This document shows, piece after piece, positions 1-40,580 of a DNA stretch of 40,580 nt. The position numbers and the translations under genes are program-made. A model generated the notes under the pieces. The model did not search any database and had not been told where the DNA came from. It was given only the letters and a program-made list of their open reading frames with translations. The stretch covers positions 1-40,580 of the forward strand of contig JAJPKD010000238.1 of assembly GCA_021323895.1 (NCBI GenBank), given 5' to 3'. This DNA is from Acidobacteriota bacterium. Its GTDB lineage: Bacteria; Acidobacteriota; Blastocatellia; Pyrinomonadales; Pyrinomonadaceae. Positions within the stretch are counted from its first letter, which is position 1, and the number at the start of each line of letters is the position of its first letter.

Positions 1-1160
1 ATTTTCTTTTCGCCAGCCGGCACGTTGATGAGTGCCGTGGCTTTCGCAAACGCGACGAAATCCGACGAGCCGCCCCACTTCAAAGGTTCAGCCACTAACA
101 TTCCTTTTTCATCAGTTCGCAAAACCGCGGGTAAGTAACTCTCGCGATCGATTGATCCTTTCAAGTCACGCGCGAGCACGGCGTGTTCGTGCGCGAACGA
201 TGTTTCGGCTGCGCCCTGCATTGCGCGCAGCGCCGTTCGGGCGAACAAATTGAAAGTAACAGCGACGGAAACTGGATTGCCCGGAAGACCAAAAATCAAA
301 GTGTTTCCCAGACGAGCGAAGACGGTCGGTTTGCCGGGTCGCAAGGCGACGCGCTCGAAAAATATTTCGGCGCCCAGTTCCTTCAGCGCGGCTTTCGTGA
401 AATCGTAAACGCCCATCGAAACACCGCCGGACGTAATCAACACGTCTGATGTTTCCGCCGCGCGCGCAATTTGTCGTTTCAATTCTTCGGTGTCGTCGCC
501 GGCGAGCGGCAGCCGTCCGACAATGGCGTTTGATTGCGCCGCATAAGCTGCGATCGTGTAGTTGTTGGAATCGCGAATCTGATCGGCGCCCGGCTTTTCA
601 TCAACATCAACCAGCTCGCTGCCGGTCGCCATCACCGCAACCCGCGGTCGCTTGCCGACTTTGACTTGCGCGTAACCGAATGAGGCCAGCGTGGCGATCA
701 TCGCCGCGTTGATTTGGTCGCCGGAGCGCAGGACTGTTTCGCCTGATTTGATTTCCGCAGCGCGTCTTACGATCGACCGGCCGACTTCAACCGGCTCAAG
801 AATTTCAACCTGCGAATCGTTTTCGCGCGTCAATTCAACTTGCTGCACGGCGTCCGCACCCCCAGGCACAGGCGCGCCAGTCATGATGCGCACCGCTTCG
901 CCGGCTTTCATTTCATGATGCCAACCAGCCCCCGCCGCGGATTCGCCCACGATCTTAAGTTGTGCAGGGGCAGTCGCGACATCGGCCGCGCGCACGGCGT
1001 AGCCATCCATCTGCGCGCGATCAAACGGCGGCAAGTCCGTGTCGGCAGTGATGTCATCAGCGAGAAACCGATTCGTCGCCTCGGTCAGCACGACTCCTTC
1101 GCTGCCAAGTTTGGGCGCCTGTTGGAGAACAATCTGAATCGCCTGACTGATCGGAATCAT
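1..1160 (-). CDS. moeA: Molybdopterin molybdenumtransferase MoeA (3' end cut by window)
   Basis: MoeA inserts molybdate into adenylylated molybdopterin, the last step of molybdenum cofactor synthesis, in the cytoplasm. Reading leftward from the ATG at 1158-1160 gives 386 codons without a stop; the end lies beyond base 1, and the family is usually about 400 residues, so only a little is missing. Visible family motifs are the N-terminal DLPPFDRAQMDGYAV, MTGAPVPGGADAV, the MoCF/MogA-like core VAVMATGSELV, ITSGGVSMGVYDF, and GLPGNPVSVAVTF. The start fits because MIPISQAIQIVL is the usual first helix. The gene follows the leftward glycosyltransferase after about 110 bases, so it may be read from the same leftward transcript, although its function is unrelated. 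Confidence 0.95.
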   Translation of the reverse strand, partial: MIPISQAIQIVLQQAPKLGSEGVVLTEATNRFLADDITADTDLPPFDRAQMDGYAVRAADVATAPAQLKIVGESAAGAGWHHEMKAGEAVRIMTGAPVPGGADAVQQVELTRENDSQVEILEPVEVGRSIVRRAAEIKSGETVLRSGDQINAAMIATLASFGYAQVKVGKRPRVAVMATGSELVDVDEKPGADQIRDSNNYTIAAYAAQSNAIVGRLPLAGDDTEELKRQIARAAETSDVLITSGGVSMGVYDFTKAALKELGAEIFFERVALRPGKPTVFARLGNTLIFGLPGNPVSVAVTFNLFARTALRAMQGAAETSFAHEHAVLARDLKGSIDRESYLPAVLRTDEKGMLVAEPLKWGGSSDFVAFAKATALINVPAGEKK

Positions 1161-1269
1161 TTGCGACGAGTCTAAGAGCAAAGCGGCTGCGCTTCAAATG
1201 AAAGAACCGTTCCGCTGCCGGTGAATCGACAAATGCTTATTTGTTCCGGATCGAGCAACAATTGAACGT

Positions 1270-2466
1270 TCAGTTTTGGCTGGCCGGAAGTTTGGTTGAC
1301 CTTCTCTCAATCAACTCGCTGATCAAATCGAGCTGGTGTTGACTGTCGCTGAGCGCAGCTATCGTGCGCCGCCGCTCAATTGCCTCGTGGTCGGTTGTCG
1401 TCATCAGAGCCTGCTCAATTGCCGCCAAAAAAGGAGCGCATTCATTTGGGGCAATGAACAGCGCATTATGCCGCTGGTTGAAATCTACGACGGCGGGCAG
1501 CGGCGACGACACGATGGGTTTCCCCATCGCCAGATACTCGTTCACTTTCATGGGGACCACCGTCGCGGTCAATTCGCTGTTGAGATACGGAACCAGGCAA
1601 ACATCGAATTTGCGCAGGTGCTCGGCGAGATTCGCGTGAGGCAGTTGGCCCAAATACGTCACGTTGGGTTGCGCAAGAAGCCGCTCGACATTAGTGTTCA
1701 CCGCGCCAGCAAATACCCATGACCACTCTGGTCGAGCCTGGGCCATCGCGATCAAAAGATCGTAGTCAACGTAACGATGAAGTCCTCCGACGTAGCCAAT
1801 CACCGGACGAGCAGGTGTTGACGACGCCTTCGATCCGTTCGCGGACAAAGGAAAAACGCTCAGATCCACCAGCGACGGAATGCGATAAACGTCTGGCCTG
1901 AGCTTTTGGCATTTCCGCTCAAGCTGAGCGCAGGTGGCGAGAACCAGATCGCTTGATCGGATCAACTCGTCTTCGGAAGCTTTGCAGGCGTCGCGATTTG
2001 TTGCCAGAAGCGGAAAGTCCGCGCCGCAATAGTAAACGACCATACTAGCTGGGGATTTCATCAGCCTGATCAAATCGAGAGCCGTGTCCGTTGGCAAGTA
2101 AGTCCAGATCAACGGATCGCGCATTCCCATCCTTTTCCCGCGACGCTTTATTAATGAGAGAAAGACTCGAAGGTTGAGCAGGCGGCCCCCGCGAGATCCG
2201 AAGGGCGGCATGACGAGCGGGGACAAGACAAGAAGGTTTGGTGCAACTTCGCGAAGCCTTCGCGAGATGAGTGAGCCGGCCCAACGTCTCAGCCGAAGTC
2301 CGATCCGTTTCGCGTCGGCGATGCCCGGGCTCCGCACGCCCGTGTTCTCAATGTACAGAACACGATTTCCCGCCGCGGCAAACTTCGAGGCAATCTCCTG
2401 ATGTACTTGCCAGAGAAAATCCCACTCAACGCTGGAAATGAAAATGAGGTCGCGTCCGGTGATCAT
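1270..2466 (-). CDS. GT4-like glycosyltransferase (398 aa)
   Basis: A cytoplasmic or membrane-associated sugar transferase, probably acting on a surface polysaccharide. The protein opens with RDLIFISSVEWDFLWQ, a first beta strand and a variant of the N-terminal Rossmann lobe, and has VIGYVGGLHRYVDYDLL where the C-terminal lobe begins (about residue 223). Near the C-terminus it has VNEYLAMGKPIVSSPLP, the donor-nucleotide-binding region typical of GT4/GT-B enzymes. It resembles the group annotated as glycosyltransferases in spore-coat or capsule loci. It is third in a leftward run behind the NeuD-like and DegT genes, with a 10-base gap after the latter. The donor and acceptor sugars cannot be read from the sequence. 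Confidence 0.85.
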   Translation of the reverse strand: MITGRDLIFISSVEWDFLWQVHQEIASKFAAAGNRVLYIENTGVRSPGIADAKRIGLRLRRWAGSLISRRLREVAPNLLVLSPLVMPPFGSRGGRLLNLRVFLSLIKRRGKRMGMRDPLIWTYLPTDTALDLIRLMKSPASMVVYYCGADFPLLATNRDACKASEDELIRSSDLVLATCAQLERKCQKLRPDVYRIPSLVDLSVFPLSANGSKASSTPARPVIGYVGGLHRYVDYDLLIAMAQARPEWSWVFAGAVNTNVERLLAQPNVTYLGQLPHANLAEHLRKFDVCLVPYLNSELTATVVPMKVNEYLAMGKPIVSSPLPAVVDFNQRHNALFIAPNECAPFLAAIEQALMTTTDHEAIERRRTIAALSDSQHQLDLISELIERRSTKLPASQN

Positions 2467-2476
2467 TAAACGCTCT

Positions 2477-3670
2477 TCACGCGTGGGCCATCGACGTGGA
2501 AGGATTCAAAGCGAGTTTGAGTTCCTGGCTGTAACGTTGCGCGCGCTCGATCGCGTGGCAAATTCGGGAAACAACTTCAGTGCTCATTTGCGACCAGATT
2601 GGCAACGAAAGACTATGCGCCGCCAGAAAATCAGAGTTGGGTAAGTTCGCAGTCGCATAGTCGCGATAGGCGCGATGACGATGAACGGGCGGATCGTAGT
2701 AGCGACGTGTCTCGATGTTTTCAGCATCGAGGGCCGCAGCTAATCCGTCGCGGCTAAGGCCAAACTTCGCTGGGTCGATCGTGATTGCGAAGTAAGTGTA
2801 CGAACTGCGATTCCCAGCGCGAACTCTCTGGAAACCAAGACCGGGTAACGCGCTCAAGTGCTCGTTGTAAATTCCCTTGAGTTCGTTGCGCCGCCGCGCT
2901 GCCGTCTCAAGTTTATTCAAACTGTGACGGGCAATCAGCGCGCTAAGTTCCGGAAGCCGAGCATTGATTCCGGCAAAATCAGAGTCGTAATCACCGTTGT
3001 TGCCGTACTCGCGCCCCTTCCGAATCTTTTTCGCCAGCTCATCGTCGTTAGTAGCCACGACGCCACCTTCGCCCGCGATCAGAAGTTTGGTGGCCGAGAG
3101 ACTAAAGACCTGCGCGTCACCCTCGCAACCAACCGGCTTTCCCTTGAACTGCGATCCCATGCCATGCGCCGCATCAAAAATTAATCGCAGGCCGTGTCGT
3201 TCGGCCATTGCTTGCAATTCAGAAACGTCAGCAGGATTACCAAAATTATGTGTCGCGACGATCGCGTCTGTGCGACTGGTGATGGCCCGTTCTGCTAAAT
3301 CGACGTCGAGGTTCATCGTTTCTGAATCGACATCGACGAAGACAGGGCGGCCTCCAGCCCAAACCAGCGAACTCGCCGTGGCCATGAAGGTAAATCCCGG
3401 CAACACCGCTTCTTTGATATTCAATGCTTGATAAGTGAGCATCAAGCCGGTAGTACAGCTTGATACCGCCACCGCATGCTTCACGCCTAGATGAGTCGCG
3501 AGTGCCTCTTCAAGCAGTTCGAGATGCTTGCCCTTCGTGACGGCGCCCCTCTCGACGATAGTGCGAACTTCGTCGGCAATGTCGATGAAAGCCGGCAGAT
3601 CCGGTTTTGCGAATTGCAGCCGCTCTTCAAAAATTGGTGAAGAGCCTAACAGTGCCGGTCGGTCGTTCAT
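2477..3670 (-). CDS. DegT/DnrJ/EryC1/StrS-family PLP sugar aminotransferase
   Basis: Transfers an amino group to a nucleotide-linked keto-sugar using pyridoxal phosphate, feeding amino sugars into the surface glycan. The 397-residue product has PLP-pocket motifs AVSSCTTGLMLTY, VLPGFTFMATASS, FDAAHGMGS and FSLSATKLL, the last holding the Schiff-base lysine. The reading frame stays open upstream to 3808, but that part is only the antisense-frame shadow of the neighbouring gene. The ATG at 3668-3670 overlaps the upstream stop as ATGA, which sets the start and suggests translational coupling. With the 4,6-dehydratase at 9613-10827 and the acyltransferase next to it, a 4-acylamino-sugar route (as in bacillosamine or perosamine derivatives) is plausible; that is inference. 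Confidence 0.93.
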   Translation of the reverse strand: MNDRPALLGSSPIFEERLQFAKPDLPAFIDIADEVRTIVERGAVTKGKHLELLEEALATHLGVKHAVAVSSCTTGLMLTYQALNIKEAVLPGFTFMATASSLVWAGGRPVFVDVDSETMNLDVDLAERAITSRTDAIVATHNFGNPADVSELQAMAERHGLRLIFDAAHGMGSQFKGKPVGCEGDAQVFSLSATKLLIAGEGGVVATNDDELAKKIRKGREYGNNGDYDSDFAGINARLPELSALIARHSLNKLETAARRRNELKGIYNEHLSALPGLGFQRVRAGNRSSYTYFAITIDPAKFGLSRDGLAAALDAENIETRRYYDPPVHRHRAYRDYATANLPNSDFLAAHSLSLPIWSQMSTEVVSRICHAIERAQRYSQELKLALNPSTSMAHA

Positions 3671-4308
3671 GCTGAAGTAACTTTGCTCCTGATCACTTGG
3701 GCTGGGACGCCGACCGCCGTGACGCGATCGGGAAGATCGCGAATCACTGCGGCGCCGGCGCCGACGGTGCTCCACTCCCCGATTGATATTCCCTGAATTA
3801 CGCTGCAACCGATACCGAGATAACAGCCTTCTCCAACGGTGACATTACCGGCGAGATTAACGCCGGGGTTGATCGTTACGTAAGCATCGAGCTTCGTATC
3901 ATGGCTGATCACCGAGGCGGCATTGATTAAGGCGTGACTTGCGATGGCCGCTCCACGACACACAACTGCGTATGGATAGATAGCGATGCCGGTTCCGAGT
4001 TCTGCGCGTGAGGAAACATAGGCGAGCGGCGAAATTGCGTTGGTGAATTGCAAGCCCAGCTCGAGCGCTCGTTCCGCCATGCGCTTACGAGTTTCTGAAA
4101 AGCCTGAGCCGGAGATTACTTTGAATTCGGATCGCTCGACCGAATCAAACCAGTTCCAATCACCGAACACGGGCAAGTCGTCGATAGTTTGATTGTGTAG
4201 ACTGGGATCGTCATCGATGTAGCCTGCAACTTTGGCGCGATTCGCATTTAGAATCTCAGCGATTTCGCGGCCATGCGCACCAGCACCGATAATGACAACG
4301 CCAGACAT
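3667..4308 (-). CDS. NeuD/PglD-like sugar O/N-acyltransferase (left-handed beta-helix)
   Basis: Probably acylates an amino sugar from an acyl-CoA donor. The N-terminal part has the PglD/NeuD small Rossmann-like domain: VVIIGAGAHGREIAEIL, then AGYIDDDP. The rest shows hexapeptide repeats of a left-handed beta-helix, for example VNLAGNVTVGEGCYLGIG and CSVIQGISIGEWSTVGAG, ending VTAVGVPAQVI. The length (213 residues) is normal. The stop overlaps the start of the aminotransferase by four bases, so the two probably act in sequence on one sugar, as PglE and PglD do in bacillosamine synthesis. It is the first gene of the leftward run and is separated by about 160 bases from the divergent glycosyltransferase. 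Confidence 0.92.
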   Translation of the reverse strand: MSGVVIIGAGAHGREIAEILNANRAKVAGYIDDDPSLHNQTIDDLPVFGDWNWFDSVERSEFKVISGSGFSETRKRMAERALELGLQFTNAISPLAYVSSRAELGTGIAIYPYAVVCRGAAIASHALINAASVISHDTKLDAYVTINPGVNLAGNVTVGEGCYLGIGCSVIQGISIGEWSTVGAGAAVIRDLPDRVTAVGVPAQVIRSKVTSA

Positions 4309-4467
4309 TGATAAGAGTGAAATCGTGAGGCGGACAATTGGGCGAGGACGGTAAGCCTACCAAAATCACGGTCGCTATCCCAAGTCGCCTTTGGGTATTG
4401 AATCGATTATGCTACCGCGCGTCGCCTGGCAAGCGAGAAATCATCATCGAATAGCACACCGCAGGAT

Positions 4468-5997
4468 TTGAATAAAACGACGAGTCAAGCACATCCGAAG
4501 CGACTGAAGGTTTGCCACATGGTCGGAACGACTGAAGGCGGAACCTGGATGTTCGAACAACTGCGCGAGCTGCGCGATCAGCACGGCTGCGAAGTGCACG
4601 CGATCGTCTCGGGCGATCAAGGGCGGTTGGTTGACAAGCTTCGTTCCGAAAATATTCCGTTTCATGTCGCGAATTTTCAAGCTGGCTTCGCCAGACCGGC
4701 AGCGCTGGTACAACTTCCGTTGGCAATTTTGCGGCTTGCGAAGCTTCTGCGCCGCGAGCGTTTCGATGTGGTCCAGACGCATATTTTCGCAACGACCATG
4801 GTCGGCCGACCGGCGGCGTGGCTGGCCGATGTGCCGGTCCGGCTGGCAATGATCGCCGGTCCATTCCAGCTTGAGGCGCCTACAACTCGTTGGATCGAAC
4901 AGGCGACGTGGCGAATGGAAACCGCGCTGATTCCATCCTGCATCGCGTCTCTTGAGTTGTGTCGCGAGATTGGAATTCCGGATCGGCGCCTGCATTTGAT
5001 TTACTACACTCCCGATCCGCGCAAGTTCGATCCCACGCGCACTCTTCCGGCGAATCTCCGCGAGAAATTTGGCTGGCCAGCCACGACCATAGTCGTCGGC
5101 ATGGTCGCCTATTTCTATCCAAAGCTATCGAAGAGTCGTTGGGTGCCTGAGTACGCGCATTATCGCGGCGTGAAAGGCCATGAAGATTTCATCAGGGCCG
5201 CGGCGATAGTTGTCAAACAGTTTCCGGACGCGAAGTTTGTGCTGATTGGTTCCGGCTGGGGCGCGGTCGGTGAAGAATATGAACAAACCTTGAGGCAATT
5301 GGTGAAAGATCTGGGGCTTGAGGAAAGCGTGATCTTCGCCGGCTTTCATGAGGACGTGAACGCAGTCTTGCGCGATCTGGATGTCGCCGTGCAGGCATCG
5401 ATCAGTGAAAACCTCGGAGGCACTGCCGAAGCGCTGTTGATGGAATGCCCGTTGGTCGTGACGCGCGTTGGCGGCATGACCGACACGGTCAGGGACGGAG
5501 TCACCGGCCTAACTGCAAACCGCATGGATCCGGAAGATTTGGCGCGCGCGTTGATTGAGATGCTCGCCAATCCGGAACGCGCGCGCGCTTTGGCAAGCGC
5601 GGGAAGAAAACTGATGCTCGAGCGATTCACGCTCGACCGCACCGCGGCGGAGCTGGCCGAGCTTTATCAATCATTAAAGACGCGCAATTCGCGCAGCGTC
5701 ATTTTTTATCCCTTAGTCTTCATCGGAAAGTCGATCGCGGCCGCGCCGTTGTTTGCATATGTCGCGTTTCGTCTTTTCGTAATGGATCTCCTGGTGCCGG
5801 TCTATGTGCCAATCTATTGGGGAGTCTTTCTGATAATCGCCAAGAATTTATTGCTTCGGATTAAGTACCTGCCAATTCGCATCGCGAGTCGCATCTTGAG
5901 ATTAGGGTATCGGGTCTTGCGAGTCCCGTATCGGTTTCTTAAGGGTTCGCGCGCGCATTCAAAAGCAGTGTTATCAAAAGTCGAGGACGCGGAGTAA
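4468..5997 (+). CDS. GT4-family glycosyltransferase with hydrophobic basic C-terminal tail
   Basis: A GT-B sugar transferase of about 509 residues. The N-terminal lobe begins RLKVCHMVGTTEGGTWMFEQL. The C-terminal lobe shows GHEDFIRAAAIVV, FVLIGSGWGAVGEEYE and the donor-binding stretch NLGGTAEALLMECPLVVTR, then GGMTDTVRDGVTGL. After about residue 405 the protein adds roughly 100 residues that are not GT core: hydrophobic stretches (FYPLVFIGKSIAAAPLFAYV; VPVYVPIYWGVFLIIAKNLL) and arginine-rich amphipathic repeats such as IRIASRILRLGYRVLR, presumably for membrane attachment. The TTG start at 4468 keeps the first beta strand; no strong ribosome site is visible. First gene of the six-gene rightward glycan/export run. 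Confidence 0.88.
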   Translation: MNKTTSQAHPKRLKVCHMVGTTEGGTWMFEQLRELRDQHGCEVHAIVSGDQGRLVDKLRSENIPFHVANFQAGFARPAALVQLPLAILRLAKLLRRERFDVVQTHIFATTMVGRPAAWLADVPVRLAMIAGPFQLEAPTTRWIEQATWRMETALIPSCIASLELCREIGIPDRRLHLIYYTPDPRKFDPTRTLPANLREKFGWPATTIVVGMVAYFYPKLSKSRWVPEYAHYRGVKGHEDFIRAAAIVVKQFPDAKFVLIGSGWGAVGEEYEQTLRQLVKDLGLEESVIFAGFHEDVNAVLRDLDVAVQASISENLGGTAEALLMECPLVVTRVGGMTDTVRDGVTGLTANRMDPEDLARALIEMLANPERARALASAGRKLMLERFTLDRTAAELAELYQSLKTRNSRSVIFYPLVFIGKSIAAAPLFAYVAFRLFVMDLLVPVYVPIYWGVFLIIAKNLLLRIKYLPIRIASRILRLGYRVLRVPYRFLKGSRAHSKAVLSKVEDAE

Positions 5998-6032
5998 GAC
6001 TGAGCATTACCCCCGCTCAACACACAGACGCC

Positions 6033-6887
6033 GTGGCGATCGGTGAAGGCCTGCCGGTGAAAAGTGATCGCGCGCCCCTGTTGACCCTTAACGCGGATCG
6101 TTCACCGATTTTTCTCGGCTTGATCGAGACATGGAGGCAACGCGAACTCTTTTATTTCCTGGTGTGGCGGGATCTGAAGGTTCGTTATCGGCAGACGGCG
6201 CTCGGCGTTGCGTGGGTCGTGCTCCAGCCGTTGTTGATGGCGCTCGTTTTCACAGTCTTTTTCAGCCGCCTCGGCCACTTTGACTCAGGCGGAATTCCCT
6301 ATCCGGTTTTTGCGTACGCGGGTTTGCTGCCGTGGACTTTCTTCGCGAATTCGGTTTCGACGGGAAGTTCCAGCCTGCTGGCGAACAGCTACATCCTCAC
6401 GAAAGTTTATTTCCCGCGGTTACTGATTCCGCTGTCGGTCGTAGCAGTTCGCTTCGTCGATCTGCTCGTGGCTTCGCTCGTGCTGTTTGTGTTGATGCCC
6501 TTCTACGGAATGGGTTTGGGCCGAAACATTCTGCTGTTGCCGGCGATGATTTTGATCACCGGATTATTCGCGCTAGCTGTGAGTGCCTGGCTTTCGATTG
6601 TAAGTGTGAGGTTGAGAGACGTCGGAACATTGCTTCCGGTGTTAATTCAGCTTTGGATGTTTTTATCGCCAATCATCTATCCCGCGACGTTTGTCCCAGC
6701 CAGGTGGCGCGCGCTCTACTCGCTCAATCCGCTGGTTGGCATCATCGAGGGGTTTCGAGCGGCCTTTCTCGGTGTTCCTTTTGTATGGAACTCAATCATC
6801 GTCGCGGCCGTCTTAACCGCCGGACTTTTGATTTACGTGGTGTACGTTTTCTTCCGCTGGGAAGATCGCATTATCGACAAGCTTTAG
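6033..6887 (+). CDS. ABC-2 type polysaccharide export permease (Wzm-like)
   Basis: Inner-membrane permease of an ABC exporter for a lipid-linked surface polysaccharide or polyol phosphate. The motif YFLVWRDLKVRYRQTALGVA near residue 42 is typical of the Wzm/TagG family. About six membrane spans follow, ending with the usual QLWMFLSPIIYP and LNPLVGIIEGFR motifs. Length 284 is slightly long for the family because of an N-terminal leader. The GTG at 6033 is the annotated start but has no clear ribosome site; a GGAG at about 5991-5994, just inside the upstream gene, might serve a non-ATG start near 6000-6006. The ATPase gene follows after five bases, so the pair forms one transporter. Confidence 0.93.
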   Translation: MAIGEGLPVKSDRAPLLTLNADRSPIFLGLIETWRQRELFYFLVWRDLKVRYRQTALGVAWVVLQPLLMALVFTVFFSRLGHFDSGGIPYPVFAYAGLLPWTFFANSVSTGSSSLLANSYILTKVYFPRLLIPLSVVAVRFVDLLVASLVLFVLMPFYGMGLGRNILLLPAMILITGLFALAVSAWLSIVSVRLRDVGTLLPVLIQLWMFLSPIIYPATFVPARWRALYSLNPLVGIIEGFRAAFLGVPFVWNSIIVAAVLTAGLLIYVVYVFFRWEDRIIDKL

Positions 6888-6892
6888 ATTCG

Positions 6893-7669
6893 ATGCAGCC
6901 GATCATTCAAGTAAATAACGTCAGCAAGCACTACAGCGTAGAGCGAACTTCGAGCATCGCCCCAACGCTGCGCGAAGTCTTGACGTTGAAAATCAGACGA
7001 CCGCATACCAACGGCAATCATGAAAACGGCTCGGACCTGTGGGCGTTGCGCGACATTAGTTTCAGTGCGTCCGCAGGCGAGGTCATCGGCATCCTTGGTC
7101 GAAACGGCGCCGGGAAATCGACGCTGCTCAAGATTCTGTCCCGCGTAATCAAACCCACCCACGGCGAGGTCCATCTTTTCGGTCGAGTTGGTGGCTTGTT
7201 GTCGCTCGGCACCGGCTTTCATCCCGATCTTACCGGCAGAGAAAACGTTTACTTGAACGGCGCAATCATCGGCATGAAACGCGCTGAAGTTCGCCAGAAG
7301 TTCGACGAGATCGTGGCGTTCGCCGAAATCGAACGATTTATCGAAACGCCGATTAAGTATTACTCGTCGGGCATGTACTTGCGGCTGGCCTTCGCCGTCG
7401 CGGCACATTTCGAACCGGAGATTCTTTTGCTCGATGAAGTGTTGGCCGTGGGCGACGGCGCATTTCAAAAGAAATGCCTTGAGCGAATGAGGCAAGTGAG
7501 CAGTCAAGGCCGCACGATCTTATATGTCAGTCATGACCTGCCGTCGGTGCAGAAACTTTGCAGTCGCGCTTTGCTGATTGAAGACGGCCAGCTGCTGGAA
7601 GATGGCGCGCCTGAAGAGGTCACTGCCAGCTACATAAAAATCTTAGTCGCCTCAAGCCAGGAATCCTGA
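6893..7669 (+). CDS. ABC polysaccharide exporter ATPase (Wzt-like, short form)
   Basis: Nucleotide-binding subunit that powers the permease just upstream. It has Walker A GILGRNGAGKSTLLKIL, the signature YSSGMYLRLAFAVA (the SSGM variant typical of Wzt/TagH exporters), Walker B EILLLDEVLAVGDG and the switch His in ILYVSHDL. The frame stays open to 6332, but those codons are the permease gene in another frame; the ATG at 6893 begins MQPIIQVNNVSKHY, the normal family N-terminus. At 258 residues it lacks the C-terminal carbohydrate-binding extension of E. coli O9a Wzt, so chain-end recognition by the ATPase is unlikely. Confidence 0.96.
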   Translation: MQPIIQVNNVSKHYSVERTSSIAPTLREVLTLKIRRPHTNGNHENGSDLWALRDISFSASAGEVIGILGRNGAGKSTLLKILSRVIKPTHGEVHLFGRVGGLLSLGTGFHPDLTGRENVYLNGAIIGMKRAEVRQKFDEIVAFAEIERFIETPIKYYSSGMYLRLAFAVAAHFEPEILLLDEVLAVGDGAFQKKCLERMRQVSSQGRTILYVSHDLPSVQKLCSRALLIEDGQLLEDGAPEEVTASYIKILVASSQES

Positions 7670-7676
7670 ATCAGCA

Positions 7677-8657
7677 TTGGCAAAGAAACTCTCATTAATC
7701 GAAAGTTTTGATCCTACTCTGGCTCGTGATTGGTTGCCGGCAGGAAAGCGTGCCGCGATTTGTTTCAGCGTTGACGATATCTTTCCAGGCTGTGAAATCC
7801 AGAGTGCCAATAACGGCGATGACAAGCCAGCGAGTCCGCTCGATCATTTGCAGTGGCTGTTGGAAAGGCATCAGCAACTGCGAGCCACGATGTTTGTGAC
7901 TCCTGATTGGCGCTCAACGTCGCCAGTGCCAACGCGAAAATTCGTTGCCCGCACGCCACTCATTAGGCATCGTTTGCACCTGTCGAAAACCTTGCGCGCT
8001 GGTTCGATGCGCCTCAGCGGTCATCCCAAGTTTCTCAAGCGATTGCGGAGTCTGCCGCGGATCGAGATTGGACTACATGGCTTGCATCACGTCAGGCGCG
8101 GGCCTGGTAAACCAACTGAATTTTCAGGTTTGAGTCGTGCGCAGTGCGGCAGAATTCTGCGCGAAAGCACCACGATCTTTGAAGAAACGGCACTTGAGTA
8201 TGTCAGCGGGATGACGCCTCCAGGTTGGGATGTTACCGCCGAGTTGCTGGCTGCAATGATCGATATCGGCTTGCGATTCGTCGCTTCGGCCAGAGATATT
8301 CGCACGCCGATCAGCGCCACAGCGACGACGCAGATGAGCGGACTACTGGGAGCTTCGCTAATCTATCCGCAATTTATCTGCGGCGAAAAACTGCTTCATA
8401 TCACCACAAACTTTCAAGCGACGAACGAGATCGATCGAGCTATGGACATTATCGCGCAAGGTGGATTAGTGGCATTCAAGGCTCATGGTTTGAAGAGAGT
8501 CGGTGACCATGTTGCGCTGGATGGGATGGATGAACTCTATCGTAATTATCTCGATGCGATGTTTGCGCGACTCGAAGATAAATACGGCAATGAGCTTTGG
8601 TGGACCTCGATGGATGAAATTTCGAATCGTTGTTTCTCCGCATCGCAAAGTCGCTGA
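7677..8657 (+). CDS. Polysaccharide deacetylase-like (NodB-type) protein
   Basis: A 326-residue protein with a diverged NodB-type deacetylase fold. Likely metal and catalytic residues are the Asp pair in AICFSVDDIFPG (residues 33-34), the His cluster in EIGLHGLHHVRRG (134, 137, 138), SGMTPPGWDVT, and a late His in LVAFKAHGLKRVGDH. It has no signal peptide, so it probably acts in the cytoplasm on a lipid- or nucleotide-linked sugar before export. The TTG start lies seven bases after the ATPase stop. It could also be a non-hydrolytic relative; the fold assignment is from motif spacing only. Confidence 0.78.
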   Translation: MAKKLSLIESFDPTLARDWLPAGKRAAICFSVDDIFPGCEIQSANNGDDKPASPLDHLQWLLERHQQLRATMFVTPDWRSTSPVPTRKFVARTPLIRHRLHLSKTLRAGSMRLSGHPKFLKRLRSLPRIEIGLHGLHHVRRGPGKPTEFSGLSRAQCGRILRESTTIFEETALEYVSGMTPPGWDVTAELLAAMIDIGLRFVASARDIRTPISATATTQMSGLLGASLIYPQFICGEKLLHITTNFQATNEIDRAMDIIAQGGLVAFKAHGLKRVGDHVALDGMDELYRNYLDAMFARLEDKYGNELWWTSMDEISNRCFSASQSR

Positions 8658-8666
8658 GTCCGCATC

Positions 8667-9638
8667 GTGATTGAAATCCACATCAATACCTCGAACATTG
8701 AAGACGAATACCTGCGTCATCTGAACCTGGCTTACGGAAATTGGGGAGACCGGCAGCAGTTCGATTGGTATTTCAAGCGGCAGACTTCTTACCGAAATCC
8801 TGACGTGATTTTGCTGACGGTTGATGGACGTTTTGCAGCGGGCTCCGGAGTCAGTTATCGCCAAGTCGCGCTGCCAACCGGAGCTGAAATCAGCGTGGGA
8901 GTTGTGACCGGCGCCTGGACCTTATCGGAATTTCGCAATCAAGGCTGCTTCGCTCGGGTGATACAGGAATGCGTTGGTGTGACTTGTGAACGTGGCGGCG
9001 CGCTGCTGTTGGGTTTCGTTCGCGCCGACAACGCCAGCAGCCGTCAAATGGCCAGACTGGGATCGGCCATGTTTCCAACCTGGTACCTGCGATCGAGAAT
9101 TACTGCCTCTTCGAAAGATGTTCCACCAGTCTTCGCGCCTGCCGGCCTAAACGATCAGCTTCTCGAAACCATCTTTGAAAGAATGAAGGTCCAGGGGCGC
9201 GGCTACGCGCGGATGACTTATGGGACGGTCAAAGACTTTTCGGATCAATTCCTCGGTCGTCCGGCAGGTACTGAAATTGTCCGCGATCGGCAGGAGAACT
9301 TCGGAGTGATCGAGAAGCGCGCCGACGCGGATGTGCTGCAATTGATGTCGCATTGCGAAGAAGCAGTCTCCTGCGCAGAACTGATGGCGAACATCAGCGC
9401 CTATTCGCACGCGCAAGGTCGAGAGCTGGTTTCTTTCACGACGCTGCCTTCTGTTCGCGCGGCAGCCCCGGCCGCAGGTTTCGAAGTACGCGACGGCTTT
9501 CTAACTGTGTTGGTTGCTAATGAAGCGACTTTGCGGCAAGTGGGGTTGGGCATGGGCAATGATTCCCGTCAATTAGCCGAACCCAGATCGGGGTTTTTTC
9601 TCGGCCCGTGGCTTGTTCACGGCGGTGACCGATTGTAA
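8667..9638 (+). CDS. GNAT-family acyltransferase (323 aa)
   Basis: A likely N-acyltransferase acting in the glycan pathway. The GNAT acetyl-CoA region is visible as VGVVTGAWTLSEFRNQGCFARVI (motif A variant with RNQG at about residues 91-94), followed by RGGALLLGFVRADNASSRQMARLG, an alpha/beta stretch ending in the usual motif-B Asn. The second half (about 170-323) looks like another, weaker GNAT-like half. It starts with GTG ten bases after the preceding stop, and its 3' end overlaps the next gene's proposed start by 26 bases. Substrate unknown; the context suggests an amino sugar. Confidence 0.7.
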   Translation: MIEIHINTSNIEDEYLRHLNLAYGNWGDRQQFDWYFKRQTSYRNPDVILLTVDGRFAAGSGVSYRQVALPTGAEISVGVVTGAWTLSEFRNQGCFARVIQECVGVTCERGGALLLGFVRADNASSRQMARLGSAMFPTWYLRSRITASSKDVPPVFAPAGLNDQLLETIFERMKVQGRGYARMTYGTVKDFSDQFLGRPAGTEIVRDRQENFGVIEKRADADVLQLMSHCEEAVSCAELMANISAYSHAQGRELVSFTTLPSVRAAAPAAGFEVRDGFLTVLVANEATLRQVGLGMGNDSRQLAEPRSGFFLGPWLVHGGDRL

Positions 9639-10827
9639 GATAGCCGCCTCACCAATTAGTTTCTCCTCAGTTGATATTCGGTATCGCAAAGCACACTTGA
9701 AGAACATATCCCCCGACTTTTCACTCGAGAGTTTTCTCGGCCGCGATAAGGTTACGCTCGACGAGCGGGGCATCAGTCAATATTTGACCGGCAAGATCAT
9801 TATGATTACCGGCGCCGGAGGATCGATCGGCGCCGAACTCGCCCGTCACGCCCAACGCTATGCACCAGCGCAGTTGCTCCTGGTAGAGCGTTCAGAGGCC
9901 GCTCTCTTCAACCTGCATCGCGAATTGACGCAGGACAAGTACGATTCAAAGTTATTCGTCCCGCTGCTTGCCGACATCAACGACTACCATCGCATGCGAC
10001 TGTTGTTCGAGCAGTACCGACCTCACGTAGTGCTGCACGCGGCGGCCCATAAACATGTTCCGATGCTGGAGGCGCATCCGGCTGAGGCGGTCAGAAACAA
10101 CGTGCTGGCAACCAGAATTATCGGCGAGTTCGCGGGAGAATTTGGAACGGATGCTTTTGTGCTGGTCTCCACTGACAAAGCCATCAATCCAAGTTCGATC
10201 ATGGGCGCTTCCAAGCGCGTCGCGGAATTAGTGATTCAGGACCTGGATCAAAACTACTCGCAGACTCGCTACCTCGCCGTGCGTTTTGGAAACGTTATCG
10301 GATCGAGTGGTTCGGTGGTCTCGATCTTTCTAGATCAGATCAGTCAACGCCGCCCGGTCACGATTACCGACACGCGCATGCAGCGGTACTTCATGACTTC
10401 GTTCGAAGCGGCGCAATTGGTGCTGCAAGCAGGCGCCCTCGGATGCGGCGGGGAAATCTTTATGTTGGAAATGGGTTCGGCCGTCAACATCTATGAGTTG
10501 GCGTGCGAGATGATCCGCCATCATGGACTGAAACCCGGCGTGGATATTGAGATTGAAGTTACGGGAATCAGACCGGGTGAAAAGTTGTTTGAAGAGCTGA
10601 GAGCCTCCGAAGAAACTCACGATCGAACTCGGCACCCAAGAATTCTCGTGAGCAAGATCGAGCGGTACTCATCAGAGACGATTAATGCCGCGCTCGAATC
10701 TCTCACAGACTTGGTGTATGGCAACACCGCCGCCGGGCAGATTCGGTCCTTGCTTGATGATCTCCTGCCAGAAGCCAGGCTCCAGCCTGATTTTCCTGCG
10801 CAGGCAAACAAGCTCCAGCCAGTTTAG
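9613..10827 (+). CDS. Soluble UDP-sugar 4,6-dehydratase of the WbpM/CapD type
   Basis: Extended short-chain dehydrogenase that makes a 4-keto-6-deoxy nucleotide sugar, the substrate of DegT-type aminotransferases such as the one at 2477-3670. It has the NAD-binding GAGGSIGAELARH, LADINDYHRM, LHAAAHKHVPMLE, and STDKAINPSSIMGASKR. That last segment carries the Ser/Met/Lys triad known for WbpM-type enzymes in place of Ser/Tyr/Lys. IRPGEKLFEEL is also diagnostic. Unlike full-length WbpM it has no N-terminal membrane domain (404 residues). The TTG at 9613 overlaps the previous gene; TTG at 9697 or GTG at 9625 are alternatives, all upstream of the conserved FLGRDKVTLD. Confidence 0.92.
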   Translation: MFTAVTDCKIAASPISFSSVDIRYRKAHLKNISPDFSLESFLGRDKVTLDERGISQYLTGKIIMITGAGGSIGAELARHAQRYAPAQLLLVERSEAALFNLHRELTQDKYDSKLFVPLLADINDYHRMRLLFEQYRPHVVLHAAAHKHVPMLEAHPAEAVRNNVLATRIIGEFAGEFGTDAFVLVSTDKAINPSSIMGASKRVAELVIQDLDQNYSQTRYLAVRFGNVIGSSGSVVSIFLDQISQRRPVTITDTRMQRYFMTSFEAAQLVLQAGALGCGGEIFMLEMGSAVNIYELACEMIRHHGLKPGVDIEIEVTGIRPGEKLFEELRASEETHDRTRHPRILVSKIERYSSETINAALESLTDLVYGNTAAGQIRSLLDDLLPEARLQPDFPAQANKLQPV

Positions 10828-10842
10828 GTGTAACCAATTGTG

Positions 10843-10883
10843 AAATAAAAAGCGGTTGCTCCTCGAATGAAAAGCACCCGCTT
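10843..10883 (-). terminator. Rho-independent terminator of the tRNA unit
   Basis: Read leftward after tRNA-Asp: an 11-base stem (10883-10873 with 10860-10850, one mismatch), a 12-base loop, then a T-rich run TTTTATTT. It lies between the converging dehydratase gene and the tRNAs. There is no T-run on the other strand, so it serves the leftward transcript. Confidence 0.75.
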
Positions 10884-10890
10884 CGATTAA

Positions 10891-10971
<81 letters not shown>

Positions 10972-10975
10972 AGAG

Positions 10976-11046
10976 CAGAGGTCAGAGATCAGAGGTTAGA
11001 GGTTAGCCAAACGAACTGACCTCTAACCTCTGACCTCTAACCTCTG
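10976..11046. repeat. Inverted repeat built of tandem heptamers, between two tRNAs
   Basis: The left arm (10976-11006) holds four copies of a unit close to AGAGGTT and the right arm (11016-11046) holds four copies of its complement close to AACCTCT. The arms match at 28 of 31 positions around a 9-base spacer. There is no T-run, so it is not a normal terminator. In the tRNA precursor it would form a long hairpin between tRNA-Val and tRNA-Asp. Confidence 0.9.
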
Positions 11047-11053
11047 CCTCATC

Positions 11054-11128
11054 TGGTGGGCGCGGAGGGACTCGAACCCCCAACCTCTTCCTTGTAAGGG
11101 AAGCCGTCTACCATTGACATACGTGCCC
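11054..11128 (-). tRNA. tRNA-Val (TAC)
   Basis: A 75-base cloverleaf with encoded CCA. The anticodon stem CTTCC/GGAAG encloses CTTACAA, giving anticodon TAC. The D arm is TGTC-AATGGTA-GACG and the T arm GGGGG-TTCGAGT-CCCTC. The acceptor stem GGGCACG/CGCGCCC has one A-C mismatch (position 5 with 68), the only irregularity. It is the first gene of the leftward tRNA unit. Confidence 0.95.
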
Positions 11129-11172
11129 ATTTCAAAAATCAAATCGGAACTAATGTGTCACGACGAAGTGTC

Positions 11173-11201
11173 ATCGTAAGAAATGCATCGAAGGGTGTCA
11201 A
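11173..11201 (-). promoter_or_regulatory. Sigma-70-like promoter of the tRNA-Val/tRNA-Asp unit
   Basis: Leftward -35 TTGACA (11201-11196, perfect consensus), a 17-base spacer, and -10 TACGAT (11178-11173, four of six). The expected transcript start is near 11166, about 38 bases before the tRNA-Val 5' end. Confidence 0.75.
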
Positions 11202-11285
11202 GGAAACGACTATCCGAAGGCTTTGGGATCGCCGCTACTTGCGATTATATTTATTCGACCCAGACCGCTCGGTTCAGTCCACGCC

Positions 11286-12518
11286 GTGAATGCACGACTA
11301 GCAGATACTAAGTTGTTGGCTTTTGCCGTTCTGATCGCGGTCAGTGGGGCGCTGCTTTTTGTGCGCGCCGGCACTTCGGAGACGCAGGAGCCCACTAAGC
11401 AACAGCGTCCGCGCACTGTCGGCGCGAACCAAAACTCGAATAAATCGGCGCAGCCACAACCAACCAAGTCGCCCGGCGAAGAGGTCGATGAAGGCGACGT
11501 GGTCCGCGTGGAAACGCAGCTCGTGAGCGTTCCCGCCGTCGTGACCGATAAAAGCGGTCGCCCTGTCCCGATGTTGCGACTCGAGAATTTCACCGTGCTC
11601 GAAGACGGTCAGCCGCAGAAACTCACGAACTTTTCCACCACGGAAGCACCGTTTGAGATAGCTCTGCTGCTCGATACTTCCGGATCGACGCGCGAAGAGT
11701 TGGGGTTGATTCGCGATGCAGCGAATGCGTTTCTCAGCGCACTGCGCGCCGGCGATCGCGTCGCGATCATTGGCTTCAATAATTCAAATGGTACCAGCGG
11801 ACCCGCTGCAGCAGTCGAAGTATTATCGCCGCTCACCGACAAGCGTACGGTCCTGCGTAGTGCTATTGCGAATCTCGGAACGAGCAACGGCACGCCATAT
11901 TACGACGCGCTGTCACGAGTGGCCGACGAAGTGTTTCGCGATCCCCCCACCGATCAATTTCGCGGACGCCGAGCGGTCGTGGCGCTGACCGACGGTGTTG
12001 ATTCGAGTAGCAATTCCGATTACGCAAGCGCTCGCGCCAAGCTAACGCGCGCAGGTGTCGCAACCTATTTCATTCAAGTGAGCACCGAAGACTACGTCGA
12101 AGATCGTTTGCTGAAGGATTGTCAGGACGATGGCCGCCTGACGCTTTCGGCGAAGCAGCTCGAGCGATTTCGACAATTGTTTGTGCCAAGCGCGCAAAAG
12201 GAAGACTACGCGGACTTCTGCCGCTTGGGCCAATTTGAGCGCATGGACATTAGCCGTCAGCTCTACAATCTGGCGCGGCGCGAGATGGGTGAGCTCGCGC
12301 GCTCGACCGGCGGCAAGAATTTTTCGGCGGCGAGTTTGCAGGAAGCGCGCGCGGCCTTCGCCGAAGTCGCCAACGAGATCGGCACGCAATACAGCCTTGG
12401 TTATTATCCGTCGAACAAAGCGCGCGACGGACAGTTTCGCAAAATCACGGTGCAACTGCGCGGCGTGAAAGATGCGAACGTGCGGGCGAGGGAAGGATAC
12501 TACGCGCCGAAGCAGTGA
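11286..12518 (+). CDS. Secreted vWA protein, acidobacterial type (paralogue 1)
   Basis: Member of the VWFA-related acidobacterial family (TIGR03436-like). These are exported proteins of unknown function with a metal-ion-dependent adhesion site. From the GTG at 11286 a signal segment LLAFAVLIAVSGALLFV follows, then a Pro/Gln linker and the family motif GDVVRVETQLVSVPAVVTD. After these come VLEDGQPQKLTNFSTTEAPF, the MIDAS strand LLLDTSGSTREEL, VVALTDGVDSSS, and the C-terminal QYSLGYYPSN and VRAREGYYAPKQ. A TTG at 11223 would add 21 residues ahead of the signal segment; I prefer the GTG because it places the signal at the N-terminus. Between the TDGVD strand and the last helix lies an extra charged stretch of about 65 residues. 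Two paralogues lie at 21218 and 24838. Confidence 0.9.
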   Translation: MNARLADTKLLAFAVLIAVSGALLFVRAGTSETQEPTKQQRPRTVGANQNSNKSAQPQPTKSPGEEVDEGDVVRVETQLVSVPAVVTDKSGRPVPMLRLENFTVLEDGQPQKLTNFSTTEAPFEIALLLDTSGSTREELGLIRDAANAFLSALRAGDRVAIIGFNNSNGTSGPAAAVEVLSPLTDKRTVLRSAIANLGTSNGTPYYDALSRVADEVFRDPPTDQFRGRRAVVALTDGVDSSSNSDYASARAKLTRAGVATYFIQVSTEDYVEDRLLKDCQDDGRLTLSAKQLERFRQLFVPSAQKEDYADFCRLGQFERMDISRQLYNLARREMGELARSTGGKNFSAASLQEARAAFAEVANEIGTQYSLGYYPSNKARDGQFRKITVQLRGVKDANVRAREGYYAPKQ

Positions 12519-12525
12519 GCAGTTC

Positions 12526-12627
12526 TTATTTGTAATTTGACATTTGTCATTTGACATTGAAAATCACGAGACGAAGTCTTAAGCGTGTCTTTCAATTGAC
12601 GGATGACGGATGTCAAATCACAAATGA
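12526..12627. repeat. Inverted repeat of tandem heptamers before deoB
   Basis: The left arm (12526-12556) carries four heptamers close to ATTTGAC; the right arm (12597-12627) carries four units close to TGACGGA/TGTCAAA. The arms match at 24 of 31 positions; five of the seven differences would be G-U pairs in the rightward RNA. The spacer is 40 bases. The likely deoB start codon lies inside the right arm. Confidence 0.8.
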
Positions 12628-13805
12628 CCAATAATACTTTCAATCGCATAACTCTTATCGTCCTCGACGGCGCTGGTATTGGCGCGATGCCCGATGCGCC
12701 TGCGTGGGGTGACGCGGGCTCAGATACGTTTGGCCACATCTGTGAATCGCGGCAATTGCATCTGCCGAATCTGCAAGGCCTCGGCTTGGGCAACATTCGT
12801 CCGTTGTCAGGCGTCCCGGCGAACGCAAACCCGCGCGGCGGTTACGGCAAATGCGGGCTGAAATCGAATGGCAAAGACACGACCACGGGTCATTGGGAGA
12901 TGGCCGGAATCATTCTTGAGCGCGCGTTTCCCACTTATCCAAACGGATTTCCGCCGTCCGTGATCGACGAGTTCATTGCGAAGACGCGCGTGCCGGGAAT
13001 CCTCGGCAACATTCCCGCCAGCGGAACCGAGATCATCAAAGAGTTAGGCGAAGAGCACGTGAAGACGAAGAAGCCGATCGTTTATACGTCCGGTGATTCC
13101 GTCTTTCAGATCGCCGCGCACGAAGAAGTGTTCGGCCTCGATCGCTTGTATAAAATTTCTGAGATCGCGCGCGATATGTTGCGCGGCGAGCACGAAGTTG
13201 GCCGCGTGATTGCGCGTCCGTTTCTTGGCGACACCGGTTCGTTCTATCGCACCGAGAATCGTCACGACTATGCCGTCCCGCCGCCGCGCAAAAATTTATT
13301 GCCGCTGCTCAGCGATAACGGGCTTGATGTAATCAGCATCGGGAAGATTGCTTCGATTTACGATTCGGCTGGCGTGACGCAGGAACTAGTTGCCAAGAAC
13401 AATCAGCAGTCGATGGATCAAACGATTGCCGCGTTGTGCGACGACACCCGCGGTTTGATCTTCTCGAATTTCGTTGACTTCGACATGCTCTATGGTCATC
13501 GGCGAGACACGGAAGGCTATGCGCGTGCTTTGGAAGATTTCGATGCGCGTTGGCCGGAGATCGAAGCAGCGATGCGCGATGACGACCTGCTGATGATCAC
13601 CGCGGATCATGGCAACGATCCAACCTATCGCGGCACTGATCACACGCGCGAGTACGCGCCGCTGATCGTCTTTGGTAACAAGGCGAAAGCCAACGTTAAT
13701 CTGGGAACGCGCGAGTCGCTCTCAGACATCGGCAAAACAATTGCCGAAAATTTTGGCTTGAATCTCCACGCCGGCGCCAGCTTCCTTAACGATCTGATTC
13801 AATAG
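12624..13805 (+). CDS. deoB: Phosphopentomutase
   Basis: Interconverts ribose-1-phosphate or deoxyribose-1-phosphate with the 5-phosphates, linking nucleoside phosphorolysis to central metabolism. It is an alkaline-phosphatase-superfamily enzyme with metal site VLDGAGIGAMPDA near the N-terminus, the phosphothreonine loop GKDTTTGHWEMAG, the cap-domain start NGFPPSVIDEF, IYTSGDSVFQIAAHEE-like sequence, VDFDMLYGHRRD, and the second metal site TADHGNDPTYRGTDHTREY. From the ATG at 12624 the product is 393 residues, the usual family length; an ATG at 12603 would add seven residues encoded by a repeat arm. DeoC and the RpiB-like isomerase, which use its products, are encoded further downstream on the same strand. 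Confidence 0.96.
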   Translation: MTNNTFNRITLIVLDGAGIGAMPDAPAWGDAGSDTFGHICESRQLHLPNLQGLGLGNIRPLSGVPANANPRGGYGKCGLKSNGKDTTTGHWEMAGIILERAFPTYPNGFPPSVIDEFIAKTRVPGILGNIPASGTEIIKELGEEHVKTKKPIVYTSGDSVFQIAAHEEVFGLDRLYKISEIARDMLRGEHEVGRVIARPFLGDTGSFYRTENRHDYAVPPPRKNLLPLLSDNGLDVISIGKIASIYDSAGVTQELVAKNNQQSMDQTIAALCDDTRGLIFSNFVDFDMLYGHRRDTEGYARALEDFDARWPEIEAAMRDDDLLMITADHGNDPTYRGTDHTREYAPLIVFGNKAKANVNLGTRESLSDIGKTIAENFGLNLHAGASFLNDLIQ

Positions 13806-13818
13806 ATCGAGAAATGCC

Positions 13819-16008
13819 GTGAAATCCCAGGCGTTCAGATCAATTCTTCAAAAACTCACCGCCGTCGGATTCGCGGCGCTCCTCTTTGGATCAAATCAAT
13901 TCGCGCAGAGACGCCGCCCACCGAACATCGTTACGGAGCTCACCGACGTTGTTAACGCCATGCAGTTCTCGCCTGATGGGCGGACGCTGGCAATCGCGCG
14001 TGGCGCGCGCGGCGAGAATCGCGTAGAGCTTTGGGACACCGAAACCGGCAAATTAAGGCGGGCCATCAGAGGCTTTGATGGAGCAATTTGGTCAGTTTCA
14101 TTCTCGCCCGATGGCCGCACTTTGGTTACCGGCAGCGGCGGCATGCATCAGGAGAAGGTGGCGCAGAAGCCGCTGTCACGCAACGGCAGAACATTCACAG
14201 AACTCAAGTGGTGGGATTCGCAAAGCGGAGATCTAAAGTACCGCCGCGAGTTGCCGGATGAAGAGTTGGTCGGACTTACCGCTGCGTATTCACCCGATGG
14301 CCGATCGCTGGCGGCCGTTGAGAATCGATTGTCGTTGCGAATGGGCTTTGATGATGACTTCTTGGCTAGAGATCCGACGTTACGCAGTGCACCGATTCGC
14401 CACTCGGGTCAGTACGACTCTGACTTGAGACTGCTCGACGCTTTGACTGGCGAAGTACGGATGAAGCTGAAGGACGGGTTTGCGAGTTCTCAGTTTCCGA
14501 TGTTCTATCGCGGGATGTCGCGAATGGATCTTCTGCCGTTCCTGCCACGTCAACAGATGGGTCCCATCGCCTTCTCTCCGGATGCGCGAATCGTCGCCGC
14601 CTGGAACTCGAATGAGATCAGGCTTTGGGACAGCGGCACCGGCGCCGAAGTTCTGAAGCTCAAAAAATTCAAAGGCCGCATGGTCGCGGTAGCCTTCTCT
14701 CCTGATTCACGTTCGATCGCCGGAGCTATCGTGAATTATTCGATGAAGGATCGCCGGCCCGTTTTCCGAAGCGAAATCCGCGTCTGGGAAGTCCCAACCG
14801 GAACGCCGCATCAAGTAATCCCATTGATGACCCAGTCGGTTACCAATCTTCTTTTTGCCAATAACGGTCAACAGATGTTGGTGAGCGGCTTGCAGCGCGA
14901 CGAAGGCCACTCAATTGCTTCGATGGAGCTGGCCGATTTGCAGGCCGGGAGTCTCGGTAAGCTGCTCGCGAAAGACGAAAGCACGATGAGTTCGATCTGT
15001 CTTTCGCCGGATGGCGAGACGATGGCTTTTCAGATCGATGCTTCGACGGTAAAGCTGGTCGAAACCAGAGGCTGGCGCACGAAGTTCACGCTTAGTGCCG
15101 ACGAAGAACGCGATGCGAACAACTCCTCCTTGCGAAGATTTCTGGTCACGGTAAACAGCACGTTTGCGGTGGCCTTTCTTGCGGACGGAAAGACCGTCGC
15201 CGGCGAGATTGAAAATGGCGGCATCAAGCTCTGGGATTCGCGCACCGGCGAAGTGAAAAAAGCCGCGGGTGCTGAAGCTGAAACAGGATCGCTTGCCGCG
15301 ATCTCAAACAACGGAAACACGATTGCCGAAGTTGCTCCCGATGATTCGATTCGCGTGTGGAATGCCGCGACTGGCGAACACCGAATTATTCCGGCGCGAG
15401 ACTCGAAGGTCTCGGCGGTGGCGGTCTCGGGCGACGGGAAAATTGTGGCCACCGCTTACGCCGGCGCGATCGTCATTAGCGAGGCGTCTGATCTCAAACC
15501 GGTGCGCGCGATTGAAGGTGTCTCTGACATCTCTCAAGTTGCTTTGTCGAATGACGGCTCACTCGTTGCCGCCGCGAGCAAAGGGGCGGTCAAAATCTGG
15601 GGATCTGAAGGGAACGTCAAGCAGAGCATCGCCGCAGGTGGCGAAGTCACTGCCTTGAAGTTTGGCTCGCACGACCAATTGCTGGCGATCGGACGGAAAG
15701 ATGGGAGCGTCGGCGTTTGGAATGTGAACGGTCAGCTCGTCTTCGATGCCAGGAAACATGGCTCGGCAGTCAACGCGATCGCTTTTTCCAACGATGGAGT
15801 TCTTATGGCCAGCGGGGGCGACGATCGCACCGCAATTATTTGGGAAGTTGCCTCGGGCAAAACGCGCCGTTCGTTGAAGGGACACGATCTCGCGATCACC
15901 TCACTCGCATTTTCTCCTGACGCTACCGAACTCGCAGTTGGAAGCGGCAACGCATCCGTCGTTTTATGGCAAGTAGAAAAAGGCAAATTGGATCGGGTCC
16001 TGAAGTAA
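13819..16008 (+). CDS. Exported WD40-repeat beta-propeller protein
   Basis: A 729-residue protein starting GTG 13 bases after deoB. A signal peptide is visible (LTAVGFAALLFGSNQFAQ). The remainder is WD40-like repeats with the recurrent blade pattern VxFSPDGRTL...LWDxxTGxL, for example MQFSPDGRTLAIARG, VSFSPDGRTLVTGSG, IAFSPDARIVAAWNS, IAFSNDGVLMASGGDD and LAFSPDATELAVGSG. There are enough blades for two propellers. No enzymatic domain is seen, so it is presumably a periplasmic or surface scaffold for protein contacts. Possible co-transcription with deoB looks positional, not functional. Confidence 0.88.
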   Translation: MKSQAFRSILQKLTAVGFAALLFGSNQFAQRRRPPNIVTELTDVVNAMQFSPDGRTLAIARGARGENRVELWDTETGKLRRAIRGFDGAIWSVSFSPDGRTLVTGSGGMHQEKVAQKPLSRNGRTFTELKWWDSQSGDLKYRRELPDEELVGLTAAYSPDGRSLAAVENRLSLRMGFDDDFLARDPTLRSAPIRHSGQYDSDLRLLDALTGEVRMKLKDGFASSQFPMFYRGMSRMDLLPFLPRQQMGPIAFSPDARIVAAWNSNEIRLWDSGTGAEVLKLKKFKGRMVAVAFSPDSRSIAGAIVNYSMKDRRPVFRSEIRVWEVPTGTPHQVIPLMTQSVTNLLFANNGQQMLVSGLQRDEGHSIASMELADLQAGSLGKLLAKDESTMSSICLSPDGETMAFQIDASTVKLVETRGWRTKFTLSADEERDANNSSLRRFLVTVNSTFAVAFLADGKTVAGEIENGGIKLWDSRTGEVKKAAGAEAETGSLAAISNNGNTIAEVAPDDSIRVWNAATGEHRIIPARDSKVSAVAVSGDGKIVATAYAGAIVISEASDLKPVRAIEGVSDISQVALSNDGSLVAAASKGAVKIWGSEGNVKQSIAAGGEVTALKFGSHDQLLAIGRKDGSVGVWNVNGQLVFDARKHGSAVNAIAFSNDGVLMASGGDDRTAIIWEVASGKTRRSLKGHDLAITSLAFSPDATELAVGSGNASVVLWQVEKGKLDRVLK

Positions 16009-16079
16009 TCATTAATGGTTGCGCTTTGGCTAAATCACGCGTAACCTCGCCGGACAATTTTCAATTCAGGTTTCCCAAA

Positions 16080-17000
16080 ATGATCAAGCGCAAGCTAGTC
16101 CTGGCCTTTGTTGTTCTCTCAATGGCCGCCGTCTCGCATCGCACCGCGGCGCAATCGACAATTTTGAATACGCCCTCGACCGATGTCGTCGCGCCGAAAA
16201 AAGTCTATGTCGAAATGGACTTCATCTCGAATTACGCCTGGCAGCGCGACGACAATTCAAAGTACGCGAATTATTCGCCGCGTGTAGTTGTGGGCGTCGC
16301 GCGCAACGTTGAAGCCGGTGTCAACGTGTCGTTCACGCAAGTCCCCGGCGGTGGCGAGCCGATCGAGTTGCAGCCGAACGCGAAGTGGCAGTTCTATCAG
16401 AACGAGAAGGCTGGAGTCGCGGCTTCAGTAGGTTGCATTGGATACTTGCCAATTACCCACCGCGCGGGAACCGACAGCCTGGTGCAGTGTTATTCGGTGG
16501 TGAGCAAGAAAGTGAGCGGTGACCTTGGCCCGCGCTTTCATGGGGGCGGCTATGCCTTGATTGGTGCGAGCAAGGCGGAACGGACAAAGGCCGGCGCGAT
16601 CCTCGCGTACGAGCAACCGTTTTCAAAACGGACTGGGTTGTTGCTTGATTGGCTGAGTGGCGACAATCGATTCGGTTCAGCCAGCCCCGGACTCTACATT
16701 CTCCTGCCGCACAACAGTTCGCTTTCCGGCGGCTACACGATTGCGAATCACGGGCGCGGGAAGAACGCTTTCTTCCTTTATTACGGAACGCAGTTCTATG
16801 GGTTTAAGCGACACAGACTGAAGTGTATGCCACTACGGATTCTTCACCACTCCGATGTAGGGCAGATTGCGATAGCGCTCAGCAAAGTCCAAGCCGTATC
16901 CCACGACAAACTTGTCGGGAATCTTGAAGCCGAGATAATCGATCGGCACTTCCTTTTCACGACGCTCGTACTTGTCGAGCAGCGCCGCCAGTTTCACTGA
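16080..17000 (+). CDS. Exported beta-barrel-like protein of unknown function, overlapping hpt antisense
   Basis: From the ATG at 16080 a signal peptide is clear (KRKLVLAFVVLSMAAVSH...AAQS). The mature part is made of alternating polar/hydrophobic strands with many aromatic and glycine residues (YVEMDFISNYAW, SPRVVVGVARNVEAGVNVSF, GRGKNAFFLYYGTQFYGF), as in outer-membrane beta-barrels. I do not recognise the family. The last barrel-like strand ends in Phe at about 16805. The frame then continues for about 65 more residues, most of them read from the antisense of hpt, until 17000. That tail is basic and unlike the rest, so the natural stop has probably been lost. The frame remains open upstream to 15966, but that is the WD40 gene's end. 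Confidence 0.7.
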   Translation: MIKRKLVLAFVVLSMAAVSHRTAAQSTILNTPSTDVVAPKKVYVEMDFISNYAWQRDDNSKYANYSPRVVVGVARNVEAGVNVSFTQVPGGGEPIELQPNAKWQFYQNEKAGVAASVGCIGYLPITHRAGTDSLVQCYSVVSKKVSGDLGPRFHGGGYALIGASKAERTKAGAILAYEQPFSKRTGLLLDWLSGDNRFGSASPGLYILLPHNSSLSGGYTIANHGRGKNAFFLYYGTQFYGFKRHRLKCMPLRILHHSDVGQIAIALSKVQAVSHDKLVGNLEAEIIDRHFLFTTLVLVEQRRQFH

Positions 17001-17393
17001 TGCAGCGCCGCGCGATTTCAGGTTCGCGAGCAAATACGACAAGGTCAATCCCGTATCGACGATATCTTCAACCACCAAAATGTGGCGGCCTTCGATGGCC
17101 ACGTCGAGGTCTTTAAGGATGCGGACCTCGCCTGACGTGCGCATCGCCGCGCCGTAACTCGAGATAGCCATGAACTCGACGCCGAGTTCAATGTCGGCCG
17201 CGCGCATCAGGTCGCTGAGAAACGTGCAAGCGCCTTTCAGCACGCCAATCATCAGCGGGTTCTTGCCCGCGTAATCGCGGGCGATGTCCGCGCCTAGTTC
17301 TGCAATTCGTTTCTGAATTTCGTCAGTTGTAATTAAGACGTCGAGATTTGGATTAGTAAATTCCGTCATGATGCGTGCTTCTGATGTTGCCAT
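16833..17393 (-). CDS. hpt: Hypoxanthine phosphoribosyltransferase
   Basis: Salvages hypoxanthine (and probably guanine) to the nucleotide with PRPP. The 186-residue protein has the flexible-loop region [19 protein letters not shown], the PRPP-binding motif [19 protein letters not shown], and the base-recognition region [20 protein letters not shown]. An AGAGG ribosome site eight bases before the ATG at 17391-17393 supports the chosen start. It converges with the barrel gene, whose 3' end overlaps it by 168 bases. Confidence 0.97.
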   Translation of the reverse strand: [186 protein letters not shown]

Positions 17394-17461
17394 AATTTCG
17401 TCCTCTTTATTTTAATCACTGAAGTTCCACTTTGTCGTTGCGTGGTTATCGATGCTGCGAG

Positions 17462-17491
17462 ATACTATTGAAGCTCTCCACGCTAGGTCAA
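17462..17491 (-). promoter_or_regulatory. Putative sigma-70-like promoter for hpt
   Basis: Leftward -35 TTGACC (17491-17486, five of six), 18-base spacer, -10 TAGTAT (17467-17462, four of six). It would give a leader of about 60 bases before hpt. It was found by eye only. Confidence 0.45.
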
Positions 17492-17549
17492 TCACACGCA
17501 GTCAGTAGCTTGTTATATTTTCAACAGCCCGACTTGTTTGGACGAGAAG

Positions 17550-18422
17550 ATGGCCGAATCAACTAAAATGAAATTCAACCACCATTGTGCAAGATGGCTG
17601 CTGGTAGGCCTTCTGCTGCTGTTTGGCGCCGTGCCTTCGCTGGCCCAACCGGCGGCGAAGCCGCAGACTTCTCCGCCGGACATCCATGCGCGCGTGACCG
17701 AAACGCTCGTCGATTCCTCGATCCCGGACGATCAGTCGGTCGATAAAATGCTCGCGGCGTACTCGCCTAAAGTGCGCGAACTCGACACGGTGATTGGAAA
17801 ACTGAAAGGCGAACTGCGCAAAGGCGGTATCGGCGCAGGTTCGTTGGGCAATTTCGTGACCGACGGCATTTTGGCCCAAGCGCGGGAAAAGCTGGGCAAA
17901 TCGGTGGTGATGGCCATAACCAACGGCGGTGGGCTGCGCAAAAACACCGTCGGCGAAGGCGAGTTGCGCGTGCGCGATATCTTCGAGTTGCTACCGTTTG
18001 AAAACGCGCTGGTTGAGTTTGATCTGACCGGCGAACAGCTTCTGAAATTATTGGGCGAAGTTGTTTCCCACCGCGACGCGCAAGCCGGCGCTCGGATCAA
18101 GTACCGAACCAACGCGGACAAGAAGCTTGAACTGGTTTCCGCTCGCGTGCTGATCGATGGCCGCGAACAGGAAATCGATCCGGCTGCGATTTACAAAGTG
18201 ATCAGCATTGACTATCTGTGGAAACGCCACTCGACCACGCCGTCTGAAACCGAAGGAAACTATTCCGTGTTAAGCCAGGCGAAGAAGATCGAGCCGCTCG
18301 GGTTGACGATTCGCGACGCGATGATTCAATACGTGAAAAGTGAAACGGCTGCCGGTCGCGACATCAAAGTAAATCTCGATGGCAGATTCTCTTCAGAAAA
18401 TCGGGGACGGACAGAGCCATGA
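17550..18422 (+). CDS. 5'-nucleotidase C-terminal domain protein, Sec-exported
   Basis: This 290-residue protein corresponds to only the substrate-binding C-terminal domain of UshA-type 5'-nucleotidases. It begins with a Sec signal peptide (WLLVGLLLLFGAVPSLAQ) and shows GSLGNFVTDGILAQAREKLG, VVMAITNGGGLRKNTV, IFELLPFENALVEFDLTGEQ and TRAKI-like sequence after it. The catalytic metallophosphatase half is encoded by the next gene, in the reverse of the usual domain order, overlapping by ATGA. The two must meet after export to form a working nucleotidase. A TTG at 17538 or an ATG at 17568 are alternative starts. Confidence 0.9.
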   Translation: MAESTKMKFNHHCARWLLVGLLLLFGAVPSLAQPAAKPQTSPPDIHARVTETLVDSSIPDDQSVDKMLAAYSPKVRELDTVIGKLKGELRKGGIGAGSLGNFVTDGILAQAREKLGKSVVMAITNGGGLRKNTVGEGELRVRDIFELLPFENALVEFDLTGEQLLKLLGEVVSHRDAQAGARIKYRTNADKKLELVSARVLIDGREQEIDPAAIYKVISIDYLWKRHSTTPSETEGNYSVLSQAKKIEPLGLTIRDAMIQYVKSETAAGRDIKVNLDGRFSSENRGRTEP

Positions 18423-19396
18423 TCAATCGACGAAGCTTCCTGAAGAGTTCGCTGGTCACCGGCGCGGCGCTGGCGCTGCCCGGCGCGGCGTCGACCCTGC
18501 TTTCGCAGCGAGTGCGGGCCGCGATTGCCGAGCCGCTCTTGGATGTAGCCGCCGGCGAAACTCTGATTACGATCCTGCACACTAACGACACGCATTCGCA
18601 GATCGATCCTGTTTCAGATAACGATCCCAAGTATGGCGGCAAGGGCGGCGTTGCGCGGCGAGCGACCCTGGTCAAGCGCGTCCGGCAACAGAATCCAAAC
18701 ACGTTGATGATCGATGCCGGCGACGTTTTTCAGGGCACCCCTTACTTCAATTTCTACAAAGGTGAAGTCGAATACAAGTCGATGTCGATGATCGGTTACG
18801 ACGTAGGCACGCTGGGAAATCATGATTTTGATAACGGCGTGGCGGCGCTGGCGGCCGCGATGAAGTTTGCCACCTTCGATTTCGTCTCAACCAACTACGA
18901 TGTGCGCGGCACCGTGTTGGAATCGCGGGTTAAGCCTTACGTGGTGCGCAAATTTGGGGACGTGCGCGCTGGCCTGTTCGGACTTGGTATCAGCCCCGAC
19001 AATTTGATCACGCCGGACAATTTCAAAGGCGTGAAGTATCTCGATCCGGTGCGGATGGCGCGCGGCGTGGTGCGCTTGCTGCGCGAACAGGAGAAGTGCC
19101 AGTTGGTTGTGGGCACGTCACACCTTGGCTATTACGCGAATCCGAAACCGAATGAGATCGGCGATTCACAGGTTGCCGAGCAGGTTGGCGGGATTGATTT
19201 CATTGCCAGCGGCCACACGCACACGTTCATGGAGAAACCTGTGCTGCAAAAAAATCCTGACGGCCAGAACACGATCATCTTTCAGGTCGGCAAGAGCGGG
19301 ATTTACGTCGGCCGCATCGATTTCAAATTGAAGAACGGTAAAGTCGTGGCGAGCGCAGGTAGATTGCTGGACTTAAGGGACGAGTCGCTGGGGTGA
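18419..19396 (+). CDS. Metallophosphatase (5'-nucleotidase N-terminal catalytic domain), Tat-exported
   Basis: Catalytic half of an UshA-type nucleotidase, hydrolysing nucleotides to nucleosides and phosphate in the periplasm. It begins with a twin-arginine signal (INRRSFLKSSLVTGAALAL). The calcineurin-like metal motifs follow: ITILHTNDTHSQIDP, LMIDAGDVFQGTPYF, VGTLGNHDFDNG and FIASGHTHTFMEKP. The start is set by the ATGA overlap with the C-terminal-domain gene. At 325 residues it lacks the second domain, which is the neighbouring protein. The nucleosides it releases would feed phosphorolysis and DeoB/DeoC. Confidence 0.94.
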   Translation: MINRRSFLKSSLVTGAALALPGAASTLLSQRVRAAIAEPLLDVAAGETLITILHTNDTHSQIDPVSDNDPKYGGKGGVARRATLVKRVRQQNPNTLMIDAGDVFQGTPYFNFYKGEVEYKSMSMIGYDVGTLGNHDFDNGVAALAAAMKFATFDFVSTNYDVRGTVLESRVKPYVVRKFGDVRAGLFGLGISPDNLITPDNFKGVKYLDPVRMARGVVRLLREQEKCQLVVGTSHLGYYANPKPNEIGDSQVAEQVGGIDFIASGHTHTFMEKPVLQKNPDGQNTIIFQVGKSGIYVGRIDFKLKNGKVVASAGRLLDLRDESLG

Positions 19397-19400
19397 TTTG

Positions 19401-19467
19401 GATTGCGGCGGCTTGACGCCGCTTTCATATCGCCACCGGAAAAAAGCGGTGTCAGGCCACCGCACTC
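19401..19467. repeat. REP-like double palindrome
   Basis: Two 26-base arms (19401-19426 and 19442-19467) match at about 21 positions in inverted orientation. Each arm also folds on itself with a 6-base stem (GCGGCG...CGCCGC; GCGGTG...CACCGC). Read as protein, both strands give the phrase CGGLTPL, which would appear as spurious N-termini in automatic annotation. It fills the gap between the nucleotidase and the rpiB-like gene. Confidence 0.8.
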
Positions 19468-19472
19468 CATAC

Positions 19473-20252
19473 ATGGCTGACGAAGCAACCAGAGATCGAG
19501 TACGCGCGTTGGTGCGCGATGTGCTCAGCAAGACGATCCCGGAATCGTCGGCGCAGGCTCCGCATCCAGCCATGACGAGCAGTAGCCCACCTCAAGAGGT
19601 TTCATCATCAAGCGGCGCAAACCTAACTCGCGACGAATCCGCCAAACTCGTCATCACCGAAGATGACGTGCGCGGGTTGGAGCGCGGCGCAGTGTTGCGC
19701 GTCGCCGAGAATGCGCGCCTGACTCCACTCGCTGCAGACATTGTTAGCGATCGCGGGATCGAAATTGTGCGCCGCGTTTCGCGCAGCGGATCGAAACAGC
19801 ACAAGACGATCGCGATTGGCGCAGACCACGGCGGCTATCCGATGAAGGAAGAATTGAAGAGCTTTCTTGGCGAACTTGGTCATCGCGTTCATGACTTCGG
19901 TACGAACTCCGACAGCGCGGTCGATTATCCTGATTTCGCGCATGCCGTCGCGCGCGCCGTCGCCGACGGCACGGCCGAAGTCGGCATCATGATCGATGGC
20001 GCGGGCGTCGGTTCGGCGATGACGGCCAATAAGGTTCCCGGCGTGCGCGCTGCCGCCTGTTATTCCGTCGAAGTCGCGCGCAACTCGCGCGAGCACAACG
20101 GGGCCAACGTGCTGACTCTCGGCAGTAAGACGATCACCAGCGACCAGATGCGCGAGATTGTGAGAGCGTGGCTCACAACCGATCTCACCGAAGACCGCCA
20201 CCGCAAGCGCGTCGGCAAGATCGACGCTGTTGAGCGGCAGTATTCGCGGTGA
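19473..20252 (+). CDS. RpiB/LacAB-family sugar-phosphate isomerase with microcompartment-like N-terminal extension
   Basis: A 259-residue protein. The C-terminal 150 residues are an RpiB-type ribose-5-phosphate isomerase: [42 protein letters not shown] and [16 protein letters not shown]. The base-catalyst loop reads [13 protein letters not shown], with Asp175 where E. coli-type RpiB has Cys. Before it come about 110 extra residues: an amphipathic helix ([17 protein letters not shown], 4-20), a Ser/Pro linker, and a segment [18 protein letters not shown]...LTPLAADIV that recalls the N-terminal motif of EutQ/EutT proteins. The frame is open to 19398, but the ATG at 19473 just after the palindrome is the sensible start. 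DeoC follows after 31 bases. Confidence 0.9.
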
Positions 20253-20283
20253 ACAGAGAGTGCTAAAATCATTTCAAGCAGTT

Positions 20284-21183
20284 ATGCCCTATTCATCCAA
20301 CGGCGATTTCGAACAACTAGTCGAGCAGATTACTGATGTGATCTACGCGCGCCTGAACGGTCACGCGGACGATCAGGCGAAGCTGTGCGGCTGCACGTCG
20401 GAGTGTTTTCATCGTTGCCCGGAGCGAATGCATCGCGTGGTCGATGCCGGCGCGGCGCGTATCGGATTAGTGCTTGGCCAGACTGGTTCGGCGCGCGATT
20501 GGGCCAGCCTGATCGATCACACGCTGCTAAAACCCGATGCTTCGCAAACTGAAATCAAGCGATTGTGCGAAGAAGCGGCGCAGTATCACTTCGCTTCGGT
20601 TTGCGTGAACCCGACTTGGGTGCGCGCGTGCGCGTGTCACTTGCAGGGTTCCGGCGTGCCGGTTTGCACCGTGATCGGATTTCCGCTCGGCGCGACTTTG
20701 CCTGACGTGAAGGCTTATGAAGCGCGCCGCGCGATCATGGATGGCGCGCGCGAAGTCGATATGGTCATCAACGTCGGTGCATTGAAGAGCGGCGACGATT
20801 GCTTAGTCGAGCACGACATTAGATCCGTCGTCGAGGTAGCTCATGAATACGACGTGACGTGCAAAGTGATTATCGAAACCGCGCTGTTGACTGACGACGA
20901 GAAAGTGCGCGCATGTCAGGCAGCGAAGAATGCGGGCGCCGATTTCGTAAAAACCTTAACTGGATTTTCCAAAGGCGGAGCGACGGTGGCGGACATCGCG
21001 CTGATGCGCCGCGTGGTCGGATCCGAACTCGGCGTGAAAGCCTCTGGCGGCGTGAAGAACATCGATGACGCGCGCGCGATGGTCCAGGCGGGCGCGACTC
21101 GCATCGGCGCGAGCGTCGGTGTGAAGATCGCCCAGGAAGCAGCCGGCGTGAAGAGCAATGGCCGAGGTGCCGCCGCTTATTAA
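20284..21183 (+). CDS. deoC: Deoxyribose-phosphate aldolase with Cys-rich N-terminal extension
   Basis: Cleaves 2-deoxyribose-5-phosphate to glyceraldehyde-3-phosphate and acetaldehyde. The class I aldolase core starts at about residue 74 ([12 protein letters not shown]). It includes [15 protein letters not shown], the Schiff-base Lys223 in [15 protein letters not shown] and Lys252 in [10 protein letters not shown]. Bacterial DeoC is usually about 220 residues; this one has 299 because of the N-terminal extension. That begins with an amphipathic helix ([19 protein letters not shown], 8-26) like an encapsulation peptide, then a CxCx3Cx3C cluster (Cys35, 37, 41, 45). ATG 20284 is chosen; GTG 20263 or TTG 20230 would add residues. 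It probably forms an operon with the isomerase gene. Confidence 0.94.
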
Positions 21184-21196
21184 GGCACTCAAAGAA

Positions 21197-21339
21197 TTGC
21201 AAATTGAAAATTGAAAAATGCAAATTGCAAAATTGTTGACGAGCGTTACGTCCAGCGCGCACCTTGGCGCGAAGATTGTTCCGAACCTCTCAACGCTGAC
21301 TAAGTTTTCACTTTTCATTTTTCAATTTCTAATTTTCAG
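21197..21339. repeat. Inverted repeat of tandem heptamers flanking a vWA gene start
   Basis: The left arm (21197-21231) is five heptamers close to TTGCAAA/TTGAAAA; the right arm (21305-21339) is five heptamers close to TTTTCAC/TTTTCAA. Arms match at about 28 of 35 positions, with a 73-base spacer. The vWA start codon lies in the left arm and its signal-peptide core is encoded by the right arm. Confidence 0.85.
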
Positions 21340-22315
21340 TGCTTTATTCTCTTGTCCGGCGCAAACACCGTCGCCCACACCTCCCCAGGATGTCGATGTA
21401 ATTCGCACCGAAACAGATCTTACCAACCTGCTTTTCACCGCGACGGACAAAAACAATCGTTACATCACGACGCTTCAGCAGAATGACATTCGGGTGCTCG
21501 AGGATGGCGTGCCGCAGACGCTCTTCACGTTTCAACGCGAAACGGATCGGCCGCTGTCGATCGCGTTCTTGATCGATGTTTCGATCTCGGAAGAACGCAC
21601 GCTGCCTGATGAGAAAGCTGCCGCGCGCACTTTTATCGAAAACGTAATTCGGTCTGAGAAGGACCAAGCCGCAATCATTCCGTTTGAAGGCTACGCGCAC
21701 GTCGAACAGCCGCTGACGCGCGAGGTGATTCGAATTTATCGCGCGCTTGAAGCAGTTGAAGTTGCTTTTCCGGCTTACGCGGGTGCGGCGCCGGCGCTTG
21801 GCGGCATCACATCGGGCCCGGGAACGATCGCGCCGCCGCGCGAAGGATCGACGGCGATTTGGGATTCAGTGGCGTTGACCTGTCGCAGTGTTCTGGGTCG
21901 CAGCCTCACACAACGCCGGCGCGCGATCATTCTGTTGACCGACGGGCAAGACACCAGCAGTCGCATGTCGCGGAATACGGCCATCGATCAGGCAATTCAA
22001 TCCGAAACTGTGATCTACGCAATTGGCATTGGCGACAAACGCTACGATGGCATCGACAAAAACGCGCTGACGAATATCGCCGAGAAGACCGGCGGACGAG
22101 CTTTCTTTCCCAAGAAGAGTACCGATCTGATCGCGGCGTTTCAGGAGATCGAGCAGGAGCTGCGCTCGCAATATCTCGTCGCTTACTCTTCGACCAACAA
22201 GACGCACGACGGCAAATTCCGCACGATGACGATCGAAATTACCAATTCAGAACTAGCGAAGGAAAAATTGAGGCTGCGTTATCGTCCGGGATACTTCGCG
22301 AAGCGCGGGCAGTAA
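21218..22315 (+). CDS. Secreted vWA protein, acidobacterial type (paralogue 2)
   Basis: 365 residues of the TIGR03436-like family. After a 30-residue leader comes the hydrophobic signal FSLFIFQFLIFSALFSC, whose final LFSC could be a lipobox, then a Pro-rich linker. Family motifs are VIRTETDLTNLLFTATD, VLEDGVPQTLFTFQRE, the MIDAS strand IAFLIDVSISEER, AIILLTDGQDTSS, and the C-terminal SQYLVAYSSTN and LRYRPGYFAKRGQ. The vWA domain is compact, without the long loop insertions of the other two paralogues. The ATG at 21218 lies inside a repeat arm and has no ribosome site. It could be read on from deoC, 34 bases upstream. Confidence 0.88.
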   Translation: MQIAKLLTSVTSSAHLGAKIVPNLSTLTKFSLFIFQFLIFSALFSCPAQTPSPTPPQDVDVIRTETDLTNLLFTATDKNNRYITTLQQNDIRVLEDGVPQTLFTFQRETDRPLSIAFLIDVSISEERTLPDEKAAARTFIENVIRSEKDQAAIIPFEGYAHVEQPLTREVIRIYRALEAVEVAFPAYAGAAPALGGITSGPGTIAPPREGSTAIWDSVALTCRSVLGRSLTQRRRAIILLTDGQDTSSRMSRNTAIDQAIQSETVIYAIGIGDKRYDGIDKNALTNIAEKTGGRAFFPKKSTDLIAAFQEIEQELRSQYLVAYSSTNKTHDGKFRTMTIEITNSELAKEKLRLRYRPGYFAKRGQ

Positions 22316-22365
22316 GTAGCATAGACTCCAGTCTGCGTTGGTGTTTGGACTGAAGTCTGTGCTAC
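22316..22365. repeat. Palindromic hairpin between convergent genes
   Basis: Arms 22316-22333 and 22348-22365 match at 16 of 18 positions (GTAGCA-AGACT-CAGTC pattern) with a 14-base loop. It starts right after the vWA stop and includes the stop codon of the convergent channel gene, so it may act as a bidirectional terminator. It looks like a dispersed REP-type unit. Confidence 0.75.
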
Positions 22366-22943
22366 TGCGATATCGTACTTTCAATTCTTCGATCCGGTAC
22401 CAACCAAATAACGGTCACCAATATGTACAAGCCATAAGCCAGCCACCACCGCACGAACGAAAGCGGCACGGCGATCGTGTAGATGGCTACCGAGATCTTT
22501 TCTTTGAAGTTGGCGCTGAGTGCTTTGGCTAACAGCGAATCTCGGGCATGGACAGCGAGTAGGGCCCGCGTCAGAATGAAGTAAGCAATTCCCGCCAGCA
22601 GAAGTATCACTCCGTAGAGGGCCACCGGCGACGGCGCGAAATGGTTCTCGCCCATCCAGGCAGTCACAAAAGGAATCAGCGACAACCAGAACAACAGATG
22701 CAGATTGGCCCAAAGGACCCGCCCGTTGACGTGTTCGACGACCTGAAACAGGTGGTGATGATTGTTCCAGTAGATGCCGATGAAGACGAAACTGAGGACG
22801 TAACTGAGAAACACCGGCGCCAGTGGTCGTAACACGGTGAAGCTCGAACCCAGTGGCACGCGCAACTCGAGCACCATGATCGTGATGATGATGGCGATTA
22901 CTCCATCGCTGAATGCTTCGAGCCGGTTGCGGGTCATCGTCAA
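22362..22943 (-). CDS. TMEM175/DUF1211-family membrane protein
   Basis: Predicted potassium-selective channel of the bacterial TMEM175 type. The hallmark RLEAFSDGVIAIIITIMVLE lies at the N-terminus: the family RxxxFSDGV motif followed by the pore helix. HHHLFQ follows the second membrane span and about six spans occur in all. Length 193 is normal for the single-repeat bacterial form, which works as a tetramer. An ATG six bases downstream is an alternative start. The gene lies two bases after hicA on the same strand, so it may be co-transcribed with the toxin-antitoxin pair. Confidence 0.92.
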   Translation of the reverse strand: MTMTRNRLEAFSDGVIAIIITIMVLELRVPLGSSFTVLRPLAPVFLSYVLSFVFIGIYWNNHHHLFQVVEHVNGRVLWANLHLLFWLSLIPFVTAWMGENHFAPSPVALYGVILLLAGIAYFILTRALLAVHARDSLLAKALSANFKEKISVAIYTIAVPLSFVRWWLAYGLYILVTVIWLVPDRRIESTISQ

Positions 22944-22944
22944 C

Positions 22945-23160
22945 CTAGAGGTGGTCGAATTCTCTTTCAGAAAGGCGCGCCTGGCGCAAAATGCTTCTTA
23001 AAGTTCCGGGTGAAACTTCACGGTGTTTCGGCACCGTGGCCGTTAAGGTTCCTTCGTCAGTGCTTTTCGCGAACTTCACATGGCTCCCCGTTTGGGCAAC
23101 TTCAACGAATCCGGCGGCTTGGAGTCTTCGTTTGACCTCGCGATAAGGAACGGGTCTCAT
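22945..23160 (-). CDS. hicA: HicA-type mRNA interferase toxin
   Basis: 71-residue toxin of a type II HicAB system. It has the dsRBD-like HicA fold signatures VKRRLQAAGFVEV and TGSHVKF, the latter with the catalytic His, then ATVPKHREVSPGTLRSILRQ. When free of antitoxin it cleaves mRNA. The start codon overlaps the HicB stop (ATGA), giving translational coupling. It is complete, with no sign of decay. Confidence 0.93.
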   Translation of the reverse strand: MRPVPYREVKRRLQAAGFVEVAQTGSHVKFAKSTDEGTLTATVPKHREVSPGTLRSILRQARLSEREFDHL

Positions 23161-23363
23161 GCTGCTTTGACTTCAATCTCGAGCGCGCGAATCTGGGGCG
23201 CAACTGTGGCGACTGGCGGAGTGAAATGAAGCTCAAGCGCGTCACGCAGATTGTCGATCGCCTCATCTTCAGTTCGTCCCTGGCTTGCCACATCGACCTC
23301 AATACATTGGGCCACGAACCATTCGTCTTCTTGCCAAATGCTGGCGGTGAATTTTTGTTTCAT
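23157..23363 (-). CDS. hicB: HicB-type antitoxin
   Basis: 68-residue antitoxin that binds HicA. It shows the partial RNase H-like HicB core [20 protein letters not shown], then [20 protein letters not shown]. It is the short form without an added C-terminal DNA-binding domain, so autoregulation may be weak or depend on another protein. An AAGGA about nine bases before the ATG supports the start. The antitoxin gene comes first, opposite to E. coli hicAB. Confidence 0.92.
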
Positions 23364-23485
23364 TCCGTGAGAATCCTTTCATTCAACCACGCGGCCTCGA
23401 ACCAAATCCAGATGATACCCCTTTTGGGCCTCTACACAAGACGCTTGAATCCCTTCCGCGTTTCCCTATATCCTCGCTTCAGCTT

Positions 23486-24781
23486 ATGCCAGCCAGACCA
23501 AATCTTCTCGCGGTGATTCTCGGTGGTGGCGCCGGCAAGCGCCTGTTTCCGCTGACGGCGCAGCGATCAAAGCCAGCCGTGCCGCTGGGCGGAAAGTATC
23601 GCCTGGTCGATGTGCCCATTTCGAATTGCATCAACTCAGATGTGATTCGCATGTTCGTGCTGACGCAGTACAACTCCGCATCGCTCAATCGGCACATCGC
23701 TACCACGTATCGCTTCTCGCCATTCGCGGACGGATTCGTCGAAGTGCTGGCCGCCGAGCAAACTCCGGAAAGCGGCGAATGGTTTCAGGGGACCGCGGAC
23801 GCGGTGCGTCAAGTGTTGCCGCACATTCGCGACTGGCGGATCGACACGCTGCTGATTCTTTCCGGCGACCACTTGTATCGCATGGATTACCGAAAGTTTC
23901 TTCAGCGGCACTTCGAGACGAATGCCGACATCACCGTTTCGGTCATTCCGATTCCGCCTGATTCAGCGAGCGAATTCGGCTTGCTGAAAGTCGATAACGC
24001 CGGCCGCATCGTCGAGTTTCGCGAGAAGCCAAAAGGCGAAGCGTTGGAATCGATGGTAGTCGATACGACTTCATTCGGGTTGTCGCCGGAAGAGGCACGC
24101 GCGCGCCCGTTTCTCGCGTCGATGGGAATCTATGTTTTCAAGTACGACAAGCTGGAAGAAGTTCTGGCGGAAGACAATTCGCGTCTGGACTTCGGCAAAG
24201 AAGTGATTCCGGGGAGCCTGCAGAAGCTAAACGTGCAGGCTTATCTCTTCAACGGTTATTGGGAGGACATCGGAACGATCGCGGCTTTTTACAAGGCGAA
24301 CCTCGACATGACTTCGGCGATTCCGCCGTTTAATTTGTTCGATGCGGCAGCGCCGCTGTTCACCCGCGCGCGCTATCTGCCGCCATCGAAGATTAACAAC
24401 TGCGAGATACGCGATTCGATTATCAGCGAGGGCTGCATTATCAACGGCGCGAAGATCAATCGCTCAATGATCGGTTTGCGAAGCCGCATCGGGGACGGCG
24501 CGCAGATCGAAGCCGCCTATGTCATGGGCGCGGACTATTATCAGAGTTTGGAAGACATGCTCGGCGATCGCGACGCGAATCGCCCACGCGTAGGCATCGG
24601 CGAGGGAACCTTCGTGCGCCGCGCAATCATCGACAAAAATGCGCGCATCGGAACCAACGTAAGATTGTTGAATGAAGCGGGAGTTGATGAAGCCGACGGG
24701 CCCAATGGGATGTACTACATCCGCGATCGCAACATCATCGTGCCGAAGAATGGGCTGATCCCGGACGGGACGATCGTGTAA
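23486..24781 (+). CDS. glgC: Glucose-1-phosphate adenylyltransferase
   Basis: Makes ADP-glucose for glycogen. The nucleotidyltransferase motif [29 protein letters not shown] is seen in pieces at residues 9-37. It is followed by [34 protein letters not shown], the glucose-site VEFREKPKG and GYWEDIGTI. The second half is a left-handed beta-helix ([17 protein letters not shown]). The overall style (431 residues, ending [11 protein letters not shown]) is closer to cyanobacterial and plant enzymes than to E. coli GlgC. It stands alone, divergent from hicBA. No clear ribosome site precedes ATG 23486. Confidence 0.97.
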
Positions 24782-24788
24782 AGAAAAA

Positions 24789-24831
24789 GCGCCTGCACGG
24801 ATGCAGGCGCCCCGCAGGCAGGATGCCTGCG
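24789..24831. repeat. Twin hairpins between convergent genes (REP-like)
   Basis: A 9-base perfect stem (24789-24797 with 24802-24810) is followed by an 8-base perfect stem with a 3-base loop (24813-24820 with 24824-24831). Both centre on the phrase GCAGGC/GCCTGC. They fill the 56-base gap between glgC and the converging vWA gene and may end both transcripts. Confidence 0.8.
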
Positions 24832-24837
24832 CTCCAG

Positions 24838-26250
24838 TCAGTACGTCCCACCAAAATCCTTCTTCAAAACCGGCGGCTTTGGTTGCGGCGTTGTTTGCGC
24901 GGAAGCATTAGCTCCGGGCTGGAACACATAGCTGTCCCGCGTGCGCACGACCAGCTCAGGCCGATCGACGCGCACCTTGATGTTGCGACGCTCCCCCGCT
25001 TGCGGCGCATTCTTCGGGTAGTAACCGATGCTGTACTGCCGCCTTAATTCTTCCGCGACCGATCGAAACGCGTAATCGAGATTCTGTTGCTCGGCATTGT
25101 AGAGTCGCGCGCCGCTTACGCGCGCCAGATCGTGGAGATACTGATCGCCAAGTTCATATTCACCGCGGCTGTTTCCCGATCCACCGCCGGGCCAACCGGC
25201 TCCGGGTGAACCGCCGCCGCGACGGCCGTTTCGTCCGCCGCCATTTGGGTAATTACCGCCGCCGCCATTCGGATAGTTCCCGCCGCCACCCATGATGATC
25301 GCGCCGAGAATATCCAGGAGACCGCCACCTCCGCCGTTACCGCCACCGCGCGGATAACTACCGCCACCGCCGCCGCGTCTGCCACCACTGCCGGGCCAGC
25401 CGCCACCCCAAACGCCCATGTCAGCGGAAGTGTCGTACTCGACTGGATAAATCAGCGCGTCGAGTTCTTCCGCGTCGCGCAGCGTGCTTTCATAGCTCGC
25501 GTGTTTGCTGGTCGTGTCAACACCGTCGGTGAAGAGGACGATCGCTTTGCGGCCTTCGATGCGATTGAAATATTGATTCTCAATCTGATCGACTGCGTCA
25601 TACAACCGCGTGCCATCGCCCGGTTCAGTCTGGCGAATCGCGTAACGTAACCTGTTGTGATCATTCGTTGGCTCAGACAGCACGCGAATCTTGTCGCTGA
25701 ATGAAACGACCATGACCCGATCGTCAGAGCGCAGTTGATCGACGAATGCGATGGCTGCGTCCTGGATCTCTTCCAGCTTGAAGCGCGTCGAGCCACTCGT
25801 GTCGATCATCAAGGCGACCGTGAAAGGCTTCTCAGTCGACTGGAAGTAAGCGACTTTCTGCTCAACGCCGTCTTCCCAAACGCGAAAATCTTTTTCCGTC
25901 AGGTTGGGAATGTACTTGCCATCTCGATCCATGACGCTGACCGGAATACTGACGAGCGTCGTCTCGACTTTCACGACGTCGCCTTCGCCGACTTCTTCAG
26001 GACCGGCATCCTTTTGCGGCGTCACGGGCTTCTGTTCGTTAGGATCGCGATTCGCTCCGCCCAGAACCGGTGGCCGAGTGGGACGCGCCGGCGCGGTCGA
26101 ATTTTGCGAATCCTGAGAGGATTGATCCTGATCCGGTTGAGTCACCGGAGGCGTCGCTCCGACGCGGCGTGGGCGCGACTGCGAGTTAGCTACTTGCGCA
26201 GACACGAAGACAAAAGACGCAACCAGTACGAGGGCAGTAAATCTCTTCAT
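24838..26250 (-). CDS. Secreted vWA protein, acidobacterial type (paralogue 3), with Gly/Asn-rich insert
   Basis: 470 residues, TIGR03436-like. The ATG at 26248-26250 has an AGGAG site seven bases before it and opens a signal peptide (FTALVLVASFVFVSAQVANS). Motifs are GDVVKVETTLVSIPVSVMD, VWEDGVEQKVAYF, the MIDAS strand ALMIDTSGSTRFKL, KAIVLFTDGVDTTS, and the C-terminal RQYSIGYYPKN and VVRTRDSYVF. Between the vWA sheet and the last helix lies a stretch of about 85 residues rich in Gly, Asn, Pro and Tyr (GGGGNYPNGGG repeats), probably a flexible surface loop. The C-terminus has a Pro/Gln/Lys tail. Confidence 0.92.
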   Translation of the reverse strand: MKRFTALVLVASFVFVSAQVANSQSRPRRVGATPPVTQPDQDQSSQDSQNSTAPARPTRPPVLGGANRDPNEQKPVTPQKDAGPEEVGEGDVVKVETTLVSIPVSVMDRDGKYIPNLTEKDFRVWEDGVEQKVAYFQSTEKPFTVALMIDTSGSTRFKLEEIQDAAIAFVDQLRSDDRVMVVSFSDKIRVLSEPTNDHNRLRYAIRQTEPGDGTRLYDAVDQIENQYFNRIEGRKAIVLFTDGVDTTSKHASYESTLRDAEELDALIYPVEYDTSADMGVWGGGWPGSGGRRGGGGGSYPRGGGNGGGGGLLDILGAIIMGGGGNYPNGGGGNYPNGGGRNGRRGGGSPGAGWPGGGSGNSRGEYELGDQYLHDLARVSGARLYNAEQQNLDYAFRSVAEELRRQYSIGYYPKNAPQAGERRNIKVRVDRPELVVRTRDSYVFQPGANASAQTTPQPKPPVLKKDFGGTY

Positions 26251-26610
26251 GGTAAAGACTCCTATCGGAGAGACAAATGCCGGCAATTCAGCCATCGGCG
26301 CGCATTTGGATGCGAATAGACGGGCGCGAAGTTGTAACGCAATTCAATAGCTGATTAACGGACTTCTCGGGGAGAGAAGTGGGGAGAGAAAATCGACGAG
26401 GTGAAGATAGCACCGTGATTACTTGGGAGCAAGCGTCAGGAGCTCGACGGTTAGGGAGGGCAGCCTTGAAGAAGGATTAGCCGCGGATGAACGCGGATTC
26501 CGCTAATAATAAGGACCAGAATATCCGTTTTCTGATCCGCAAAAAATTCGTTTGTCTGCGGCCAGTCCGTCTTTGGCGGATGGCCCTTCCTGGCGGTCGG
26601 GCTTCTGACA
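26251..26610. other. 360-base gap without a gene
   Basis: This lies between the M14 peptidase stop and the vWA start, both leftward. It should hold the vWA promoter, but I see no convincing -35/-10 pair. It contains a decayed palindrome (26475-26540) listed separately; otherwise no conserved coding potential is visible. Confidence 0.6.
26475..26540. repeat. Decayed palindromic repeat with GCGGAT units
   Basis: The left part (26475-26503) has two near-copies of a 10-base unit CGCGGATGAA/CGCGGATTCC. The right part (26521-26540) carries the complementary ATCCG units. Pairing is imperfect. It resembles the widespread intergenic CCGCGGATGAACGCGGAT type of repeat. Confidence 0.5.
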
Positions 26611-29223
26611 CTACGGACCGGCAGCCAGGTTTATCGCATTCCAGATAAACGGCAACGTTCCCCAGGTTTGGCCGCGATGCTGCGGACGAAAGGCGAAGAG
26701 GACGATGCGGCCTTTGCCCATGTTGACTTGCGCCAGGGCGATCTTGTCTTTGATTCGATCTTCACCGCGCAGCCAGCCGGAATGCAGCACGTTTTCTTTG
26801 TCGTAGCGTGCGATCACCTGAACCTTGCTCGCGTCGGTCGCTTCAAAGGCTGCGCTGTTGATGAAATAGGCATTCGTGTCGCTCGACATCGTGCGCGCGA
26901 TCGGATTCGCGGTATCAACTTCGATCCCGAGAATGGATCCGGGGCAATAAAAGTCGGAAGAGCGCACTCCCTGAAGCACGTTCTTCAATGGAAGCTTGAA
27001 CTGTGCGATCAGGTTGCCGCACGAGCCGTCGAAGCAGATTAGCGTGCCGCCATCTTCTACAAAGCGACCCAGGCTTGCGTAACCTGTCTGGCTTAGTCCA
27101 CGCGGCGAATCATCAGAGAACTCATTATCGGCAGCTCCACGCGTTTGCTCTGACGGCAGAACGATCGCGTCGAAGCGCGCGCGCAGATTTCCCTCGGCAA
27201 TCGCAGTTTCCTTGATCGATTGAAATGGGACATTGAACGTGTCGAACACATAACGCGTCCAACCTTCATCCATGTTGCCCGTGCGCGAGTTCTGATAAAT
27301 GCCGATTCGGATGCCAGGCTTAACTGGATTGGCAATCGGAGATTTATCACTCGTCCACAGCGGCAAAGCGAAATCCTTGCGCACATCGTTTTCGGTTTTG
27401 ATAAGAGTCAGCTTCCGTTCATTCGCCGGTTCGCGAATCGACATCACCGCCAAACTCTCCACTCCCATCATCATTGGCAACGTCCAGCCCGCAACGTCGT
27501 AGGGGCGCTCGGCCTCACCAGTCGCCGTTGTGCGATCCGGATACACTTGCGGTTCAAACAACGCCAGTACATTTTGCCGATAGGGTTGATTGAGAAAGAC
27601 GATGTAGCTGCCTGCGGGGACTTCCGGCGCACCGCCTACGATGCTGGTAAGAATATTGATCTGGTGGCTACCATTCGGCAGTTTTCGCAGATATTGCGTA
27701 CCGGTAATCGCGTGCAACTCTTTATCAAGCCGATAAACCTCGACGCCTTGTTCGACCAACGCGCCAATCATCTTTGCAACGTTTTCATCGCGGCCTTGCC
27801 CAGCCGGGATCAGATAAGCGATTGGTTCGCTGCTCGGTGTTGAAGCTAAGCCTGCTTTCCCGAGTTCATAAAAATTCCGCAAGTAGTCGGCGCGATAATT
27901 CGCCGCCAGCGACAGCATAGAATGGCAAGCGGTCATCTCCATCTGCATGATGTCGCGCGGATGCCATTCGCCGCCTGGCCAGGGATCGGGCAAGTTCGTG
28001 GTCGCTTCCATCGCGTTGCGCATGCCGCGCGTACCGCTGCGCGATAGTTGCTCGCGCGTGACCGTGCTGGGCGACATGATGCGCGCGCTCGATGCCTCGG
28101 TCAGAATTCCGATCGAGTTGTGAAAATAAGGCGCGGTGCGAAATCCGCCGTGCCACCACGTGTCGTAGAGCGCGTTCGTCAAAACTCCTTTGAAGCCCGC
28201 CGCAGTCACGTCCGCGGCCATCTTGTGGCCAATCAATCCAACTTGTCTGAGCAACAGCGGCGCGATGTGCGGATTTGGCGGATCGTAAAACGGCGGCACA
28301 AAGAAGCGCGAACCGTTCGATCCCTGCTGATGCACGTCGTAAACGATTTCCGGAAACCATTCTTTCCACAGGAGACGCGTGACGCTGCGCGTCTCTTTCA
28401 AGTTGAGCATGAACCAGTCGCGATTGTCGTCATGTCCGGCGTAGTAATGATAAAGCTCGGGCGGACTGCTGCCTTCGTCGCGCGTTCCCAAAGTTTTGCG
28501 ATACCAATTCGCGACGATGTTCACGCCGTCAGGATTCGGCGAGGGAATCAGGATCAGGATCGTATTGTGAAGAATCGAGAGCGTGTCCGCGTCGTTCGCA
28601 CTCGCCAGGTTGTAAGCGAGCTGCGTGGACATTTGCGACGCCACAATCTCAGTCGAGTGGATCGAACAAGAGATGACGACGACCGTCTTGCCTTCGGCAA
28701 CCAAACGATCGCGCTCGGCGTTGTTCGGTACTTTGCGTGGATCGGCCAGCGCCGCTTGAATGGTTTTGTACTTTTCCAGAGTGCGGATATTCTCAGGCGC
28801 GCTGATGAAGGCGGCGATCATCGTGCGGCCCAGCGTCGATGTGCCGATGCTGTGAACCTCGACGCGATCGCTGGCGCGATCCAGACGATTGAAATAGTCG
28901 GTGATTTGTTTCCAGTCGATGATGGTGCGGTCATCGCCCGGATTGAATCCGAAGACGGCGCGAGGCGAGGGAATTGCCGGGGATGATTCTTGCGCACGGC
29001 GTTGAGCGAAAGCGTCGCCGGTGAAAATTGGCGAGGCCCAAAACAAGAGAGTTGCCAGCGCCGTAGGCGCGAAATATTTGTAGAACCGGACAATTCTCCC
29101 CCGATTGATTCGGTCGAGACGAGATGCCAGGCCTCTCGTCTCGACCGAGGAGATTAGAGAGACTGGCTGCGGTTCTATAAATATTTCGCCGCTAACGCGG
29201 CTATCAAATTTACGACGATGCAT
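26611..29223 (-). CDS. Exported M14-family zinc carboxypeptidase-like protein
   Basis: About 870 residues. The M14 zinc ligands are the HxxE in VVVISCSIHSTEIVASQ (His189, Glu192) and a second His in EIVYDVHQQGS (His298); the likely catalytic Glu376 lies in IGILTEASSA. ILIPSPNPDGVNIV and GHDDNRDWF also fit large M14 proteins of this type. A signal segment (FYKYFAPTALATLLFWASPIF...AFAQ) is present. The second half (from about 480) includes a stretch resembling a class-I glutamine-amidotransferase-like fold (FDAIVLPSEQ, GTLICFDGSCG). The start is doubtful: between the ATG at 29223 and the signal segment there is no other ATG, GTG or TTG in frame, and a large palindrome covers this stretch. Confidence 0.88.
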   Translation of the reverse strand: MHRRKFDSRVSGEIFIEPQPVSLISSVETRGLASRLDRINRGRIVRFYKYFAPTALATLLFWASPIFTGDAFAQRRAQESSPAIPSPRAVFGFNPGDDRTIIDWKQITDYFNRLDRASDRVEVHSIGTSTLGRTMIAAFISAPENIRTLEKYKTIQAALADPRKVPNNAERDRLVAEGKTVVVISCSIHSTEIVASQMSTQLAYNLASANDADTLSILHNTILILIPSPNPDGVNIVANWYRKTLGTRDEGSSPPELYHYYAGHDDNRDWFMLNLKETRSVTRLLWKEWFPEIVYDVHQQGSNGSRFFVPPFYDPPNPHIAPLLLRQVGLIGHKMAADVTAAGFKGVLTNALYDTWWHGGFRTAPYFHNSIGILTEASSARIMSPSTVTREQLSRSGTRGMRNAMEATTNLPDPWPGGEWHPRDIMQMEMTACHSMLSLAANYRADYLRNFYELGKAGLASTPSSEPIAYLIPAGQGRDENVAKMIGALVEQGVEVYRLDKELHAITGTQYLRKLPNGSHQINILTSIVGGAPEVPAGSYIVFLNQPYRQNVLALFEPQVYPDRTTATGEAERPYDVAGWTLPMMMGVESLAVMSIREPANERKLTLIKTENDVRKDFALPLWTSDKSPIANPVKPGIRIGIYQNSRTGNMDEGWTRYVFDTFNVPFQSIKETAIAEGNLRARFDAIVLPSEQTRGAADNEFSDDSPRGLSQTGYASLGRFVEDGGTLICFDGSCGNLIAQFKLPLKNVLQGVRSSDFYCPGSILGIEVDTANPIARTMSSDTNAYFINSAAFEATDASKVQVIARYDKENVLHSGWLRGEDRIKDKIALAQVNMGKGRIVLFAFRPQHRGQTWGTLPFIWNAINLAAGP
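29071..29188. repeat. 118-base nested palindrome over the peptidase 5' end
   Basis: Outer arms 29071-29089 and 29170-29188 match at 18 of 19 positions (CGAAATATTT...TAGAACCG). Inner arms 29110-29123 and 29135-29148 match perfectly over 14 bases around an 11-base loop. The distances between outer and inner arms are 20 and 21 bases, so the whole structure is symmetric. Confidence 0.88.
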
Positions 29224-30069
29224 GCCGATATTCCTTCTCACGAATTGATGGGACAAACAGCGACCAAAAACGCCGCGAAGTCTAGCACAAGACCGAGGAG
29301 CCAGATCATCGGTAAGCTGCTGTTCGCTTGGTCGTGGCTAGTGGCCGGCGTCCTGCTGCTTTTCTTTGCGCCACCCGCTTTGCTCATTGGGATTTTGCTA
29401 AAGCGGCAGGACTGGATCTACTGGTGGGCCAACTGGGGCGCGCGTAACTGGCTGCGTCTCACCGGCGTGAAAGTGAGAGTCACGGGTCGCGAGCACCTCG
29501 ATCCGAATCAGACCTACGTCTTTGTTGCGAATCATCAATCGTATCTCGACGCGGCGCCGCTGTTCGCGTTCACCGGTCGGAAGATGGGGGCAATCGCGAA
29601 GAAGGAACTTCTTAACGCGCCGATTCTTGGTTATGGAATGGGCTGGGTGAATGTGATTGCGATCGATCGATCGAATCGCGATCGCGCAGTTGAGACTTTG
29701 AAGATTGCGACCGAGCGTCTGCGCAACGGAATCTCTTTCGGAGTCTGCCCCGAGGGCACGCGTGCGAAACCCGGCGAGATGTTGCCGTTCAAGAAAGGCG
29801 CATTTCACATGGCCGTGCAGACGGGCGTACCGATTGTGCCTATGGCGATCAAAAACGCCGGCGAGTTGATGCCACGCGGTGCTTGCGTAGCCTGGCCCGG
29901 AACTATTGAGTTGGTGATGATGCCGCCCGTCGATACTTCATGGGTGAAGACCGATGAAGATCTTGATGAACTCGTGCGGCGAGTTCAGAAAACGATTATG
30001 GACGAACTCGGGATCGAGAAACTCTCACCGCGCGAAAGCGTGAAATCAAATCACGGCGCAAAATCGTAA
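29218..30069 (+). CDS. plsC: 1-acyl-sn-glycerol-3-phosphate acyltransferase (PlsC family)
   Basis: Acylates lysophosphatidic acid to phosphatidic acid at the inner membrane. The HX4D motif is FVANHQSYLDAAPLF; the second and third blocks are MGAIAKKELLNAPILGYG and CPEGTRAKPGEMLPFKKGAFH, followed by VPIVPMAIKNAGELMP. A hydrophobic N-terminal anchor (LLFAWSWLVAGVLLLFFAPPALLIG) precedes them. Length 283 is normal. ATG 29218 overlaps the divergent peptidase start region; ATG 29248 is an equally possible start. The 3' end overlaps the convergent TonB-domain gene by 19 bases. Confidence 0.94.
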   Translation: MHADIPSHELMGQTATKNAAKSSTRPRSQIIGKLLFAWSWLVAGVLLLFFAPPALLIGILLKRQDWIYWWANWGARNWLRLTGVKVRVTGREHLDPNQTYVFVANHQSYLDAAPLFAFTGRKMGAIAKKELLNAPILGYGMGWVNVIAIDRSNRDRAVETLKIATERLRNGISFGVCPEGTRAKPGEMLPFKKGAFHMAVQTGVPIVPMAIKNAGELMPRGACVAWPGTIELVMMPPVDTSWVKTDEDLDELVRRVQKTIMDELGIEKLSPRESVKSNHGAKS

Positions 30070-31256
30070 GTCAGGATTCCTTTAACTTTCACCGCCACAC
30101 CGTTCACGATCATTGGACTGAATCGCGCGCGCTTGGCAGCTTTGACGGCTGCGTCGAGCAGGGTCTGCGGGCCGAACAATGCCCGGGCAGAAATCACTTT
30201 GCCTGTTTCATCGACCAGCACTTCCACCTGGACCGTTCCGCGAGCCTGAGCTTTCCGCGCTTCTTCGGGATATTCCGGTTTGGGCAAGTCAATCGCTTTG
30301 CCATTTAAGAATCCGCCCTCGACGGGAGCCGTCTCTTCTGTGGGATTGTCGGCTTTCGGCACGTCCTGATTCTGAGGCGTGGTCTTTGGCTGCGATTCAG
30401 GTTTCGGTTGAGTCTGCGGTTGCGTTTTCTGATCGGGAGGAGCTTCGCCGATTTCGGTAATCGTGACCTTGCCGCGGCCGACTACAAAATCTGAATATTT
30501 GACGCGCATCCGGATGCGCACATCGGTGCCGTTATCGAAAACTAAATCGTCGTCGGCGTACACATAAGTAGGAAACCAATATTTGCCGTCGATCTGCTCG
30601 CGATAAGTTTCAACGATCGGAAACTTGTTGGTCTTCGTTTCGGGGCCGGCCTTGCCCTTTGCTTTCACGATTTGCAAATCGTGATCATCAACCCAAATCC
30701 TGCCAACGAAGACGCGCTCTTTGCTCTTGGGACTCGGCATCACCTTTGGCGCAACGTCGAAGACGTACAAATCGAGTTCATCGATGCGTTCCTTGCCAAC
30801 GTATTTGAAATTGTATTGCGCGGCCTTTGCGCCTTCGAGGGCAAATGGATTGACGCCGCCGAGGTCTTCCAGGTCTTCGGTCGTAAGCGTTATGCCTTGA
30901 AGGCTGGACATCGGAAAGAAACCAATTTTTTCGAACCGATTTCCTTGATCGTCGAAAGTAAAATCCGACACGCGGTGGTACTCGCCAATCACCTGGCCGC
31001 CCATCCCAATCTCCTGAATCAGCGCGTCTCGCTTGAAAGCGTACGAGTTCAGCGCGCGCCGAAAGTCAGTTTCCTTGGCGGTAAATTTGCGGATGATTTC
31101 GTCGATCTGAGACTGGCTGAGGCTGTTGGCGCCAGTGATCGTAGGGCCTTTGGTGTCCGCCGTTGTTTGCTGACCGAACGCGAACGCGGCAGTGGAAAGA
31201 AGCAAAGCGACGAAGAGGCATGACTTCAGCGGATGTATGAGCACGGATTGCACCAT
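30051..31256 (-). CDS. Exported protein with C-terminal TonB domain
   Basis: 401 residues. A signal peptide follows ATG 31254-31256 (CLFVALLLSTAAFAFGQQ), with a GGAAGGAA ribosome site just upstream. Residues about 50-260 are beta-rich and resemble outer-membrane-lipoprotein-sorting or LolA-like domains (RIWVDDHDLQIVKAKGK; YWFPTYVYADDDLVFDNGT). A Gln/Pro/Lys-rich linker follows, and the last 80 residues are a TonB C-terminal domain (PEYPEEARKAQARGTVQVEV...ARFSPMIVNG). TonB-type ends are often used in this phylum on proteins that are not true TonB; there is no N-terminal inner-membrane anchor other than the signal. The role is unknown. Confidence 0.87.
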   Translation of the reverse strand: MVQSVLIHPLKSCLFVALLLSTAAFAFGQQTTADTKGPTITGANSLSQSQIDEIIRKFTAKETDFRRALNSYAFKRDALIQEIGMGGQVIGEYHRVSDFTFDDQGNRFEKIGFFPMSSLQGITLTTEDLEDLGGVNPFALEGAKAAQYNFKYVGKERIDELDLYVFDVAPKVMPSPKSKERVFVGRIWVDDHDLQIVKAKGKAGPETKTNKFPIVETYREQIDGKYWFPTYVYADDDLVFDNGTDVRIRMRVKYSDFVVGRGKVTITEIGEAPPDQKTQPQTQPKPESQPKTTPQNQDVPKADNPTEETAPVEGGFLNGKAIDLPKPEYPEEARKAQARGTVQVEVLVDETGKVISARALFGPQTLLDAAVKAAKRARFSPMIVNGVAVKVKGILTYDFAP

Positions 31257-31367
31257 TTTCCTTCCCGGATGAGCGAATTATAGCAGCGCGCTTTGAGGCA
31301 ACAACCCTTTCAGATGAGCAAAATTGCGTGGCTGTTGCCAAGAAAGTCGCGATGACGCCAGCGGAAA

Positions 31368-31397
31368 CTGACAGTTTACTCCCGCAGGTGGTAACAT
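31368..31397 (+). promoter_or_regulatory. Possible promoter for uvrA
   Basis: CTGACA (31368-31373, five of six) and TAACAT (31392-31397, four of six) with an 18-base spacer, about 58 bases before the uvrA ATG. No LexA-type operator was recognised. Confidence 0.3.
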
Positions 31398-31454
31398 GTG
31401 TGGTTTGCGGCACACGCCGGATTCTTGTCTGTGTGACGCGGCAACATTATTAGC

Positions 31455-34382
31455 ATGACCCAGGAAGCTATCGAAGTACGGGGCGCTCGCGTCAACAACC
31501 TCAAGAACATCTCGTTTTCGATTCCCATCAATCAACTGACCGTCGTGACCGGCGTAAGCGGGTCGGGCAAGTCTTCTCTTGCTTTCGACACGATTTACGC
31601 AGAAGGCCAGCGGCGATACGTCGAATCGTTGTCGGCCTATGCTCGGCAATTCCTCGAGCGCATGGACAAGCCGGATGTTGATGAAGTACGCGGCATTGCT
31701 CCGGCGATCGCAATTCGACAGAAGAATTCAACACGCAATCCGCGTTCGACGGTGGCCACGCAAACGGAAATCTTCGATTACCTGCGTCTGCTGTACGCGC
31801 GGATTGGCACGACGATTTGTCGTGTCTGCGGCCGTGAGGTCCATCGCGATTCGCCGGAATCGGCAGCGGACGAGATTCTGAGTCAGTTGTCTGAAGGTAC
31901 GCGCTTCTATGTCGTGTTTCCGGCGAGCGCGGGCTTGACTGTCGAGACTAATGGGAACGCCGACGTGAAGACCAGGAGAAACGGAGACGGGGAGAAAGCG
32001 AGAAACGGCAACTCTCCCCGTCGCCGCGTCTCCGCGTCTGCCCGTCACGTAATCACCGCACACCTCATGAGCCTGATGCAGCGTGGCTTCACGCGCCTCC
32101 TGTTCAATGGCGAGCAGATCGATCTGACATCACCCGATGACTATAGGCGCGAAGACTTTGAAAATGTTTATGTGCTCGTTGATCGTCTGGTCGCGCGCGC
32201 GGATGTGCGGCAGCGACTGGTTGACTCGCTGGAAACGTGTTTTCGCGAGGGTCATGGCCAAGCAGAGATTGAAGTCGTAGGTACGCACTCGTCCGGCGTG
32301 CAAACGGAGCAGGCCAGCGGCCTGCGTAACCATCTGCGTTTCTCGGAACGCTTCGAATGCAAGTACGACGGCACCGTGTACGCCACGCCTGAGCCGCGCC
32401 TCTTCAGCTTCAATAACCCATTCGGCGCGTGTCCGACTTGTCAGGGATTCGGCAACACGATTGGACTCGATCTCGATCTGGTGATTCCCAATCCGGGATT
32501 GAGCCTAAGCGAGGGCGCGATCGAGCCTTTCACCAAGCCGCAGTATGAATGGGCGCAGGCAGAGCTGAAACGATTCGCGAAGTCGGAGCGCATTCCGATG
32601 AACGTGCCGTTCAATCAACTAACAAAGCCGCAACAGCGGGCGATCGTTAACGGCAAGGGCGATTGGAGTGGCGTGCGCGGTTTCTTCGATTTTCTCGAGA
32701 CAAAAAAATACAAGCTGCACGTGCGCGTGTTTCTGTCGAAGTATCGCGGCTACACGCTCTGCCCCGATTGCGAGGGCGGGCGCCTGCGCCAGGAAGCGCG
32801 AGACGTGCGCGTCGGCGGAAAGACTTTGCCGGAAGTTTCCGCGCTATCGATCAAAGATGCCGCCGTCTTTTTTGATGCGCTGGAATTGCTGCCGGAGCAA
32901 TCAGCGATTGCGGATCGCGTGCTGTTCGAAGTGCGTCGTCGCTTGAGATTCATGGTCGAGGTTGGTTTGGACTATCTGACGCTCGACCGTCTGGCTTCTA
33001 CTCTGTCTGGCGGCGAAGCACAACGAATTAAGTTGGCCACGAATCTTGGTTCATCGCTCGTCGGCGCGCTTTACGTGCTTGACGAGCCCTCGATCGGCCT
33101 GCATCCGCGCGACAACGATCGTTTGATTCGTTTGCTCCAGAACTTGCGCGACATCGGCAATACGGTGCTGGTAGTCGAGCACGACGAAGACATGATTCGC
33201 TCGGCGGATCATATTCTCGACATCGGGCCCGCGGCGGGTGAACTCGGCGGACGCTTAATTTACGAAGGGGATTTTCGCGGTCTGCTTCACGATTCTCTAT
33301 CGCTGACGGGGAAATATCTTCGCGGTGAAGTTGAGATTAAGGAGCCGAAGCATCGGCGGGCGCTGCAACTGAAACGTTTGAAAATTCGCGGCGCCAGCGA
33401 GCACAACCTCAAGAGCATCGATGTCGATATCCCACTGGACATGCTCGTGTGTGTGACCGGCGTGAGTGGTTCCGGCAAGTCCACACTGATTCACGACTGT
33501 ATCTACGCGGGTTTGAAAAAAGAGAAGGGCGAGTGGCAAGGACACGTCGGCGCATTTCAGAAGATCGATGGGACGCAACACATCGACGAAGTGATTCTTG
33601 TCGATCAGTCGCCAATCGGCCGCACGCCGCGATCAAATCCCGTCACTTACATCAAAGTTTATGACGCGATTCGCGAGACCTTCGCCAACACGCGCGAAGC
33701 TCAGGCGCACGGCTTCGACCCTTCGCATTTTTCGTTCAATGTTCTCGGTGGTCGTTGCGAGGTCTGTCAGGGCGACGGCACCGTTACGGTCGAGATGCAG
33801 TTCCTCGCGGACGTCGAACTGATCTGCGAAGAATGCAAAGGCACGCGCTTCAAGCAGCAGATTCTCGACGTTCGTTATCGCGGTAAGAACATTCATGACG
33901 TGCTGAACATGACCGTGCGCGAAGCGATGACCTTCTTTCGCGACATAAATAAGATCGCCAATCGCTTGCGCGTGCTGGATGAAGTTGGACTCGGATATCT
34001 GCGCTTGGGCCAATCGGCGACGACTTTGTCCGGGGGAGAAGCCCAGCGCGTGAAACTGGCCGCGCACTTATCGAAACGGGCCGGCGCCAAGACGCTCTAC
34101 ATCTTCGACGAACCTACGACCGGCCTTCACTTTGACGACATCAACAAACTGCTGGCCGCGTTTCGCGCGCTGATTGACGCAGGCGGATCGCTGCTAGTGA
34201 TCGAGCACAACCTCGATGTGATTAAGACTGCCGATTACATTGTTGATTTAGGACCCGAAGGCGGAGATGCGGGTGGATATGTTGTAGCTACCGGAACGCC
34301 GGAAGAGATCATGAAAGTAAAATCATCTCACACGGGCAAATATCTGAAAGAACACCTTACCCACCTTAATGGCCGCGGGTGA
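31455..34382 (+). CDS. uvrA: Excinuclease ABC subunit A
   Basis: DNA-damage-recognition ATPase of nucleotide excision repair. Both ABC modules are present: Walker A VVTGVSGSGKSSLAFDT and CVTGVSGSGKSTLIHD; signatures TLSGGEAQRIKLATNLG and TLSGGEAQRVKLAAHLS; Walker B YVLDEPSIGLHPRD and YIFDEPTTGLHFDD. Zinc-module cysteines appear in CPTCQGFG, CPDCEGG, CEVCQGDG and CEECKGT. It has 975 residues, about 30 more than usual. The extra length falls at about residues 170-198, a basic low-complexity stretch encoded by an inverted repeat of octamers (31962-32046). The position is just after the EGTRFYVVFPAS strand, where other UvrA proteins have a short variable loop, so function is probably kept. Confidence 0.98.
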   Translation: MTQEAIEVRGARVNNLKNISFSIPINQLTVVTGVSGSGKSSLAFDTIYAEGQRRYVESLSAYARQFLERMDKPDVDEVRGIAPAIAIRQKNSTRNPRSTVATQTEIFDYLRLLYARIGTTICRVCGREVHRDSPESAADEILSQLSEGTRFYVVFPASAGLTVETNGNADVKTRRNGDGEKARNGNSPRRRVSASARHVITAHLMSLMQRGFTRLLFNGEQIDLTSPDDYRREDFENVYVLVDRLVARADVRQRLVDSLETCFREGHGQAEIEVVGTHSSGVQTEQASGLRNHLRFSERFECKYDGTVYATPEPRLFSFNNPFGACPTCQGFGNTIGLDLDLVIPNPGLSLSEGAIEPFTKPQYEWAQAELKRFAKSERIPMNVPFNQLTKPQQRAIVNGKGDWSGVRGFFDFLETKKYKLHVRVFLSKYRGYTLCPDCEGGRLRQEARDVRVGGKTLPEVSALSIKDAAVFFDALELLPEQSAIADRVLFEVRRRLRFMVEVGLDYLTLDRLASTLSGGEAQRIKLATNLGSSLVGALYVLDEPSIGLHPRDNDRLIRLLQNLRDIGNTVLVVEHDEDMIRSADHILDIGPAAGELGGRLIYEGDFRGLLHDSLSLTGKYLRGEVEIKEPKHRRALQLKRLKIRGASEHNLKSIDVDIPLDMLVCVTGVSGSGKSTLIHDCIYAGLKKEKGEWQGHVGAFQKIDGTQHIDEVILVDQSPIGRTPRSNPVTYIKVYDAIRETFANTREAQAHGFDPSHFSFNVLGGRCEVCQGDGTVTVEMQFLADVELICEECKGTRFKQQILDVRYRGKNIHDVLNMTVREAMTFFRDINKIANRLRVLDEVGLGYLRLGQSATTLSGGEAQRVKLAAHLSKRAGAKTLYIFDEPTTGLHFDDINKLLAAFRALIDAGGSLLVIEHNLDVIKTADYIVDLGPEGGDAGGYVVATGTPEEIMKVKSSHTGKYLKEHLTHLNGRG
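31962..32046. repeat. Inverted repeat of octamers inside uvrA
   Basis: Arms 31962-31995 and 32013-32046 match at 27 of 34 positions. The right arm is four octamers close to GACGCGGA (complement); the left arm is a decayed version. A 17-base spacer lies between. It is read through in frame and codes for a Lys/Arg/Asn/Ser-rich insert. Confidence 0.85.
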
Positions 34383-34438
34383 GATTTCGATCTGCGAGTC
34401 TGGGTCAATCAGAAACCTTCACAACTTGTTTCCGAAGT

Positions 34439-35059
34439 TCAGCTCGTCCACTCGCCGTGCGCGATGCCGACCAGATACCACTGGCTTCCGTCCTTTTCAA
34501 ACACGAACCACAAGCTGCGCCAATCCATCCCGCCATATTTCTCTTCGAAACCGGGGAAGTGATATTCGACGAAGATCGCGTTCGGGTAAACCTCGGCCAT
34601 GTTATTGATCAGCGTGCCGCGCCCGTAGAACTGATCGCCGTAATTGACTTGGGCGCGAGCAAAGTCCTTGTCGTAAACAAAGCGACGATAGTAACGCGTG
34701 AAAGTCATGCGTAACTTCTCGCCGGTTACGTCGTCTTCACCCCAGACGAATCGACGGTTGTTAGCGAAAAGAGTTCGCGCCTGCGCGCGCGTCACCACGC
34801 GATCGCCACCCTTCTCAATGTTGATGTGGTAATAAGGCGAGAATCGCAGACCCTTCGTCGGATGAACCAGTGGTGCGAGCCGCGCCAGGTTCTTTGTCTT
34901 GAGCGCGAGGATGGCAGTGCGCGCACGCAGCGCAATGATCTTTTCAGTTTCAGCGGCGGACAATTTTTGCGCTGATATCGTCGAGGCTGACGCCGCGACA
35001 CACGCGATCGCGAGTATTGATCCGCGCAAAGCAACCAAGCGTGCGTTTGTGGTTTTCAT
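34439..35059 (-). CDS. Exported protein of unknown function (206 aa)
   Basis: Not recognised. An N-terminal signal is visible (LRGSILAIACVAASASTISAQ). The mature part starts with a helix (SAAETEKIIALRARTAILAL), then HPTKGLRFSPYYHI and a mixed beta region ending MDWRSLWFVFEKDGSQWYLVGIAHGEW. The end resembles the last strands of cone-shaped (NTF2-like) proteins, where a calculated phrase such as FEKDGSQWYLVGI is common, but this is only a style match. It is followed on the same strand by a 15-base gap from the kinase gene and converges with uvrA. Confidence 0.75.
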   Translation of the reverse strand: MKTTNARLVALRGSILAIACVAASASTISAQKLSAAETEKIIALRARTAILALKTKNLARLAPLVHPTKGLRFSPYYHINIEKGGDRVVTRAQARTLFANNRRFVWGEDDVTGEKLRMTFTRYYRRFVYDKDFARAQVNYGDQFYGRGTLINNMAEVYPNAIFVEYHFPGFEEKYGGMDWRSLWFVFEKDGSQWYLVGIAHGEWTS

Positions 35060-35074
35060 TCTGGCTTAGAGCTT

Positions 35075-36937
35075 TTACCGCACGTCTTTTGCGCAACGAA
35101 AGCCCGTCTTGCTGTAATCGTAATTGCCGCGTGCGGGATAGCCACGACGGTACGTCGTGGTGGCAGTATTTCGATCGCTGTCATAAGCGCCTCCGCGAAT
35201 GACACGCAGGTCGCTGGTTGGTTTAATCGGCAGTTGCCCGCCGGGATACGTGTTTAGTGGGCTGGAGGTCCACTCCCATACGTTTCCTGCCATGTCATAA
35301 GCGCCATAGGGTGATTTACCCACGAATGCGCGCACGTTTGCTACGCCGCGGACGCCATTGGCATTAGCCAGACCAGTTTTCCATTCATTTCCCCATGGGT
35401 ACCGCCGTTCATCAGTGCCGCGCGCCGCAAACTCCCATTCCTCTTCTGTCGGCAGACGTTTGCTCGCCCACTTGGCAAAAGCATTCGCATCGTCCCACGT
35501 AATGCCAGTGGCGGGCGCTAGATCTTCGACGCAATGTCCCAGCGTCCAACTCGTTGGCGCAGCGCGACCGGTGGCCCTCAGGAACTGCGTATAACTCCCG
35601 CAAGTAACTTCAGTCTCGTCGATGAAGAATGAGCCAATCGAAACTTTGTGCGCAGGTCGTTCATAGTCGTCTCCATCGTCGCGGCCCATCATGAATTCTC
35701 CGCCGGGAACATAGACCATTCCTGACGGGGCCGGCGGCGCCACTGGCTGTGGCTTTTCAGTTATCGATGCGGGATTCGACGTTGTCGTGTTGGTCTGGTT
35801 TCCAGTCTCCCTAGTCGCAAGCAAATAGAATCCTACGCCGGCAATAACAACGATCACGGCGATGATTGCGAATACAACTATCGCGCGATTGGATTTTGGT
35901 GGCGGCGATGAATCGTACGGGGCAATTGTTTCAGCCGCCGGGACCGGATTGGTGGCACTTGGCTCGGGAACCGCTTGCGGAACAAATGGCGCGTGCATCG
36001 TCGGGATGTGCATCGGTTGTGGCGGCTCTTCCGGTGTGGGTTTCTCGTCAGAAGCTTCAGTAGGTTTTGGCTGCGGCACGGGCGGAGAAGGAAGCGGTGC
36101 GGTCTCGGCTTCTCTCGCTTGCTCTAATCCCGTTCGCAAAGCGTTTCTCATTTCGCTTGCCGAGGCAAACCGATCCCGCTTGCGGATGGACATCGACTTG
36201 GAAACTATCTTAGAAAGCCACTCAGGCACTTGAGGGTTAAGGGTGTGCGCGAAGGACAGCGGATCGCGTCCCGTTTCTTCCAAAGCTTCAGCTCGCTGCG
36301 AAGCGGTAATCGGAACTTGACTTGTCAGCAAGTGATAGAGCGTCGCGCCGAGCGAATACACGTCACTCTGTGGAGTCGTGCCAGAATTATTCAACTGCTC
36401 GAGGGGTGCATAAGGCGCGGTGTACGCGTGAACGCTCGAGGCCTCCTGACCGGGCGCGCCGCGGGCCAAACCGAAATCGAGCAGATAAATCTCGCCCTCG
36501 CTCGTTACTTTGATGTTCGCGGGTTTGATGTCGCGATGAACGATCGGCTCGGGTTTTTGATCGTGCAAATAAGTCAGAGCGCCGAGTAACTGATCGGCCC
36601 ACGACATTACTTCGGCATAATCGAATGGCCGCCCGCGCAGCTCAAGTCTCTGCGCGAGGTTCAAACCTTCGATGAATTCCATGACCAGGAATTGGCCGTC
36701 GCCGTGAGAGAAATGGTGAGTTACTCGCGGCAGCGTGGGATGTTTCAGATTGGCGAGTGTTCTGGCCTCGTGGCGGAAAGCGCTGCGTAGCTTGTCAGAA
36801 GTCGTCAGCGTTTCTTTAATGGCGACAATCGAATCGATCGTGTCATCGATGGCTTCATAAACCTGCCCCATGCCACCCTTACCGAGCGGTCTGACGATGC
36901 GATAACGGTTTTCGAGAATCGTGTTGCGCGACAGCAT
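35075..36937 (-). CDS. Membrane Ser/Thr protein kinase fused to an FGE/sulfatase-modifying-like domain
   Basis: 620 residues. A PknB-type kinase (about 10-270) has LGKGGMGQVYEAI, Lys41 in IVAIKE, HRDIKPAN (His134, Asp136) and DFG at 154-156, so it looks active. A Pro/Glu-rich linker (280-350) and one membrane span (AIVVFAIIAVIVVIAGVGFYLL, 352-373 in two parts) follow. A periplasmic formylglycine-enzyme-like domain comes next (406-620; MVYVPGGEFMMG, LPTEEEWEFAARG, DMAGNVWEWTSS, VIRGGAYDSD, KTGFRCAKD). The paired cysteines that true FGE has shortly before the final GFR are missing, so this is probably a binding domain or sensor. ATG 36937 is preferred; 20 more codons upstream are open but unlike the family. 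Confidence 0.92.
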   Translation of the reverse strand: MLSRNTILENRYRIVRPLGKGGMGQVYEAIDDTIDSIVAIKETLTTSDKLRSAFRHEARTLANLKHPTLPRVTHHFSHGDGQFLVMEFIEGLNLAQRLELRGRPFDYAEVMSWADQLLGALTYLHDQKPEPIVHRDIKPANIKVTSEGEIYLLDFGLARGAPGQEASSVHAYTAPYAPLEQLNNSGTTPQSDVYSLGATLYHLLTSQVPITASQRAEALEETGRDPLSFAHTLNPQVPEWLSKIVSKSMSIRKRDRFASASEMRNALRTGLEQAREAETAPLPSPPVPQPKPTEASDEKPTPEEPPQPMHIPTMHAPFVPQAVPEPSATNPVPAAETIAPYDSSPPPKSNRAIVVFAIIAVIVVIAGVGFYLLATRETGNQTNTTTSNPASITEKPQPVAPPAPSGMVYVPGGEFMMGRDDGDDYERPAHKVSIGSFFIDETEVTCGSYTQFLRATGRAAPTSWTLGHCVEDLAPATGITWDDANAFAKWASKRLPTEEEWEFAARGTDERRYPWGNEWKTGLANANGVRGVANVRAFVGKSPYGAYDMAGNVWEWTSSPLNTYPGGQLPIKPTSDLRVIRGGAYDSDRNTATTTYRRGYPARGNYDYSKTGFRCAKDVR

Positions 36938-37036
36938 CAAGGAAACTTTGCGCCCGCGGAAAACCTGGCCGGCCGAAACGACGCTTTGCGCGCGCATCTT
37001 AGCGAAGTTTGGCGCAACCCGCTAGATGTTTCGGTA

Positions 37037-37384
37037 TTAGACTGGCGGGAAAAGGTCCGCGGGGGCTTTCCCGCTGTCGCGACCTATGACGCCAAAAAAG
37101 AAACTTCCGCCATAGATGTACCAGGGCAAACTGTTGAGGATCGGAACCGCGTTCTCAGGCGTTAGCGGCAATGGCAGATCGTCGGGCAGGATGCCGACGA
37201 TCCATCGACCTGATTTGCTGAACGCTTCGTACTCAGCGCGATAGTGAAGCCAACGGCGCTGGCAAAGGCCGCAGGTCCTAACGTCAACGTCGCCAAAACG
37301 GCCGTTGGTAGGATCGACGCCGAGATACTCTTCATGGAACCGGTCGGGACCGTGACTCAGACATTCGCAGTCCTTGTCGATCAT
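37037..37384 (-). CDS. Small protein with two Cys pairs, unknown function
   Basis: 115 residues from the ATG at 37382-37384, five bases after the HD-protein stop, so the two are probably co-translated. It contains KDCECLSHG near the start and RTCGLCQRRWLHYRAEYEAF about 35 residues later, a CxC...CxxC arrangement that could hold zinc. The C-terminal half has no membrane span of normal length (WYIYGGSFFFGVIG is short). I do not recognise the family. An ATG 18 bases upstream is less likely because it lies inside the preceding gene. Confidence 0.7.
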   Translation of the reverse strand: MIDKDCECLSHGPDRFHEEYLGVDPTNGRFGDVDVRTCGLCQRRWLHYRAEYEAFSKSGRWIVGILPDDLPLPLTPENAVPILNSLPWYIYGGSFFFGVIGRDSGKAPADLFPPV

Positions 37385-37388
37385 CGAA

Positions 37389-37964
37389 TTACTCCTCGGC
37401 ACTTTCTTCCGCCAGAACGCGGTGGCCTTCGTTCAAAATCTGGTCGTAGAATTTCTCGAGCGCGGGATTAGCGCAGCGACATCCCGCGACCACCTGCTCA
37501 GTCCAGTCGAGATATTCCTGCCGCCGCTGCAAAGACCAATCGGCCGGTGGCGCAACGGTCACGCCGACCACGTTGGAAATCTTGTCCGCGATTTTCACCT
37601 GACGGGCGTGATCAGACAGATGCGGAGCGTGCTCGATTTGTAAACGCTTACGATCGGCTTTCGCCAGCGATTTGTCGTCGGTCACTTCTTCTACGACTCG
37701 GCGCACATCGGCACCGAACGCTCGCTCCAACTCTTCCGGCGTCGTGTCCGTGTCTTCGATGGTGTCGTGCAGAATTCCAGCTTGCAGTGTCACCGGATCA
37801 GTCACACCGCCTTCACGGGCCAGCAACTCTGCGACTTCGATCGGATGATTGATGTAAGGCGAGGCTTCGACATCTTTGCGGCGCTGATCGCGATGTTTGT
37901 TCGCAGCGAAGTGCAGAGCTTTCAGGATGGCCGCGGCAGTGTTTGGTTCGTTCATTTTTTTCAC
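37389..37964 (-). CDS. HD-domain hydrolase, MESH1/SpoT-hydrolase-like
   Basis: Probably a small alarmone ((p)ppGpp) hydrolase. The 191-residue protein has the metal-binding motifs of the RelA/SpoT HD domain: [22 protein letters not shown] (first His and the substrate-side residues, split over two turns), [12 protein letters not shown] (HD plus ED), and [10 protein letters not shown] (late Asp). No synthetase, TGS or ACT domain is present, so it is a stand-alone hydrolase like MESH1. An ATG nine bases downstream is an alternative start. It is followed by the small Cys protein. Confidence 0.88.
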
Positions 37965-37979
37965 GCAACCCAGCTATCT

Positions 37980-39110
37980 CTACCGATCGCGCGCGACCGC
38001 AACTACTCGGAAACCGATATTCTCACCGTGATACGATGCGCTGCCATACATGCGATTGGTTGAGCGAACCTGATCCGCGCCGTCGTACCAGGAGCCGCCG
38101 CGAATAGTACGCATGTGCTCGATGCCGCCAGTTAACCAGACGCTACCGTCCGTGGGCGCGCCGTTGTAATTCTCGTGGTACCAATCAAGACACCATTCCC
38201 AGACGTTGCCTCGCATGTCATAAAGACCAAAGGCATTCGGCCTCAAACGTCCAACCGGATGCGTCTTTCCGTCTGAGTTCTTCCTATACCATGCCAGCAA
38301 ATCCAGCTTCGCTATTTCATCGTCACTGGTTCCCGCACGGCACGCATATTCCCATTCCGCCTCTGTGGGCAATCGATACCGGTACGCGTCATTGGCGTCA
38401 TTGAGCTTGTCCAAAAACTGCTGAGCGTCCTCCCATGAAACCAGCTCCACCGGACAATTTGCGCAATCCCTATGCTGGCTGGGCGTGGTCCCCATCACTT
38501 GGCGCCATTGAGCTTGCGTGACTTCGTACTTTCCCATGTAGAAACCGTATTCGCCGGTTGTGGTTCGCAATGAATCCAATTTGATCTTGGCCAGGTTGTA
38601 TCGAGTTTGAGCTCCGTCAAACTCTGCCCGTGACGCAACTCCCTGTTCCAATAGGGCCATTTCGCGTTTCAGATCGACTCGAGCATTCGCAAGTTGGGTT
38701 TCAGCGTTAGGAGTCTCCATTCTCGCTCTGGCTGCGTCTTGTTCGTTGACCACAAACGCAACCTGATGGACCGGTTTCTCACCGCCATTCTCAGATCCCA
38801 TCATGAAACTACCGGGCGGAACCCAGACGAACTCCATGCCTATTCGATTGGTGATGGTCTCGTGCTGAGGGTCGGTCGCAGGGGTATTTCCCCTTCCGGT
38901 TCGCCTTCGGTTGGCTGGGGTTGACGTGCGTTTTGGCGTGGCCGTTTTCTTCGGCGTTGGTTTTGCGACGACTTCGCCGCCCTTGCCTTGCGGCGCCGCA
39001 CTAAAGACGCTGCCGAGGGAAATGGAAAGCGAAAGCAGCGCGAGGACGGCGAACCCGAATGCTCCAATCAAAAGAGTTCGGCTTCGTCCATTTGCAAATC
39101 GTATACGCAT
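37980..39110 (-). CDS. Membrane-anchored FGE-like domain interrupted by an adaptor-protein coiled-coil hairpin
   Basis: 376 residues from ATG 39108-39110. N-terminal membrane span (TLLIGAFGFAVLALLSLSIS), QGKGGE, then a Lys/Pro/Thr linker (48-80). The FGE-like domain starts at about 88 (NRIGMEFVWVPPGSFMMGSE) and breaks at PVHQVAF. About 65 residues follow that are typical of RND/HlyD adaptor hairpins (ETQLANARVDLKREMALLEQ and SRAEFDGAQTRYNLAKIKLD, roughly 137-180). Then the domain resumes exactly where expected at YGFYMGKYEVTQAQW and runs to ENIGFRVVAVARDR. There are no FGE active-site cysteines before the final GFR. It starts 11 bases after the adaptor gene and is surely co-transcribed with it. 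Confidence 0.88.
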   Translation of the reverse strand: MRIRFANGRSRTLLIGAFGFAVLALLSLSISLGSVFSAAPQGKGGEVVAKPTPKKTATPKRTSTPANRRRTGRGNTPATDPQHETITNRIGMEFVWVPPGSFMMGSENGGEKPVHQVAFVVNEQDAARARMETPNAETQLANARVDLKREMALLEQGVASRAEFDGAQTRYNLAKIKLDSLRTTTGEYGFYMGKYEVTQAQWRQVMGTTPSQHRDCANCPVELVSWEDAQQFLDKLNDANDAYRYRLPTEAEWEYACRAGTSDDEIAKLDLLAWYRKNSDGKTHPVGRLRPNAFGLYDMRGNVWEWCLDWYHENYNGAPTDGSVWLTGGIEHMRTIRGGSWYDGADQVRSTNRMYGSASYHGENIGFRVVAVARDR

Positions 39111-39121
39111 TACTTGTGTGG

Positions 39122-40318
39122 CTAGTTTCCCACGATCACTGCCTGACCTGATCGCAAATCCTTCGGATCGACGATCACGGTTTGACCCGGCTTCACGCCC
39201 GAACGTATTTCGATCCAATCAGGGCCGGCAACGCCGGTAGTAACCGTCCGCTCGATCGCTTTGCCATTCTCCACGATCAGCACTTTCGCGTTTCGCGCTG
39301 ATCTTACTACTGCATCTTTTGGCACGCTGACCACCGTCGTAGGCTCCATGTCGATCTCGACGCGCGGCTTGTCGCCTGCTTGAAAGGCTTTGGTCTTTGG
39401 CAAGTAGAGATCGATCGAAATTATGCGTTTCGAATTGCCCGGTGCGGTAGTGACTCTATCAACACGGGCGACGTAGCTGGCCTGCTCATCGCTGACGCGC
39501 GCTGCCTGTCCAACCCGAATCGAAAGATTCTTAACTTGAACGTCGCGCGCCACGAAGGTCGAAGTGTCAACTCGCACATGAAGTTCGCCCATCGCGGCGA
39601 TCTCCATCAGCCGAGAATCAACGGTGACCGTTTGGCCCTCGCTCGCGCTGATGCCGCGGACGACTCCATCGGCCGGCGAGGTAACCAAACAGTCAGCGAG
39701 TCGCGCGACGGCGGCATCATGTTCAGCTTGCCTTTGTCTGACGAGATACGCGGCTTCTGGGCGTTTGCTGCTCCCAGCCGGCAAGGCATCGAGATCCCTG
39801 CGAGCTTGCTCAAGCGCGCTCTCTGTCAGTTGCTCGTTGGCGCGATACACGCTGTTGTCGATTTCCGCCAGGGCATCGCCACGCTTAACGGTAGCGCCTT
39901 CCTTCACGGAAATCTTATTGAGCCTTCCCGAGACTTGGGGGCTGACGGTGACCATCTCAGGAATCATCACCACGCCGACCGCTGAAAGTGTCTCGGCAAA
40001 AGTTTGCTCGGTCACCTTCGCAATTCTGACTGGAACCGGGCCCGAAATGCGCGTTGGTTTTGACGAAACATGTGTTGGCTTGCCGGGCGTCGGCGAAGCG
40101 GACGGTTTTGGTTTGATCTCGCCACCGGGTCCCTGGCCGGCATTCGCAAGCACGTTCAGCGTCGAGACCCCCAAAACCAATATGAACAACGCGACTAGGA
40201 TCGCCGGCGACCTGCGCGCACGTTGGTCGATCGCTTCATAGACGGTGCCCATGCCTCCGTGCCCGAGTTCGCGCAGGACGCGATAGCGATCTTGCAGGAT
40301 GGTATTGGGGGATAGCAT
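39122..40318 (-). CDS. RND/HlyD-type membrane-fusion protein with a Ser/Thr-kinase N-terminal fragment
   Basis: 398 residues. Residues 1-31 match the start of a PknB-type kinase (NTILQDRYRVLRELGHGG, then MGTVYEAID) and stop before the catalytic Lys. A membrane span follows (SPAILVALFILVLGVSTL), then QGPGGE and a Pro/Ser/Thr linker, then a periplasmic adaptor. The adaptor has the lipoyl half-motif VSPQVSGRLNKISVKEGATV, a short hairpin (160-208), the second half SPADGVVRGISASEGQTV, a beta-barrel and the C-terminal membrane-proximal domain (VPKDAVVRSARNAKVLIVEN). Adaptors of this class normally pair with an RND or MacB pump; none is encoded next to it. The FGE-like chimera follows. Confidence 0.9.
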   Translation of the reverse strand: MLSPNTILQDRYRVLRELGHGGMGTVYEAIDQRARRSPAILVALFILVLGVSTLNVLANAGQGPGGEIKPKPSASPTPGKPTHVSSKPTRISGPVPVRIAKVTEQTFAETLSAVGVVMIPEMVTVSPQVSGRLNKISVKEGATVKRGDALAEIDNSVYRANEQLTESALEQARRDLDALPAGSSKRPEAAYLVRQRQAEHDAAVARLADCLVTSPADGVVRGISASEGQTVTVDSRLMEIAAMGELHVRVDTSTFVARDVQVKNLSIRVGQAARVSDEQASYVARVDRVTTAPGNSKRIISIDLYLPKTKAFQAGDKPRVEIDMEPTTVVSVPKDAVVRSARNAKVLIVENGKAIERTVTTGVAGPDWIEIRSGVKPGQTVIVDPKDLRSGQAVIVGN

Positions 40319-40336
40319 GGTCGGGATGTGGCGGCG

Positions 40337-40580
40337 TCAATCGCCATCGAGCAAATAGATCGTCTTCAGATAGGGACATCCAGCGCGGATGCTGTACGTG
40401 ATCCTCTTCAAATAGAGATTGTTGTGCAGAATGCCGCCGTCGAAATCGAAAGTGCAAACGCCCTTCGCACATTTTTTAAAAGGTTTGACTGAGCGCGCGG
40501 GCAGCTCTTCATGTTCGCGACGCGTGAGCCACGCATCGGCCTGCGCGAGCGAAGCGAAGCGGCGCACGACAAACCGATCA
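40337..40580 (-). CDS. Unknown protein, 5' end cut by window
   Basis: The frame is open from the right window edge (reading DRFVVRRFASLAQADAWLTR) to a stop at 40337, at least 81 codons. An internal GTG at 40567 could be mistaken for a start, but the open frame and the phrase VVRRFASLAQADAW suggest the gene begins outside. It contains two short Cys-bearing stretches, KKCAKGVCTFDFDG and RAGCPYLKTIYLL. Not recognised. It lies 18 bases upstream of the kinase-fragment/adaptor gene on the same strand, so it may belong to that transcript. Confidence 0.6.
   Translation of the reverse strand, partial: DRFVVRRFASLAQADAWLTRREHEELPARSVKPFKKCAKGVCTFDFDGGILHNNLYLKRITYSIRAGCPYLKTIYLLDGD

Follow-up and report, generated by a model that had tools for sequence, protein, structure and literature searches.

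Near one end of the window (the whole stretch of DNA analysed, 40,580 nucleotides), two adjoining genes on the reverse strand encode a protein with a formylglycine-generating enzyme (FGE)-like domain and a chimeric periplasmic adaptor. We named these proteins P1 and P2. P2 lies directly upstream of P1, with 8 bases between its stop codon and the GTG codon at 39113, which is the start of P1 unless translation begins at the ATG at 39110. The N-terminus of P1 consists of a membrane anchor or signal segment and a Pro/Thr-rich linker, and P1 is probably a membrane-anchored, periplasmic protein. Its features are given here together with a kinase-FGE fusion gene of the window, used as an internal comparison.

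37980-39113, reverse strand: P1, FGE-like protein (PF03781, 146.7 bits against a cut-off of 23.3)
38751-38858, reverse strand: FGE-like domain before the insert, P1 residues 86-121 (profile match and alignment)
38553-38750, reverse strand: insert, P1 residues 122-187, candidate adaptor hairpin tip of two predicted helices (from the split of the FGE profile)
38631-38666, reverse strand: RLS motif REMALLEQGVAS (R150, L154, S161) at the predicted hairpin turn (sequence compared with RxxxLxxxxxxS)
37983-38552, reverse strand: FGE-like domain after the insert, P1 residues 188-377 (PF03781 match at 189-371; relatives' profile at 104-293)
35075-36997, reverse strand: kinase-FGE fusion with an uninterrupted FGE domain (PF00069 and PF03781; KVSIGSFFIDETEVT without an insert)

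An in-frame insertion in the FGE-like domain

The open reading frame of P1 at 37980-39113 (reverse strand) reads ...GGEKPVHQVAF, then VVNEQDAARARMETPNAETQLANARVDLKREMALLEQGVASRAEFDGAQTRYNLAKIKLDSLRTTTGE, then YGFYMGKYEVTQ. The initial annotation had described an FGE-like domain that is normal up to PVHQVAF and resumes at YGFYMGKYEVTQ, with the insert at 38550-38760, and these borders proved right within a few bases. A profile built from relatives' FGE domains matches P1 at residues 29-121 (profile positions 22-104) and again at residues 188-376 (positions 104-293). Both matches meet at position 104, indicating that about 66 residues (122-187) separate consecutive positions of the domain and that no FGE residue was lost. 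Among 162 aligned FGE domains from relatives and viral contigs, P1 alone is split at this site. Ten relatives' genes have 1-2 residues there when aligned with P1, as do the members of a 34-sequence alignment that includes the window's kinase-fused copy, which continues directly through the site as had been stated. The insertion is thus confirmed as a clean, in-frame and real feature of the sequence.

We searched with the insert and its FGE flanks at three levels, in 119 genomes from the family, 162 from the class and 396 from the phylum, and none of them yielded another insert-bearing FGE protein. The family and class matches listed for this query are frames of about 460-550 residues, and those examined are adaptors. 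Likewise, neither insert-bearing FGE proteins nor adaptor relatives were found in the viral-contig searches. The insertion is known from one uncultured Acidobacteriota assembled genome and shows no conservation. We also considered whether it belongs to a known variant of the FGE family, an explanation that had been named in advance as a possible refutation. This was rejected, since no collected FGE domain has an insert at this site and P1 aligns with solved FGE-fold structures both before and after it.

The AlphaFold2 model of P1 alone, calculated from an alignment of FGE domains only (model residue m is P1 residue m+1), leaves the FGE/TvpA-like fold intact and adds a helical hairpin to it. 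The insert is predicted to form two main helices, 136-155 and 161-185, with a pLDDT of about 70-80 and a short turn between them. This hairpin sits between the strands 115-119 and 190-193, and most of the FGE core has a pLDDT above 90. On both sides of the insert, the model aligns to TvpA (Treponema denticola variable protein 1, 2y3c; Z 32.1 over 221 residues) and PvdO (5hha; Z 31.1 over 222 residues). With Z scores of 25-32 against TvpA, PvdO and human FGE, P1 has the FGE-sulfatase family fold. TvpA and PvdO thus have the FGE/C-type-lectin-like fold in common with P1, but neither carries an insert at the corresponding site. PorK/GldK of the type IX secretion system resembles P1 in being an envelope protein with an FGE-like fold. 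However, PorK/GldK lacks an adaptor hairpin, and P1 scores far under the GldK cut-off (80 vs 350 bits).

The catalytic cysteine pair of formylglycine-generating enzyme is absent from P1; in human FGE, these residues are Cys336 and Cys341 and lie in the GGSW block. No cysteine follows residue 307 of P1, and its GGSW block reads RGGSWYDGADQVRSTNRMYG. P1 is therefore unlikely to be a formylglycine-generating enzyme, and by analogy of fold it may have a binding role as in TvpA. The C-terminus of P1 (RGGSWYDGADQVRSTNRMYGSASYHGENIGFRVV, 37983-38100, reverse strand) is similar to the region that varies in DGR proteins of the TvpA type. No near-identical DGR template repeat was found when its DNA was compared with the incomplete assembly, which gave only a 76% match to 74 bases.

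Identity of the insert

The insert had been described as about 65 residues with the helical pattern of RND/HlyD adaptors, and profile comparisons agree with this. The NCBIfam model RND_mfp (TIGR01730) matches it at positions 67-122 with an E-value of 7.1e-7. With profiles of our own, the insert scores 53.7 bits (31 adaptors of relatives) and 25.3 bits (20 P2-like adaptors), and its best local score is 125 (maximum 64 among 200 shuffles). Its top matches among solved structures are RND adaptors, at weak E-values (6vej, 0.003; MexJ 20yy, 0.013). These profile matches, whose absence had been the second possible refutation, indicate that the insert is adaptor-derived. A chance coiled coil was ruled out by the profile E-values and the shuffles. 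An origin from TolC/OEP was rejected as well, since Pfam OEP matches at an E-value of 0.027 only and the strong matches are adaptors.

Periplasmic adaptors grip outer-membrane channels with their hairpin tips. The predicted turn of the insert carries the sequence RxxxLxxxxxxS, known as the RLS motif, which is the TolC-binding interface of MacA, AcrA and MexA (PMC3391258). By its profile match at the tip position and this motif, the insert would qualify as a periplasmic adaptor hairpin tip. It resembles the tips of MacA/AcrA/YbhG-type adaptors (RND_mfp TIGR01730, HlyD family) in sequence family, in the two-helix hairpin and in the RLS motif at the turn. P1 differs from these adaptors in having the tip alone, inside an FGE-type fold. 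P1 matches TIGR01730 at positions 68-124 of 322 and nowhere else, so the lipoyl and β-barrel domains that surround the hairpin in an adaptor are missing.

The borders of the insert do not look like those of a mobile element. We found no transposon signature there, neither a target-site duplication nor long inverted repeats; the repeats at the borders are words of 7-8 bases only, and transposon-like borders were therefore ruled out. Misjoining of an adaptor gene sequence into the FGE gene during metagenome assembly is a highly improbable source of the chimera. The genome is fragmented (322 contigs, 3% contamination), the insert occurs once and its third-position G+C is lower (0.485 vs 0.61-0.63), as might be expected of such an artefact. 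However, the reading frame is kept at both borders, the insert is read in its native adaptor frame without a stop, the FGE domain is complete, no 12-base word is common to the insert and P2, and the assembly holds no other copy of the insert.

The chimeric adaptor P2 and the donor of the tip

The features of P2 are as follows.

39122-40318, reverse strand: P2, chimeric periplasmic adaptor encoded immediately before P1 (TIGR01730, 140.3 bits against a cut-off of 94.9)
40220-40318, reverse strand: P2 residues 1-33, Ser/Thr kinase start limited to the glycine-rich loop (75-85% identical to relatives' FGE-kinases)
40031-40219, reverse strand: P2 residues 34-96, hydrophobic segment and GQGPGGE..KPxPxPTP linker (like FGE-protein linkers)
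39680-39856, reverse strand: P2 residues 155-213, short hairpin with the tip missing (59 residues between the lipoyl halves)

By its score and its lipoyl and barrel domains (HlyD_D23, Biotin_lipoyl_2 and HlyD_3 in Pfam), P2 is an RND_mfp adaptor. It covers RND_mfp positions 1-80 and 117-320, and positions 81-116 are missing. Its inter-lipoyl segment of 59 residues is the shortest; under one motif rule, the 52 further adaptors measured have 94-192 residues. These are not a random sample, as they had been collected through the family search or for their similarity to P2 or the insert. In the nearest family of P2, this length is mostly 120. RxxxLxxxxxxS was not found in the 59-residue segment of P2. 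The upstream adaptor had been noted to have a rather short hairpin; the case is stronger than that, since P2 lacks the very segment that the insert supplies.

This complementarity is seen in several comparisons. In one search of the genome with RND_mfp, P2 lacks positions 81-116 and the P1 insert supplies 68-124. Against the profile of P2-like adaptors, P2 matches 48-159 and 211-411, leaving a gap at 160-210, and the insert matches 155-197. On the adaptor L041, the hairpin base of P2 corresponds to 95-164, the insert to 159-218 and the return of P2 to 238-277; on the adaptor L294, the base corresponds to 59-139 and the insert to 129-186. At the level of sequence, adaptor body and tip are consecutive with little overlap, yet they lie on two proteins. 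Furthermore, P2 is the sole tipless adaptor measured in the genome and the direct neighbour of P1, which favours P2 as the source of the tip.

On the other hand, the insert resembles MacA-like adaptors more closely (53.7 bits) than it does the adaptor family of P2 (25.3 bits). The tip may therefore have been copied from a different, MacA/YbhG-like adaptor, with P2 having a naturally short hairpin and the adjacency being a coincidence or a sign of a shared functional niche. The insert aligns with L040, a MacA-like adaptor from the same genus, without gaps over all 68 residues, 30 of them identical. The short hairpin of P2 was modelled with high confidence from the single sequence, as expected of a stable, naturally short hairpin; it is the one usable part of a model that is otherwise poor (mean pLDDT 40). 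Adaptors without a hairpin domain are also known, as in BesA (PMC4446572). BesA lacks the domain that is strongly reduced in P2, but P2 differs from it in keeping a short hairpin and in having the FGE-type linker and the kinase start. We regard this history as a possible but rather unlikely one. It leaves unexplained why the sole tipless adaptor measured is the direct neighbour of P1, and why the insert matches the continuation, in L294 and L041, of the hairpin base kept by P2. The genome's own MacA-like adaptor, which is the best protein match to the insert in the genome, is just 41% identical, excluding a recent copy from that adaptor. No second DNA copy of the insert exists in the assembly either, and a recent copy from the same genome was ruled out. 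The donor of the tip may be P2 or a MacA-like adaptor. Thus, the earlier proposal that a piece of an adaptor has moved into the ligand domain of its partner holds for the in-frame transfer and the adaptor origin, and less well for P2 as the source. Those MacA-like adaptor genes that resemble the insert most, here and in a relative's genome, adjoin a Ser/Thr kinase gene in divergent orientation (L097, 87-1739 and 2674-4185; L098, 1708-3360 and 4289-5761).

P2 also bears traces of the kinase-FGE fusions of the same bacterial family (for example, L081 6606-8507 and the window's gene at 35075-36997). The two ends of these fusions match P2 residues 1-33 and the FGE domain of P1. However, no kinase body stands behind the kinase start of P2, which is fused to the hydrophobic segment and to a linker whose likeness to the P1 and L087 linkers was judged by eye. 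An adaptor is in place of the kinase body, and the FGE domain carries the insert. At the corresponding loci of relatives, kinase-FGE fusions occur along with single FGE genes, and no P2-like adaptor was found there in the stretches examined. It looks as if the kinase body of a kinase-FGE gene was replaced by an adaptor body and an adaptor tip went into an FGE domain. Both changes could have come from one complex rearrangement, for example by template switching.

The contig ends 262 bases upstream of P2, and a partner transporter gene may therefore lie beyond the window. An open frame of at least 80 residues (40337-40579, reverse strand) lies upstream of P2 and runs off the contig end without a Pfam match. 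A UvrA-like protein of 975 residues (31455-34382, forward strand) is encoded near the locus, and we saw no link between it and the insertion.

Possible history and role of the hairpin

Our leading explanation, which we put forward tentatively, is that a local rearrangement placed an adaptor hairpin tip into the neighbouring membrane-anchored FGE/TvpA-type protein P1, that P2 lacks this tip, and that the hairpin of P1 may serve in docking. The simplest history would be a rearrangement within a run of kinase, FGE and adaptor genes, which would also have left P2 with the kinase start and the FGE-type linker. The tip segment of P2, or of a close relative of P2, would then have ended up in P1. Counting against a local transfer from P2 are the closeness of the insert to MacA-like adaptors, the confidently modelled short hairpin of P2 and the occurrence in one genome. 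The locus nevertheless suggests that a protein module moved between adjacent genes.

The two proteins would be co-expressed, both anchored in the inner membrane and facing the periplasm. The exposed hairpin of P1 would project for a tip-to-tip contact with a TolC-type channel or with the hairpin stump of P2, and the presumed ligand-binding domain of P1 would thereby be held at an export channel. The RLS motif and the predicted hairpin are the basis on which P1 may dock to a channel or an adaptor. Very doubtfully, the two proteins might even form a split adaptor, in which P2 provides the anchor, the lipoyl/barrel body and the stump, and P1 provides the docking tip in trans on a ligand-binding FGE-type domain.

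The insertion could also be real but without function, having arisen lately by accident in a gene family that is repeated and dispensable, with the hairpin being tolerated because it is placed in a surface loop. No such insertion was found in six further members of the genus, these genomes hold many FGE-like genes, and the kinase start of P2 is a second chimeric piece, of no use to the protein. Nevertheless, decay would be expected of a functionless segment, whereas the insert, far as it is from candidate donors in the genome (41%), keeps the adaptor consensus, the RLS motif and the helix pattern. We therefore consider such an accident unlikely. Even then, the locus would clearly show part of a domain passing between neighbouring genes that are unrelated.

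A narrow search of the open-access literature found neither such a chimera nor FGE-kinases in Acidobacteria. If the hairpin of P1 is real and functional, the adaptor hairpin tip would act as a transferable docking unit that an unrelated periplasmic fold can take up, and adaptors could persist without it. With the tip on P1 and the body on P2, the pair could then serve as a natural test of tip-to-tip tripartite assembly. If the two proteins do form a split adaptor, recruitment of the outer-membrane channel would depend on P1 and could be controlled by a ligand.

Follow-up and report, generated by a model that had tools for sequence, protein, structure and literature searches.

The analysis of the window, the whole stretch of 40,580 nucleotides that forms contig C47 of an assembled genome (322 contigs, 4.4 Mb; MAG 95.4% complete with 3% contamination), reveals a gene, here called A, that opens with the first 33 codons of a Ser/Thr kinase and continues in frame as a membrane-anchored RND-type adaptor. 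We give a probability of about 0.82 to the reading that a deletion created A as a fusion gene at its present position. The ancestral locus would have held an upstream gene, then a kinase-FGE gene (corresponding to kinase 1 of the same-genus genome G118), then, further downstream, an adaptor gene with a membrane anchor. Loss of the stretch between kinase codon 33/34 and a point just ahead of the adaptor membrane span would have taken away the kinase body and joined the adaptor in frame to what remained, the kinase start codon with 33 codons. The stub would now supply the site where translation begins and a short tail on the cytoplasmic side, before the membrane span. The parts of A and the gene ahead of it lie as follows.

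39122-40318, minus strand: gene A, an open frame of 398 aa, ATG at 40318 and stop at 39122
40220..40318, minus strand: kinase stub, A residues 1-33, 29/33 aa and 81/99 nt identical to G118 kinase 1
40139..40204, minus strand: membrane span, A residues 39-60, hydropathy peak 2.61 at residues 39-57
40043..40138, minus strand: linker, A residues 61-92, GQGPGGEIKPKPS..., resembling the N-terminal linker of the next gene, B
39125..40042, minus strand: RND-type membrane-fusion/adaptor domain, A residues 93-398, TIGR01730 140.3 bits
39743..39760, minus strand: site of an absent hairpin tip, A residues 187-192, from an alignment with 8 family adaptors and a gap at nodes 159-224 of a family HMM
40337..40580, minus strand: last 80 codons of the upstream gene, cut by the contig end, with orthologs ahead of a kinase in G118 and G113

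The first-pass annotation had described a kinase-start fragment fused in frame to an adaptor, and both halves were confirmed within the single frame of A: the NCBIfam PknB model matches residues 6-40 (E 3.4e-6), and TIGR01730 (RND_mfp) scores well over its cut-off of 94.9 bits, with Pfam HlyD_D23 and Biotin_lipoyl_2 also above their cut-offs. The stub spans beta1, the Gly-rich loop (GHGGMGTVYEA at residues 19-29) and beta2 of a Ser/Thr kinase, and stops short of the VAxK lysine. No catalytic Lys, HRD or DFG occurs in the frame, hence, as had been proposed, the stub is, judged by its motifs, unable to act as a kinase. The conserved start of the Kinase-TM-FGE proteins of Pyrinomonadaceae (window gene C, G118 kinase 1, G113:C9 and the G026 protein) corresponds to the first 33 residues of A; unlike these proteins, A keeps neither the catalytic motifs nor any FGE domain. 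Of 83 loci brought in through kinase-start matches, 12 gave no row by the search pattern; among the others, both the Lys and the HRD are missing only in A (overlapping loci L100 and L122), with L068 set aside as its ORF runs past the end of the fetched stretch.

The likeness of the stub to a kinase start exceeds what chance would be expected to give, since a same-genus genome has an orthologous kinase whose start agrees with these 33 residues. Over 99 nt, G118 kinase 1 is the nearest of the kinases compared, followed by the kinases of G026 (28/33), G113:C9 (27/33) and G118 kinase 2 (27/33). A kinase within the window had also been singled out earlier for its likeness to the stub.

35075..36937, minus strand: gene C, an intact kinase-TM-FGE paralog, Pfam Pkinase and FGE-sulfatase

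That likeness holds (blastp 66.7% identity over 36 aa, E 2.6e-10 within the window ORFs; 68.5% DNA identity over 92 bp against the start of gene C). As the parent of the stub, however, gene C is ruled out, at 23/33 aa and 64/99 nt against 29/33 aa for G118 kinase 1. Of the in-frame deletion first proposed, the loss of the kinase body therefore stands and the implied parent at 36937 does not; the comparison instead supports an ortholog of G118 kinase 1 as the probable parent. The point of joining can be placed at codon 33/34, as identity to the G118 DNA, counted in 10-base blocks, is 7-9/10 over the first 100 nt and 1-6/10 thereafter. A search of the window's own genome found no full copy of the parent kinase; over the kinase domain, the G113 kinase body was matched best there by C271 (56%), C (52%) and C92 (45%), each of which carries its own start.

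The genomic position of A is further informed by the gene ahead of it, which is 69% identical to a G113 gene and 56% identical to a G118 gene, each directly preceding a kinase of the stub's type. The family is unnamed by Pfam, the G118 copy having no Pfam match. Between the stop of the upstream gene and the ATG that follows lie 18 nt in the window, as counted on the translation, 18 nt in G113 and 20 nt in G118. The slot that A holds in the window is occupied in G118 by the intact kinase 1 (Pfam Pkinase and FGE-sulfatase), and in G113 by a kinase kept to residues about 2-149 (blastx E 8.6e-58) that then breaks (L156 about 5586-6100, G113:C8; last part HRDIKPANLKVT). Beyond the G113 break there is a short possible FGE-domain end in another frame, a weak match of 18 aa (E 0.15). 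In G116 and G117 the stretch from uvrA to yqeY contained no recognised kinase; the uvrA matches gave only a second uvrA copy in G115 and none in G114. The intact G118 kinase, the same upstream gene, the sharp end at codon 33 and the independent truncation in G113 together make the in-frame loss of the kinase body well supported by comparison of these sequences, and a deletion at this position accounts for all the observations on the slot. A different origin, in which a kinase start was copied by recombination onto an adaptor gene from elsewhere, could draw on the other kinases with similar starts in this genome and on adjacent genes in the genus that share N-terminal spans and linkers and differ in their C-terminal domains; given that the best match to the stub is the same-slot kinase of a relative and none of the own-genome kinases, and that the upstream gene and its spacing are conserved, we regard such a capture as very improbable.

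A full kinase in relatives had been named beforehand as grounds for rejecting the fusion as an assembly deletion. Such a kinase does exist in G118, but it is not refuting by itself, as the remainder of the locus varies from species to species and the G113 kinase is truncated in another way. An assembly artefact, in which the kinase body was dropped or two loci or strains were joined at codon 33, would suit a MAG this fragmented and a gene that starts 262 bp from a contig end and is known from one MAG contig, and the full G118 kinase in this slot would fit it as well. Against it stand a join that is in frame with an ORF intact over 398 codons, the absence of a junction repeat among those listed for 34400-40580, the natural upstream gene and 18-nt spacing, the different truncation of the same slot in G113, and the absence of a headless kinase body of this type among the own-genome matches listed. 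On balance we hold an artefact to be unlikely, and we read the kinase body as lost from the assembled genome through deletion.

The stub differs from G118 kinase 1 at 18 nt, of which 14 are third codon positions and 4 are first or second ones, a pattern similar to that between the intact kinases of G118 (kinase 1) and G026 (2 differences at positions 1 and 2, 17 at position 3). This apparent kinase-like codon constraint fits a recent deletion and continued use alike. It bears on the suggestion that selection has retained the stub, whatever its origin, as a working contact module in the cytoplasm, for which the 4 of 18 differences at positions 1 and 2 would speak, together with the statement in PMC8277102 that adaptors anchored by an N-terminal membrane helix need cytoplasmic parts for recognition and assembly. 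A recent deletion gives the same codon-position pattern, though, and a P-loop half lacking the rest of the N-lobe would not be expected to fold; the stub is also present in one genome only, and a single-sequence model of A (mean pLDDT 40.0) is not confident in this region, making a selected contact module an improbable account. If A arose by deletion, the most likely role of the stub, which we infer from its position, would be that of a translation start, anchor and short cytoplasmic tail. The N-terminus of A is probably cytoplasmic, as the basic residues QRARR stand ahead of the membrane span.

The linker that follows the span is rich in Pro, Thr and Lys, and residues 43-82 of A are 40% identical to B (E 0.03; E 0.003 in the window all-vs-all). 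The adaptor domain shares with the RND/ABC periplasmic adaptors (TIGR01730, HlyD_D23) the lipoyl/barrel-sandwich and beta-barrel parts, and departs from them in its added kinase stub, in lacking the RLS hairpin tip and in having neighbours other than pump genes. The alpha-hairpin is incomplete: A covers TIGR01730 positions 1-80 and 117/119-320, without positions about 81-116, and on an HMM of 22 family adaptors it covers nodes 64-158 and 225-425. The motif RxxxLxxxxxxS, which PMC3391258 describes as the TolC-binding tip motif of MacA, AcrA and MexA, has no match in A; among the adaptors at hand it occurs in 26/29 of the MacA type and 6/22 of the RND type, some RND-type matches falling outside the hairpin tip. 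Judging from the mutants in PMC3391258, a tip-less A would not be expected to dock normally with a TolC-type channel. No pump gene stands beside A, whose 3' neighbour is the FGE protein B and whose 5' neighbour, visible for 80 codons up to the contig end, belongs to the unnamed family.

A search of relatives for the same fusion, or for the adaptor gene in its state before the deletion, came back empty, with no match covering both stub and adaptor in 119 family genomes. No relative of the adaptor part closer than 41% was found in 396 phylum genomes, with 5 candidates scored per genome. Because of these two results the gene order before the deletion, with the adaptor gene directly downstream of kinase 1, is proposed rather than read from a relative. 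The expression and topology of A are inferred as well. The adaptor part may be a recent transfer from outside, and it has no close relative that would reveal its original tip.

The gene that follows A carries a second graft.

37980..39110, minus strand: gene B, with a membrane span, linker and FGE-sulfatase-fold domain, Pfam FGE-sulfatase 146 bits
38553..38756, minus strand: in-frame insert in B, residues 119-186, about 68 residues, an adaptor alpha-hairpin fragment
38631..38666, minus strand: RLS motif (RxxxLxxxxxxS) in the B insert, REMALLEQGVAS, an exact match

B begins 11 bp past the A stop. Its FGE domain scores 146.3 bits against a Pfam cut-off of 23.3 (residues 224-406 of a longer reading), and its FGE core is 61-63% identical to the best relatives. 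B shares its span, linker and FGE domain with the membrane-anchored FGE-sulfatase-fold (TM-FGE) proteins; what sets it apart from them is an RLS-bearing adaptor hairpin lodged within the FGE domain. The insert sits between VHQV and GFYMGKYEVT, which adjoin each other in relatives, and is absent from 14/14 other FGE rows aligned. In a profile scan of 111 FGE-bearing ORFs, B alone has its FGE domain split in two in this way, and RxxxLxxxxxxS occurs in 3/111 FGE stretches, those of B and of two planctomycete-record loci (L053, L055). The insert matches TIGR01730 positions 67-123 (E 9e-7), is 46% identical to an adaptor of G116 and falls on nodes 169-211 of the family-adaptor HMM. As the coverage of A and of the insert is complementary on both the profile and the HMM, the insert fills the part absent from A, with a slight overlap at both ends on TIGR01730. 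An AlphaFold model of B from a 4-sequence alignment (mean pLDDT 47.6) renders the insert as two helices with good confidence, and helical hairpins are the only confident parts in the structure models of A and B. Just downstream of the insert there is also a direct repeat of 17/18 nt (38392-38409 and 38499-38516, 107 nt apart, in different frames).

The hairpin graft in B, which lay beyond the first-pass annotation of A, is a more surprising part of the locus than the stub fusion. It allows a bolder picture of a split adaptor, in which the TolC-docking tip would have moved from A to B, so that B presents the hairpin and A keeps the pump-side barrel, and in which the island between uvrA and yqeY would be a site of repeated in-frame grafting of envelope-protein coiled coils into FGE loops (the hairpin in B; a Wzz/GNVR segment in the G026 kinase). 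We consider this picture improbable. By profile score the insert is closer to MacA-type adaptors (36 bits with their model) than to the RND type to which A belongs by likeness (21 bits with an RND-type model). A direct cut-and-paste from A to B may be possible, but is not supported as a simple move, given the better MacA-type match of the insert and the lack of a close relative of A.

Gene fusion by deletion between adjacent genes joins the 5' end of the upstream gene in frame to the downstream gene. Compared with this general case, A keeps only 33 codons of the upstream enzyme, its island also holds a second graft, and its relatives hold other truncations and inserts. We found no such fusion in these bacteria in the literature, as covered by open-licence papers. 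The locus thus offers a rare view, in a soil bacterium, of genes remade in place from scraps; relatives show the same-slot kinase both intact and differently broken, which would make the birth of a fusion from gene decay traceable step by step. The complementary hairpin in B further suggests that the docking tip can be moved by nature as a module between unrelated proteins, an exchange made by hand in the chimeras between adaptors described in PMC3391258. If more such grafts exist, local in-frame reuse of scraps would be part of the domain diversity in kinase/FGE-rich genomes.

The island that surrounds these genes has a conserved border on either side, yqeY being the second.

31455..34382, plus strand: uvrA, NCBIfam UvrA

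The order uvrA-yqeY-rimP-nusA is kept across the family. Annotation of 27 loci (the window, 6 fetched earlier for FGE matches and 20 from better uvrA matches) found yqeY in 23, the window, L297, L298 and L302 missing it where the contig or stretch ends first. Kinase/FGE genes lie between uvrA and yqeY in the window and the 6 pre-chosen loci and in 0/20 of the others, a frequency biased by that choice; the kinases of L299, L300, L303 and L309 sit beyond yqeY. The island contents differ at every locus with kinase/FGE genes. The G026 kinase-FGE protein also lies between the two borders (L040 644-2944 = L162 2537-4849, G026:C498), and about 50 residues are inserted in frame into one of its FGE loops, a different one from that of B. 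The insert shows 56% identity to the product of an 824-aa open frame of its own genome and 62% identity over 42 aa to L199, a Wzz/GNVR protein by Pfam. The locus is likely a gene island in decay, where recombination gives rise to in-frame mosaics.

A general survey found insertions of at least 25 residues relative to a homolog in 158/4084 ORFs. A donor-like match was obtained for 4/158, namely B, the G026 kinase (two overlapping loci, one gene) and L151, in a set biased by donor loci that had been fetched with those same inserts. Stricter reruns gave one and four insertions, mostly linker-like, with filters that missed B and G026, and a profile scan for FGE insertions returned B, along with another loop in other FGEs, and missed the G026 insert. 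At L151 (625-2112), an ORF with an FGE domain contains about 115 inserted residues, which match other proteins. Elsewhere, adjacent genes at L164 4886-10514 and L248 7710-8261 have in common a membrane span and a GQGGTG(R/K)-Pro-rich linker and differ in their C-terminal domains, which are FGE, TPR and STAS, the last two named by eye.
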